Source: Pseudomonadota bacterium
Lineage (GTDB): Bacteria; Pseudomonadota; Alphaproteobacteria; UBA8366
Direction: 5' to 3'
NCBI GenBank assembly: GCA_036339585.1
Contig: JAYZAS010000025.1
Span: 1-53,948, forward strand
Length of the DNA stretch: 53,948 nt
Below, piece by piece: positions 1 to 53,948 of this stretch. Below the pieces are notes generated by a model, which made no database searches, had not been told where the DNA came from, and saw only the letters and a program-made list of their open reading frames with translations. Position 1 is the first letter of the stretch; every line of letters begins with the position of its first letter. Position numbers and translations under genes: made by a program.

Positions 1-313
1 ATTTTGCAATATTCTTGTTCAACACTGTTGCAAATCTGTCACATGCATAAAAGATGGCAGGATCAACCGCCCCCCTAGTTCTGAGCCCAATCAGCAAGAT
101 TTTTCTCCAAAACCCCTCAGTTAATAAGCAAATTTGCTCTTGTTTAAAAAAACTTTTTTACATTAACAAAAAGCCCCATTTACATTGTTAATTGAAATTT
201 GTTTAAATTGCTGTACGTGGTTGAATTACTGGTGTTACGCAAAACTTTCAAAATAGAACAGTAACCGCCCGGCCAAATCATTGAATATCCGGGCTTTAAA
301 TAATGGTAGAAGA
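1..313. other. AT-rich non-coding stretch at window start
   Basis: No convincing gene is seen before the YrdC-domain gene. The stretch is rich in A/T runs. A 6-bp inverted repeat, GCCCGG at 267-272 and CCGGGC at 289-294, lies just upstream of the gene and across an in-frame TTG at 281. This makes the TTG a poor candidate for the true start. I see no tRNA or recognisable riboswitch. Confidence 0.5.
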
Positions 314-1099
314 ATGACTAAAACTGTGGCATTCCGCCAATGGAGCGGCAACATAGATCCGAGTGCATTAAAAGTTTTAAGAAAGCCCGGTGGCATCATC
401 GTGAGCCCAACAAAGGTTGGTTATATTATAATGACCACTGATGAACGCGGCCTAGATCGAAAATTTGATGTGAAAGAGCGCGCGCGCAATAAACCGGGTG
501 TAGTTCTCTGTAGTTCGATCAGTCAACTTGAAAAATTAGCCGTGCTTAACGATGAAATACTGAATTTTTATCAGGATCACTGGGACCATGATATACTACT
601 CGGCTGCATCTTGCCTTGGTCTAAATCAGGGAAATCATTTATCCCTGACGACGGCTCCCAGAACTATATGATGGATAAACGCGAGACGAGTTGTTTTGTT
701 ATACGTTTCGGCACACCGTCCGAACAGTTTGCGAAGGTCCTTTGGGAACAAGATAAAAAACTTTGCTTTGCAAGCTCAGCTAACCCATCGGGGCAAGGAA
801 ACCGCGGCGTCATTTCCGGAATTGGATCTAAAATTGAGTCGGGCGTCGATATGATTGTTGCTGCCGATGAATACGTTGCCTCAATTCAGCCTAATAGTAG
901 CGAGAAAACCCGCTATGAGCAGGGTGTTATGATATCAATGGTTGATGAGGAAGGCGTATTAGTACCGGAACAGAAGGGCCAGCGTGGAATTCTTCCAGCT
1001 CCCACTCTTATTCGGAAGGGTCTGAGCGTAGACAAAATCACAAACCTACTTTCTGACCACTTTAATACCTGGGACTTTAGGCAGGGCGCATATTACTAA
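314..1099 (+). CDS. Sua5/YciO/YrdC-domain protein (TsaC-like)
   Basis: This 261-residue protein has a YrdC fold, the family that makes threonylcarbamoyl-AMP from threonine, bicarbonate and ATP for tRNA t6A modification. Visible family marks are the early GGIIVSPTKVGY segment, a basic KERARNKPG segment matching the family K-x-R...KP signature, and SSANPSGQGN matching SxANxSG. It lacks the C-terminal Sua5 domain. Spacing and surrounding residues differ from standard TsaC, so it may be a paralogue with another substrate rather than the housekeeping enzyme. The open frame extends to a TTG at 281. I prefer the ATG at 314 because a hairpin covers the TTG. The gene stands alone, convergent with the SDR gene 8 bases away. 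Confidence 0.7.
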   Translation: MTKTVAFRQWSGNIDPSALKVLRKPGGIIVSPTKVGYIIMTTDERGLDRKFDVKERARNKPGVVLCSSISQLEKLAVLNDEILNFYQDHWDHDILLGCILPWSKSGKSFIPDDGSQNYMMDKRETSCFVIRFGTPSEQFAKVLWEQDKKLCFASSANPSGQGNRGVISGIGSKIESGVDMIVAADEYVASIQPNSSEKTRYEQGVMISMVDEEGVLVPEQKGQRGILPAPTLIRKGLSVDKITNLLSDHFNTWDFRQGAYY

Positions 1100-1107
1100 A
1101 ATAAAAA

Positions 1108-1803
1108 TCAGAAGTTTTCGCACCATGGACGCACCTCAACTTCCCAACTCCATGCACTTCTGTGTTGCTGCAATACCTGAAAATAAGTATCAGCGATTGC
1201 CTCTGGCTTTAGTAGTGCATCTTTCTCGCCATTTATATTACGTGGATCAGCATCCCCAGTAGAAATACCTCCATCTATTACAAAATGAGCGACGTGAATA
1301 TTTTTTGGCGCAAGTTCACGAGCTAAACTTTGGGCAAGCCCCCTTAATCCGAATTTTGAGATCGCGAATGGAGACGATTGTGGATAACCCTTTATACTAG
1401 CAGATGCACCAGTGAAAAAAATGGCACCCCGCCCCAGCCCTAACATTCGTTTGGCAGCCTCCTGGCCAACCATAAAACCACCGTAACATGATGTTAATAT
1501 TGCTTTTTTTACCTCATCGGTTTTGAGCGTTTCTATGGCACCCCGCAGACGTTCGCTTGCATTGAAGAGTACTAACGACAAATCTCCTAATTCAGTGTCC
1601 GTCCAGTTGTAAAGCTCAGAGATCGATTGTGGATCGCTGCAATCACAAGCCTTGCAAATGGCATTGCAATCAGAAGTTATGCTACTGAGCTTATCAATGT
1701 TTCGCGCCGCCAGTGCTACTTTATATCCATTATCAGAAAGACGGCGAGCAAAAGCTGCACTAAGCCCTCTACCCGCGCCCACAATCAATGCACTGTTGGT
1801 CAT
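1108..1803 (-). CDS. SDR-family oxidoreductase with Tyr-to-Phe catalytic substitution
   Basis: A 231-residue short-chain dehydrogenase/reductase. The N-terminal Rossmann motif is GAGRGLS (residues 9-15) and an NAS motif is near residue 81. The catalytic YxxxK motif reads FAISK (residues 146-150): the lysine is kept but the proton-donating tyrosine is phenylalanine. A serine-rich TGASAS segment at 131-136 could hold the catalytic serine. I believe related alphaproteobacterial proteins share FxxxK and an IDGGI-like segment, so this may be a family trait rather than a mutation. The start ATG overlaps the stop of the upstream nitroreductase gene by 4 bases, so the two are probably translated together. 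The substrate is unknown, and classical dehydrogenase activity is doubtful. Confidence 0.8.
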   Translation of the reverse strand: MTNSALIVGAGRGLSAAFARRLSDNGYKVALAARNIDKLSSITSDCNAICKACDCSDPQSISELYNWTDTELGDLSLVLFNASERLRGAIETLKTDEVKKAILTSCYGGFMVGQEAAKRMLGLGRGAIFFTGASASIKGYPQSSPFAISKFGLRGLAQSLARELAPKNIHVAHFVIDGGISTGDADPRNINGEKDALLKPEAIADTYFQVLQQHRSAWSWEVEVRPWCENF

Positions 1804-2555
1804 ACTGATACTTCTTCATCATAAAATTGAAAGTTTGCGAAGCTGGATAATGGTTCCCGCTGAGGTCGATATTTATTCACTTTTTGTTTGAGGTCGGCAT
1901 AACCAATCGCCATGCCGCAGACCACGGTTTCATCATCCGGTATCCCAAGGTGTTCTCTGATGATCTCATGGTAGTCGCCGAACGCTGCTTGCGCACAAGT
2001 ATGCAATCCATGTCCACTAGCCGACACCATAATTGTTTGCAAAAACATTGCTAGATCCATCCAGCTGCCAATTTCAAGGTCGTTGTGAATTGAGAATATC
2101 ATCCCAACTGGTGCGTCAAAAAACTTATAATTACGGGCCCGCTGACGACGCATTCTTTCAGTTTCTCCTTTTGCAATACCTAACGTCTGATAAAGCCCAA
2201 TACCGCAGGCTCTCCGTCGTGCTTTGTAAGGCTCGAAAAACTCATCCGGGTAGTACTTCCAACTTCTTTCGTTACCATTGTCACCGGAAAAGAAAGCCTC
2301 ACAGATTGCATCGGAAAGTCTTTGACGGGCACTTCCCGCTAACACCGTAACTTTCCATGGCTGCATATTTGATCCGCTTGGGGCATACGCCGCAACAGAA
2401 AGAATTTGTTTTATAAGACTGTGCTCAACTGGGGTTGATAAAAATGCACGTGTTGAGCCACGACTCACGATCGCCCTGTCAACCAAATTCAAAGTATCCA
2501 GACAATCATTATCATTGGGGTCTATTTTATTTTCATTTTCGGCCGTACTTGACAT
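1800..2555 (-). CDS. Nitroreductase-family FMN oxidoreductase
   Basis: A 251-residue member of the nitroreductase superfamily, which are FMN-dependent NAD(P)H oxidoreductases acting on quinones, nitroaromatics or enones. The N-terminal SRGSTRAF segment matches the conserved RRSxRxF flavin-binding region. It is followed by the typical AAYAPSGSNMQPWK segment (about residues 56-69). The C-terminal part carries the family's VVCGMAIGYAD-like motif. It is the first gene of a two-gene unit with the SDR, overlapping it by 4 bases. An SDR with a flavin reductase suggests stepwise reduction of one small molecule, but the substrate cannot be told from sequence. Confidence 0.85.
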   Translation of the reverse strand: MSSTAENENKIDPNDNDCLDTLNLVDRAIVSRGSTRAFLSTPVEHSLIKQILSVAAYAPSGSNMQPWKVTVLAGSARQRLSDAICEAFFSGDNGNERSWKYYPDEFFEPYKARRRACGIGLYQTLGIAKGETERMRRQRARNYKFFDAPVGMIFSIHNDLEIGSWMDLAMFLQTIMVSASGHGLHTCAQAAFGDYHEIIREHLGIPDDETVVCGMAIGYADLKQKVNKYRPQREPLSSFANFQFYDEEVSV

Positions 2556-2838
2556 TACTTCCCTTTACTTATTTAATAGAAATAGAATTACAGTAATACC
2601 AATACTTTGAAGACAGTTCATAATATTTGATATTTATAACTCAATCATCACAATGCTTATAACTATAAAATTAATTTATGCTTTAACACATTCGTAGGTG
2701 TGCTGACATGTGAAAACAGTGCAAACGTCGGTAAATGCACAAGAAGCCAGTCACAGGGTATAAAGCGGTTTTTTGAGTAAATTGTTTTTGTAATGCGCAT
2801 ATGCAGAAAAATACGGAGACGATCGAACAGGATTTCAG

Positions 2839-3453
2839 ATGACAAAGCCACGTAAAACATTAACCAATACGTTTCATGCAGTCGCTTTGGTCCTATTGGT
2901 CACGTTGGTAGCCTGCAGGTCAGCGCCATTAGTCCCCACAGCACCAGGGACTACTGGAAGTATAACACGTTCAAGTTTCCAACCCACAACTGATATACCA
3001 ATACCCAACGGCGCTCGATTTGATGCAGACGCATCACTCGTGCTCAGTAGCAAAGATTACTGGACCGGACGCCTTGTTCTCGATGCAGATCAGAGTATTA
3101 GTCAGATTTTTGCATTTTATCAGCAGCAGATGCCCCAGCTAAATTGGAAACCTGTTGCCAGCGTTTTATCTACAACAAGCGTCCTCACATTCATTCGAAA
3201 AAATAGAACAGCGACCGTTCAAATCACCCCAAAGAACTGGAGGGGTTCGGAAATTTCCATTACCGTTGCCATTCGCGACCCGGATGCACCAGGTGGCGCT
3301 GAAACGGGCCCTATGCCGATGCCAGGAACTAGTAATCTTCAGTTAGACCCGCCAAGCAAACCAGTCTCATCCATTCAAAACCCCATACCCACACCCGTTA
3401 CTCCTGCCGCCGACGCACCAAAATTTCAACAACAAATTCCTCGGGTATATTGA
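2839..3453 (+). CDS. Small proline-rich lipoprotein of unknown function
   Basis: I do not recognise the family. The 204-residue protein begins with a basic stretch and a hydrophobic segment ending LLVTLVAC (cysteine at about residue 26). This is a good lipobox, so it is probably an acylated envelope lipoprotein. The middle (about residues 50-145) is a compact globular region. The last 50 residues are rich in Pro, Thr and Ala and look disordered. A CAGGA element lies about 6 bases before the ATG. The gene diverges from the nitroreductase gene across a 283-base intergenic region in which I see no other gene. Confidence 0.6.
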   Translation: MTKPRKTLTNTFHAVALVLLVTLVACRSAPLVPTAPGTTGSITRSSFQPTTDIPIPNGARFDADASLVLSSKDYWTGRLVLDADQSISQIFAFYQQQMPQLNWKPVASVLSTTSVLTFIRKNRTATVQITPKNWRGSEISITVAIRDPDAPGGAETGPMPMPGTSNLQLDPPSKPVSSIQNPIPTPVTPAADAPKFQQQIPRVY

Positions 3454-3592
3454 AAGTTAAAAGTATGGTGCTCAACGCCGCTGAATGAGTTGTTTGACGC
3501 CTAGGTGTAAACTAATGAGTACTTTTTTTACGCAGGAATTCAAAATTATGATCGAAGTAATAACTACGTTTTTAAGAAACTAGATTGTCCAG

Positions 3593-4204
3593 CTATCTGA
3601 GAATAACATCCACGCGTGTTGTTGTTCTGCCAAACTTTTTGATCAGAGGGGGAATCATTTGCCTCAATAGCTCCCTCTTCCTCCAACCTTTTAAACTGGC
3701 TATAGCTCTCCCCCGCCACACACAACTTAAATCATTGATGTCGCTCACCTCAATTACCAACCGAAGATAGGTAGCCAGAGTTTGATGTGCACGCACCCCC
3801 CTTGCCCCCCCTAGAACACTATTGGAATTGCTTCGCCACAAATGAACGAACACTTCGTTTCCAGCCCAGCTCTTACTATGAGCTTCGACCATACCTGTTT
3901 TGGGCGCGCTATCATTTATTTGCTCAATCTCTGTACGGTAAAGAATTCTTAACATCGGTTTGGGATGCAAACTCATTCCCTCAGATTCAAAGGCAGCAGT
4001 GACATAATCTTTTACTGAACGGTCCAAGAGACTATCTGTCTCGGCAACAACTTTGAATGAAGGCCCCGGTGAAATTGACTTACAATTTTCCGATCCTAAA
4101 ATCGCCTGCGCGGAAACACTAACACTGAAGAAGCAGATCAAATGCACCCATACGAGAAAATTTATTGGTTGATGCAGTCTTTCCCTCATGTCTAATGAAT
4201 CCAT
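3593..4204 (-). CDS. Exported hypothetical protein, possibly DUF4136-like
   Basis: A protein of up to 203 residues. A hydrophobic segment at about residues 15-32 ends in VSVSAQA, which looks like a signal peptidase I site. The mature part contains a segment (LVIEVSDINDLSCVWRGRA) that resembles the end of DUF4136-type periplasmic proteins, where a property of a given object is followed by VWRG. This resemblance is weak and is offered only as a lead. An alternative start is the Met at residue 6. It converges with the upstream lipoprotein gene and diverges from the hydroxyacid dehydrogenase gene. No partner suggests a pathway. Confidence 0.5.
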   Translation of the reverse strand: MDSLDMRERLHQPINFLVWVHLICFFSVSVSAQAILGSENCKSISPGPSFKVVAETDSLLDRSVKDYVTAAFESEGMSLHPKPMLRILYRTEIEQINDSAPKTGMVEAHSKSWAGNEVFVHLWRSNSNSVLGGARGVRAHQTLATYLRLVIEVSDINDLSCVWRGRAIASLKGWRKRELLRQMIPPLIKKFGRTTTRVDVILR

Positions 4205-4357
4205 CGTACTAGGTTAATAGGCGAAGTGTGATATCAATATCTCAGACTGCCGTTATGAGCACAATCAACATTTTACCCAAACGATTAAAATTTAATTATA
4301 TTGGTTATCAAAAGAATAATTAAAACAGTAAATTAAATAATATTTTTGAGAGTTAAC

Positions 4358-5341
4358 ATGAGCAAAAAAGTATTAATTACTGCTGACGGCATTGGTCAGG
4401 AAGGTTTAAAATATTTTAAACAAAAAGGTGTGGTAGTTTTTGATTCCAATAACCCGTCTCCAGTAGAAGAATTGATTGAGACAGCCAGTTCCCAGCAAGT
4501 TGATGCCATAGTTGTGCGCCGAGCGTCTATCACGGCTGCTGTTATGGATGCCTCCTCAAAACTCAAAGGTATAATAAAGGTTGGCGCAGGGCTTGATTCC
4601 ATTGACGTCAATGCTGCCACCGAACGTGGCATCGTAGTTTGCAATGGTGCGGGCTTAAATGCTCAGGCCACTGCAGAGCTCGCTTTCTCTCTTATTTTAG
4701 CGGTCACGCGCAAAATAGTGCCCTTGGCGCATGAGATGCGGGAAGGAATTTGGTCACAGAATGAGTACTGTGTCGCTGGATTGTCGGGGCAAACTCTCGG
4801 AATTGTTGGTCTTGGACATATAGGAAGGATTGTTGCATCGATGGCTCGCCCTTTTGGTGTGAAACTTTGTGCCTTCAGCCCCAATGCTCCAGAGGAAGCT
4901 TTCGGTACTGATATAAAGTGTATGAATACCATTGACGAACTCCTTCGGATTTCTGATATCGTAAGTGTCCATGCGCCTGGCCGGCAGCAGTACCGTCATT
5001 TATTCAATGAGACGACATTTGCAATGATGAAACCAACGGCTTACTTCATCAATAATGGGCGCGGCTCGATTGTTGATGAACTAGCTTTAGCCGCTGCTCT
5101 TTCAAAAGGAATAATTGCCGGAGCCGGCTTAGATGTTTTTGACCCGGAGCCGCCCGCACCTGACAATCCACTGCTACGCGCGCCTAATTTGGTCATGACG
5201 CCCCACGTTTCATCCCGTACCCTCAATGTAATCGAAACTACTGCCCGCCAAGCAGCCATAAACGCGTGCCTGATTATCGATGGGGAAAAACCAGCGCAAA
5301 AGTTTCTAGTTAATCCAGAAGTTTACAACGGTACCCAGTAA
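4358..5341 (+). CDS. D-2-hydroxyacid dehydrogenase (SerA-like)
   Basis: An NAD-dependent D-isomer-specific 2-hydroxyacid dehydrogenase of 327 residues. The nucleotide-binding loop is GIVGLGHIG. The catalytic trio is present: Arg in NNGRGSIVDE, Glu in DVFDPEPP and His in TPHVSS. No ACT or regulatory domain follows, so it is not a full-length SerA. Phosphoglycerate, glyoxylate/hydroxypyruvate or another 2-keto acid are all possible substrates. The frame opens at a TTG at 4346, but the ATG at 4358 is better placed after a TTGAGAG ribosome-binding element. It is a single gene with an AT-rich upstream region and 214 empty bases downstream. Confidence 0.85.
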   Translation: MSKKVLITADGIGQEGLKYFKQKGVVVFDSNNPSPVEELIETASSQQVDAIVVRRASITAAVMDASSKLKGIIKVGAGLDSIDVNAATERGIVVCNGAGLNAQATAELAFSLILAVTRKIVPLAHEMREGIWSQNEYCVAGLSGQTLGIVGLGHIGRIVASMARPFGVKLCAFSPNAPEEAFGTDIKCMNTIDELLRISDIVSVHAPGRQQYRHLFNETTFAMMKPTAYFINNGRGSIVDELALAAALSKGIIAGAGLDVFDPEPPAPDNPLLRAPNLVMTPHVSSRTLNVIETTARQAAINACLIIDGEKPAQKFLVNPEVYNGTQ

Positions 5342-5555
5342 AATCGCATGCCTTTTTACTCAAGTTATTACTGATGCTAGGCGACTAACGACAGAAATAA
5401 ACAAGGATGGCGTTAGAGTAACGTTTAGGCCACCTCCTTAAAGCAGCTTTTAGCAATAGCAGATAGATCGAATTCAAACGCTACAAAAGGCTTGAGAGAG
5501 TTAACGGAACATCATCTAAATTAAAAAATTTGCAATTTTTAAAACGCCCAACGCG

Positions 5556-6062
5556 CTATTCGTTGGAAAATTTCTCTCGCATGGCAATCGCAACCTCAGC
5601 CGGGACAAACTGCTCAATATCGCCACCAAGTTGGCATATTTCCTTCACCAAACTAGAGGCTACAAATAAGTAATTCTCACTGGCCATTAAGAATACCGTC
5701 TCAACTTTATCCTCAAGCTTACGGTTCATTGAGGCCATCTGAAACTCGTAATCAAAATCTGAAACAGCACGTAAACCGCGTATTAGCATACTGGCACCAC
5801 ATTCAACCGCAGTTTCCACTAATAACCCTTGAACGCCTCGCGCCTCTATTTTAATACCATACTTGTCAGCCAGCGGTGCGGTCTGCTCCTGAACCATTGC
5901 CACGCGCTCTTTGAAAGAGAAAACAGGTGATTTACTAACATTTATAGCAACTGCAATAATCAGGCGATCAACAAGATGTGCTGCCGCACGCTCAACAATA
6001 TCCAAATGTCCATTGGTGATTGGATCGAATGTCCCGGGATAAAGCCCCACTCGCTCGACCAT
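5556..6062 (-). CDS. coaD: Phosphopantetheine adenylyltransferase
   Basis: CoaD transfers AMP from ATP to 4'-phosphopantetheine, the penultimate step of coenzyme A synthesis. The 168-residue protein has the nucleotidyltransferase motif YPGTFDPITNGHLD with TxGH at its end. It also has RGLRAVSDFDYEFQMA, and a late SSLVKEICQLGG segment where most homologues have ISSTxVKE. The frame stays open upstream, but the ATG at 6062 gives the family length and lies one base after the gyrA stop (TGA-T-ATG). This implies translational coupling to gyrA. The gyrA-coaD pairing is common in alphaproteobacteria. Confidence 0.95.
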   Translation of the reverse strand: MVERVGLYPGTFDPITNGHLDIVERAAAHLVDRLIIAVAINVSKSPVFSFKERVAMVQEQTAPLADKYGIKIEARGVQGLLVETAVECGASMLIRGLRAVSDFDYEFQMASMNRKLEDKVETVFLMASENYLFVASSLVKEICQLGGDIEQFVPAEVAIAMREKFSNE

Positions 6063-6063
6063 A

Positions 6064-8874
6064 TCAGTCTTCCTCACCCAATTCGTTGTGCTGATTGTTT
6101 TCTTGTTTGTTAACACCCACCGGCCCCTCGGCTGTTTCTTTACCACTATTCATGGTATCTTCGGGATTTTCTTCAGGGTCACCCACATCACTAAGCCTCG
6201 CCACTGATACTACTTTTTCATCATCATCAACCTTAAAAACCGATACCCCTTGAGAACCGCGCCCCTTAATCCCAACATCATTAAGCGGGCACCTAATCAG
6301 TTTACCTCCATCAGTCACCAACATTATTTGGTCTTTATCCTCAACTGAGAATGCAGCAACAATCTTAGCCGCAGTGCCTTTACCAATATCCATGTTAGTC
6401 ACGCCTTTTCCACCACGCTTTGCTGGCCTATATTCATAAGCTGAACTTAGCTGACCACGACCATCATTAGAGATAGACAGGATGAATTCCTCCTCCTCGA
6501 GCATTTTCTGAAATCCCTCATTTTCCAAAGCTTTTGCTCGCTCTTGATCCCTTTCCAAATCCTCCTGTTTCCATGCCTCTTTATCGCGCGTTTCCAGCCT
6601 TCGACGAGCTCGAGAGGCTTGTATAAAAACCTCTCTTTGTTCGGCGCTGGTGTCTGTGTGCTGCAAAACAGACATCCAAATTACCTGGTCGTTATCACCG
6701 AGATTTATGCCGCGCACCCCCGTTGAAGTTCGCCCGCTGAAAACACGAACATCAGGTACGGGGAACCGAATACAAATCCCATTTTGCGTGGATAACATAA
6801 TATCCTTGCTTTCATCACATACCCGCGCATTAACAAGACCATCACCATCAGCAAGTTTCATGGCAATTTTTCCGTTAGCTTTAATGTTGGTAAAATCAGA
6901 AAGTTTATTTCGCCGAACATTACCTTTCGATGTCGCAAACATAATCTGCGAGCCATCCCAAGTCGTCTCGTCCTCAGGCAATGGCATAACTGTGGAAATT
7001 ACTTCACCGTCCTTGAGCGGCAAAAGATTAACCATGGCTTTGCCGCGCGCTTGCGGCCCCCCCAGCGGCAACTTGTACACCTTCATTTCAAAGACCATTC
7101 CACGCGATGTAAAGAATAGGACTGGCGTGTGAGTAGATGTAACGAAGACCCTGCTAACAAAATCACCCTCTCGAGTGCTCATGCCAGCGCGCCCCTTGCC
7201 CCCTCGTCGCTGCGCACGATATGTCGAAAGTGGCACGCGTTTGATATATCCACCATGGGTAACAGTCACGACCATATCTTCGCGCTGGATTAAATCTTCG
7301 ATATCGTGTTCAAATTCTACATCGCTGATTTCGGTCCTTCGCTCATCAGCATAAGCATCTTTCATCTCGACTAATTCTGCACGCATTACCTCGAGGAGCA
7401 AAGATCTTGACCCTAAAATTCCCAAATACTTGTTGATTTGAGAAGCCAAATCTTCGGTTTCTCCAATCAATTTATCGCGTTCCATCCCAGTGAGACGTTG
7501 CAAACGTAACTCCAAAATTGCTCGTGCTTGCTCTTCGGAGAATTGATACTTCCCGCCCACAACGGCGTGGCCCGGGTCGTCTATTATTTTTATAAAATCT
7601 TCAACATCGGACGCAGGCCAAGGTGTAGCCATCAAATTTTCCCTCGCCTCCACAGGGTCTTTTGCCTTTCGTATAAGATCAATAACAGGATCAAGATTGC
7701 TAATTGCAACTAAAAGCCCTGCCAAAATATGCGCCCTTTCTCGAGCTTTACTCAACTCATAAATAGTGCGTCTTGTAATTACCTCCTCACGAAACGCAAG
7801 AAAAGCGTCTATGACTTGTTTAATGTTGAGCATCTCTGGCCTGCCGCCATTTAACGCCAACATGTTCACGCCGAAACTTGTTTGGAGTGGGGTAAACCTA
7901 TATAGCTGAGCAAGCACAACTTCTGTCATGGCATCGCGCTTGAGCTCTATGACAACCCGAACCCCTTCGCGGTCAGATTCATCACGGAGGTCTGAAATGC
8001 CCTCCACCGTTTTGTCGCGAACTACCTCTGCAATCCGCTCTAGCATCCGAGATTTATTAACCTGAAAAGGAATTTCAGTAACGACAATTGCCTCTCGATC
8101 TTTGCTTGCCACTTCCGTATGGGTCTTTGCTCGCATTACAACAGAGCCCCGCCCAGTATGAAAAGCAGAATGAATGCCCGTTCGGCCCAGGATTATCCCC
8201 CCGGTTGGGAAGTCTGGCCCTGGAACAATTGTTATCAGGTCGGCAATACTAATTTCGGGATTTTCAATGGTCGCCACACAAGCGTCTATCACCTCACCTA
8301 AATTATGGGGCGGTATATTTGTTGCCATTCCAACAGCAATGCCGCCGGCACCGTTAACCAACATGTTAGGAAAGCGCGCCGGCAAAACAGATGGCTCCTC
8401 AGTTGAGTCATCATAATTAGACTGGAAATCAACTGTGTCCTTGTCAATATCATCCAATAGCGATTCTGCTGCTTTAGCAAGCCGCGCTTCGGTGTACCGC
8501 ATTGCTGCCGGCGGATCGCCATCCATCGATCCAAAATTACCTTGGCCGTCGATTAACTGAAGGCGCATAGAGAAGTCCTGCGCCATTCTTACCATGGCAT
8601 CGTATATGGCTTGATCTCCATGGGGATGATATTTACCCATGACATCACCAACAATCCGAGCAGATTTACGGAACGGTTTAGAAGAGTCGTACCCGTTTTC
8701 TTTCATCGCATAAAGAATTCGCCTATGCACAGGCTTGAGACCATCTCTTACATCAGGCAGTGCACGGCTAACGATTACGCTCATTGCATAATCGAGGTAA
8801 GAGTTACGCATCTCTTCCTCAATCGTAACCTGCATATAAGTACCAGGATTGACGTTTTGCGGCGGTTGGCTCAC
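6064..8874 (-). CDS. gyrA: DNA gyrase subunit A
   Basis: A 936-residue GyrA, the cleavage-religation subunit of gyrase, which introduces negative supercoils. The active-site tyrosine is Y127 in AAMRYTEA. The quinolone-determining region reads [13 protein letters not shown]: Asp92 corresponds to E. coli Asp87, but the position of E. coli Ser83 is Gln88. A charged, coiled-coil-like insert (about residues 730-780) interrupts the C-terminal beta-pinwheel domain. I regard such inserts as typical of alphaproteobacterial GyrA. The last 40 residues are acidic. A 281-base gap separates the start from the HAD-like gene of the mys block. Confidence 0.98.
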
Positions 8875-9155
8875 ATCATGCCTTCTTATAATTAATTAAC
8901 GACTGAATTACCGTTAAAGACGAGTTGCACGCTATGGCACTCAGCTATTGTTTTCCGCTATTTATTAACACTCGCAAGACATCCCTACAAGCGGTGTAAA
9001 GTTAATATTTATTATTATATAACAATAGCTTATATGTGAAAAAATCGACAAATATGCAATGGTGTGCGAAGATCGGTCATATGATTCGCTTATGCCCGAT
9101 TAACAGAACCGCCACGAAAGTTTCGGACCGGAACTACCATTTGGTAAAATATGAA
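8875..9155. other. Intergenic region upstream of gyrA, downstream of mys block
   Basis: This is 281 bases without a gene. It should hold the gyrA promoter and any terminator for the mys block. The part at about 9000-9050 is very A/T rich. I see no strong hairpin followed by a T run, so termination of the mys transcript is not explained by an obvious intrinsic terminator. Confidence 0.4.
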
Positions 9156-9875
9156 TTAGGTTGTGGCGGAAGCGCCGCAAAATCCTAAATCATTTTGATC
9201 AATGTGAAAATTCTTAAGGCTCGTTAAAACACAAGCAGAACTGGCATAGTTCTGTGATTTCTTGTACTCACCTGGAACGACTAGACACTTAAGGCCGGCC
9301 TTTTCCGCAGAATAAAAGCCACTCTCACTGTCCTCTATTGCAACCGACAAGTGTCTGGGGACCTGCGTTTTTTCTATGGAGTTTAGATAAATTTCCGGGT
9401 CCGGCTTAGACTTAATACAATCATTTTCACTAGTGATCAGATCAAATAGGTTAAAATCTAATTTTCCCTGTAAGGAATTGCTGATCGCATTTATATTTCG
9501 CTGTGACGTAGATGTGATCCAGCATAACATAATTCTATTTTTTGAACATGTGGTCATTAGTTCTGCAACACCCTCACGGGGGAACAAAACCTTCGACTGC
9601 AGTAGTTCTTCAAAAAATTGAGTTTTAAGTACGTGTAAGGCTTTGATACTTTCCTCGTCTAAATTGGTATTACACGACTCGGCGTATCTTTTTAAACGAT
9701 CTTGCCCTCCTGCCTTTACCAGCATTTCCTGGTATTCCTTCAACTCCCAGTTCCATGAAAGACCGTATTCTTTAAATGCTGAGTTGAACGCAAGAAGTTG
9801 CAATTCCGATGTTTCAACAAGTGTTCCTATTGATCCTAAATAGATACACCTTACTTCGCCAAAGGTAATTCGCAT
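9156..9875 (-). CDS. HAD-superfamily (CbbY-like) protein lacking motif I aspartates
   Basis: A 239-residue protein with the layout of a HAD phosphatase of the CbbY/beta-phosphoglucomutase group: helical cap after motif I, then motifs II-IV. Motif I, normally DxDGTL, reads LGSIGTLV (about residues 13-20), so both the nucleophile Asp and the acid/base Asp are missing. Motif II (ITSTSQ, about 120-125), motif III (KSKPDPE, about 155-161) and motif IV (IEDSESG, about 180-186) are intact. I have an unverified impression that similar GSIGTL proteins exist in other alphaproteobacteria. It lies 177 bases downstream of mysD in the same direction, so it may be a last operon member or have its own promoter. 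A role in sugar-phosphate handling for the sunscreen pathway is only inference. Confidence 0.7.
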   Translation of the reverse strand: MRITFGEVRCIYLGSIGTLVETSELQLLAFNSAFKEYGLSWNWELKEYQEMLVKAGGQDRLKRYAESCNTNLDEESIKALHVLKTQFFEELLQSKVLFPREGVAELMTTCSKNRIMLCWITSTSQRNINAISNSLQGKLDFNLFDLITSENDCIKSKPDPEIYLNSIEKTQVPRHLSVAIEDSESGFYSAEKAGLKCLVVPGEYKKSQNYASSACVLTSLKNFHIDQNDLGFCGASATT

Positions 9876-10052
9876 ATTTGCACCTTGTTAAAAGAAAATT
9901 TCAGCCCCTTAGAATATTTATAACGGTTTGTAAGATTTAGACAGGATATGAATTTACCGTCGCCTATACTGAAGATTAGTTTGCATATCATTAGCGGTAA
10001 ACCCTAAAAAACATTATGGGTGTCCATGATATCGAGTGCCATTCGAACAATT

Positions 10053-11066
10053 CTAGTGCTCGCTTACAAAATCTCTACATTCCCAGACGTCTTTGATAAT
10101 AGAGGGGATGTCCATACTGCCAGCTCGCAGCATTTTTGTGATCATTGCGGCGTTACTGAAAGACCAAAATAATCCTGCTTCCAAAAAAATCGGCCTGTTT
10201 GACCCGTGTTCTATCCGAAAATCAAAAAGAGAGTAATGCCTGGCGCCTAGTGCTTTATGAGCCCTTAGCGCTTGAGATCGAATTTCCTCGTACAAATCAC
10301 AATCAATATCAGCTGGGCAAACCATCTTGACCGGTGTTGATAGCGCTTGGTCTTGCGGTTTTCCCCTTGTATCAATTTTTAATTTATCAGAAATAGTTCG
10401 AATAGGGTTCTGAGGAGTAACTAGATATTCGATAATGGGGGGGATAAGATAACCCTCGGAGGTTTCTAATACAGCAACCCTAATCTCACGCCCGTTTATG
10501 TATTTTTCTGCAAGGACAGAACTATCTGATGCCTCAGCCAATTCGATTGCACGTTGTAATTCATTTGGCCGGGTGACCATTGTTAAACCAACGGAATTAT
10601 CCTGCTTATTGGGCTTTATTATTATCGGAAAAGAGAGTAATTGAACATCGATCTCCGACGTTAGCCCACCATCGGCTATATTCACCCCATTTTGGACCAC
10701 ACACTTGCGTGTGCGATTTTTATCCGCGGCTAGCGCCATCACAGAACCCGGCGAACCAATCATTTTAAAAGATAATTTTTTTTCAAAAAAATCTCTGCAC
10801 GCTGTCATCCCTTCATAACAAAACAGGTGGGGGACTATGAGTGAACCTTTGTGCAGGTTATTTATTATTTCTTTTGATGCTTTTGCATCGGACAATTGAG
10901 ATAAAGAGTGTCCGATGCGCCAACTACCGTTAGGCTCAATTACAATAAAATCCTCCTTCCATCCTTTTGGTAGGATTGTGTTCTTTGCATAGATAAGTGA
11001 CAATTCGTGGAAGAATTCAGACGTTGGCGAACCACAAACATGGTAAACGTGCTTATTATCGGCCAA
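10053..11066 (-). CDS. mysD: D-Ala-D-Ala ligase-like MAA synthase MysD
   Basis: MysD attaches a second amino acid (serine, threonine or another) to mycosporine-glycine, giving a disubstituted mycosporine-like amino acid such as shinorine. The 337-residue ATP-grasp protein follows cyanobacterial MysD along its length as I remember it. It has an N-terminal HVCGSPTSEFFHELS segment, a central PIIIKPNKQDNSVGL ATP-grasp segment, EKYINGREIRVAV, and the late ALGARHYSLFDFRIE and IFLEAGLFWSFS segments. It starts 2 bases after mysC stops. The choice of amino acid cannot be read by eye. A peptidoglycan D-Ala-D-Ala ligase is the alternative, but the three genes upstream make MysD far more likely. Confidence 0.9.
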   Translation of the reverse strand: MADNKHVYHVCGSPTSEFFHELSLIYAKNTILPKGWKEDFIVIEPNGSWRIGHSLSQLSDAKASKEIINNLHKGSLIVPHLFCYEGMTACRDFFEKKLSFKMIGSPGSVMALAADKNRTRKCVVQNGVNIADGGLTSEIDVQLLSFPIIIKPNKQDNSVGLTMVTRPNELQRAIELAEASDSSVLAEKYINGREIRVAVLETSEGYLIPPIIEYLVTPQNPIRTISDKLKIDTRGKPQDQALSTPVKMVCPADIDCDLYEEIRSQALRAHKALGARHYSLFDFRIEHGSNRPIFLEAGLFWSFSNAAMITKMLRAGSMDIPSIIKDVWECRDFVSEH

Positions 11067-11068
11067 AA

Positions 11069-12403
11069 TTAATCTCCACCAGGCTCGACGAGTTTACCGA
11101 TATTAAAATCAATCCTTAACCACTTGTTACCGGTAAATACCGCTTTTAATAACAGCAATGGAATCTGCCAATGATAAACCATCAAAAATGGAAGTGGGTC
11201 ATGCATATCAAAAATTGCTTCTTTCCCCAGTGCAACGAGTTTAGTTTTTTCAATAAGCTTAGCGGCGGAAAATGCTGAAAATAGCTCGAACAATTCATGA
11301 TAAATCCAATAAGTCTCGCGCGCATCTTCTCTCGGTGTGATAGGATCATACTTCACCAAAGATGATGGCTTTACATAAGTGTCCGCAAGCCGTGTCGAAT
11401 TATAAAAAGTAGTGACAGCTGAGTGTGTGCGCGGATTACACTCAATAGGCATAATCTCGCCCCTATTATTTTCAATAAAATCAAACGAAATCTGGCCCGT
11501 AAGACTTAATTTTTTTGCAAAGGAACTAATCCAATCAAAAATTTTTCTATGATCAATATGCTTATACCGAAGCTGAAAATCCGATGATAGACAACAACAG
11601 TGCAGCAATACTTTACCTTTGTGCACCAAAGAATGTGTGCAGTATTCCGTGCCCTCTATAAATTCTTGTAATACCCAAGAATTTTTTTCTGAAAAACTTA
11701 ATCTACTAAAATACTCTGATTGGTCGGGAAACGGTATGAGCGGCCTGTCAAGTCTATTGAGAGGATCATATGAAAGATTCTTAAGAATAAATTTCTTTTT
11801 CGACTGTTTTAAATTAATGCGATCTAAATCTTTACGGTTTGCAATTCTATGCACTTCGGGCGCAGTTAATCCTAATTCTGAGGCTATTTCACACAAACGA
11901 TGTTTATCATCGAGTACTTTCAGAACCTCCATATCAAAGTGGAGAAATTGGCATTGTCCTTTCAATGCTTTTTTAACATCAGAGTCAAAATATACAACCT
12001 TTGGACTGGCAACAGGAATCACAAGGTCTATTTTTTCATCCGTTACGATTTTACGAATTGCACTGAGGTAGGACCTGAGACCTTCTTTTAAATCAGGAAG
12101 CAGTACAAATTTATGTATGCACGCTGAAAATGCGTGCCCTGAACAACTAAATTTTGCTACTTCGGAAAGATAAACTTTATGGCCTGATCTGTGTAGTAGC
12201 CTAGCTAGCTGTAATGCCTTTGTCATCTTGCCACCGGTAAGGAGGATGTTCTGACTATCTGTTCTTTGCATTACAGCGTTCCGCAAAAACAAGCGCATCA
12301 AGTTGGCAATACAAAAAATAATAAAACTTAGGGGGGCAAGACCCGTTAAAACCAGAAAGTACAAAATGCCGTGCAGGCGACCACGTATTTTAGCCTTCAT
12401 CAT
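11069..12403 (-). CDS. mysC: ATP-grasp mycosporine-glycine synthase MysC
   Basis: MysC is the ATP-grasp ligase that joins glycine to 4-deoxygadusol to give mycosporine-glycine. The 444-residue protein has a hydrophobic N-terminal segment (about residues 12-38), as cyanobacterial MysC does, suggesting membrane association. It is followed by the hallmark LLTGGKMTKALQLAR, the IPVASP segment, FHFDMEVLKVLDDKH, QEFIEGTEYCTHS and TGQISFDFIE...ECNPRTHSA. The last segment supplies metal and ATP ligands. It lies 8 bases after mysB and 2 bases before mysD, so the operon is tight. The match is strong enough that I consider the identity secure, although activity depends on the unusual MysA upstream. Confidence 0.92.
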   Translation of the reverse strand: MMKAKIRGRLHGILYFLVLTGLAPLSFIIFCIANLMRLFLRNAVMQRTDSQNILLTGGKMTKALQLARLLHRSGHKVYLSEVAKFSCSGHAFSACIHKFVLLPDLKEGLRSYLSAIRKIVTDEKIDLVIPVASPKVVYFDSDVKKALKGQCQFLHFDMEVLKVLDDKHRLCEIASELGLTAPEVHRIANRKDLDRINLKQSKKKFILKNLSYDPLNRLDRPLIPFPDQSEYFSRLSFSEKNSWVLQEFIEGTEYCTHSLVHKGKVLLHCCCLSSDFQLRYKHIDHRKIFDWISSFAKKLSLTGQISFDFIENNRGEIMPIECNPRTHSAVTTFYNSTRLADTYVKPSSLVKYDPITPREDARETYWIYHELFELFSAFSAAKLIEKTKLVALGKEAIFDMHDPLPFLMVYHWQIPLLLLKAVFTGNKWLRIDFNIGKLVEPGGD

Positions 12404-12411
12404 TTATGCTT

Positions 12412-13236
12412 TTATTTTACGCGCTCGGAAACGGTAACGCCGTCACGAAGTGGAATTATTACCTGTTCCATTTGTTTTTCATTATTTAGGTATTGATTAA
12501 ACAAATTTATGGCTTGACCGGCTTCGGATCTGTCAGAGCTATCCAAGTATGCTTCTCCTTGAAGAAGGGTATTGTCGACCACACACAGACCACCAATGCG
12601 CAGAAGATTGTTTTTTAGAATATATTGCACATAGTTTGTATAATTTTGCTTGTCGGCATCAACAAAAACAAAATCAAACGTCAAATTTTGTTTTGATATT
12701 TTTTTCAAGGTATCCATAGCTGGCCCGATTATTATTTTTATTTTTTTCTTCAAACCAGCAGAAAGGATACTTTTCTCTGCGATGGCAGCAGCTTCAGCAT
12801 CTATTTCACAAGCTATTAACTCGCCATCATCGGGCAGCCCCCTTGCCATGGAAATTGCCGAGTAACCAGTAAACATGCCTATTTCCAAAATCTTTTTTGA
12901 TTTAGTTGCCGAAACAAGTGTTTTGAGGAATTGTCCTTCAACATGCCCCGATAACATTTCAGCTTCCAAAAAGACATCAACTTTTTCTCGATCAGCTTCC
13001 CAGTCAAATTCACGGGTTTCTTGCGAAAGAGATGCCAAATATGCGGGCTCACTAGTGGTATTTTCTTCGAGATACTTATCCAGGCCGGAAGCTAAAAGGT
13101 AGACGCGGTTTAGTTCTTTTTGGAAAATGTCGCTTGTTTCCTTTAATGAAGGATCATTCCTAAGTTGTTTCAGTTTTTCAGTCAAAATGGAATGTGGTGT
13201 TATCGGCCTAAGCGTTTTCATCTGTAAACCTATCAT
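12412..13236 (-). CDS. mysB: O-methyltransferase MysB (4-deoxygadusol synthase)
   Basis: MysB methylates the cyclase product to 4-deoxygadusol using SAM. The 274-residue class I methyltransferase belongs to the CCoAOMT-like group. The SAM motif is LEIGMFTGYSAISMARG, followed by the acidic end of strand 2 (IACEID) and the metal/substrate segment VDADKQNY. It shares features that I remember from cyanobacterial MysB rather than from general O-methyltransferases. These are an early RPITPHSIL, VVDNTLLQGEAYL, and a C-terminal EQVIIPLRDGVTV. The ATG directly follows the mysA stop (TAA-ATG); a second Met five codons later is possible. Confidence 0.93.
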   Translation of the reverse strand: MIGLQMKTLRPITPHSILTEKLKQLRNDPSLKETSDIFQKELNRVYLLASGLDKYLEENTTSEPAYLASLSQETREFDWEADREKVDVFLEAEMLSGHVEGQFLKTLVSATKSKKILEIGMFTGYSAISMARGLPDDGELIACEIDAEAAAIAEKSILSAGLKKKIKIIIGPAMDTLKKISKQNLTFDFVFVDADKQNYTNYVQYILKNNLLRIGGLCVVDNTLLQGEAYLDSSDRSEAGQAINLFNQYLNNEKQMEQVIIPLRDGVTVSERVK

Positions 13237-14991
13237 TTATTCAGCAGCAAAAGCAGATCGTAGAGGAACATGCACAGTAGAGGGGTCTTCCAAACCAACA
13301 TCACTGCAAAGCGGTTCAACGCCAATACCTTTACGTTCAAGGCTTTGGCAAAAAGAATGATAGTCGGAAATAGAACTTTTCAGTTCTTCACGCCCAAGAT
13401 CATTGATGTATCCACAATTACCAATTCGGTGCTTGGGAACAGGCGCGGCGAGATTACCTCCGCGTTTTTCTATAATACGTTCCTGAGATTCCCAAATTAA
13501 TGATTCTTCTAATAAAATGTCGTGCCAAAGACTCAACTCAAAATTTTCTATCAATTTAATAATTCGAAGGAAAGTTTCGTCATCTATCCAATCCTTTTTT
13601 CTACTCAAGAAAGCACCAAATCCCATTCCTATTGAGACTGCGTGCCCATGCAGTAAGCCGGCTTTTATTTCAAAACCGGGCGACCAAGTATGGCCATACG
13701 CATGAGGGCGGCATTGATGTGTTTCATATAAATTCTCGTATTCTGCAGAAACATAGCTCCGCATAGCACCGGCCAAAATTTTGTTCGACTTTGCTACTAT
13801 ATCTTTTGTTTTAATATTGTCCTGTTCAATACCAAATCTTGACTTGAACAAATCTGCACCAACCTCTTCGAGATCACAAAACAGTTCGGCATCTTTTACA
13901 ACACCCATTTTAATCATTTCAGCCACGCCGTGTCTAAGCCAACCAATTTTAAGAGTCTTAAAAAACGAACGATCTGTTATCGTTAGGATTGGTGTATGAT
14001 AGGAGCCAAGTAGATTTTTGTATCCATATCCATCACAGCAAGTCCGAGGTGACGGTCCAGCGTCTATAGCAGAGACGATTGACGATCCAACCATGATATA
14101 GGGTGTGTTGCGATGATAAAGAGCGCACGCCAGACCACCTATATCCGCTAAAACGCCACCTCCAATGATGAGTATGGGCTCATTCCTTGAAACGCCCAGC
14201 AACTTAAAATCACCTAAGATTTTTTCAACAGTGTTAAGCGCTTTATCAATCTCCATCGCTCGGTAGACTAATTTTTCTAGATCCGTTGAATAATGTTTAA
14301 AGTAGTTCTCAATGTCTTTTCCAAAATGCTTGTCTACATTTTCGTCTACAAGACAAATACAACGTTCAAGCGGTCGGTAGATATCGCTTAAGGTGGTATT
14401 ATACAAATCCAGTATATTTTCTTCGATACGTATAGAGGTGTAGGTATGGCATGACATAACTGCCTCAAATGCATAATCATCAGAGCCAGTTGTTACTGAG
14501 CCACGGCTTTCTCGATACGGTGATGTCGGATATAAGGCGTGCGGATTGTTATTTACAAGTTCTTGTTCGTAATTTTTAAAATAGGCATTAAAAGGTCCTT
14601 CCGATAAGACCTTTGATAAACGAATTTTACCTGCACAATTATCTAAAAGTTCATCTCTGAAACCCGTTATGCCCTCTGAAGCATTAGGCGCAATAATCTT
14701 GCTGAGTTCCGCCAAATCAGAAAACACAAATTTCAGAGGCTGGGAATAACATGCCCTAAGGCGACGAATGATAGGTATAGCCTTGATATCATCTGAAGAA
14801 GCAAGTTCATTCATTAAATCCGGTGAGTCAATCACAGTGTTGGTGAACCATACCACTAACTCTTTAAATACGTCTGATGACCCTAATTTACTCACGGTGT
14901 CAGCAGTTGACACTCCATCTAAGACGATTTGTTCAAGTTCAATAAGCTTGGGTAAGACATCTAATTGTACAGTCATAAACTTGCATCTCAT
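13237..14991 (-). CDS. mysA: Sedoheptulose-7-phosphate cyclase MysA (DDGS-like), N-terminally extended
   Basis: This member of the 3-dehydroquinate-synthase-like sugar phosphate cyclases would turn sedoheptulose 7-phosphate into 2-demethyl-4-deoxygadusol, the first mycosporine step. From the ATG at 14991 it has 584 residues. Residues about 170-584 align with cyanobacterial DDGS. They include the NAD motif IIGGGVLADIGG (about 275-286), probable zinc ligands E358 (GVAEMIK), H434 (YGHTWSP) and H448 (LLHGHAV), and a C-terminal GNCGYINDLGREEL segment. Residues 1-170 are extra, mostly helical and unrecognised. In the loop where DHQS/DDGS have (I/G)KxxVN, it reads SPRTCCDG: Lys is Arg316 and Asn is Asp320. 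The frame opens to 15228, but that part has odd composition. The ATG at 14991 overlaps the stop of a leader ORF with a strong ribosome-binding site; Met at 14976 is an alternative. Product identity rests mainly on mysBCD. Confidence 0.88.
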   Translation of the reverse strand: MRCKFMTVQLDVLPKLIELEQIVLDGVSTADTVSKLGSSDVFKELVVWFTNTVIDSPDLMNELASSDDIKAIPIIRRLRACYSQPLKFVFSDLAELSKIIAPNASEGITGFRDELLDNCAGKIRLSKVLSEGPFNAYFKNYEQELVNNNPHALYPTSPYRESRGSVTTGSDDYAFEAVMSCHTYTSIRIEENILDLYNTTLSDIYRPLERCICLVDENVDKHFGKDIENYFKHYSTDLEKLVYRAMEIDKALNTVEKILGDFKLLGVSRNEPILIIGGGVLADIGGLACALYHRNTPYIMVGSSIVSAIDAGPSPRTCCDGYGYKNLLGSYHTPILTITDRSFFKTLKIGWLRHGVAEMIKMGVVKDAELFCDLEEVGADLFKSRFGIEQDNIKTKDIVAKSNKILAGAMRSYVSAEYENLYETHQCRPHAYGHTWSPGFEIKAGLLHGHAVSIGMGFGAFLSRKKDWIDDETFLRIIKLIENFELSLWHDILLEESLIWESQERIIEKRGGNLAAPVPKHRIGNCGYINDLGREELKSSISDYHSFCQSLERKGIGVEPLCSDVGLEDPSTVHVPLRSAFAAE

Positions 14992-15017
14992 AAAAATGTT
15001 GTTGTCAAAACTATCAT
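14988..15017 (-). CDS. Nine-residue leader ORF overlapping mysA start
   Basis: An AAAGGAGAG ribosome-binding element (15029-15021 on the minus strand) sits five bases, counted from AAGGAG, before an ATG at 15017. That ATG opens a short frame encoding MIVLTTTFL. Its TGA stop overlaps the mysA ATG at 14991 as ATGA. The strong ribosome-binding site therefore belongs to the short ORF, and mysA itself has no good one. This is the usual geometry for translational coupling. Alternatively the ribosome-binding site could serve mysA directly at long range, or a small indel may have separated it from the gene. Confidence 0.45.
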   Translation of the reverse strand: MIVLTTTFL

Positions 15018-15536
15018 TTGCTCTCCTTTGCTTAAAATTTCCATGAGGCAATTCGGCGCGGGTAATTCTCCAACAGTTTACTAACAATGTAATTGTAGGA
15101 AGCGCGTCGTGCGGGGCGGCCCTTTCTGGTGATGTACTTGTTTCCGATGTTCCGCGACCCACAACGCGGGCGCAACCAAGTTTCCGGGCTACGGCTTCCG
15201 GTTTCTGATTGCAGGGAAGCTCTCGCAATAGCGAAAGTGTTGTTCTTTAATCTTTACCTTTTTACCTGTAAAGAGAAAGTTTACCCCTAAAGAGTAAGCT
15301 CAGAGAGGGTTTTCCGCTCTTTTGTCGCGGGAGAAACTATCGATGTTGTCCCCAAGGATAGTTTTTTGGGGACAAAACTCTTGGCTATCATTTCAAAGAT
15401 AGCTGTAATAGCCAAACAGCAGTTTTTAGTGAGATATTACCTAAAGGTTATTAGCTTTTAACGTTTTTAAAAGCTTGCTCGCCGAAATCCAGAGATTTGT
15501 AAAATTAGGACAAAGTTACCTGCTCCAAAGATATAC
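15018..15536. promoter_or_regulatory. Structured intergenic region between ssb and mysA
   Basis: About 520 bases separate the ssb stop from the leader ORF. Part one (about 15035-15228) is visibly richer in G/C than the mys genes and is open in two minus-strand frames, one of them joined to mysA. Part two (15240-15480) is dense in repeats. TTTACC occurs at 15253, 15261 and 15280. The 15-mer starting TTTACC and ending TAAAGAG occurs twice, 19 bases apart (15261 and 15280). A perfect 10-bp inverted repeat TTGTCCCCAA/TTGGGGACAA lies at 15346-15375. Overlapping it is AAACTATC/GATAGTTT (15334-15364). TTGGCTAT/ATAGCCAA lies at 15381-15415 and AGCTTTTAA/TTAAAAGCT at 15453-15475. The mys promoter should lie here. 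The type of regulator is unknown. Confidence 0.45.
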
Positions 15537-15995
15537 TTAAAACGGAATTTCATCATCTAGGTCACTGCTACCGGCCGGTGCGGGGCCAGAATCCTCCGGC
15601 GGTGAGTAATTCTGAGAAATTTCCTGACCAGCACTTCCTCCGGCGCGAGAGTCTAGCATTGTGAGCTGTCCTCTAAATTTGCGAAGAACTACTTCGGTTG
15701 TATATTTTTCTTGGCCTGATTGGTCTGTCCATTTTCGGGTCTGAAGCTCGCCTTCAAGAAAGACCTTTGCCCCTTTCTGCAAATACCGTTCCGCAACATC
15801 GACCAGCCGATCATCAAAAACGACCACTCTATGCCATTCTGTCCGTTCTTGCTGCTCACCACTATTACGGTCTTTCCAACGCTCGGAAGTAGCTATCGAC
15901 AAATTACAAACCTTTCCGCCGTTCTGCATTGTACGGACCTCCGGTTCACGACCTAAATTTCCTACCAGTATTACTTTGTTGACGCTTCCGGACAT
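15537..15995 (-). CDS. ssb: Single-stranded DNA-binding protein
   Basis: A 152-residue SSB, which coats single-stranded DNA in replication, recombination and repair. The OB-fold region begins [21 protein letters not shown] and runs to about residue 110. A short Gly/Ser/Pro-rich linker follows, and the protein ends in the canonical acidic tip DDEIPF, which recruits partner proteins. It diverges from uvrA across 197 bases, an arrangement I associate with many alphaproteobacteria. I looked for a GTTC-N7-GTTC LexA box in the shared promoter region and did not find a convincing one. Confidence 0.98.
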
Positions 15996-16192
15996 CGATT
16001 TCTCCCGTATTAAAACCGCTAGTAGAGTTTACTGAACATAACGCAGGTATTTCTACCAGAATGTTACTGCAGCGCTACCTATCCAGACAAATCTACGTTA
16101 AAAGTTATCGTCTCAAGCCATTGTGGGACCTATATTATCAGTGAATAATTTTTTCAACAGCCAACCAACATTAAGTGGAACATTAACCTAAA

Positions 16193-19051
16193 ATGGCCGA
16201 CTCGATTAGCATACGTGGCGCCCGCGAACATAACCTTAAGAATTTCGACATAGATTTACCACGTGATCGACTGATCGTCATCACGGGCCTGTCCGGATCC
16301 GGCAAGTCCTCTTTAGCCTTTGATACAATCTATGCGGAAGGTCAGCGCCGCTACGTGGAGAGCCTATCTGCTTATGCTCGCCAATTTCTTGAAATGATGC
16401 AAAAACCTGATGTGGACTCTATCGAAGGCCTTTCACCCGCAATATCAATTGAGCAGAAAACGACCAGCCGTAATCCTCGCTCTACCGTTGGTACGGTGAC
16501 TGAAATTTATGATTATCTTCGCCTGCTATTTGCAAGAGTAGGAACACCTTTTTCCCCTGAAACAGGACTGCCAATCGAGAGCCAAACAGTGACCCAAATG
16601 GTAGACAAAATTTCAGCATTTAAAAAAGGCAGCCGGCTGTATTTGTTATCGCCTATCGTAAGAGGAAGAAAGGGAGAATACCGTCGGGAATTAAAGGATT
16701 TACAAAAACGCGGTTTTCAAAGGGTCAAAATTGACGGCGAAATCTATGAACTCGATGATACCCCGGCGCTTGATAAAAAGCGCAAGCATGACATAGAGGT
16801 GGTTGTTGATCGAGTGGTCTTGCGTGATGCTCTTCAAGAGCGTCTTGCTGACTCAATCGAAACAGCACTGGAACTGTCGGATGGGTTGGCTATTGCTGAA
16901 GATGCAGACAGTGGTGAACGCAGTATATTTTCAGCGCGTTTCGCATGCCCCGTTTCTGGTTTCACAATAGATGAAATAGAACCACGACTATTTTCCTTCA
17001 ATAATCCCTTCGGCGCATGCCCCACCTGTGATGGGCTCGGAACTAGAATGACTTTCGACCCAGAACTTACTGTGCCTGACACCTCCAAGAGCCTTCGGGA
17101 CGGGGCGATCGCACCGTGGTCAAATTCCTCTTCGCCCTACTATCAACAGACCCTCAAAAGTTTAGCGCGCCATTTTGGCGTACAAATGAGCACACCATTC
17201 GGGGAACTGCCAGATGAAGTAAGAAGTGCTATTCTTTTCGGTACCGGCGACGTTTCGATTACGCTGGAGTATGACGATGGCCTTCGAAACTATAAGACCA
17301 ATAAACCTTTTGAAGGCGTTATCCCCAATATGGCCCGTCGTTGGCGTGAAACAGATTCGAATTGGATAAGGGAAGAGCTTGAACGCTACCAGACTAAAAA
17401 CCCTTGTGAGACATGCAAGGGAGCACGCCTCAAACCTGAGGCTCTAGCAGTAAAAATTGCCGGCCTCCATATCAGTGAAGTATGTACAAAGTCGATTGGC
17501 CAAGCCGTAGAGTGGTTTCAAGTATTGGAAAACTCTTTAAACACTAATCAACGGAAAATCGCCGAGCGTATTCTCAAAGAAATTCGTGAGAGGCTCGGCT
17601 TCCTTGCTAATGTCGGACTTGAATATCTTTCACTTGAAAGGTCTTCCGGCACGCTTTCTGGGGGTGAGAGTCAGCGTATTCGCCTCGCATCTCAAATAGG
17701 ATCCGGCCTAGTCGGTGTACTATATGTTCTTGATGAGCCATCAATCGGTCTTCACCCACGTGATAACCAGAGGTTACTTGAAACCCTGCGGCGCCTTCGG
17801 GACTTAGGGAATACCGTAATCGTGGTAGAGCATGACGAAGAAGCTATGTGTGCTGCCGACATGTTAGTCGACCTTGGTCCAGGTGCCGGGCGTCACGGTG
17901 GAAGCCTCGTTTCCGCCGGAACACCTCAGGAGGTGATGGCATGCTCAAACAGTGTGACAGGTCAGTATTTGTGTGGAGAACGTCAGATCGCCGTACCTCA
18001 AAAGCGACGGAATACCAGATCAACACCGAAACTCCAAATAAATGGGGCCTCGGCAAACAATCTAAGGAATTTGTGTGCGGAGGTGCCTCTTGGAACCTTG
18101 ACGTGCGTGACTGGGGTATCCGGAAGTGGAAAGTCGACATTTACAGTTGAAACTTTATACCGAGCATTGGCACGACATTTAAATAACTCTCGGGTCATTC
18201 CAGGCACCTACGAGAGTATCAAAGGTTTGGAATACTTGGACAAGATTATAGAAATTGATCAGTCACCAATAGGACGAACGCCTCGTTCTAACCCAGCAAC
18301 CTATACAGGTGCATTCACACCAATACGAGAATGGTATGCAAACTTACCTGAGGCAAAAGCAAGAGGATATGCTCCAGGGCGTTTCTCATTCAACGTTAAA
18401 GGCGGTCGATGCGAAGCCTGTCAGGGTGATGGAGTAATAAAAATTGAAATGCATTTTTTGCCAGATGTATATGTCGAGTGCGATGTTTGTGAGGGTAAAC
18501 GCTACAATCGAGAGACATTAGAGGTGCAGTTTAAGAATAAATCTGTCGCTGACGTTCTCGCCATGACGGTAGAGGAAGGCGCAGAGTTTTTCAGCGCTGT
18601 TCCTTCAATACGAGATAAATTGGCGACCCTTAACCGCGTTGGGCTTGGTTATGTGCAAATCGGCCAGCAAGCAACAACACTTTCCGGTGGTGAGGCGCAG
18701 CGAGTGAAACTTGCGAAAGAACTCGCGAAACGGGCCACCGGCCGTACTCTCTACGTACTAGATGAACCTACCACTGGCCTTCATTTTGAGGATATCCGAA
18801 AGTTACTTGAGGTACTGCACGCGATAGTCGACACGGGTAACACAGTTGTGGTTATCGAACATAACCTCGATGTAATCAAAACAGCCGATCATATCATAGA
18901 CCTTGGACCAGAGGGTGGAGACAATGGTGGAAAATTAGTTGCAAGCGGAACACCGGAAGAGATTGCTAAAGTAAAAAAAAGCTATACAGGTATGTATTTG
19001 AAAACAATTTTACGAAAACAAAAGGAAATTCCACAAAGGAAAAATATTTAA
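16193..19051 (+). CDS. uvrA: UvrABC excinuclease ATPase subunit A
   Basis: UvrA is the damage-recognition ATPase of nucleotide excision repair and loads UvrB. The 952-residue protein has two ABC modules. The first Walker A is [10 protein letters not shown] near residue 32 and the second [10 protein letters not shown] near residue 640. The ABC signatures are [10 protein letters not shown] and [10 protein letters not shown]. Zinc-finger cysteines are seen in CPVSGF...CPTCDG and in RCEACQGDG...ECDVCEGKR. Length and order are typical. It is the repair gene nearest to the sunscreen operon, but this placement probably reflects ancestral ssb-uvrA linkage rather than a UV regulon. Confidence 0.99.
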
Positions 19052-19128
19052 GTCAAACAGTTTTGCTCCATGGTTTAATTCTGAACCGCCCTTAATCTAC
19101 ATTTTTTTCAACCTATTAATTTATTCAA

Positions 19129-20514
19129 ATGAAAGCGTCCGAACAATCTATAATCGCTAAATCGGCACCAATAATGTCTGAGAGAAAATCACCCATCCAC
19201 GTAATTGGCGGCGGCTTGGCCGGATCTGAAGCTGCTTGGCAAGCTGCCCGAGCCGGCGTTCCAACAATCATCTATGAGATGCGACCAACCCGTGGCACAG
19301 AAGCCCATAAAACAGATGGTTTGGCTGAATTGGTGTGTTCCAATTCATTTCGCTCAGATGACGCACTCAGCAACGCTGTAGGGCTATTGCACGAGGAAAT
19401 GCGGCGCTGCGGGTCAATCATCCTGTCGGCCGCAGATGCTAACAAGGTACCAGCTGGAGGCGCCCTTGCGGTAGATCGGGACGGCTTTAGCAATATGATT
19501 ACCGATGCCATCAATGATGAACCTCTAATTGAAATAGAAAGAGCTGAGATCACAGAAATTCCCTCAGAAGATTGGGACAATGTCATAGTCGCAACCGGTC
19601 CACTTACATCAGAGGATTTGAGTGCCTCAATTCTAAATGCCACGGGCGAAGACACTCTCGCTTTCTTTGATGCAATTGCGCCAATCGTTTACAGAGACAG
19701 CATTAATTTCGACATCGCATGGTTCCAATCTCGCTATGATAAGGGTGATGGTGCAGATTATATCAATCTTCCGATGACCGAAGAGCAATACCTAACATTT
19801 TTAGAAGAAGTTAATCAGGGTGGGAAAACAGCGTTTAAATCCTGGGAGGAAACACCCTATTTCGAGGGCTGTCTTCCACTCGAGGTTATGGCAGAACGAG
19901 GCCCAGAGACACTTCGTTTCGGACCGTTAAAGCCGGTAGGATTAACTGACCCGCGGAACCCAGACCAAAAACCCTACGCTATAGTACAGCTCCGACAAGA
20001 TAATGCCTTGGGCACTTTGTACAATATGGTGGGTTTTCAAACCAAACTTAAGTATGCAGAGCAGACCCGTATCTTTCAGATGATACCAGGGCTTGAAAAT
20101 GCACGGTTCGCAAGGCTCGGCGGCCTTCATCGGAATACATTTTTGAATAGCCCGCGTTTACTTGATAGCCAGTTACGCTTGAAGCAGGACCCTCGCCTTC
20201 GGTTTGCAGGACAAATTACTGGTGTAGAGGGGTACGTTGAATCTGCTGCTATAGGGCTATTAGCAGGCCGTTTTGCAGCGGCTGATAAATTAGCAATTAC
20301 AGTAACAGCACCGCCGCTGACGACTGCCCTTGGCGCACTGATCAATCATATTACTCAAGGGGCTGAGAGTTCTACTTTTCAGCCTATGAATATTAATTTT
20401 GGCTTGTTTCCTCCACCCGTGACTCCAGAGGGAAAACGCAAACTCCGAGGTCGGGAACGCAAACTAGCATATACTACACGAGCAAATAATGCCCTCAAGG
20501 CCTGGCTTTCCTAA
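19129..20514 (+). CDS. trmFO: tRNA (uracil-5-)-methyltransferase TrmFO
   Basis: TrmFO is the folate- and FAD-dependent enzyme that makes m5U54 in the T loop of tRNA. The 461-residue protein opens with the FAD-binding [14 protein letters not shown]. It holds the two expected cysteines, in LVCSNSFRS and in [13 protein letters not shown]. The late [14 protein letters not shown] segment is characteristic. The first Met is at 19129, but the Met at 19174 lies closer to the conserved part and may be the true start. It converges with the NDUFAF6-like gene, with only 20 bases between the stops. A 7-bp inverted repeat there (AATGGCA/TGCCATT, 20524-20545) might serve as a shared terminator. Confidence 0.97.
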
Positions 20515-20534
20515 AGTAGCCAGAATGGCATGTC

Positions 20535-21389
20535 CTACTGCCATTTCCTGCTCCATACCTTGAGTGCAAGGCGCGCCTCGTGAAACGGAATGGGTAACGT
20601 AACAGCATAAACATATGGATCGTAATTGACCCGCTTGAGACGCATCAGATACCAGCGTGCCTGCGCAGCCGACAACACCGCAGGATATGCCGAACGTGAT
20701 AACTTAATCCCAGCCACCTCATCCAAGCGTAGGAACGCCATTTCTCCGAGCCTGGCGATGATCTTTGATAATTCCGAAGATGGCCTGAGTGAGAGCAAGG
20801 CGCGTTCACTCAGGCCCGCCTCATTCATCAAATCTACGGGCAAAAAATTTCTGTTCTGTTTAAAAAAGTATGGTGCTGCTCTCAACAAACCTGCCATACC
20901 ATAACTAACAGATGCCGCACTGACCGCGAGCGCATTTTTTTCATCTTCTGGCACCTCAAGGACCTTCAATGCCAAACGGTTTAAAGGCGTAACGGTCTTA
21001 TCGATATAACCACATAACTCTTCCACGTTTGCAAAAGGCTCATTTTTAAGGTCATTCATCCTACCCATAATCAGGGTCTGTAATTCCTTTCTTTCTAAAC
21101 CCCAAGTCTCCTTGGCGTTTGCCAGCGCTTGAAGAACCTGATGCTGTCTTGGCGTTCCTGTGAAAATTTCCTCAATGGCATCTGACCACCATTGCAATCT
21201 GATCTCGCCCAGCATTGGTTCAGATACAGTTTCTCGGATTTTAGCAATTTCGTGATTAAAAGCGTGAATCGCCCAAAGTGCAGAACGTCTCTCAACCGGC
21301 GCAAAAAGACTCACAACGTACGCGTCATGTGCCACACGCCGGACAAGGTCACGACAATAGACATCGTTGTCATTCCAATCCATTAACAT
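20535..21389 (-). CDS. Squalene/phytoene synthase-fold protein, NDUFAF6-like
   Basis: The 284-residue protein has the all-helical isoprenoid synthase fold. Visible segments include ALWAIHAFNHEIAKIRE, LQWWSDAIEEIF and FLPVDLMNEAG. The aspartate-rich DxxxD motifs needed for prenyl transfer are not clear: the first region reads NHEIAKIRE and ETVSEP. It therefore resembles the NDUFAF6 branch, a respiratory complex I assembly factor in mitochondria, more than a carotenoid enzyme. The Mth938-like gene at 22904-23278, a homologue of assembly factor NDUFAF3, is on the same strand but separated by an inverted MmgE/PrpD gene. A Met two codons in (21383) is an alternative start. Confidence 0.8.
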   Translation of the reverse strand: MLMDWNDNDVYCRDLVRRVAHDAYVVSLFAPVERRSALWAIHAFNHEIAKIRETVSEPMLGEIRLQWWSDAIEEIFTGTPRQHQVLQALANAKETWGLERKELQTLIMGRMNDLKNEPFANVEELCGYIDKTVTPLNRLALKVLEVPEDEKNALAVSAASVSYGMAGLLRAAPYFFKQNRNFLPVDLMNEAGLSERALLSLRPSSELSKIIARLGEMAFLRLDEVAGIKLSRSAYPAVLSAAQARWYLMRLKRVNYDPYVYAVTLPIPFHEARLALKVWSRKWQ

Positions 21390-21551
21390 ACTCAGTTAAA
21401 CATAGATAAACCATAATCATATAAGTTAGCGTATCCTTTAAATATGTAATAGCCTTACAAAGTTTTTACCTTGGTCTCCACGCAGGCATATATTAGAACG
21501 CCAAAAACTGGGCCGGTGAACAACTCATAACTATATTCTGGGACTTTTTCT

Positions 21552-22907
21552 ATGGATAAGACTGCCGAAGATCTAGTGGATTTTACTCTTGAGACAAAGT
21601 TCGACACGTTGTCAGAAGCAACTATTGAAGCTTGTAAAAATAGACTGCTAGATACAATTGGATGTCTTGCTGGTGGGTTTGATCATCCTGTTTTCATAGC
21701 TGCCAGAAATTTTGGTGAACGGTTCATGATGGAAAAACCTGCAACTATTTTGGGCACAGGTATTTCCGCTTCACCAGACATGGCTGCGTTTGCAAACAGC
21801 GTTGGAATACGTGTTCTTGACATGAATGATAACTATCGCGTGAAGAGCGGTGGCCATCCAAGTGATGTTATAGGCGCCCTTTTCGCTGGGTCCGAGATAG
21901 GGGAAAAAAGTGGCGCTTCTTTTCTCACAGCTATGGCAATTGGCTATGAAATATATTGTCGCCTTTGTGATGCCGTCGATATAAATGGTCAGGGCTGGGA
22001 TCAGCCTGTTTGTGGAGTGTGCGCCTCGGCTTTAACCGTAGGAAAGTTAATTGGGCTCGACCGCAAAGAGCTTCTCCATAGCCTTTCTATGGCGATCGTT
22101 CCCAACATGGCAATGATCCAAACACGTCAAGGCCAACTTAGTGCCTGGAAGGGATGTGCGGCTGCAAATGCTGCTCGCAATGGGGTATTTGCAGCTCTCT
22201 TAGCCAAAGAGGGTTTCACGGGCCCCAGCATGCCAATAGAGGGCAGACACGGGTTATGGGATATTGTTGGGAAATTCGATTGGAAAATTGAAAAAGGACT
22301 GTCCCCGGAGCGTATTCTGAGTTCTGACATTAAGGCCTTTCCAATTTGCGTGCACGGGCAAACTGCCGTCTGGGTTGCGCTTGAAATACGAAAACAAATA
22401 TCATTAGAAGCGATAGAACATATCCACATAGATACGTATCATCGTGGTTATGAAATGATGTGTAGCGATCAATCTAGATGGTTGCCATCGACCAGGGAGA
22501 CAGCAGACCACAGCCTACCCTTTGTGGTGGCTGTTGCGCTCTTAAATGGATCTGTCAATGATGATTCCTTCACCGACGAAATGCTAAAAAACAAGCAGCT
22601 TGCAGACTTAATCAAAAAAGTAACTGCCAGCTCTAATCCCGAAATGTCTGCCTTGCATCCAGAAAGTATGCCTTGCCGGATAACCGTAGACCTTAAAAAT
22701 GGCTCCCAATTTAGTCATACACTGCAATACCAAAAGGGGCACCCGGACAACCCTATGAGTGAGGAAGAATTGGAGTCTAAATTCAAAAACCTGTTTTCAA
22801 AATTTGGTAATATGAACCAGGCAGAAAAAGTAATAAATCTGGTAAGGATAACCGATCATTTGGAGGATATGTCTGCTTTAATTTTAGCTTTGGAGAAACG
22901 CAACTAA
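21552..22907 (+). CDS. MmgE/PrpD family protein
   Basis: A 451-residue member of the MmgE/PrpD family, whose best-known member is 2-methylcitrate dehydratase; others act on itaconate-related or unknown acids. Family marks are CKNRLLDTIGCLAGG near the N-terminus, RVLDMNDNYR...GGHPSDV (about residues 95-110), AIGYEIYCRL and SAWKGCAAANAARNG. No prpB or prpC partner is nearby, so propionate breakdown is not supported. It sits inverted between two genes that are normally close together, and its last bases overlap the stop of the Mth938-like gene by 4. This suggests it was inserted into an older gene string. Confidence 0.88.
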   Translation: MDKTAEDLVDFTLETKFDTLSEATIEACKNRLLDTIGCLAGGFDHPVFIAARNFGERFMMEKPATILGTGISASPDMAAFANSVGIRVLDMNDNYRVKSGGHPSDVIGALFAGSEIGEKSGASFLTAMAIGYEIYCRLCDAVDINGQGWDQPVCGVCASALTVGKLIGLDRKELLHSLSMAIVPNMAMIQTRQGQLSAWKGCAAANAARNGVFAALLAKEGFTGPSMPIEGRHGLWDIVGKFDWKIEKGLSPERILSSDIKAFPICVHGQTAVWVALEIRKQISLEAIEHIHIDTYHRGYEMMCSDQSRWLPSTRETADHSLPFVVAVALLNGSVNDDSFTDEMLKNKQLADLIKKVTASSNPEMSALHPESMPCRITVDLKNGSQFSHTLQYQKGHPDNPMSEEELESKFKNLFSKFGNMNQAEKVINLVRITDHLEDMSALILALEKRN

Positions 22908-23278
22908 ACCAACATTAATGCAGCTGCGACCCGGCGACCCTCGGCTAATAAAACATTATAGGTGCGACATGCAGCGCCAGTGTCCATGCTGTCTACACCA
23001 ACCCCCTGCGCCCGAATGCATTCCCTAAGATCATTTGGGATACGTTCCATTTTTTTTCCAGTTCCGATCAGTAGAACTTCTATACCAGGGTCAGCATTTA
23101 AAACCGGTCTTAGACTACTTGAGTCAACATCTGAGATACGCGAAATTGGCCACTCCACAGTCTGCTCCGGCGTCACAATGACACAACTGTTCCAAACCAC
23201 CGATGCTATTCTGAATCGCCCGGGCCCGTAGCTATCAACAACTTGGAGGCCCTCCAGGACGTTGGTACTCACGTCCAT
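22904..23278 (-). CDS. Mth938-like domain protein (NDUFAF3 homologue)
   Basis: A 124-residue Mth938/DUF498 protein. Its mitochondrial homologue NDUFAF3 helps assemble complex I; the bacterial role is not settled. The core runs from the VVWNSCVIVTPEQTVEWP region to LLIGTGKKMERIP and VGVDSMDTGAACRTYNVL, then ends in a helix. It is the last gene of a yajC-secD-secF-Mth938 run, 11 bases after secF. This link with the Sec membrane insertion genes fits a role in inner-membrane complex biogenesis. Confidence 0.88.
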   Translation of the reverse strand: MDVSTNVLEGLQVVDSYGPGRFRIASVVWNSCVIVTPEQTVEWPISRISDVDSSSLRPVLNADPGIEVLLIGTGKKMERIPNDLRECIRAQGVGVDSMDTGAACRTYNVLLAEGRRVAAALMLV

Positions 23279-23289
23279 CTAACCAACCC

Positions 23290-24225
23290 TTATTCTTCTG
23301 ATTGCGATGAATACTTGCCTTCACCGTCACTATTTCGGTCTATCCTGAGATACAGTAAAGTTGGGACTGCAAGGGCCACAGATGAGTATGTCCCGATCAG
23401 CACGCCAAATATCAGAGCAATCGAGAACCCACGAATTACCTCGCCTCCTAGCAAAACTAGCGCCAGAAGGGCTAGCAGCGTTGTCACGCTGGTCATGACC
23501 GTTCGCGCAAGTGTCTCATTTATAGACTTATTGAATAAATTAGTAAGTGGCATGCTTTTGTATCGACGCATATTTTCGCGGACCCGATCATATATGACAA
23601 CAGTGTCATTTATAGAGTAACCGGCTATTGTAAGTAATGCCGCTACAGAAGCCAGATTAAATTCTAGTCCTAATAGTGAGAACAAACCAATCGTCGCTAA
23701 CACATCGTGACTAAGGGCTATGACCGCCCCCAAACCAAACTGCCACTCAAAACGAAACCAAACGTATAGTAGAATGGCGCCAATCGCCATTAGCACAGCT
23801 AAAATAGCCGCTTCTTTAAGCTCGGCACCAACTGTAGGACCAACTGTCTCAGTTCGACGGAATTCTATTACCTCTGCCTTAATTGCCTCAGAAATTATAG
23901 CAACTGCCTCCTGTTGTTGCGCATCGCCACCTTTTTGGCGTTGAACACGAATTAACACGTCGTCAGGAGCACCAAATTCCTGAATAGAAACTTCGCCAAG
24001 TCCTAGATTGCTGATCTTATTTCTCAGACTAGCCACATCTGCAGGGCCGTCAGTTTTTACTTCAACCAGAATGCCACCTAAAAAATCTATCCCAAGATTA
24101 AGCCCCTTAATCCCAAGCAAACTTAGCGACCCGACAATAAGAACCGCTGAAAAAATTAGTGCAACAAAACGCTTTTCTATAAAAGCAATACTTGTGTTGT
24201 CCGGAACAAGGCGGAGCTTAATCAT
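23290..24225 (-). CDS. secF: Protein translocase subunit SecF
   Basis: SecF works with SecD to drive the late, proton-motive-force-dependent stage of Sec export. The 311-residue protein has a first membrane segment near residues 20-40, then LGIDFLGGILVEV and a periplasmic P1-like domain. Five further membrane helices form the C-terminal half. Conserved patterns include VWFRFEWQFGLGAVIALSHD and TIAGYSINDTVVIYDRVREN (about residues 195-215). It starts 13 bases after secD stops. The short acidic/polar tail after the last helix is usual. Confidence 0.97.
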   Translation of the reverse strand: MIKLRLVPDNTSIAFIEKRFVALIFSAVLIVGSLSLLGIKGLNLGIDFLGGILVEVKTDGPADVASLRNKISNLGLGEVSIQEFGAPDDVLIRVQRQKGGDAQQQEAVAIISEAIKAEVIEFRRTETVGPTVGAELKEAAILAVLMAIGAILLYVWFRFEWQFGLGAVIALSHDVLATIGLFSLLGLEFNLASVAALLTIAGYSINDTVVIYDRVRENMRRYKSMPLTNLFNKSINETLARTVMTSVTTLLALLALVLLGGEVIRGFSIALIFGVLIGTYSSVALAVPTLLYLRIDRNSDGEGKYSSQSEE

Positions 24226-24238
24226 TTTTGTAAATGCC

Positions 24239-25801
24239 TTAAATCATCATCTCTGTTGGGCGGGCTGACCTTAGCCAGCTAACCACCATTAATCGGGTAA
24301 CCATTATGGCCGTAAACATGGAAGTGATAAGCCCAAAAGTAAGCGTCACAGCAAACCCTTGAATAGGCCCTGATCCAAATGCATACAGTAAGATTGCCGC
24401 AATGAGTGTTGTAAGATTAGAGTCAACAATAGTGACCAACGCCCGACTATACCCCGCTTCTACGGCGTTTATTGGCGTCCTTCCGGAACGTAATTCTTCC
24501 CTTATTCGCTCAAAAATAAGAACATTTGCATCAACTGCCATCCCTACAGTCAAAACAATCCCAGCTATACCCGGTAAGGTTAAGGTAGCCTGAAGAGCAG
24601 AAAGCAGGGCCGCTAACAGGGCTACGTTGATGAAAAGAGCAATGTCAGCCATGATGCCAAAACGCCCGTAAACCACCACCATAAAAACAAGTACTGCTAC
24701 AAAACCAATTATACTCGCAGCTTTTCCAGCCTCTATTGAATCTCTACCAAGACCCGGCCCGACGCTGCGCTCCTCAAGAAACGTGACGCCTGCGGGCAAA
24801 GCGCCAACACGAATAAGCAGAGCTGTTTCTTGGGCTTCCTTAATTGAAAAACGTCCGGTTATCACGCCGTTACCTTGACAAATTGGTTCATTGATAACCG
24901 GGGCGCTAATGACTTTTTTGTCGAGGATAATTGCTAGTTGTCGATTAACATTTTCCCGACTTGCTTTGCAGAATTTACGGGCTCCTATGGTATCGAAACG
25001 GAAAGTGACTGCCGGACGATTTTCATGGTACGTGCCGGCCGCGTCAACAATGTTTTCTCCGCCAACTCTCACCCGTTTTTCAACGGTATAACAGATTGGT
25101 TGTCCGCTAGCGTCTGTATCATCTGAACGCATGAGCTCTGTCCCACCTCGCATTCTCTTTGGAGAATTAGTGCAGAGGTGCATTTTTTTCACCTTCTGGA
25201 TAGTAAGCTTGGCGGGTTTGAATTTATCTTTCAGTGAAGCATCACCGCCCGGGACTTGGACCAAAATGCGTTTCTCTCCCTGACGTTGTATTGATGCTTC
25301 CAATGTCCCAGTTGCATCAATACGACGGCGTATCACCTCTACAGTGCGACTAAGGATATCGTCTTTTTGTTCAGCTAAAAACTTTGACGAATACGCAATG
25401 GCGAAGGATCCTTTTTCATCAACATCATATTCAAGATTACCAATTCGATCGCGTAACTTTTTGCGCACGGTCTCTGTCTTACTAGGATCAAGCAGTTTAA
25501 ATCGAACGCTGTCACCTGAGATAGATATACCAGAACTGCGTGCCTTAGCTTGGCGAAGCGTTATACGTACTGATGACTTTAGATTTTCTAATTGCTGCTT
25601 AAAGACGGATTCCACATCAACATCCATCAAGAGATGGAGCCCGCCTTGCAAGTCGAGCCCTAAATTCATTCGCTTACCAGGCAACCATTCGCTGCCGAGA
25701 TCGAATGTTCCTTCCTTAAAAAAGTTAGGAAGTGCGTACAAAAAACCCATCCCACAAATAACCAAGATGAGTATTTTTTTCCATGTCGGAAAATTAAGCA
25801 T
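24239..25801 (-). CDS. secD: Protein translocase subunit SecD
   Basis: SecD, 520 residues, is the larger partner of SecF. After the N-terminal membrane segment comes NLGLDLQGGLHLLMDVD (about 47-63), the large periplasmic domain, and then a six-helix membrane domain containing GIVLTVGMAVDANVLIFERI. The periplasmic head includes an insert with two cysteines (LCTNS and PICYTVEKR) between the P1 base and head subdomains. I have not seen this highlighted, but it may be ordinary in the class. It is preceded by yajC at 24 bases. Confidence 0.97.
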   Translation of the reverse strand: MLNFPTWKKILILVICGMGFLYALPNFFKEGTFDLGSEWLPGKRMNLGLDLQGGLHLLMDVDVESVFKQQLENLKSSVRITLRQAKARSSGISISGDSVRFKLLDPSKTETVRKKLRDRIGNLEYDVDEKGSFAIAYSSKFLAEQKDDILSRTVEVIRRRIDATGTLEASIQRQGEKRILVQVPGGDASLKDKFKPAKLTIQKVKKMHLCTNSPKRMRGGTELMRSDDTDASGQPICYTVEKRVRVGGENIVDAAGTYHENRPAVTFRFDTIGARKFCKASRENVNRQLAIILDKKVISAPVINEPICQGNGVITGRFSIKEAQETALLIRVGALPAGVTFLEERSVGPGLGRDSIEAGKAASIIGFVAVLVFMVVVYGRFGIMADIALFINVALLAALLSALQATLTLPGIAGIVLTVGMAVDANVLIFERIREELRSGRTPINAVEAGYSRALVTIVDSNLTTLIAAILLYAFGSGPIQGFAVTLTFGLITSMFTAIMVTRLMVVSWLRSARPTEMMI

Positions 25802-25825
25802 TACACAGCCCGATTTTTTAAATAG

Positions 25826-26167
25826 CTATTTCTTGGCCGTGTCATTAGCCGGCTCTGTTTTGGATATAACCTCCGAAATCGTGCCGCGGGCTACTCGAAC
25901 ACGAACTCCGTCAGCTATTTCAAGTGCAACTTCTGCCTCATTCGTGACTTTTGCAACGGTGCCGTAGATACCCCCTGCGGTAACAACCTTATCTCCACGG
26001 CGTAGCGCACTAATCATCTCGCGATGCGCTTTCACTTTCTTTTGCTGTGGCCGGATCATTAGAAAATAAAAAACACCGAAGATAAGCACCATCATGATAA
26101 TGGTCTGCATTAACCCACCACCACCAGCAGCTCCACCGCTTTGTGCCCATGCAGTTGAAATCAACAT
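25826..26167 (-). CDS. yajC: Sec translocon accessory protein YajC
   Basis: A 113-residue single-pass membrane protein of the SecDF-YajC complex. A glycine-rich N-terminus (GGAAGGGG, about 11-18) is followed by a membrane helix (about 22-40) ending FYFLMIRPQQKK. The soluble domain is then GDKVVTAGGIYGTVAKV. It is the first gene of the minus-strand sec unit. The divergent DUF815 gene starts about 210 bases away, and the sec promoter should be in that gap. Confidence 0.97.
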   Translation of the reverse strand: MLISTAWAQSGGAAGGGGLMQTIIMMVLIFGVFYFLMIRPQQKKVKAHREMISALRRGDKVVTAGGIYGTVAKVTNEAEVALEIADGVRVRVARGTISEVISKTEPANDTAKK

Positions 26168-26376
26168 TGAACTCTCCTTACCGTACTGATGTTGGCAAAA
26201 TCAAAGGCCATTTAGTTGGATGAGACGCGACTATACTCAGAACCGCAGCAATTTCAATTCTGAACAACATCGCTGACCTATCAAATTTTTCAACATAAAT
26301 GTTTTAAAAGAGTACTTCTTCTAAATCATTCATGATACCTCCTAAGAATAGCTATATTACAAACGAGTGTTAAGAT

Positions 26377-27246
26377 ATGAAAATTGACAGTTTGGCAAAT
26401 CAATTTCTCGAAAGAATTGCAATAGCACTTGAAAAAATTGCACCAAAAGACGAGCTAAAAAATGAGATCCATCTTGCCGATGGCTATGTTTGGCAAGCAG
26501 ACCAATGCTGGCTCGAACCGGTTCACCAAATCAATCGACTGGACATAACCTTGCTGCAGGGCATAGACAGACAAATCGCGTTGTTGCTTGAAAACACTGA
26601 ACGGTTTTCAAAGCGATTACCTGCGAATAATGCATTACTTTGGGGCGCACGCGGTTCTGGAAAAAGTTCTCTCGTAAAGGCAGCACACGCCGAAGTTAAT
26701 CGTAATATAAAGGATCCGTCGTCTCGAATTGCGCTAATCGAGATACACCGAGAAGATATCCCTACACTGCCAAATTTACTCTCTATATTGCGAGAAACTC
26801 CGCGACCTTGCCTTGTCTTTTGTGATGATCTTTCATTTGACGGAGAGGATGCTAGTTACAAATCACTGAAAGCCCTTCTAGAAGGAGGAATTGAAGGCCG
26901 TCCCAAAAATGTGATTTTTTACGCCACCTCCAACCGGCGTCATCTACTACCACGGGACATGATGGAGAATGAACAATCTACCTCTATTAACCCTTCCGAG
27001 GCAGTTGAGGAGAAGGTGTCACTCTCCGATCGTTTTGGTCTTTGGCTAGGGTTTCATAATTGTTCCCAAGAAACCTATCTTATTATGGTAAAACACTACA
27101 TAGAACATTATGAATTAGAAATAAAAAATATAGACTGGACAAAGGAAGCAAATGAATGGGCGGTCACCCGGGGTGCGAGGTCCGGACGTGTCGCTTGGCA
27201 GTACATCCAAGACCTTGCAGGACGATTAGGGAAATCATTAGATTAA
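26377..27246 (+). CDS. DUF815-family AAA ATPase
   Basis: A 289-residue cytoplasmic P-loop ATPase of the DUF815 family, common next to sec and tRNA ligase genes in alphaproteobacteria. Its substrate is unknown. Walker A is GARGSGKSS (about residues 90-98), the Walker B-like acidic pair is CLVFCDDLSF (about 147-156), and a sensor-like asparagine follows in FYATSNRRHL. The C-terminal GARSGRVAWQYIQDLAGR segment is the family's end. Its stop overlaps the convergent nlpD-like stop by 4 bases. Confidence 0.9.
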   Translation: MKIDSLANQFLERIAIALEKIAPKDELKNEIHLADGYVWQADQCWLEPVHQINRLDITLLQGIDRQIALLLENTERFSKRLPANNALLWGARGSGKSSLVKAAHAEVNRNIKDPSSRIALIEIHREDIPTLPNLLSILRETPRPCLVFCDDLSFDGEDASYKSLKALLEGGIEGRPKNVIFYATSNRRHLLPRDMMENEQSTSINPSEAVEEKVSLSDRFGLWLGFHNCSQETYLIMVKHYIEHYELEIKNIDWTKEANEWAVTRGARSGRVAWQYIQDLAGRLGKSLD

Positions 27247-28166
27247 TAACGGGCAGCTGTTCTTCGGACCAAGTGCCTCAACGGATTAACCGAGCGTCTG
27301 CCCTTTCGAATTTCAAAATGTAGTTGTGGGCGCGCAACTGCTCCCGTACTCCCAACTTTTGCGATAATTTGACCTCGCCGCACTTTTTGGCCTCGTTTAA
27401 CCAAAAGCACAGAATTATGTGCGTAAGCTGTCACATATCCTCCAGAATGCTTAATCAGAATCAGGTTACCAAAACCTGCCAATTCGCTGCCACCGTAAGC
27501 AACAACCCCGTTTTCTGCTGCTCTCACTGGCGAGCCTGCAGCCGCTGCGATGTTTAGTCCATCATTGTACAAACCTCCCTTCTTTTTCCCAAATCTGGAA
27601 ATAACTTTGCCGCGCACAGGCCAAAGAAAACGAGATGAGGTGCGCGGTGGTGCCTTTAACTCGGGCACTTTTTTTGACCTACTCGTCTTGTCCTTTCCCG
27701 GTGGCCCTTTCGTTTTACGATATTGGTACGAAGCGACTTGTCGATTTTTTGGCAATCTCAATTTCTGCCCTACACGAATTCGATAGGGTGCGTTAATGTT
27801 ATTAAGTCGCGCCAGTGAACTAACTGAAACCTTAGTCTGGCGAGAAATAGAATACAGTGTATCCCCCTTTCGCACAGTGTGACTCGCGGGACCAAGGAAC
27901 CTTGTGATAAGTAGTTGATCGCCAATCCGTAGACGATATGGAGGTGAAAGCTGATTATCTTTGATAAAATTTCGTATTGGAATGCCGTATTTTTTTGATA
28001 TCCGGTAAACAGTATCGCCTCGCCGAACAACATGGATGGATCGTTCATTAGGCGTTTCCACGTACCTGACAAAATTCCCCCTGCTATCGCTAAGAGAGCT
28101 ACAGCCAGCCAACAGTCCAAGCAACTTTGCCAGCATCATAAAACGGACAGTTTTCCGTCTCATCAT
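27243..28166 (-). CDS. nlpD: NlpD-like lipoprotein with two LysM and a degenerate M23 domain
   Basis: A 307-residue envelope protein. A lipobox LGLLAGC (cysteine near residue 22) gives lipid anchoring. Two LysM repeats follow (about 43-87 and 92-137) that bind peptidoglycan. A basic linker then leads to an M23/LytM domain (about 180-300). The zinc ligands of active M23 enzymes are not all present: the HxxxD position reads NDGLN and the HxH position reads QLH. This matches E. coli NlpD, which does not cut but activates an amidase for daughter-cell separation, so I infer the same role. Within alphaproteobacteria the neighbours surE-pcm-nlpD are usual. Confidence 0.92.
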   Translation of the reverse strand: MMRRKTVRFMMLAKLLGLLAGCSSLSDSRGNFVRYVETPNERSIHVVRRGDTVYRISKKYGIPIRNFIKDNQLSPPYRLRIGDQLLITRFLGPASHTVRKGDTLYSISRQTKVSVSSLARLNNINAPYRIRVGQKLRLPKNRQVASYQYRKTKGPPGKDKTSRSKKVPELKAPPRTSSRFLWPVRGKVISRFGKKKGGLYNDGLNIAAAAGSPVRAAENGVVAYGGSELAGFGNLILIKHSGGYVTAYAHNSVLLVKRGQKVRRGQIIAKVGSTGAVARPQLHFEIRKGRRSVNPLRHLVRRTAARY

Positions 28167-28184
28167 TTCCTCAAAATAATAGGG

Positions 28185-28847
28185 TCACCTACTGGTTATC
28201 CCATCTGTTTTTGGCATTCCACCAATTAAGGGTAGAAACCTGACATCAAAAAGACCCTGAGCATCAACCCCATCTCGATTTTTTGCAATGCGCATTACCT
28301 TTTGAACACCGTGTTCTGGCCCAATGGGTGTTACCATAACACCATCTTCCGCCAATTGGCCCAAAAGAATATCGGGTATATTCTCGGTTGATGCAGCGAC
28401 GATAATACGGTCAAACGGTGACTGCACGGGCCAACCTTTTTGGCCGTCGCCCAACTGTGCAGTGACATTAAAGCATTTGATAACTTCAAGCCTCGCCTCA
28501 GCATCGGCGAGCAAAGTAGCATGTCTCTCGATCGAATAGACTCTACGATAAAGATGCGAAAGAATTGCCGTCTGATACCCTGAGCCAGTACCTATCTCCA
28601 ACACCTTCAACCGTTTTCCGATGCCAAGCGCACTTATCATCCGTGCAACGACATTTGGATCGCTAATGGTTTGCCCCATGCCTATTGGCAGCGCCGTTTC
28701 ATCGTAGGACCTATCTCGAAAAGTAGGAGGCACAAAAAAATCGCGTGGTACGCGCTCAAAGGCAGAGATTATCTTTGAATCTGTTACGCCGGCCTGACGA
28801 AGTGATATGACTAACCGAATTTTTTGCGATGCGAGAGCCTCAGAAAT
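28185..28847 (-). CDS. pcm: Protein-L-isoaspartate O-methyltransferase, unusual start
   Basis: Pcm repairs isoaspartyl residues by SAM-dependent methylation. The core is clear: LPIGMGQTISDPNVVARM, the SAM motif VLEIGTGSGYQTAIL, and FDRIIVAASTENIP. The first ATG/GTG/TTG in the frame is a GTG at 28733, which would delete the conserved N-terminal helices. The frame stays open upstream and encodes family-like residues (KIRLVISLRQAGVTDSKI, then FERVPRDFFVPP). Two explanations fit. Translation may start at an ATT at 28847, seven bases after AGGAG, giving 220 residues. Or it starts at the ATG at 28867, which overlaps the surE stop as TGATG, and a one-base deletion in the A5 run at 28847-28851 has shifted the frame. 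The coordinates given use the ATT. Confidence 0.85.
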   Translation of the reverse strand: MSEALASQKIRLVISLRQAGVTDSKIISAFERVPRDFFVPPTFRDRSYDETALPIGMGQTISDPNVVARMISALGIGKRLKVLEIGTGSGYQTAILSHLYRRVYSIERHATLLADAEARLEVIKCFNVTAQLGDGQKGWPVQSPFDRIIVAASTENIPDILLGQLAEDGVMVTPIGPEHGVQKVMRIAKNRDGVDAQGLFDVRFLPLIGGMPKTDGITSR

Positions 28848-28866
28848 TTTTCTTCTCCTGCTAACA

Positions 28867-29658
28867 TCAATCTTTATTAAATAAAGTCTTTAGTTCACGA
28901 AGTGTCCCTGCATGCGTTTGGTTTGCATGTAATGGAGTTACAGAAATAGCGCCTCGCTCGACTGCTTTATTATCTGTATCACCATGTCCCACAGATTGTC
29001 CCGGATGGGGATTTCCGATCATGTACAAATTATTTTTACGAGGGTCCGTAACCTCAATTATCTGGTACGACTTACTGCGCTGCCCCTGACGGACTGCAAT
29101 AACCTCAGAAACTTTTTCACCATTTTGAACGGGGAAGTTTATATTCATAAAAACATCCCTTCGCCATTTCAGCGATAGTAACCGAGTAATGATATCTGGA
29201 GCAAACCGTTTGGCAATAGACCAATTCGTCTTTCCACCATTTTCTGACTGTTGACTTAATGAGATAGAGGGTATCCCAAGCATCGCACCCTCCATGGCAG
29301 CAGCAACAGTCCCCGAATAACTAATATCATCAGCGATATTTAAACCTTGATTGATACCGGATAATACTAAATCAGGCGGACTGTCTTTCATGATGGTATT
29401 GATCGCCATTAACACGCAATCGGTTGGAGTTCCCACAACCGAATACTTTCTTTTTGAGACTCTCTCAATACGAATGGTCGCGTTAAGCGTTAATGAATGA
29501 CTGGACCCACTTTTCTCTGTTTCCGGAGCAAATATCCAGATGTCGTTGGACATTTCACGCGCAATTTTTTCTAAAATCCGCAAACCTGGGGCATTGATCC
29601 CATCATCATTAACAAGCAATATACGCTTCCCTATTGGATCAATTGGCGTGGCTGACAC
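28867..29658 (-). CDS. surE: 5'/3'-nucleotidase SurE
   Basis: SurE is a stationary-phase nucleoside 5'/3'-monophosphatase. The 263-residue protein has the metal-binding ILLVNDDGINAPGL near the start, then APETEKSGSSHSLT. The GTPTDCVLMAI and LVLSGINQGLNIADDISYSGTVAAAMEG regions follow (quoted in parts). It starts with GTG, three bases after the serS stop. Its own stop overlaps an ATG as TGATG, the expected coupling point for pcm. Confidence 0.97.
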   Translation of the reverse strand: MSATPIDPIGKRILLVNDDGINAPGLRILEKIAREMSNDIWIFAPETEKSGSSHSLTLNATIRIERVSKRKYSVVGTPTDCVLMAINTIMKDSPPDLVLSGINQGLNIADDISYSGTVAAAMEGAMLGIPSISLSQQSENGGKTNWSIAKRFAPDIITRLLSLKWRRDVFMNINFPVQNGEKVSEVIAVRQGQRSKSYQIIEVTDPRKNNLYMIGNPHPGQSVGHGDTDNKAVERGAISVTPLHANQTHAGTLRELKTLFNKD

Positions 29659-29661
29659 AAA

Positions 29662-30933
29662 CTAGCCCTTTTCAATTTTCGTAATGCCATTTAGGTATGG
29701 CTGCAAAGCACTCGGAATAGTGATTGACCCATCGGGATTTTGATAATTCTCAAGAATAGCTATAAGGGTCCGGCCTACTGCCAAACCGGAACCGTTCAGG
29801 GTGTGCACAAAGCTGGTTCCTTTCTGACCCGGTGATTTAAAGCGTGCATTGAGCCGCCGAGCTTGAAAACATTGGCAAGATGAACAACTTGACACCTCTC
29901 GAAAACTATTCTGCCCGGGCAGCCATACCTCGAGATCGTAGGTTTTAGAAGCTGAAAAGCCAATATCTCCAGTACATAGCGTGATCACTCGATAAGTAAG
30001 TCCCAAACGCTTCAGGACCTCCTCGGCACATGACGTCATTCGTTCTAATTCCATTTTTGAGTCTTCAGGATGGACGACACTCACTAATTCAACTTTATTG
30101 AACTGATGCTGACGTAACATTCCACGAGTATCTTTTCCTGCTGCACCAGCTTCCGACCGGAAACAAGGCGTCCAAGCGGTTAGACGTAATGGCAGATCAC
30201 TAGCATTCAGAACTTTCCCCGCAACAAAATTTGTAAGTGGAACTTCAGCGGTCGGGATTAGCCAATGATCACCATCTGTTTTATAAAGGTCATCTGAAAA
30301 TTTTGGCAATTGCCCTGTCCCAAAAAGGGCTTGCTCACGCACAAGAACGGGCGGCACAGATTCTATGTAGCCAAACTCAGCACAGTGCAGGTCAAGCATA
30401 AAATTACCGAGTGCGCGATCGAGTTTGGCCAACATACCTTTTAATATTACAAATCTTGATCCAGCCATTTGCGCTGCAGTCTCAAAATCCATTAATCCTA
30501 GTGACTCTCCCAGATCAAAATGCTCTTTAGGAAACTCAATCATAGGCTTCTTGCCAACCTCACGCTCAAGCCGATTAGCAGTCTCATCTTGACCGTCTGG
30601 TATGCTCGGGTCAGGCAGGTTTGGTATAACTTCCAATATTGCGTTCAATTCAGCATCAATATCTTTTTCTATTTTTTCGGCCTCAATCAGTTTCTCTTTA
30701 AGCTTGGATACCTCCTCCATTAATTTGCAAGCATCCTCCCCTGCCTTTTTCATTTCTCCGATTTTCTTTGAAATGTCATTCCGTGATTGTTGAAGGTTTT
30801 GCATTTCGGTCTGAGCTGAACGCCGTTTTTGATCGAGCGCTATAATGTGATCTACTGGGGGCACAAATCCACGGCGTCTCAAAAGCGAATCAAATTCGTC
30901 GGGCTTTTCACGAATATAACGAATATCATGCAT
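29662..30933 (-). CDS. serS: Seryl-tRNA synthetase
   Basis: A class II tRNA synthetase of 423 residues that charges tRNA-Ser. The N-terminal 110 residues form the long antiparallel coiled coil that binds the tRNA variable arm ([20 protein letters not shown] is part of it). The catalytic core shows motif 2 ([20 protein letters not shown]) and motif 3 ([17 protein letters not shown]). [17 protein letters not shown] is the usual serine-site segment. It lies 66 bases downstream of tatC. Confidence 0.98.
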
Positions 30934-30999
30934 GGTATTTGAAATGTCCCATTAGGCAGTTGCTAAATATTACGATTAAAATTTACGCCGCCGTCGATG

Positions 31000-31833
31000 T
31001 TAATCATTTACTTCACTTTGCCCCAGAGCTAAACGTTTGCGTTCAAGGACAATCGAACACCAGATAGAAATTTCATAAAGAAATATTATGGGAATAGCCA
31101 ATGCGAACTGACTTAACGGATCTGGTGGAGTCAAGATGGCAGCAGCTACAAAAGCGATCACAAAAGCATATCGACGTTTTTGTTTTAACAATTCTATGGA
31201 CACCAAACCCGATCGGGTTAAAAGAACTAAAACAACTGGAAGTTCGAAGCTCAACCCAAAGGCAAAGATAAGCCTCATTACTAAGGAGAGGTATTCATTA
31301 ACTTTAGGTTCAAGTTCTATAGCAATTTGGCCTCCGGTTGCCACTTGTTGAAATCCCGCAAAAAACTCCCACGCTATGGGTAAAACTAAATAATATACAA
31401 AAGCACCACCTGTGAAAAAAAGAACTGGCGAAGCGATGAGAAAAGGTAAAAAGGCTAATTTTTCATTACTATACAGCCCCGGCGCCACGAACTTCCAAAC
31501 CTGATTAGCCACGATTGGAAACGACAAGAATCCAGCAGTAAAAAAAGCTACTTTCAAATCAGTGAAGAATTTCTCGTGCATTGCCGTGTAAATCAGCCTT
31601 TTACCCTCCTGACCGTGCCACAGGTCATTAAGGGGATTAACTAGAAAATTAAATATAGGGCCTGCAAAATAGAGGCTGACTATAAAAGCTATAAGCAATG
31701 CACCCACTGAATATAAAAGTCGTCGTCGCAGCTCCACTAAATGGGCAAGTAGTGGCAACTTAGGATCATTAATCGCTTCGGCATCCTTTTGGTTTTTGTC
31801 ACTTGGCCTGACTGTTTCAGATCCATCGCTCAT
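31000..31833 (-). CDS. tatC: Twin-arginine translocase subunit TatC
   Basis: TatC, 277 residues, is the six-helix receptor for twin-arginine signal peptides. The cytoplasmic N-terminus carries the conserved LLAHLVELRRRLL (about residues 28-40). Helices follow at regular intervals, with FLSFPIVANQVWKFVAPGLY and FAFGLSFELPVVLVLLT as family segments. The C-terminal tail is basic. Its ATG overlaps the tatB stop by 4 bases. Confidence 0.97.
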   Translation of the reverse strand: MSDGSETVRPSDKNQKDAEAINDPKLPLLAHLVELRRRLLYSVGALLIAFIVSLYFAGPIFNFLVNPLNDLWHGQEGKRLIYTAMHEKFFTDLKVAFFTAGFLSFPIVANQVWKFVAPGLYSNEKLAFLPFLIASPVLFFTGGAFVYYLVLPIAWEFFAGFQQVATGGQIAIELEPKVNEYLSLVMRLIFAFGLSFELPVVLVLLTRSGLVSIELLKQKRRYAFVIAFVAAAILTPPDPLSQFALAIPIIFLYEISIWCSIVLERKRLALGQSEVND

Positions 31834-32171
31834 GGCAATGCTTTGTCTGAGTCAGATTCAGAATTATGCGGTTTTTTATCTTTCTCAACAATATCATCTA
31901 ATTCATTAAATTCGGTTTCTAAATCAAGCTCTTCATCAACGTTCTTGACAATATTTCTATACGGAACTGTTGACAGGTCTTTGCGTACCTCATCGAGTTC
32001 TGCCTCTCGGGCCAGATCATCGAACCCAGACTGAAGATCAAACATCAGCTCTCTCATCCGCCTCACCGCACGAGTGCATGTTCTAAGAACACTGGGTAAT
32101 TCCTGTGGACCTACAAGCACAACAGTTACAACCGCTATAATAATCAGCTCAGGCCAGCCAATATCAAACAT
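31830..32171 (-). CDS. tatB: Twin-arginine translocase subunit TatB
   Basis: A 113-residue Tat component that binds the substrate with TatC. It starts MFDIGWPELIIIAVV with the single membrane helix, then the hinge GPQELPSVLRT and a long amphipathic, acidic helix. The family usually has a Gly-Pro at the hinge, which is present. It lies 36 bases after tatA and overlaps tatC. Confidence 0.95.
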   Translation of the reverse strand: MFDIGWPELIIIAVVTVVLVGPQELPSVLRTCTRAVRRMRELMFDLQSGFDDLAREAELDEVRKDLSTVPYRNIVKNVDEELDLETEFNELDDIVEKDKKPHNSESDSDKALP

Positions 32172-32207
32172 GCATTTGTGTCTCTAAGGTAAATTAGGTG
32201 CAAACTC

Positions 32208-32459
32208 TTACTTTCTAACTTTTACTTTTTTTGATTCCTCTTCAAGAATCTCAGTAGCAGTTGTGTTAATCGTCTTTGGCTCAATCTCTCCCACATCCAG
32301 CGGCTTTTCACTCTTATTTTCATCCTTTATGTTCTGCTTGAAATTCCTGAGTCCTTTTCCAAAATCACCCATTATTTGCGAAATCTTTCCGCGACCACCA
32401 AAAACCAACAGAGCAAGTGCAACTAGTATCAAAATTTCCCACGGACCCAGCGACATCAA
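32208..32459 (-). CDS. tatA: Twin-arginine translocase subunit TatA
   Basis: An 83-residue Tat pore component. A short N-terminal helix (GPWEILILVALALLVFGG) is followed by the FGGRGKISQIMGDFGKGLRN hinge and amphipathic helix. A charged tail ends in KVKVRK. It is the first gene of tatABC, 98 bases after the ABC ATPase gene. Confidence 0.95.
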   Translation of the reverse strand: MMSLGPWEILILVALALLVFGGRGKISQIMGDFGKGLRNFKQNIKDENKSEKPLDVGEIEPKTINTTATEILEEESKKVKVRK

Positions 32460-32557
32460 TTTCTCCTTTTTTGAAAGTTTTCCTCATCGAGGTGGGAATA
32501 AAAAAATTTATCATACAAGTTAGGAAGACTATGGGCAAAAGATGACTGTAAATATAT

Positions 32558-33637
32558 TCATGCCTTAGGAAAAATGAAAGTTTGGTTCGGGTCAATATCA
32601 ATTCTCAGCCTTTCATTTTGTTCCGGCAAAAAGCGTCCGGGCATGCGTGAATGAAGGTGGACCTTTTCCCCATTCATCCCGTTGGCACAAAGATGGATAA
32701 GGGAGGAATATCCTAACATGCGCGCTTCCAGCGCCTGCACCCCAAACTCAACGGATGGGTTCGTCAGGCGGGTTAAGCGAAGCGCTTCCGGCCTTATAAG
32801 GATCTCAACTTCTGTTCCTCCTGCGATATTTCCTGAATCTATCATACCAATTGTTGTATTTACCTTTCCATTTTCAACAAATCCGTTAACACGGTTAACT
32901 TCGCTGAAAAATTCAGTTACAAAGGAATTAGCCGGCTTACAGTAGATTTCCTCTGGTCGACCAATTTGCTCGGTCACTCCATTGTTCATCACCGCTATGC
33001 GATCACCCATGAACATCGCTTCCTCCGAATCGTGGGTAACCAATAAAGCTGCAGCCCCGGATTCCTTCAATAAATGCAGAGTATCATCTCGAATTTGATC
33101 ACGCAGTCTGGCATCAAGCCCCGAGAACGGTTCGTCCAACATTATAAGATTAGGTTTCGGGAGCAACACTCGAGCTAAAGCAACCCTCTGTTGTTGTCCT
33201 CCAGATAACGCATGAGGATAACGGTTCGCCAGATCAGCAATCCCAAGAGTTCTAAGCAGTTGCGAAATCTCGTCTGCCATTTCTTCGCCTTTATATTTCC
33301 TCACTCCAAATGCCACATTTTCTATGACTGTGAGATGGGGAAACAGAGCATAATCTTGAAATACTAACCCAATGTCACGCTGTTCGGGCGGAAGACTAAA
33401 ACCTGCACCTTTGGCAACCGGTTTCCCCGAAATTCGGATTTCGCCGTGCTGGAGCAACTCTAGGCCCGCCCCTAATCGCAACGTGGTTGTTTTGCCGCAG
33501 CCTGACGGCCCTAATAAACATACTAGTTCGCCCTTAGCAAGCTCGAGTGAGAAGCCTTGCACAGCGCAAGTGTCGCCATAATAGTGGTAGACGTCAGTAA
33601 ACTCCAGTGCGGGGTCAGCGATCATAGCTACTCCCAT
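32558..33637 (-). CDS. Orphan ABC transporter ATPase with TOBE domain (FbpC-like)
   Basis: A 359-residue importer-type ATPase. Walker A is GPSGCGKTTT (about residues 43-52), the Q-loop region is VFQDYALFPH, the signature is ALSGGQQQR, Walker B is LIMLDEPFSG and the switch His is LVTHDSEEA. The last 110 residues form a TOBE-like regulatory domain. Closest families from memory are ferric-iron (FbpC/AfuC) and spermidine/putrescine importers. No permease or binding protein is next to it, so it must use partners encoded elsewhere or serve a different membrane protein. It sits between scpB and tatA, where I expect the genes to adjoin. Confidence 0.85.
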   Translation of the reverse strand: MGVAMIADPALEFTDVYHYYGDTCAVQGFSLELAKGELVCLLGPSGCGKTTTLRLGAGLELLQHGEIRISGKPVAKGAGFSLPPEQRDIGLVFQDYALFPHLTVIENVAFGVRKYKGEEMADEISQLLRTLGIADLANRYPHALSGGQQQRVALARVLLPKPNLIMLDEPFSGLDARLRDQIRDDTLHLLKESGAAALLVTHDSEEAMFMGDRIAVMNNGVTEQIGRPEEIYCKPANSFVTEFFSEVNRVNGFVENGKVNTTIGMIDSGNIAGGTEVEILIRPEALRLTRLTNPSVEFGVQALEARMLGYSSLIHLCANGMNGEKVHLHSRMPGRFLPEQNERLRIDIDPNQTFIFPKA

Positions 33638-33717
33638 TCTTTACCTATGAAACTTTCCATTTCAAAGCAGGTTGCTCTTAACTCCAAAGATATTAACTTT
33701 CTTGAAAAGCATATAGA

Positions 33718-34347
33718 TTAATTCTGAGCAATATCGCCTTCATCCTTCTCATAACTTTCAGTATCAGCATTATCACTTCCATCAGATATTTGACCTAACG
33801 ACATCAACCCCCGACGAGAGTCTAAAAGTCCAGCAGCTTTTAATTCCTCAATCCCGGGCAAATCCTCAATTTGCTCAATTCCAAATTGATCCAAGAATTG
33901 CTCTGTTGTTCCCCAAGTTACGGGACGGCCGGGAACCCGGCGACGCCCACGTGGCCTAATCCACTCTGCCTCCAGCAAAATATCGAGCGTCCCCCTCGAT
34001 GTGGCCACTCCCCTTACCTCTTCGATTTCTGCCCGAGTGATGGGTTGATGGTAAGCAATAATAGATAAGGTTTCAATTGCCGCACGTGACAAACGGCGCT
34101 TTACTTCGGTTTCAATCCTAAGGTGATCTGACAGGTCAGGAGCGGTCCTAAAAGCCCATGCTTTTTTCCCTACCGATACAAGATGAAACCCGCGATTAGA
34201 ATAAGAGGATTTCAAATCTTGAAGAAGTTCATCTACATTACTTCCTTCGGGAAGTCGTGCTTTCAGAACTTTCTCTGATACTGGATCAGCAGAAGAAAAT
34301 AGTATGGCCTCTAAAATTCTTAATAATTGAAATCGGTCCATTGTCAT
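33718..34347 (-). CDS. scpB: Segregation and condensation protein B
   Basis: ScpB, 209 residues from the ATG at 34347, is the winged-helix partner of ScpA and SMC in chromosome condensation. Family segments are RILEAILFSSADPVSE, IIAYHQPITRAEIEEVRGV and PGRPVTWGTTEQFLDQFG. The open frame runs 61 codons further, but that part overlaps scpA in another frame. The ATG at 34347 overlaps the scpA stop as TGATG, the expected coupling. Confidence 0.95.
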   Translation of the reverse strand: MTMDRFQLLRILEAILFSSADPVSEKVLKARLPEGSNVDELLQDLKSSYSNRGFHLVSVGKKAWAFRTAPDLSDHLRIETEVKRRLSRAAIETLSIIAYHQPITRAEIEEVRGVATSRGTLDILLEAEWIRPRGRRRVPGRPVTWGTTEQFLDQFGIEQIEDLPGIEELKAAGLLDSRRGLMSLGQISDGSDNADTESYEKDEGDIAQN

Positions 34348-35150
34348 CAAGCTGCTACTTCCTTTTTGCCCGATTTGAGATATAACGGACCAAATGCTTT
34401 GGATTGGCGAAGGGAGACCTCTCCAGCTTTCACCATTTCCAATGTAGCAGCAAACGTGGCTGCCATTGCGGAGCGCCTCAAAATTCCCGCCCCTAATGCG
34501 GGAGGTAAAAAATTTTCTAAAGTTGTCCAATCTGGAGCCTTACCTATCACTTGACGCAACCAATGCAGTGCTTTTTCAGTTGTATAAAGTTTAGTGGGAT
34601 CAATGCGAAGAGCCGAGATATTTTCACGTTCCCGCGTCGAGCCATATGCCCGCAACAAATCGAATAAACTGACTTCAAAAACTGAGGTTCTGACAATCTT
34701 CATCTGCTCGGGGTTACCCCGCTTGAAAAAATCACGGCCTAGTTGCGGACGTTCAAATAATTTTTTGCCGGCATTACGCATTCCTTCCAAGCGTTGAAGC
34801 TGGAATGCGAGCCGGGCAGCCATTTCAGCAGCGCTCAATTCTTCTTCTTCACCTTTTTCCGCTGGCAACAACAGACGTGACTTTAAAAAGGCCAGCCAAG
34901 CTGCCATAACTAAATAGTCAGCAGCGATCTCAATACGCAAGTCACGAGCTTGTTCAAGAAATTCAAGGTACTGATTAGCTAACTGAAGAATAGATATTTT
35001 AGTCAAATCTACCTTTTGTTCGCGCGATAACGAAAGTAATAAATCTATGGGACCTTCATAACCGTCCAAATTTAGGACTAACTCTTGCCGAGACGTTCTA
35101 GCAGGCATATCCGATCTATCTGTAATATCTTCTTGAAATTCTGAAACCAC
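34347..35150 (-). CDS. scpA: Segregation and condensation protein A
   Basis: ScpA, 267 residues, is the kleisin that bridges SMC heads. The N-terminal domain shows LDGYEGPIDLLLSLSREQKV and a following helical segment with YLVMAAWLAFLKSRLLLP. The C-terminal winged helix ends VSLRQSKAFGPLYL. The start is a GTG at 35150 preceded by GAAGGA; an ATG at 35108 is an alternative. It is usually close to nagZ, but here 349 bases intervene. Confidence 0.95.
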   Translation of the reverse strand: MVSEFQEDITDRSDMPARTSRQELVLNLDGYEGPIDLLLSLSREQKVDLTKISILQLANQYLEFLEQARDLRIEIAADYLVMAAWLAFLKSRLLLPAEKGEEEELSAAEMAARLAFQLQRLEGMRNAGKKLFERPQLGRDFFKRGNPEQMKIVRTSVFEVSLFDLLRAYGSTRERENISALRIDPTKLYTTEKALHWLRQVIGKAPDWTTLENFLPPALGAGILRRSAMAATFAATLEMVKAGEVSLRQSKAFGPLYLKSGKKEVAA

Positions 35151-35499
35151 TGCATTTTCCTTCTCAACTACTAGGAATATAACCTGAACGGCTTCTGCTG
35201 CTGAAACTCTCGCTATATAACGTCTTTAGGCGTCGTTACCAGTATCGCTTATAAATGACAAACACCTTTTGCATAATTACCGGTAACACGTTGCAGAGGG
35301 GAAGGACAAGCATATGTCCGCATATGCCAAAGTACTGTTTTAAAATAATTTTCCATATTCGTAATGTTAATTCCTCAAAACGATTATGGCTGAAAAAGGT
35401 AAAAAACTATTATTTAGATTCGCTTTGTGCAAACCCATTCCGTATCGTTTGAGGGCAGGTAACATATTCTGTTAGTCCGAGTTGTCAAAATACAATTAT
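35151..35499. other. Intergenic region between nagZ and scpA
   Basis: No gene was identified in this 349-base stretch. It contains a 7-bp inverted repeat GCATATG/CATATGC with a 4-base loop near 35310-35330. The scpA promoter could lie here, which would uncouple scpAB from the upstream dgt-argS-nagZ unit. Confidence 0.4.
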
Positions 35500-36534
35500 C
35501 TACTCCAGCATAGTCGAAAGAGTCTCTCGCATCGATTGCAAGTTTTGTGCATCAAAAAAAGTAGGCCTACATGAACTACGAGCGTCATAGAGCCGTTTCA
35601 GCGCTGGTATTGCCATCGGCTCAACGCCTTTTGCCGCTTCCACCATTTCTTCAAGATTTCCACTGCAGTGAAGGACAACGTCGCAGCCTGCATTTAAAGC
35701 TCCGTAAGCACGCTCTGAAAAATCTCCTGAAAGTGCTCTCATTCCAATATCATCACTAAACAGTAGACCATCAAAACCTATATCGCCCCTGATAACTTTA
35801 TTGATCAGAGTTTTAGATAAAGTCCCAGGCACTTTCCTATCGAAGGCCGAATAAACTATATGGGCTGTCATTGCTGCAGGCATATGGCGTAAACGGCGAA
35901 AGGGCTCGAAATCCATTTTCTGCAACTCACTGCGACTCGTGTTAACCTCCGGTAATTCTATGTGGCTATCTGCCATCGCTCGGCCATGTCCCGGAATATG
36001 CTTCACAATGGGTAAAATACCCTTCGAAAGATAACCCTCACAGACCTCATGCGCTAAAGCAGAAACGATTTTTGGATCGTTTGCGAAAGCGCGGTCACCT
36101 ATTACTTCATGCGTATTCGGCCATGCAAGGTCAGCCACGGGAGAGCAATTCGTATTTATACCGAGATCAACTAGCTCAAGGGCTTGTATTTGGGAATTTA
36201 ATCGTACAGCCTTAAGAGCAAGAGAAGGATCGGTTTCAAAAATTGCGCCAAATTCACGTGCTGCCAACGTTTTTCGCCAAAGGGGGGGACCAAGCCGAGC
36301 CACCCTGCCCCCTTCCTGGTCAACTAAAATTAAAGGGTCAGGAAATTCTATCGAGTTACGGAAGTCAGCTATTAACGCACGGATCTGCTCCGGAGTATCG
36401 ATATTTCGCGAAAACAGTATTAAACCAAGAGGATTATTTGCAGCAAAAAAAGAGCTCTCTGCGGCGGTTATTTCTGTGCCAGCACAACCGTAAATGATAG
36501 CAGAAGGGATATTTTTAGCGTGCTCGAACGACAA
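35500..36534 (-). CDS. nagZ: Beta-N-acetylhexosaminidase
   Basis: NagZ removes N-acetylglucosamine from anhydromuropeptides during cell-wall recycling. The glycoside hydrolase family 3 core shows LILVDQEGGRVARL, PVADLAWP, the catalytic loop KHIPGHGRAMADSH and the likely nucleophile Asp in LLFSDDIGMRAL. The frame is open to 36597 inside the SPOR gene. A TTG at 36534, overlapping the SPOR stop by 20 bases and preceded by an AGGG element, gives 344 residues, close to E. coli NagZ. The exact start is uncertain. Confidence 0.92.
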   Translation of the reverse strand: MSFEHAKNIPSAIIYGCAGTEITAAESSFFAANNPLGLILFSRNIDTPEQIRALIADFRNSIEFPDPLILVDQEGGRVARLGPPLWRKTLAAREFGAIFETDPSLALKAVRLNSQIQALELVDLGINTNCSPVADLAWPNTHEVIGDRAFANDPKIVSALAHEVCEGYLSKGILPIVKHIPGHGRAMADSHIELPEVNTSRSELQKMDFEPFRRLRHMPAAMTAHIVYSAFDRKVPGTLSKTLINKVIRGDIGFDGLLFSDDIGMRALSGDFSERAYGALNAGCDVVLHCSGNLEEMVEAAKGVEPMAIPALKRLYDARSSCRPTFFDAQNLQSMRETLSTMLE

Positions 36535-37342
36535 TGCACCCTTGACCCCGCCTTTTAAGCTTTTTACAGATCCCCGTAGCCGTTGTACGAGAAGCAATAG
36601 GCCCCGCCCTTAATCGGTAATACACTTTACCGCGAACAACGGCACGTGAAATTTTAAGTTTTAGCTTGCCAACCACATTAGAATATCTTTTTTTTATTTT
36701 TGCCCACTCACGCTCCGCATTCTTTGATGTTGCAAGTGCCCCTGTTTGTATTAAATACGCGCCACCTTTTGGCGCACTTACTTTCTGCCGACGTTTTGTC
36801 TGCGCTTTACGAACCTTTTTCGGGTCAATAGGTGTCAGTTTGGTCGGTGCCTTTTTATCTTTTGGGATAACTGGCGGACGGATCAGTTTAGTTTGCTTGT
36901 TTTTTTCATCAGATGTATCTGTTAACTTTTGTCTCGTCATTTTGCCGGTAAGACTTGGCAATTTAGGTGGCGTGGGAGCTGCATTCATAGGGCTAAGCGG
37001 CTTCTCTGGGGGCGGCAATATTCTCTCGACCTCGCGGTCACTCCGAGAACCTTGTACGGGATTGAATATGGTTTTTTCTTGGTGGGCCACCGTAACCCCC
37101 CCGGGCTTAGGAGGAGGGATTTTAATTGGTCCATTCATTTTTAACAACGGTGCTGCATCTTCGCTGCCGGCACGAACGCCAGCATCGTAAGCGTACCAAA
37201 CGAGTCCTCCAAAGGCCACGAACACAAAAGTTAATATGACAATAGGAATGAGCCCAAATCGCCTAGGCTCAGGTGCAGCATCGAGGGCTTCTGCATCTAT
37301 TTCCGCTAATGCACGTTCTAACGGATCATTCTCGCCAACCAT
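36515..37342 (-). CDS. SPOR-domain membrane protein
   Basis: A 275-residue bitopic inner-membrane protein. A cytoplasmic N-terminus of about 28 residues is followed by a membrane helix (about 29-52). A proline- and lysine-rich periplasmic linker then leads to a C-terminal SPOR domain (about 195-275; AYLIQTGALATSKNAER, then YRLRAGPIAS). SPOR domains bind denuded glycan at division sites. It starts overlapping the argS stop by one base (TAATG) and overlaps nagZ, so it is part of the argS-nagZ unit. Confidence 0.9.
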   Translation of the reverse strand: MVGENDPLERALAEIDAEALDAAPEPRRFGLIPIVILTFVFVAFGGLVWYAYDAGVRAGSEDAAPLLKMNGPIKIPPPKPGGVTVAHQEKTIFNPVQGSRSDREVERILPPPEKPLSPMNAAPTPPKLPSLTGKMTRQKLTDTSDEKNKQTKLIRPPVIPKDKKAPTKLTPIDPKKVRKAQTKRRQKVSAPKGGAYLIQTGALATSKNAEREWAKIKKRYSNVVGKLKLKISRAVVRGKVYYRLRAGPIASRTTATGICKKLKRRGQGCIVVRAR

Positions 37343-39096
37343 TACCGCATTTCCTCTAGTGGCTTAATTCCTAGCAATTCAAGGCCGCTAGCAATAACCA
37401 TTTGCAATGCGCAAACAAGTGCGACTCTTGCCTTGGTCAACTCAGGGTCATCCTCAATCATGAACCGCAACGACGGGCTCTCCTTACCCTGCGTCCATAA
37501 GCTATGAAAAGCAGATGCTAAGTCATTTAAATAGAATGCAATGCGGTGAGGCTCTTTTGCAGTCGCAGAAGCCTCTATTAGGCGCGGCCAACCAGCCATT
37601 AATTTGATAAGGTCTATTTCAGATTTTTCCTTTAAAAGTTCAAATTTTGAGGTCTTTAAAGATCGGTAGCTTATATCAAGGCGGGGCATTTGACTGGCGA
37701 TCATGCGGCTCAGCGAGTTGCATCGTGCATGGGCATATTGCACATACCAAACTGGATTATCTCTTGATTGTGCGGTTACCGCTGATAGATCGAAATCGAG
37801 CGGTGCGTCGTTTTTGCGGGTGAGCATAATAAAACGAACAATATCTTTTCCGACCTCGTCGACGAGTGCGCGAAGCGTAACAAAATTCCCTGAGCGCTTC
37901 GACATTTTAATAGGTTTACCGTTATCCAATAGCTTTACTAATTGGCAAATTTTAACATCTAAAGTTGCCTCATTATCTGTGACTGCTTTAACTGCGGACT
38001 TAACCCGCTTAATATATCCCCCGTGATCAGCCCCCCATACGTCTATTTGATTAGAAAAACCGCGCTGAAATTTATCTCGATGGTAAGCAATATCCCCTGC
38101 GAAATATGTCCACGTTCCATCGGACTTTTTTAACGCTCTATCCACATCGTCTCCTAATTCCACCGCCTTGAATAACGTCTGAGGTCTTGGCTCCCAGTCA
38201 TCTAACTTTTTACCTTTGGGAGGGTCTAAAACTCCCTCGTATATTAGACCACGTGCACCCAAGTCGTTTAAACAGTCGATAACCTTACCTGAGTCCACAA
38301 GAGTACGCTCAGAGGTGAAGACATCAGGTTTGACACCTAATTCGGCGAGATCAGCCCGTATTAATTTCATCATTTCGTCAATAGCAATCTTCCGAACGGG
38401 GCCAAGCCATTCGGACTCCGGAGAATTCTTAAACTTTTCCTTGTATTTTTTTGCTAAAATTTGTCCTACTGGCTTAAGGTAGGCGCCGGGGTACAGTCCA
38501 TCTTCGATGTGACCTATTTCATCGCCAAGAACTTCCCGGTATCGCATAAAAGCAGATCGTGCTAATGCATCGACCTGCGCCCCAGCATCATTGATATAAT
38601 ATTCCCGTGTCACATCATAGCCCACTTTGCTCAAAAGTGACGCTAAGACATCGCCAAAAACTGCGCCTCTTGCATGGCCAATATGAAGCGGCCCAGTTGG
38701 ATTAGCTGATACATATTCGATATTTACTTTTTTTCCCTTACCTATAGTAGATTCCCCAAACCTATTTTTAAGATCTAATATGTCACTCAAACATTGATGC
38801 CAGAAAGGCAACCTCAAATGAATATTTATAAAACCCGGCCCTGCGATGTCAGCTCTTTCAACCTCCTCAAACTCTTCTAACAACCGCCCTAGTTTTTCGG
38901 CTAATTCCCGGGGCGCTATCGCAGCAGGCCTTGCTAATACCATGGCCACGTTAGTTGCCACATCACCATGCGCCGCATCGCGGGGTGGCTCTACTGCTAT
39001 ATTATCTAGTGCAAGGCCCTGCGGAATTGCTTCAGTCAAGGCCAATTTATCGACACAAGAAATGATATGTTTTCGAATATTTAAAAAAAGGTTCAT
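37342..39096 (-). CDS. argS: Arginyl-tRNA synthetase
   Basis: A class I tRNA synthetase of 584 residues that charges tRNA-Arg. It has the ArgS N-terminal additional domain (first 110 residues), the HIGH-type motif [11 protein letters not shown], the KMSK-type motif [12 protein letters not shown] and a C-terminal DALR anticodon domain containing [11 protein letters not shown]. It overlaps dgt by 4 bases at its start. Confidence 0.98.
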
Positions 39097-40268
39097 GAAT
39101 TGGAGCCACTCTGGTGAAACATGGCACGGTGCAAATTAATAGCGTAACGATCCGTCATACCCGCTATATAATCTGCAACAACACGTGCAGTGACTGCTGA
39201 GTGAGGTACATCTGCTCCTTGTGCCCATTCCTGAGGTAATTTTTCAGGCTCATCATGGAATAAATGAAAAAGGTCACACAATTGTTCCGCCCCAATGGCC
39301 GCTTCATTTAGTACCGCAGGGTGTAAATACATATTTTTGAATAAGAATGATTTAATTTTTCCTTCATCACCTGCTACCGCCGGCGAAAAACTCGCGATTG
39401 GTGTTCCAAAATATCGAATATCGTCTGCTGAGGAAACCCCTGCTTCAATCAGATTAACATTGGTTTGATCCGTCAGATCATCAATTGCTTTGCCGATCAA
39501 ACGACGTATAGACTCATGAATTACACGCGGCATTTCCAGCCCTTTGTATTCATTAAGAACTTTGCGAAAGAGACCAATAATGTGCGGCACGTCTTCGAGC
39601 ATTTCAAGTGTTATGATACCAGCACGTAATCCGTCGTCGAGATCATGATTGTCATAGGCTATATCATCGGCCAAAGCCGCGATTTGTGCTTCAAGGGCAG
39701 GATAAGAAGCAAGCTCTAAGTCGTGTTTTTTGTTATATGAAACTATCGTTGGGGGTAAACCTCCATCAGTACCGTTTGAGATAAGCGGCCCGTTGTGTTT
39801 AACCACGCCCTCAAGTGTCTCCCAACACAGATTTAGCCCTTCAAAAGCAGGGTGGCGTCGCTCCAATAGGGTAAGGATTCGAAGAGTTTGATCATTATGA
39901 TCAAATCCACCGAATTCTTCCATGCATTTATTAAGCGCTTCCTCCCCCACATGACCAAAAGGCGGATGCCCGAGGTCATGGGCTAAGGCTAGTGCTTCCG
40001 TAAGATCTTCATCTACCCCTAGAGAACGTGCGAGTGCGCGTGCGATCTGAGCCACCTCTAAGGTATGGGTTAGACGCGTGCGGTAATGATCGCCTTCTGG
40101 AGATATAAAAACTTGCGTTTTGTGCATCAATCTTCGAAAAGCGGTCGCATGAATGATGCGATCACGGTCTCGTTGAAATCCAGTTCGGCGTCGACTGGTG
40201 GGCTCAACATATAACCGTCCTCGACTGTCATCGAATCGGCTGGCATAAGGGGCAAGTGTTATGGACAT
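39093..40268 (-). CDS. dgt: Deoxyguanosinetriphosphate triphosphohydrolase-like protein
   Basis: An HD-domain dNTP triphosphohydrolase, 391 residues from the Met at 40268. Metal ligands are in [14 protein letters not shown] and in [29 protein letters not shown] and [13 protein letters not shown] follow. This is the shorter dGTPase subfamily usual in alphaproteobacteria, which trims dNTP pools. The frame is open 26 codons upstream, but those residues do not look like the family. It diverges from erpA across about 140 bases. Confidence 0.95.
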
Positions 40269-40406
40269 GTTAGGAGTATTGTTGTCACATTCGAAAAGGC
40301 AGAAGTACAAATTACGTAAAAATAATTCTAGTGATTGACTTTTCACCCTCTGCTATCAACTATATAACATGTTTATGCAACCATTTTCAGGGGTTAGATT
40401 ACCTAG

Positions 40407-40772
40407 ATGGCTGATATATTCGAAAGTCATGATGAGCATACACAGCGCAACTTTAGTGTAAGCGAAGCCGCTATTAACCGAATCGCTCAAATCATGGAGA
40501 CTGAATCGGATAAAGAAACAAAACTTCGTGTTTCTGTATCCGGTGGAGGGTGCTCCGGCTTTCAATATGGCTTTACTTTTGACAATAACATAACACCGGA
40601 TGATCACTTGTTTGAGCGTGACGGCGTTACTGTAGTTGTCGATGACACTTCACTAGATTTACTAAACGGAGCGGAACTCGATTTCGTTACCGATCTAATC
40701 GGGGCATCATTTCAAATTAAAAACCCCAATGCCACATCCTCATGTGGGTGTGGTTCGTCATTCTCAATATAG
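40407..40772 (+). CDS. erpA: Iron-sulfur cluster insertion protein (A-type carrier)
   Basis: A 121-residue HesB/IscA/ErpA carrier that passes Fe-S clusters to target enzymes. The three conserved cysteines are in GGGCSGFQY and in SSCGCGSSF near the C-terminus. It stands apart from any isc/suf operon, which is common for ErpA. The first 20 residues are polar. The ErpA name follows this context; IscA-type is possible. Confidence 0.9.
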   Translation: MADIFESHDEHTQRNFSVSEAAINRIAQIMETESDKETKLRVSVSGGGCSGFQYGFTFDNNITPDDHLFERDGVTVVVDDTSLDLLNGAELDFVTDLIGASFQIKNPNATSSCGCGSSFSI

Positions 40773-40894
40773 GGCACACGAACGGCACGTGTTTCACTAC
40801 GTCATCCACCATACGACTGAACTGTAAACCTTCAAACTATGCGCCCACCTCTCACATATGCTTTTCAGGACAATATTAGGAAACGGAGCTATTT

Positions 40895-41689
40895 TTGAAA
40901 CTTGCTACATTTAACGTGAACTCAATAAAAGCCCGACTTCCGAGGGTGCTTGAATGGCTCTCTGACGCAAAACCGGATGTCGTTTTGCTCCAGGAAATAA
41001 AGTGTGTAGATGAGGCCTTTCCATCAATGGAATTCGAAAGTCGTGGCTACAAAGCCGCGACCCACGGTCAAAAAGCCTACAACGGCGTGGCTATTTTATC
41101 TTTACACGAAATGGATGATATAACTCGCGGGCTTCCCGGTGACCCCAGTGATGAGCAAGCCCGCTACATCGAGGCTACCATACAGGGTATACGAGTTTGT
41201 GGTCTTTATTTGCCTAACGGCAACCCTACTGATACCGAGAAATTTACTTACAAAATTGCTTGGATGGACAGGCTCATTGAACATATTTCAACCCGGCTGC
41301 TACCAACAGAAATGCCTTTTGTCCTTGGCGGAGACTTTAATGTCTGCCCTACTGATAAAGATTGCTATAATCCAGAAGGCTTTGCAAACGACGCGCTTTG
41401 CCGCCCAGAGTCCCGCGCACGTTTCCGTACAATGATCAATTTAGGCCTTACCGAAGCCTGGCGAGCTCTTCACAAAGAAGTAGCTTATTCATATTGGGAC
41501 TACATGGCCGGCCGATGGCAAAAGGACGAGGGTGTTAGGATTGACCATTGGCTTTTGTCCCCGCAGGCTGCTGATCGCCTTCAAAGCTGTGAAATTGACA
41601 GAGCCCCTCGCGGCAAGGAAAAAGCGTCGGATCACACACCTGTATTCCTTGAAATTTCTGATGGGAATAAAGGCTTCAATAGTTCCTAA
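40895..41689 (+). CDS. xth: Exodeoxyribonuclease III
   Basis: A 264-residue AP endonuclease/3' exonuclease of the ExoIII family for base excision repair. Metal and catalytic residues are in TFNVNSIKARLP, LLQEIKC, LGGDFNVCPTD and KASDHTPVFLEI. The start is a TTG at 40895, with CGGAGC at 40883-40888 as a ribosome-binding element. No in-frame ATG fits near the conserved MKLATFN start. Confidence 0.96.
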   Translation: MKLATFNVNSIKARLPRVLEWLSDAKPDVVLLQEIKCVDEAFPSMEFESRGYKAATHGQKAYNGVAILSLHEMDDITRGLPGDPSDEQARYIEATIQGIRVCGLYLPNGNPTDTEKFTYKIAWMDRLIEHISTRLLPTEMPFVLGGDFNVCPTDKDCYNPEGFANDALCRPESRARFRTMINLGLTEAWRALHKEVAYSYWDYMAGRWQKDEGVRIDHWLLSPQAADRLQSCEIDRAPRGKEKASDHTPVFLEISDGNKGFNSS

Positions 41690-41737
41690 TTATTTATCTC
41701 TAATTATCAAAGTCATTTAGTGAAGAAGTGCAAAAAT

Positions 41738-42067
41738 ATGGAAAAGTTCACCGCAAAATTCCCAATTGGGCAAGTAGTACGGCACCGCCGACATCCCTTC
41801 CGTGGTGTGATTTTTGATGTCGACCCGACTTTCTCTAATACCGAGGAGTGGTGGCAATCTATTCCTGAAGAATCACGGCCGAGGAAAGATCAGCCGTACT
41901 ATCACTTGTTCGCTGAAAATTCTGAGATCACCTACATCGCCTATGTATCCGAACAAAACCTGCTACTAGACGATACCGGTAAACCTGTTAGACACCCAGC
42001 GGTCTCGTCAGTTTTTAACGGAATGGAGGATGGTCGCTATGTATTGCGGACGGAGCACACCCATTAA
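41738..42067 (+). CDS. hspQ: Heat shock protein HspQ
   Basis: A 109-residue HspQ/YccV protein, a specificity factor for the Lon protease in enterobacteria that also binds hemimethylated DNA. The segment FPIGQVVRHRRHPFRGVIFD is diagnostic. WYxxxxxxxxxPRKDQPYYHL-type residues and NLLLDDTGKPVRHP follow. A GTG at 41720 is in frame, but the ATG at 41738 after GAAGAAG is preferred. It lies 48 bases after xth on the same strand. Confidence 0.92.
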   Translation: MEKFTAKFPIGQVVRHRRHPFRGVIFDVDPTFSNTEEWWQSIPEESRPRKDQPYYHLFAENSEITYIAYVSEQNLLLDDTGKPVRHPAVSSVFNGMEDGRYVLRTEHTH

Positions 42068-42409
42068 ATCCCGACCATAACCTTCACCGGAACCCCTCCA
42101 ATAAAACCAGAAACCAAGATCTAACCTTCAAAAGTCGGAGTGAACCTAAAAGGCACATTCAGTGCGCACCACTTCCTTTATGAAATGCCATTCAAATTTA
42201 CACAACGTTTTTGAATGAAATGGAGCTGAATTCCAGTTTCTACGAAGACATACTTGTAAACATTACTCCGAGTTTAACAGGCTTATTCCAAGCAAGTAGG
42301 TTTTATCGATGATACAAAAATCCTATTCAAGGAGATAGATCGCATATTGTCCGTAATTGATATCCTAAACTTAAACCAAAACACAGGACTTTAATGAGCA
42401 GCATTAACT
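42068..42409. other. Intergenic region between hspQ and ilvD
   Basis: These 342 bases hold two converging stops. I found no gene, tRNA or strong terminator hairpin. The composition is A/T rich with short imperfect repeats only. Confidence 0.4.
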
Positions 42410-44125
42410 CTAAATGTCTGCATAAACATGCTTTTCTGCCTTTGCGCCCGGATGAGTCACGGCACCTTTGTAAGCTGGCCCAACCGTTTGAGCGTAGCGC
42501 CAAAGCGCTCCCGACTGGAATTCCGTCTCTCGTGGTTTCCACTCTTCCCTACGATCGGAAATTTGCTTATCATTAAGGTCAACCGACAAGATTCCCTCGA
42601 CGGCATCTATTGTGATCATGTCGCCATCTCTCAGTAGCCCGATAGGTCCGCCGACCGCAGCCTCAGGACCTACATGACCGACGCAAAAACCGCGGGTTGC
42701 TCCTGAAAAACGGCCGTCAGTTATAAGGGCGACCTTGTCACCCATCCCCTGCCCATAAAGTGCTGCGGTAGTCGCAAGCATTTCCCTCATACCCGGTCCT
42801 CCCTTCGGGCCTTCATAACGTATAACTAACACCTCACCCTCACGGTAATTTTTATTTTCAACGCAAGAAAAAGCGTCTTCCTCGCAATCAAAACAACGGG
42901 CTGGCCCAGTAAACGACTGATTTTCCAAACCTGCTACCTTAACAATGGCGCCCTCTGGGGCAAGGTTCCCCTTCAAGCCGACGACGCCTCCTGTTTTGGT
43001 AATTGGATTACTAACCGGGTAAATAATCTTTTGGTCGTCGGGAACTTTTATATCCTCTAGATTTTCACCGATTGTCTTGCCCGTTACCGTCATACAGTCG
43101 CCATCAAAATATCCGCCATTCAGCAATGCTCGCATCAGAACCGGAACACCTCCTATTTCAAACAGATCTTTTGCCACATATTGTCCGCCCGGCTTCAGAT
43201 CTGCTATATACGGAGTATCTTTGAATATATCTGCCACATCAAAAATATCGAAATCGATTCCGGCTTCATGAGCCATCGCTGGCAAATGGAGCGCTGCATT
43301 TGTTGATCCCCCAGAGCTAGCAACTATACGAGCTGCATTCACCAACGAGCTGCGGGTGACAATATCACGTGGCCGCAAATTATTTTTGAGCAACTCCATA
43401 ACGGACCAGCCAGATGCCTCTGCATACTCGTCACGAGATTCGTAGGGTGCAGGCGCACCAGCAGAACCAGGCAACGCAAGACCAATCGCTTCCGAAACAC
43501 ATGCCATTGTATTAGCAGTGAATTGCCCACCACAAGAACCAGCTGAGGGACATGCAACGCACTCCAATTCGTGCAAATCCTCGTCGCTCATATTTCCAGC
43601 ACTATGTGCCCCCACAGCTTCAAAAACATCCTGTACCGTGACGTCCTTACCCTTGAATTTACCAGGTAAGATTGATCCACCGTACATGAACACCGACGGC
43701 ACATTGAGCCTCAGCATAACCATCATCATTCCCGGTAAGGATTTGTCACAACCAGCGAGCCCTACCAAAGCATCATAACAATGGCCACGCATAGTTAGTT
43801 CGACAGAGTCCGCTATAAGATCTCGGCTTACAAGAGAACTTTTCATGCCGGAATGACCCATCGCAATTCCATCGGTTACGGTAATTGTAGTGAACTCACG
43901 CGGTGTTCCGTGGGCTTCTTTTACTCCCCTTTTTGTAGCTTGTGCCTGACGCGAAAGTGAAATATTGCAGGGAGCCGCCTCGTTCCAACATGTCGCTACC
44001 CCCACGAATGGCTGTGCAATTTCCTCTTCACTCATCCCCATTGCATAATAGTAGGAACGATGAGGGGCACTTTCTGGGCCAACGGAAACGTATCGGCTTG
44101 GTAGTTTTGATTTATCGATGCTCAT
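42410..44125 (-). CDS. ilvD: Dihydroxy-acid dehydratase
   Basis: IlvD makes the 2-keto acid precursors of valine, leucine and isoleucine. The 571-residue Fe-S enzyme has its cluster cysteines in [24 protein letters not shown] and [11 protein letters not shown] metal-site lysine is in [18 protein letters not shown]. The C-terminal half carries [20 protein letters not shown]. Length and motif order are typical. It is a single gene, 149 bases from the valS stop on the same strand. Confidence 0.98.
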
Positions 44126-44274
44126 AATGGGTACACCTTTTTGACAGCTGCTAAACTTTTGATGATCTCACTGCCCTGACCTCAATGACTTGTCAACCGG
44201 ACATTCAGTCTAATTCTTTCGATTGTTCGGTGTAAAAAGAAGATTGTCATTAGAATAGATATTTTTCGCCGTTA

Positions 44275-46932
44275 TCATTGGTGTGCCGTTAAACGCTCAA
44301 GCGCCAGCGCTAATTTATTCTTAACCCTATTTTCAGATACTAAGCGTAACCTCTGCTCTTCTATGATTTCGGCTGGAGCCTTTTGAAGAAATTGTTCATT
44401 ATCCAATTTCCTTTTAAGTTTGTCTATTTCAGCTACAGCTTTTTTCATCTCCTTATCTAGACGATTTTTCTCGGCATCGAGATCAATGACCGCCGCAAGT
44501 TGAAGAAATATGGTAACATCATCATGGACCAGCTGAACGGCGTCCGAAGGGATAGACTTATCAGTGGAAAAATCAGAAATACGCGCAAGCCTACAAATTA
44601 ACTTTTCATGCTCCATAAGCCAGCCTCTGTCTTTTTCGCCCAACCCGACAATAATTGCTGGAATTTTAGCCCCCGCAGGCACATTCATTTCGGCCCTAAC
44701 TGACCGGACACCGGTAATTAGGCGGATGACCCAATCAATTTCGTTAGCGGTAGTTTCATCTCTAAGACCCAACTCAAGGGAGGGCCACCGCTCAAGTATT
44801 AATTGCTTATGTCTGCCGCCAATCAATCTCTGATACAACTCTTCAGTGATAAAGGGCATAAAGGGGTGCAGCAATATTAACATCTGTTCGAACAACCAAG
44901 CCGCAGTATTCTGGGTCTCCGTTTTAATTTTTTCATTCTTATGAGCAAGCAATGGTTTGGCAAATTCAAGATACCAGTCACAGTAAGTGCCCCAGACAAA
45001 CTGATACAGAGTTTGTGCAGCATCATTAAAACGAAAGATTTCGAGTTCCCTACTTGTTTTAATACTGCAATTAACAAGTTCACCAATAATCCACCTGTTA
45101 ACTGTCTGAGATACATGCCGAGGATCAAACTCGGTTCCAAACGGGCAATTATTCATCTCACAAAATCTAGCTGCATTCCAAATTTTGGTAGCAAAATTAC
45201 GTGCGCCCTCAACCCGGCCTACCGACAGCTTAATATCTCTCCCTGGGGCAGCCAAGGAGGCTAAAGTAAACCTAAGCGCATCGCACCCATATTGGTCTAT
45301 GAGCTCCAAAGGATCGATAACATTCCCTTTAGATTTTGACATTTTCTGTCCATTTTCATCTCGAACTAAGGCGTGCACATAAACTGTCCGGAACGGAACA
45401 TCACCCATGAATTCAATACCCAGCATCATCATTCGTGCAACCCAGAAGAAAATGATATCGAAGCCAGTAACTAGGACATCAGTGGGATAACGACGGTCAA
45501 GATCAGAAGTTTTTTCCGGCCAGCCAAGTGTGGAGAAAGACCAGAGGCCAGATGAGAACCAAGTATCCAAAACATCCTCATCGCGCCTAAGTTCTGTAAT
45601 CTTACCATAATGTTTTTGTGCGGCTTGATGAGCCTCTTCTTCAGATAACGCTACAAATATTTCACCATCAGGACCATACCATGCAGGAATTTGATGTCCC
45701 CACCATAACTGCCGTGAGATGCACCAAGGCTGAATATTCCTCATCCATTCAAAGTAGGTCTTTGACCAATTTTCTGGGACAAATTTCGTATCGCCGTCCT
45801 CGACAGCCTTGATCGCAGGCTTTGCAAGCTCTTTCGCATTAACAAACCATTGGTCCGTTAAATACGGCTCTATAGGCACTCCACCTCGATCACCATAAGG
45901 AACCATATGAATGTGATCTTCAACCTTCTCAAAGAGCCCTTCGGCCTTGATGTCTTTTATAATTTTTTCTCTAGCTTCAAATCTATCGAGACCACGGTAG
46001 CGTTCAGGTGCTTCATCACTAATCCGACCCCGCGCATCAAGCACATTAATCATGTCGAGCTCATGCCGACGACCAACCTCAAAATCATTGAAATCGTGCG
46101 CAGGAGTAATCTTGACAGCCCCCGAGCCCTGTTCAGGATCTGCGTATTCGTCTTCAATAATTTCTATACGTCTTCCAACCAAGGGTAACAAGCAATATTC
46201 GCCAATCATGCCTTTGTATCGCTTGTCGTCCGGATGCACTGCAACAGCTGTGTCCCCGAGCATCGTTTCCGGCCTAGTGGTCGCAACAGTAATGAACTTT
46301 TGATCCATACCTTCGATCGGATACCGGAAATACCAAAGGTGTCCGTTGGTTTCCGTCTGTACGACCTCAAGATCGGAGATAGCAGTTTCTAATTTTGGGT
46401 CCCAATTAACCAACCGTTTGTCGCGATAAATTAATCCTTTAGAGTACAGTTGAACGAAAACCTTTGATACTGCTTGACTTAGACCCTCATCCATCGTGAA
46501 TCGCTCGCGACCCCAGTCACAGGAAGCACCTAATCGGCGTAATTGCTTCGTGATGGTACCACCAGACTGTTCTTTCCACTTCCAAACGCGACTGAGAAAA
46601 TTCTCTCGTCCGATTTCACGCCGACTTTCTCCATTCTCAGACAATTGGCGCTCAACAACCATTTGCGTCGCGATGCCAGCATGATCCATCCCCGGCTGCC
46701 AAAGCGCATCTTTACCAACCAACCGAGCTTGACGAATTAAAATATCTTGAAGAGTATTGTTAAGTGCGTGTCCCATATGAAGGCTGCCTGTGACGTTAGG
46801 CGGCGGTATAACAATAGTATATGGATCGGCATCGGGTGATCGACCCGACTCGAAAGCACCGCTGTCCTCCCACTCACCATATAGCCTTGGTTCAACCTCA
46901 TTTGGTTGATAAAATTTTTCGAGATTACTCAT
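44275..46932 (-). CDS. valS: Valyl-tRNA synthetase
   Basis: A class I tRNA synthetase of 885 residues for tRNA-Val. The HIGH-type motif is NVTGSLHMGHALNNT and the KMSK-type motif GQKMSKSKGNVIDP. The editing domain (about 190-320) contains ATTRPETMLGDTAVAV. The C-terminal 70 residues form the ValS coiled-coil arm (LDAEKNRLDKEMKKAVAEID). It lies 54 bases after the popZ-like gene. Confidence 0.98.
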   Translation of the reverse strand: MSNLEKFYQPNEVEPRLYGEWEDSGAFESGRSPDADPYTIVIPPPNVTGSLHMGHALNNTLQDILIRQARLVGKDALWQPGMDHAGIATQMVVERQLSENGESRREIGRENFLSRVWKWKEQSGGTITKQLRRLGASCDWGRERFTMDEGLSQAVSKVFVQLYSKGLIYRDKRLVNWDPKLETAISDLEVVQTETNGHLWYFRYPIEGMDQKFITVATTRPETMLGDTAVAVHPDDKRYKGMIGEYCLLPLVGRRIEIIEDEYADPEQGSGAVKITPAHDFNDFEVGRRHELDMINVLDARGRISDEAPERYRGLDRFEAREKIIKDIKAEGLFEKVEDHIHMVPYGDRGGVPIEPYLTDQWFVNAKELAKPAIKAVEDGDTKFVPENWSKTYFEWMRNIQPWCISRQLWWGHQIPAWYGPDGEIFVALSEEEAHQAAQKHYGKITELRRDEDVLDTWFSSGLWSFSTLGWPEKTSDLDRRYPTDVLVTGFDIIFFWVARMMMLGIEFMGDVPFRTVYVHALVRDENGQKMSKSKGNVIDPLELIDQYGCDALRFTLASLAAPGRDIKLSVGRVEGARNFATKIWNAARFCEMNNCPFGTEFDPRHVSQTVNRWIIGELVNCSIKTSRELEIFRFNDAAQTLYQFVWGTYCDWYLEFAKPLLAHKNEKIKTETQNTAAWLFEQMLILLHPFMPFITEELYQRLIGGRHKQLILERWPSLELGLRDETTANEIDWVIRLITGVRSVRAEMNVPAGAKIPAIIVGLGEKDRGWLMEHEKLICRLARISDFSTDKSIPSDAVQLVHDDVTIFLQLAAVIDLDAEKNRLDKEMKKAVAEIDKLKRKLDNEQFLQKAPAEIIEEQRLRLVSENRVKNKLALALERLTAHQ

Positions 46933-46986
46933 GAATGCCTAATTAAGGGACAGCCCACAGATCATGATAACGCGCCTAAAAATTAT

Positions 46987-47571
46987 TTATTTTGGTTCTG
47001 CTTGGTCCGCCATACGTTGAATTTCCTTTTGCACCAAACGTTCGACCATATCCGGGAGGTTCGCGTCAAGCCATTCCCGCAACATTGGCCGAAGGAGGTC
47101 TTCCGCTAATTGTTCAACGGTAGTCCCAGGCCGGTGCTCACGAATTGCCGCAGATAGACTGGTTAGTGAATTAGTCATTTTTGCTCTTTGAGGATCCCCA
47201 ACCAACGCATCAGCTTTTTTCTCTGGTGGTTTAGATGGCGGGGGCGGGGGAGGAGGAGGAGGTGGTGGTGGTGGTGGCGCGGCCTCAATTTCAGATGCAA
47301 TGGTTGCTTCCTCCGGCTGTTTCTCAAGACCGTCGTCTGGATTGGAAACCTCGTCTTTTATTTCATCTACCAGCTCAATTTCCTCTTCATCATCATCTTC
47401 ACCAGGAACCTCGTCCTCCAAAACAAGCTCGCTATCATCATCCTCAACCGTATCAGGAGGTGCACCTTTCATATCCGATTTCTGACCATCGTCATCCTCA
47501 GAAATTATCTTTCGGATAGATGCCAAAATTTCATCCATTGAAGGTCCTTGCTGTCCGCCACCTTCACTCAT
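46987..47571 (-). CDS. popZ: PopZ-like polar organizing protein (DUF2497)
   Basis: PopZ self-assembles at alphaproteobacterial poles and tethers the centromere. The 194-residue protein has the three expected parts. An N-terminal helix reads MDEILASIRKIISEDD (about 12-27). A long disordered middle is rich in Glu/Asp, then has an uninterrupted run of 14 prolines. The C-terminal helices (about 145-190) contain LAEDLLRPMLREWLDANLP and VERLVQKEIQRM. The position between tolC and valS is usual. The acidic spacer is analogous to the one that gives PopZ its condensate behaviour. Confidence 0.92.
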   Translation of the reverse strand: MSEGGGQQGPSMDEILASIRKIISEDDDGQKSDMKGAPPDTVEDDDSELVLEDEVPGEDDDEEEIELVDEIKDEVSNPDDGLEKQPEEATIASEIEAAPPPPPPPPPPPPPPSKPPEKKADALVGDPQRAKMTNSLTSLSAAIREHRPGTTVEQLAEDLLRPMLREWLDANLPDMVERLVQKEIQRMADQAEPK

Positions 47572-47635
47572 GGTTTAATACTCTCTTAATTAACCCCATC
47601 GAATTCATACCGGTCACTTAATTTGTAAATTATTC

Positions 47636-49057
47636 TCAGGGTTTTTTTACCTCATTTGATACATTAGATGACCCAATATCATCACCCAGCCCAAATATCT
47701 TCCACTGTACTGCGCTATAGTGCACATTAGTGTCATAATAACCACTAGGCAGCTTCAAAGCTGGGCCGGTAAGTCGTCCGGTTGCACTCATAACATCGAA
47801 CCTCGCAACCACTTCATCGCGTTCCGCTCTAACCAAATCGACCTTAGCATCTAGCAATTCTTGTTCCGCATCAAGAACATTCAGGACAGTGCGTGATCCC
47901 ACCAACGCTTCCTGTTGGACACCCTCTAATGCGATCTGTGCAGCACGCACTTCGGCCTTCAATGATTCAATTCGAGCACGCGCCGTTGACAATGATTCCC
48001 AGCCGCTCGTGGCCTCCTCTACGGCTTGCCGCCTAGCCTCTTCAATTTGCATTCTAGACTGAGCATGTAGTTGTTTAGCCTCACGTACCCTACTAAAGAC
48101 GGACCCCTGCTGGTAAATTGGAACCGTCAATTGCGCCCTCAATTCATAATCTGTGTTATCCCGGTTAAGCACCGATTGATTACGTCCCTTCGTTGCCTGA
48201 CCTATCAAATCTAAGCTTGGAAGTAATTCCCCCGTTATCTCGTTGGCGTTATGAAGGGCTGCAGCCTCGTCAAATTTCGCAGCCAAAATAACCGGGCTGT
48301 TTTCTTTGGCAAGCCTGATCGCGTCTTTTGCGTCACTAGGCAATTCAAGAGCTGGATCAGGCTTATTCAAATCTGTTGCATCTACGCCCACAATTTGTCT
48401 GAAAACACCCCGGCTTGTTTTAAGATTACCTTCTGCTTGGATACGATCTGCTTGCGCACCTGACAAGCGCGCCTCAGCCTGCGCAACATCAGTCCGCGTT
48501 ACTTCTCCCACATTAAATCGGTCTTGTGTCGCCTCTAATTGACGAGCCAAAACTTTTTCATTATTCACCGTAAGCTTCAGAACTGCGCCGTCTCTAAAGA
48601 CGTCCATGTATGCAGTTACTGTATTTAAAAGAACGGACTGTTCCGTCGAAACCAGCCTTGCTCGCTCAGCGCGAACCCTATTCTCTGCCTCTTCAGTGGC
48701 TGCCAATGTTTGTCCGCCCTGAAAGATATTCTGCGTAACAGTAACTTGCGCCTGATATCCGCTGCGTCTGTTGATTTCGTTGTTGTCGTTATTTCGTCTG
48801 TTCCAAAAAGTATTACTCCGAACCGAGCCTTCAACTTCCGGACGCCAACCCGACAACGCTTGGCTAACTTGCTCGTCTGTTGCACGCACTAAAGCGCGCT
48901 GTGCAAGCAAGGTTGGGTTGTTTTGATACGATAACACCAATGCATCTTCCAAAGTCATCGCATTGGCTGCCTGTAGAGTACCTAGACCACTTGCTATAAC
49001 CCAAAGTCCACGCAGAACCGTTTGGATTTTACATTTTTTGAAAGTTTTTACTACCAA
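47636..49057 (-). CDS. tolC: TolC-family outer membrane efflux protein
   Basis: A 473-residue outer-membrane channel for type I secretion and drug efflux. A signal peptide (to about residue 33, ending LQAANA) is followed by two outer membrane efflux repeats with long coiled coils. Segments such as NIFQGGQTLAATEEAENRV, YQVGEVTRTDVAQAEARL-type residues and RTVLNVLDAEQELLDAKVDL mark the two halves. No inner-membrane pump gene is adjacent. The gene order with popZ and valS is typical. Confidence 0.95.
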   Translation of the reverse strand: MVVKTFKKCKIQTVLRGLWVIASGLGTLQAANAMTLEDALVLSYQNNPTLLAQRALVRATDEQVSQALSGWRPEVEGSVRSNTFWNRRNNDNNEINRRSGYQAQVTVTQNIFQGGQTLAATEEAENRVRAERARLVSTEQSVLLNTVTAYMDVFRDGAVLKLTVNNEKVLARQLEATQDRFNVGEVTRTDVAQAEARLSGAQADRIQAEGNLKTSRGVFRQIVGVDATDLNKPDPALELPSDAKDAIRLAKENSPVILAAKFDEAAALHNANEITGELLPSLDLIGQATKGRNQSVLNRDNTDYELRAQLTVPIYQQGSVFSRVREAKQLHAQSRMQIEEARRQAVEEATSGWESLSTARARIESLKAEVRAAQIALEGVQQEALVGSRTVLNVLDAEQELLDAKVDLVRAERDEVVARFDVMSATGRLTGPALKLPSGYYDTNVHYSAVQWKIFGLGDDIGSSNVSNEVKKP

Positions 49058-49249
49058 AGGGAAACCCTCTCCTGGCTACAAGGGCAGTTGCGCACTATTC
49101 CAGCCTTCAAAAAAGCGTTTGCAAAAAATTGTTTTAATTGCCTAAATTTCATTTACCACCAAAACCAAATCAACCAACCAAGTACGATTGATCAATAGTT
49201 TGCCACCAATAACGCAAACATACCACAAAATCTAGTGCTTTATTACCTG

Positions 49250-49900
49250 CTAAAACACAAAATTTTGTGGCATTTTAAAATTTGGAAGTATTGACGCTTT
49301 CGCATCAAATAAAACGCGGCCGGATTGAGCAGCTCCACTCTTCAAAAATCGAGTTGCCCTGCCCACGCCATTTTCTTGAATAATGGTGGTTAGCCTACCT
49401 CCATCCGCCATCTGGTCGAAAATGACGTCGGGCAGTATTTCTACAGCGCCGTCAATGAAAATAGCATCATATGGCGCCTCTTTGACCCAACCCTTTTCTA
49501 GGGGCCCCGTCACAGATATAACGTTATCGAGGCCAAGCTGATTACAAACATTAGTGGTTTCTGCGCTCAACATTTTATCATCGCATAATGCAAACACAAC
49601 ACAAGCCAAGCGCGCCATAACCGCTGCTGTGTAGCCACTAGCCCTCCCAATAGCGAGACATATGTCTTTCTCTTTTAATTCTAAACATTGCAACATTCTT
49701 GCTGAAGTCATGGGTGCAAGCATTGAGCGCCCATCCGCAATATTTAGCTCTCCATCAGAGTAAGCAAAAGCCTGGAGGTCAACGGGCAAGAAAGCCTCCC
49801 TCGGAAGGTCTCCCATCGCAGACAACAATGCTGCATCAGTAACTTTGTTAGTGCGCAACTGACAGTCAACCATATTCTGTCTTGCTTCGACTATATCCAT
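49250..49900 (-). CDS. Pcm-like methyltransferase upstream of tolC
   Basis: A 216-residue protein of the protein-L-isoaspartate methyltransferase family, from the Met at 49900 (MDIVEARQNMVDCQLR). It differs from the pcm product at 28.2 kb. The SAM motif is weaker (CLAIGRASGYTAAVMA), where Pcm has EIGTGSGY, and the TISxP segment reads SMLAPMTSARML. This divergent form is the one usually found next to tolC in alphaproteobacteria; isoaspartate repair is not assured. A Met at 49924 is an alternative start. The tolC gene follows after about 190 bases. Confidence 0.85.
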   Translation of the reverse strand: MDIVEARQNMVDCQLRTNKVTDAALLSAMGDLPREAFLPVDLQAFAYSDGELNIADGRSMLAPMTSARMLQCLELKEKDICLAIGRASGYTAAVMARLACVVFALCDDKMLSAETTNVCNQLGLDNVISVTGPLEKGWVKEAPYDAIFIDGAVEILPDVIFDQMADGGRLTTIIQENGVGRATRFLKSGAAQSGRVLFDAKASILPNFKMPQNFVF

Positions 49901-50068
49901 ATTAAATCCATCCGATTTTTCCAACCAAACTATTTTTACAGTAACGCCCCATTAAACTTAACAATCCCATCTGCCCGTTTCAAATCACACGTAAAAAATT
50001 TATCCGTGCAGCTTCCGCTTGACCTACAGCATTCTCTGATTAATATCCCGCCCCTGCACTAAAAGAAT

Positions 50069-50142
50069 GGTCCGGTGGCAGAGTGGTTATGCAGCGGATT
50101 GCAAATCCGTGTACGGGGGTTCGATTCCCTCCCGGACCTCCA
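50069..50142 (+). tRNA. tRNA-Cys (GCA), CCA encoded
   Basis: A 74-base cloverleaf. The acceptor stem GGTCCGG pairs with CCGGACC, followed by T and an encoded CCA. The anticodon stem-loop has GCA in GGATTGCAAATCC. The T loop is GTTCGATTC. The gene is well separated from the tRNA-Asn gene that follows 190 bases later. Confidence 0.97.
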
Positions 50143-50331
50143 TGTTTCAAGACATCCCTATAATAAATGCAAATCCTCCTTGACATTAATATGACTGATT
50201 GCTGAAACATTACAAAGCAACATATCCAGATGCTCATTAAAAATACGTTATCATAGCTATTCGTCTTGCCTGTGATCAACGCCATTGCTATAAGCCAGCG
50301 GCAGAAAAGTTAATTTGCTCATCTACTTTGA

Positions 50332-50407
50332 TCCGCGGTAGCTCAGTTGGTAGAGCAGGCGGCTGTTAACCGCCTTGTCGCAGGTTCGAGTCCTGCCCGC
50401 GGAGCCA
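50332..50407 (+). tRNA. tRNA-Asn (GTT), intact copy at island edge
   Basis: A 76-base cloverleaf. The acceptor stem TCCGCGG pairs with CCGCGGA, followed by G and an encoded CCA. The anticodon loop holds GTT in GGCTGTTAACC. The T arm is GCAGG-TTCGAGT-CCTGC. Its 3' 41 bases (with four flanking bases) are repeated near the window end, so it is the likely integration target of the following island. Confidence 0.97.
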
Positions 50408-50411
50408 ATAA
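50371..50411 (+). repeat. Left attachment-site repeat within tRNA-Asn
   Basis: This 41-base stretch covers the 3' part of the anticodon stem, the T arm, the acceptor 3' strand, CCA and AATAA. It matches 53908-53948 at 39 of 41 positions. Such 3'-tRNA direct repeats are the classical attL/attR signature of tyrosine-recombinase elements. Confidence 0.75.
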
Positions 50412-50416
50412 AATCA

Positions 50417-50459
50417 AGGGTTTAGAGGACAATAAAAACAAACCTCTAAGCCCTTTTTT
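50417..50459 (+). terminator. Intrinsic terminator after tRNA-Asn
   Basis: AGGGTTTAGAGG (50417-50428) pairs with CCTCTAAGCCCT (50443-50454) over 12 positions with one G-T wobble. The loop is 14 bases and the stem runs directly into six T residues. This would end the tRNA-Asn transcript. It lies just inside the putative island, downstream of the att repeat. Confidence 0.85.
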
Positions 50460-50486
50460 AATCCGGTGGGCAGATGGTGGGCAGAA

Positions 50487-50726
50487 TTATTTGCAGTCTG
50501 ACACCCTCTTGAGCCATTCCCTGGCGTTCTCGCCTGGCAACCGCGATTCGAGATATCGCTCCCGAAGCGTTGTTATCGCCAAATAATACGGATCGACAGC
50601 GTCTTTTTCCCAATCATAATCGTTACTCAAGCGGCCTGTTCCAAACCTCATAGCTGCACCGCATGGCGCAGGGGCTTTCCCATATCGAGATCGCCAGGGC
50701 TCGATCGGGGGATCCGCCTTTGCCAA
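50487..50726 (-). CDS. Small hypothetical ORF inside the island
   Basis: A possible 79-residue protein starting with TTG at 50726, preceded by an AGGGGAAG element on the minus strand. It is rich in Arg, Glu and aromatic residues (for example TLRERYLESRLPGENAREWL). I recognise no family. Its position next to the att repeat is where an integrase is often found, but it has none of the catalytic residues of a tyrosine recombinase. It may be a real small gene, a remnant or chance. Confidence 0.3.
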   Translation of the reverse strand: MAKADPPIEPWRSRYGKAPAPCGAAMRFGTGRLSNDYDWEKDAVDPYYLAITTLRERYLESRLPGENAREWLKRVSDCK

Positions 50727-50821
50727 AATAGTCTTCCCCTATCTAGTCTTAATTCACAAAACGTGATTATATACCGAGTGCAGTTTACAAAAGAAGCACG
50801 GCAGCGGAATAGGAGGCTCTT

Positions 50822-51766
50822 ATGAGCGGAACTTCTGTCGGAACAATTGGAGTTACGCCGACCGGTTCTGCGCTCGGCGCTGATATTCAGGGGATTGATC
50901 TGTCGGGGCCGCTCAGCGATGAGCTTCTCGCAAGGCTCATAGAGATTTGGGCAGAACATTTAGTATTGCGGTTTCCCGATCAGAGTTTGGCCGATGAAAA
51001 ACTTCTCACTCTTACCGAATATTTTGGCGGTCAACAGCCGAGCGGCGCGCGCAAACGCCGGCAGGAAATGGGTTTGGGTGAGCATTCCAAGAACAATCCA
51101 ACCGATCCACGGTTTAATTATGTCACTAATTTGGATTATGATGGGAATCCATCTGCTAAGCCGCGCGGAAATGGCGCTTACGAATTGCGCTGGCATTCTG
51201 ATAATAGCTACGTCGAAGTGCCGCCAACGGCTACCTTATTATGGGGGCAAAAGATTCCCGTCGATGGCTCCGGCCAGACCATGTTTTGCAATCAAATTTT
51301 AGCTTATGAAGAGCTGCCTGTTAGTTTGAAAGAGATTATCGAAGGCAAACATATGATCCATGATGGATCTAGGAACACGGCTAACATGGTGCAGGTGGGC
51401 GGGAAAGCACCGAAAACGCAGGCGGATATCAAAGGGCCGGTCCATCCAATGGTCCGCATTCACCCGCCGACCGGTAAGCGGGCGCTATTTCTAGGCCGTC
51501 GTTGGGATTATCCGTCGACTTATATTGTGGAAATGCCTGGCGATGAAGGTGAAGAGCTGATGGATCGCCTATGGGCGCATGCAACCCAAGAGAAATATGT
51601 ATGGGTGCAAAATTGGACCCCGGGCGATCTCATCATGTGGGATAACCGGGCGGTTATGCATCGGCGAACAGCCGTTAACCCTTCATCGCCTCGGATCATG
51701 CACCGGGCTTTGATCAAAGGCGACCCAGTTGTTTCAGCATGGGATAACGTAGCCGCTGCCGAATAG
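50822..51766 (+). CDS. TauD/TfdA-family dioxygenase, copy 1
   Basis: A 314-residue Fe(II)/2-oxoglutarate-dependent dioxygenase. The facial triad is H125-x-D127 (RWHSDNSY) and H280 (WDNRAVMHRRT). R295 (RIMHRALIKGD) should bind 2-oxoglutarate. Family members hydroxylate taurine, alkylsulfonates, 2,4-D-like aryloxy acids and other acids; the substrate here is unknown. A strong AGGAGG lies 7 bases before the ATG. It is the first of three tandem paralogues and most like copy 2, especially over residues 205-305. The 12 bases before its ribosome-binding site encode A-A-E-stop, matching the ends of these proteins. Confidence 0.9.
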   Translation: MSGTSVGTIGVTPTGSALGADIQGIDLSGPLSDELLARLIEIWAEHLVLRFPDQSLADEKLLTLTEYFGGQQPSGARKRRQEMGLGEHSKNNPTDPRFNYVTNLDYDGNPSAKPRGNGAYELRWHSDNSYVEVPPTATLLWGQKIPVDGSGQTMFCNQILAYEELPVSLKEIIEGKHMIHDGSRNTANMVQVGGKAPKTQADIKGPVHPMVRIHPPTGKRALFLGRRWDYPSTYIVEMPGDEGEELMDRLWAHATQEKYVWVQNWTPGDLIMWDNRAVMHRRTAVNPSSPRIMHRALIKGDPVVSAWDNVAAAE

Positions 51767-51775
51767 GAGAAATCA

Positions 51776-52720
51776 GTGATCGCTAATTCAGTCGAGAATA
51801 TTGAAATTATACCTACCGGTAAGGCAGTTGGTGCTGAGATACGTGGTATCGATTTGTCTCAAACGTTGTCCGCGGGTGTAGTTGAAAAATTAACCAATGC
51901 ATGGGCTGAGCATTTGGTGCTTCTCTATCGCGACCAAGATCTGGAGGACGAGAACATTGTGACGCTTTCAGGTTATTTTGGCGGACACCAGCCGGCGGGT
52001 GCGCGGCAAGCGCGGAGGCAAGCCGGCATTAAGGACGCAGGCAAGGGTAGCTCGACCGATATGCGAATCAACTATGTGTCCAATCTTGATGATGAAGGCA
52101 ACCCAACTCAGCATAATCGTGGTATCGGCAGCCATGAAATTCGCTGGCATTCGGATAACACCTATGTGGAGGTGCCGCCCACGGGCACACTTCTGTGGGC
52201 TGAAATTATTCCCGATGACAACACCGGCAATACGATGTTTTGCAACCAGTACCGCGCTTACGAAGAATTACCGGATGATCTAAAAGAAGCCATTGAAGGT
52301 AAGCACATGATGCATGATGGATCACGCACCACTGCTAACCGTGTGCATCCTCATCAAACTATGCCAAAAAGCCAAGATGATATTGACGGGCCTATCCATC
52401 CTATAGTTCGCATTCATCCGTTGACTGGCAAGCGTGCTTTGTTTTTAGGCCGTCGTTGGGATTACCCATCAACCTATATCGTTGAAATGCGCAATGATGA
52501 AGGCGAAGCGCTGATGGACAAGCTTTGGGCGCACGCGACTCAAGACAAATATGTTTGGGTCCACCAATGGCGGCCCAAAGACATTTTACAGTGGGATAAT
52601 CGTTCGGTGATGCATCGCCGAACCGCGGTTAACCCAAATCAAAAAAGAATATTGCATCGAACGCTTATCAAGGGCGATCCTGTGATCTCAGCATGGGGCA
52701 ATAACGATGCAACGCAGTAG
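51776..52720 (+). CDS. TauD/TfdA-family dioxygenase, copy 2
   Basis: A 314-residue paralogue of copy 1 with the same spacing of active-site residues: H125, D127, H280 and R295. It begins with GTG 9 bases after the copy 1 stop, and the stop codon itself is part of the TAGGAG ribosome-binding element. The N-terminal third has diverged more than the C-terminal third. Full retention of the triad suggests both enzymes are active, perhaps on related substrates. Confidence 0.9.
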   Translation: MIANSVENIEIIPTGKAVGAEIRGIDLSQTLSAGVVEKLTNAWAEHLVLLYRDQDLEDENIVTLSGYFGGHQPAGARQARRQAGIKDAGKGSSTDMRINYVSNLDDEGNPTQHNRGIGSHEIRWHSDNTYVEVPPTGTLLWAEIIPDDNTGNTMFCNQYRAYEELPDDLKEAIEGKHMMHDGSRTTANRVHPHQTMPKSQDDIDGPIHPIVRIHPLTGKRALFLGRRWDYPSTYIVEMRNDEGEALMDKLWAHATQDKYVWVHQWRPKDILQWDNRSVMHRRTAVNPNQKRILHRTLIKGDPVISAWGNNDATQ

Positions 52721-52921
52721 GAGGCTGTTATAGCATTCAATTGAGGTAATTCCCAGCGATCTTATGTTTGGGGAAACCAATACACTTTGTAAAGCCGGAA
52801 CGAGATCGACTCAAAACAGAAGAGATATATATACTAGATGTGTGTTGATGAGGAGCCGCCAATGTCTGTTTTTGAAATTATGAAATAAATGAAGCCGCTA
52901 TTGCGGCGGAGTAGAAGATAT
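52721..52921. other. Gap between dioxygenase copies 2 and 3 with gene remnants
   Basis: This gap of 201 bases starts with TAGGAGGCTGTTATA (from the stop of copy 2 at 52718), nearly the same as the TAGGAGGCTCTTATG that starts copy 1, but with ATA in place of ATG and a stop three codons later. Further on, GAGGAG precedes an 8-codon ORF (ATG at 52862). Just before copy 3, GCGGCGGAGTAG (52903-52914) reads A-A-E-stop and is followed by AGAAGAT, as at the end of copy 3. I read these as leftovers of deleted paralogues. Confidence 0.45.
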
Positions 52922-53872
52922 ATGGTTAATACACTCGATGATATTGAAGTTGTCCCGACTGGCGCAGCTGTTGGCGCTGAGGTGCGTGGCCTAGATTTTG
53001 CTCAAAAGGTTCCAAAAGAGGTGGCAGTTCGGGTTAACGAAGTTTGGGCTCAGCACAAAGTTCTACTATTGCGGAATCAATTTCTCGATAAGAGTTTGCT
53101 TTATCAGGCGGCTGAGGTGCTCGGCGGCGTTCAAGAAACAGGTTCTCGGGCGATGAACTTGAAAGCGGGTTGGAAAGAAGGGACAGCACGTATTTCTGAT
53201 TTCCCCGGCATCAGCTACATTTCCAATTTAGATGAAAACGGCGAGCCTGTACTTAGAACAAAAGGCTCGGGTAGTCTCGAAATAGGATGGCACACGGATA
53301 ATTCCTATATGCAGGACCCACCGATGGGTAGTTTATTGAATGCGGTTGAGGTTCCGATAGACGGGGGCGGGCACACGTCCTTTCTCGATACGGTAGCAGC
53401 TTATGAAAGTATGACCGAGTCACTCAAGCTAGAAATTGAAGGGCTACATATGTGTCACGATAATAGCCACAGTACGGTTGGGCAGTTGCGGGCTATCTAT
53501 AATGGCGTTGAACCTACCTGTCGTGAAGAAGTGGACGGGCCTGTGCACCCACTGGTGCGTATCCATCCAATCACCGGCAAACGCTCTATTTATCTCAGCC
53601 GTCGCCACGGGTTTCCCTCGGCCTATATTGTCGAGCTCTCCGATGCCGAAAGTGAAGACCTTCAAGACCGCATCTGGGCACATGTCGCTCAAGACAAATT
53701 CACTTGGACGCATACCGATTGGAAGGTGGGTGATTTGGTTATGTGGGATAATCAGCAACTGCTGCACAAGCGCTCAGCTATAGACCCGACGCAAAAACGG
53801 GTCATGCAACGGACATTAGTAAAGAGTGAAGGTTTTATCTCTGCATGGGATTCAACTGCGACGGCGGAGTAG
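52922..53872 (+). CDS. TauD/TfdA-family dioxygenase, copy 3
   Basis: A 316-residue paralogue, clearly related to copies 1 and 2 but more distant. H124 and D126 are in GWHTDNSY, H282 is in QQLLHKRSA and R297 is in RVMQRTLV. Its substrate pocket segment reads MQDPPMGSLLNAVEVP, where copies 1/2 have VEVPPT. The frame opens at 52889, but the ATG at 52922 follows a purine-rich GGAGTAGAAG element and aligns with the other copies. An incomplete tRNA-Asn repeat follows 36 bases after its stop. Confidence 0.9.
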   Translation: MVNTLDDIEVVPTGAAVGAEVRGLDFAQKVPKEVAVRVNEVWAQHKVLLLRNQFLDKSLLYQAAEVLGGVQETGSRAMNLKAGWKEGTARISDFPGISYISNLDENGEPVLRTKGSGSLEIGWHTDNSYMQDPPMGSLLNAVEVPIDGGGHTSFLDTVAAYESMTESLKLEIEGLHMCHDNSHSTVGQLRAIYNGVEPTCREEVDGPVHPLVRIHPITGKRSIYLSRRHGFPSAYIVELSDAESEDLQDRIWAHVAQDKFTWTHTDWKVGDLVMWDNQQLLHKRSAIDPTQKRVMQRTLVKSEGFISAWDSTATAE

Positions 53873-53907
53873 AAAAGATCATAGCCAACCGTCAGCAAGA
53901 GGTCACG

Positions 53908-53948
53908 CGCCTTGTCACAGGTTCGAGTCCTGACCGCGGAGCCAATAA
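53908..53948 (+). repeat. Right attachment-site repeat (tRNA-Asn 3' end copy)
   Basis: A copy of 50371-50411 with two differences, both in the outermost T-stem pair (G to A and C to A), so it is no longer base-paired there. No acceptor 5' half, D arm or anticodon arm precedes it; therefore it is not a tRNA gene. The match reaches the window edge and may continue. Confidence 0.75.

Follow-up and report, generated by a model that had tools for sequence, protein, structure and literature searches.

Does a group of minus-strand genes in a marine alphaproteobacterium encode synthesis of mycosporine-like amino acids (MAAs), and why would such a cluster retain a phosphatase-like protein that has lost its catalytic aspartates? 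Both questions arise from five genes in the window, i.e. the whole stretch of 53,948 nucleotides analyzed here.

The gene cluster and its genomic setting

An earlier note had described four contiguous minus-strand open reading frames, with gaps of 0, 8 and 2 bases, as a mysABCD operon. The frames were found as described, and profile searches placed their products in the expected families (DHQ synthase N- and C-terminal domains, Methyltransf_3, NF005315/PRK06849, and Dala_Dala_lig_C). As far as assignment by homology goes, an MAA-type mysA-B-C-D operon on the minus strand at 10053-14976 is confirmed. The interval originally given for it, 9156-15017, does contain the four mys genes, but it holds five genes in all, since an HAD-family gene at 9156-9875 (minus strand) had been overlooked. 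No mysE or mysH gene was present in the surrounding island, in agreement with the note.

The ATG at position 15017, the end point given in the note, is out of frame and opens a 9-codon leader ORF, which together with a Shine-Dalgarno-like AAAGGAGAG lies directly before mysA (14988-15017, minus strand). In an operon-bearing congener, the position of the leader ORF is kept, but not its sequence. Two Met codons lie in the mysA frame, at 14991 and 14976, and alignment to the congener sets in at 14976. On this comparison, mysA spans 13237-14976 and encodes 579 residues. It is followed on the minus strand by mysB (12412-13236), mysC (11069-12403) and mysD (10053-11066, with a TTG start). The first Met of mysB lies outside the region aligned with the congener, so this gene may begin at 13221 instead of 13236. 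The four mys genes contain no internal stops, and their proteins are 93-95% identical in a congener, a metagenome-assembled genome with some N, against which dN/dS was 0.09-0.17.

The five genes lie on a 6.4-kb island (9127-15524), delimited by blastn against congener G002, between gyrA (6064-8874, minus strand) and ssb (15537-15995, minus strand); uvrA (16193-19051, plus strand) is divergent from ssb. In G002, 416 bp take the place of the island (matches end at 9126 and resume at 15525, corresponding to 10344 and 10760 of locus L144), and a gyrA homologue adjoins this empty site. The GC content of the island is 0.401 versus 0.456 elsewhere, below all 349 overlapping flank windows of the same size (minimum 0.434). 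The low GC content and the empty site in one congener fit horizontal acquisition of the MAA operon. In congener G001, all five genes adjoin ssb-uvrA on a single contig, which counts against a binning artefact; the left junction there is unlike that of the window, the left side differing within the 693 bp compared. A search of phage and plasmid records returned no place that spans 80% of the query.

The order A-B-C-D-HAD recurs in Rhodospirillaceae SP154 (L034), Methylococcaceae TMED69 (L025) and proteobacterium AG-365-F14 (L032), with 40-64% identity to the window over five proteins. Their cyclases form one clade with those of the window and its congener (support 100/99). Since the SP154-like genome is related to that of the window only at class level, this likeness points to transfer. 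The plasmid of Nostoc sp. HK-01 (AP018319) carries the same families, a cyclase, an O-methyltransferase and an ATP-grasp-type gene with a Ddl-like gene just downstream, but there the Ddl-like gene is separated from the third by one more gene. Identities to this cluster are 37% (MysA), 46% (MysB), 43% (MysC) and 34% (MysD). Compared with cyanobacterial mysABCD clusters of the Ddl type, the window differs in having the HAD gene and in its MysA, which is of the long form and carries the motif PSPRTCCDG.

GTTC-N7-GTTC is the LexA-type repeat of alphaproteobacteria. The window contains one copy, inside mysD (10396-10410), which is about the chance level (mean 1.45), and a single intragenic repeat at this level gives no reason to propose that UV induces the operon by way of LexA (SOS control). 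Promoter-like sites were at chance level as well (19 versus 18.2 expected).

The four pathway enzymes

MysA matched PF01761/PF24621, and its best PDB sequence match was 5tpr (237 bits), which we take to be the Anabaena DDGS, compared with 155 bits for 4p53, presumably the EEVS ValA; the DDGS and EEVS labels of PDB rows in the cyclase tree are likewise our assumption. In this tree, built after 31 of 87 rows had been removed because they were near-duplicates or for the sake of speed, MysA grouped with DDGS and a clade of short PSPRTC cyclases (100/99), apart from the DHQS and EEVS rows. MysA thus has no place in the DHQS clade that would mark it as AroB, judged against three DHQS rows out of seven intended loci, with the DHQS of the window's genome and of G002 among the four absent. 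The earlier note had named grouping of the cyclase with 3-dehydroquinate synthases, and of the ligases with peptidoglycan enzymes, as evidence against its reading. The cyclase and MysD trees showed neither grouping. MysD was separated from Ddl by a branch with 100/100 support between 14 MysD and 11 Ddl rows (25 of 30 rows, those omitted being L163, which had been read in a wrong frame, L176 and three others that were duplicates or surplus). A further DHQ-synthase gene (contig C2) and a Ddl gene (contig C21) are present elsewhere in the genome.

Within its group, MysA belongs to a long-form clade that is sister to DDGS, not to DDGS proper. Its active-site motif PSPRTCCDG (14029-14055, minus strand) is invariant in 24 of 24 aligned long-form rows, where DDGS rows read VAIKVAVNH or VSIKVAVNH, and R replaces the Lys of GxKTxVN. 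As the active-site residues of characterized DDGS are not found in MysA, we claim membership in an MAA operon, but not in the DDGS subfamily proper. The operon type proposed in the earlier note therefore stands, while the sister-clade position and the different motif leave the exact product as something we infer.

MysA also carries an N-terminal extension (14392-14976, minus strand), which according to alignments and the model consists of a helical domain followed by a conserved NPHAxYPTSxYR stretch. The match to 5tpr starts only after it. The mean pLDDT of the MysA model was 82.1, with block means of 87-96 over residues 11-140. The N-terminal part matched nothing in Pfam, nor in the PDB by Foldseek at E<=0.001, and its best Z score against common helical folds was 3.6 (VIA-align), which is not evidence of a new fold.

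The remaining enzymes are of the predicted types. MysB, an O-methyltransferase encoded next to the cyclase, matched PF01596 at 1.3e-51; MysB profile scores fell into two groups, of at least 325 and at most 192 bits. MysC, an ATP-grasp enzyme with a hydrophobic N-terminus that is accompanied by MysD, scored 388.7 bits against NF005315/PRK06849, under the curated cut-off of 406. MysD, a D-Ala-D-Ala-ligase-like protein, matched PF07478 at 1.2e-21.

A CbbY-like HAD protein without catalytic aspartates

The product of the fifth gene was modeled with a pLDDT of 92.8 (AlphaFold), and its nearest fold is that of CbbY, a xylulose-1,5-bisphosphate phosphatase (PDB 4uar, 4uat). The best PDB fold was 4uar (TM 0.78/0.83), the match to CbbY scored 118 bits, and the HAD core with cap typical of CbbY-type phosphatases is present. 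Both proteins have the motif II Ser/Thr, the motif III Lys, the motif IV ED, and W37, Y42, G50, G51, R54, K78 and R94. Motif I differs, reading GSIG instead of DxDG (9825-9836, minus strand). The nucleophile and the acid/base Asp are G and I in 27/27 HAD homologues, compared with D and D in 11/11 CbbY-type rows, and in CbbY numbering all 27 homologues show the replacements D8 to G, D10 to I, E17 to S and H20 to Q. Because motif I lacks the DxDxT pattern, we do not file the protein as a phosphatase, but as a pseudo-phosphatase (pseudo-HAD). One branch of the HAD tree (100/99) separates the 27 pseudo-HADs from the 11 DxD rows; five rows had been dropped from the tree and the residue count, namely a partial hit scoring 38.9 bits and four copies of loci already represented under a different id.

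Could the protein still bind a ligand? The CbbY D10N mutant has been solved with substrate bound (PDB titles 4uat, 4uau), so loss of an Asp is compatible with binding. Of 63 CbbY-conserved positions, 19 are kept at 90% or more in pseudo-HADs, and R54, K78, R94, K151, E175 and D176 are among the kept residues; K52 and K150 are variable. With 19/63 positions kept and these two lysines variable, binding of a CbbY-like ligand is only a possible reading, and the 44/63 positions that are not kept slightly lower its odds.

Among 50 genomes, 17 had both HAD and MysB, 7 MysB only, 1 HAD only and 25 neither (Fisher p 6e-7, relatedness ignored). In this set, HAD was present in 15/15 MysB-positive genomes of non-cyanobacterial title, but in 2/9 cyanobacterial ones. 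An unselected sample yielded a pseudo-HAD in 1/21 MysB-positive cyanobacteria, there far from mysB. Three alphaproteobacterial genomes that lack MysB carry HAD as well, and in a Halomonas genome it is paired with mysD, away from mysA. These MysB-less genomes, the Halomonas pairing and the cyanobacterial absences indicate that HAD is neither essential for nor confined to MAA synthesis. We considered a tie to the long cyclase and rejected it, because 25 long-cyclase genomes without MysB lack HAD, and it is present in an actinobacterial cluster whose MysA is short and has the canonical motif.

The earlier note knew of no characterized alphaproteobacterial MAA operon. This novelty is weakened by the GATOR-GC preprint (2025), which lists MAA clusters with HAD and TauD from Actinomycetota, Pseudomonadota and Bacillota (PMC11888242). 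The preprint describes MAA core genes accompanied by a HAD gene that is conserved but has no validated role, reports close co-location of HAD and TauD, and states that HAD is absent from Cyanobacteriota. We differ on the last point, having found the pseudo-HAD in three cyanobacterial genomes, and the window's island has no TauD gene. The main text of the preprint does not mention nucleophile, catalytic, pseudoenzyme or aspartate. Unlike MAA clusters in Pseudomonadota and their HAD companions, the loss of catalytic residues was not found in print. Record titles of cluster-bearing genomes name Alpha-, Beta- and Gammaproteobacteria, Bacteroidota, Planctomycetota and Actinomycetota.

Proposed pathway and competing explanations

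We consider it probable that the locus as a whole is a horizontally acquired MAA operon with a non-hydrolyzing HAD accessory. MysA would cyclize sedoheptulose 7-phosphate (S7P) to desmethyl-4-deoxygadusol, which MysB would methylate to 4-deoxygadusol. MysC would then add glycine to give mycosporine-glycine, and MysD a second amino acid, the result being a disubstituted MAA that would absorb near 330 nm. The HAD protein might bind a phosphorylated pathway ligand, with S7P or a bound phospho-intermediate as the likeliest candidates, and so help the cyclase or ligase step. Given the MAA reading, we hold this ligand-binding role only tentatively. The narrower proposal, a disarmed CbbY-like metabolite chaperone that holds S7P or a phospho-intermediate and delivers it to non-cyanobacterial MAA enzymes, is rather unlikely.

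The pathway could differ at its first step. The altered active-site motif, the N-terminal domain and the position as sister to DDGS would suit a cyclase that makes another cyclitol, such as 2-epi-5-epi-valiolone, and hence a product other than a classical MAA. Long-form relatives adjoin a DUF6492-family gene in many genomes, and 25 of 29 such genomes tested lack MysB. However, the operon includes MysB, MysC and MysD, each of MAA type, PSPRTC also occurs in the short cyclases of the sister clade, most of which adjoin mysB and mysC in cyanobacteria, and GHTWSP and HGHAV match the DDGS rows but differ in the two EEVS rows. We regard this alternative as improbable. Chance adjacency of duplicated aroB, O-methyltransferase, ATP-grasp and ddl genes can practically be dismissed: each gene does come from a large superfamily, but the cyclase and MysD trees, the occurrence of the clusters in other phyla and the presence of another DHQ-synthase gene and a Ddl gene on other contigs speak against it.

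For the HAD protein, the more serious competitor is a role as an enzyme that acts on the MAA or a precursor by a new reaction other than that of a phosphatase, in a tailoring step alongside MysH or MysD. In 22 HAD-bearing stretches, HAD adjoins a TauD-type mysH in 7 and mysD in others, it adjoins a MysH-like TauD gene in one MysB-less genome, and its co-location with TauD in the preprint agrees (PMC11888242). Against this, 13 of the 22 stretches, the window included, have no mysH (some end at contig ends), which led us to reject partnership with MysH as the sole role, and no catalytic candidate stands out among the uniform replacements G, I, S and Q. We consider such an enzyme doubtful, if conceivable. 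A decaying passenger gene is very improbable. The absent nucleophile and a dN/dS of 0.43, above that of the neighboring mys genes, could be read in this way, but the four identical substitutions in 27/27 homologues from several phyla, 19 more positions at which both groups are conserved to at least 90%, and retention of HAD in clusters whose gene order differs between phyla all contradict decay.

The conserved but unexplained HAD gene now poses a sharp, testable question, namely why a phosphatase unable to act as one is retained. If the ligand-binding reading is true, a natural-product pathway would have taken on a pseudo-phosphatase as its metabolite chaperone. The divergent cyclase clade with its extra domain is a resource for work on MAA production. 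The locus also adds to the view that sunscreen production is a mobile trait found in heterotrophic bacteria and not mainly in phototrophs.

Gene content and pathway assignment

The window, which is an entire contig of a 2.79 Mb alphaproteobacterial genome, was found to contain four minus-strand ORFs of the kinds described in the earlier note. Family matches identified them as mysA, encoding a DHQS-like cyclase (13237-14976), mysB, an O-methyltransferase (12412-13236), mysC, an ATP-grasp enzyme (11069-12403), and mysD, a D-Ala-D-Ala-ligase-like enzyme (10053-11066), with intergenic gaps of 0, 8 and 2 bases. A fifth ORF at 9156-9875 encodes a HAD-family protein whose nearest relative is CbbY. 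The ATG at 15017 is not the start of mysA, as its frame closes after nine codons; the alignment with the congener G001 opens at the methionine at 14976. The claim of a mysABCD operon at 9156-15017 stands as an observation, with corrections, and in part as an interpretation.

Immediately upstream of mysA, at 14988-15017, is a leader ORF of nine codons that is accompanied by a Shine-Dalgarno-like sequence. The congener has an 8-codon leader ORF of different sequence in the same place, and translational coupling is possible. The contig also carries a squalene/phytoene synthase family gene (20535-21389).

The four products were 37, 46, 43 and 34% identical (MysA to MysD) to those of a plasmid cluster of Nostoc sp. 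HK-01, which combines a cyclase, an O-methyltransferase and a matching third gene with a Ddl-like gene and one additional gene. In a cyclase tree of 56 rows, window MysA fell into the long-form clade (support 100/99). The sister of this clade was formed by short cyanobacterial cyclases (99/98), most of which adjoin mysB and mysC, and the two together (100/99) were sister to DDGS. EEVS and DHQS rows lay outside these clades on long branches, their order being unsure; the PDB rows in the tree are presumably DDGS and EEVS. A tree of 25 rows split MysD from Ddl with support of 100/100. Another DHQ-synthase gene lies elsewhere in the genome, on contig C2, and a Ddl gene on contig C21. Trees and separate genes thus argue against the grouping with DHQS and Ddl that had been named as counter-evidence.

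The chemistry of mycosporine-like amino acid (MAA) synthesis is established, and was assigned here through homology. MysA would convert sedoheptulose 7-phosphate to desmethyl-4-deoxygadusol, MysB would form 4-deoxygadusol, MysC mycosporine-glycine, and MysD a disubstituted MAA. Taken as a whole, this reading is probably correct.

A genomic island with differing junctions

In G002, which belongs to the same genus, gyrA adjoins ssb, and 416 bp take the place of window positions 9127-15524, with matching pieces on both sides that are 84-88% identical. In G001, the five genes adjoin ssb and uvrA, and the right flank is 93% identical. On the other side, the G001 contig extends 693 bp beyond the HAD gene (L023 1-693), without gyrA or clear similarity to the window, and therefore the left junctions of the two islands differ. 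This 693-bp piece contains an ORF that, judged by eye, resembles a Sel1-repeat protein.

For four additional genomes from the family, searches within 20 kb around ssb/gyrA did not find mysA, mysD or the HAD gene. Of the 385 genomes searched from the class, two carried MysB, one of them that of the window. The GC content of the island was 0.401 versus 0.456, and lower than in all 349 same-size flank windows, which overlap one another. Acquisition in the ancestor of the window genome and G001 is the simplest reading; a loss in G002 is a possible alternative explanation of the absence there. The dS of mysA between these two genomes was 0.445, exceeding the 0.14-0.18 of mysB, mysC, mysD and the HAD gene, which suggests that recombination may have occurred inside the operon.

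Long-form cyclases in other contexts

Long-form cyclases have an extra N-terminal part of about 195 residues. Residues 11-140 of MysA were modeled by AlphaFold as a confident helical domain (mean pLDDT of the whole piece 82.1), for which no significant PDB match was found, Z values reaching only 3.6. An NPHAxYPTSxYR stretch just N-terminal of the cyclase domain is conserved. DAGPSPRTCCDG was present in all 24 aligned long-form rows, and DDGS rows differ from the long form in having VAIKVAVNH or VSIKVAVNH at the site of PSPRTCCDG.

At 42 of 80 genome-scan loci, the long cyclase was adjoined by a gene of one protein cluster, two scanned members of which matched DUF6492. The DUF6492-type gene lies directly downstream of the cyclase, forming a two-gene unit. 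Carriers were mostly cyanobacteria (for example L049 7866-10786), together with four Pelagibacteraceae/Candidatus Pelagibacter (SAR11) records (L071 7881-10603, L074 7962-10672, L075 7890-10600, L079 7911-10621). True MysB was absent from 25 of 29 tested genomes with the unit and present in four (L033, L036, L041, L056). The unit probably makes a different, unrecognised cyclitol product. DUF6492 is not mentioned in the accessible part of PMC11378024, which treats the MAA glycosyltransferases MysG and MysJ.

Other arrangements were also seen. Two cyanobacterial loci (L063 9771-13136, L065 9898-13312) combine long mysA, mysB and mysC with an additional gene; in both, it belongs to the same protein cluster, and a scan identified the L063 copy as a Methyltransf_2-type O-methyltransferase. 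Oscillatoria sp. CS-180 has a HAD-mysH-mysB-mysC-mysD stretch lacking mysA (L134 3735-8786) and, elsewhere, a DUF6492-type gene beside a long cyclase (L036 7896-10749). In four Crocosphaera loci (L096, L097, L101, L103), a membrane protein of about 470 residues, by sequence appearance a putative sodium-solute symporter, is encoded between mysC and mysD.

The HAD companion and its lost catalytic residues

MAA operons in Pseudomonadota and the association of HAD genes with MAA clusters are already known, since both are reported in the accessible text of a 2025 preprint (PMC11888242). It describes 208 MAA windows over several phyla, Pseudomonadota included, identifies HAD and TauD as conserved companion genes, and terms the HAD role unvalidated. 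It also cites earlier mining that found a few exceptions in one proteobacterial class, and unpublished work on a Rhodococcus fascians operon with HAD and TauD genes that yields shinorine, palythine and palythine-serine.

The HAD gene was kept across phyla despite varied gene order (A-B-C-D-HAD, A-HAD-B-C-D, B-C-D-A-HAD, B-C-D-HAD-H-A and others). Among 50 genomes picked via cyclase loci, 17 had both a true MysB (at least 325 bits, next score 192) and the HAD (at least 226 bits, next score 189), 7 had MysB only, 1 HAD only and 25 neither (Fisher p = 6e-7, uncorrected for relatedness). The sole HAD-only genome is a MAG whose contig ends at mysC. Grouped by record title, MysB-positive genomes of this set had the HAD gene in 15/15 non-cyanobacterial and 2/9 cyanobacterial cases. 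In an unselected set, 21 of 194 cyanobacteria had MysB, and one of these 21 had the HAD (225 bits, GSIG motif), about 330 kb from mysB. Ten profile matches (E<=1e-56) were obtained among 299 Pseudomonadota: the window, three of GxI type in genomes without MysB, and six of DxD type.

In CbbY-type HAD enzymes, the established roles of D8 and D10 are those of nucleophile and acid/base, respectively. When 27 homologues, some closely related (such as those of the window and G001), were compared with 11 CbbY-type proteins, D8 was replaced by G, D10 by I, E17 by S and H20 by Q in 27/27. This loss was not found in the main text of PMC11888242, as far as accessible, nor in the open-licence literature searched. 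Among 63 positions conserved at 90% in CbbY-type proteins, 19 were kept at 90% in the homologues, including W37, Y42, G50, G51, R54, K78, R94, K151, E175 and D176; of the other 44, four were uniformly replaced and 40 variable, K52 and K150 among them. A branch of 100/99 parts the homologues from the CbbY-type rows. The nearest solved fold to the HAD model (pLDDT 92.8) was CbbY, and the CbbY D10N mutant binds substrate, to judge from the titles of PDB entries 4uat and 4uau. Between the window genome and G001, dN/dS was 0.43 for the HAD gene, looser than the 0.09-0.17 of the mys genes.

If the MAA reading holds, the protein could be the enzyme of a new tailoring reaction, which we consider rather doubtful. 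A role confined to MysA is argued against by a Halomonas genome, in which the HAD gene is paired with mysD apart from mysA, and by one alphaproteobacterium without MysB (L131 8545-14915), in which it is paired with a TauD gene similar to MysH; an RND pump and a DUF2461 gene also lie next to it there. On the same premise, we tentatively favor an accessory role, in which the HAD protein may hold a phosphorylated ligand of the MAA pathway and leave it unhydrolysed.
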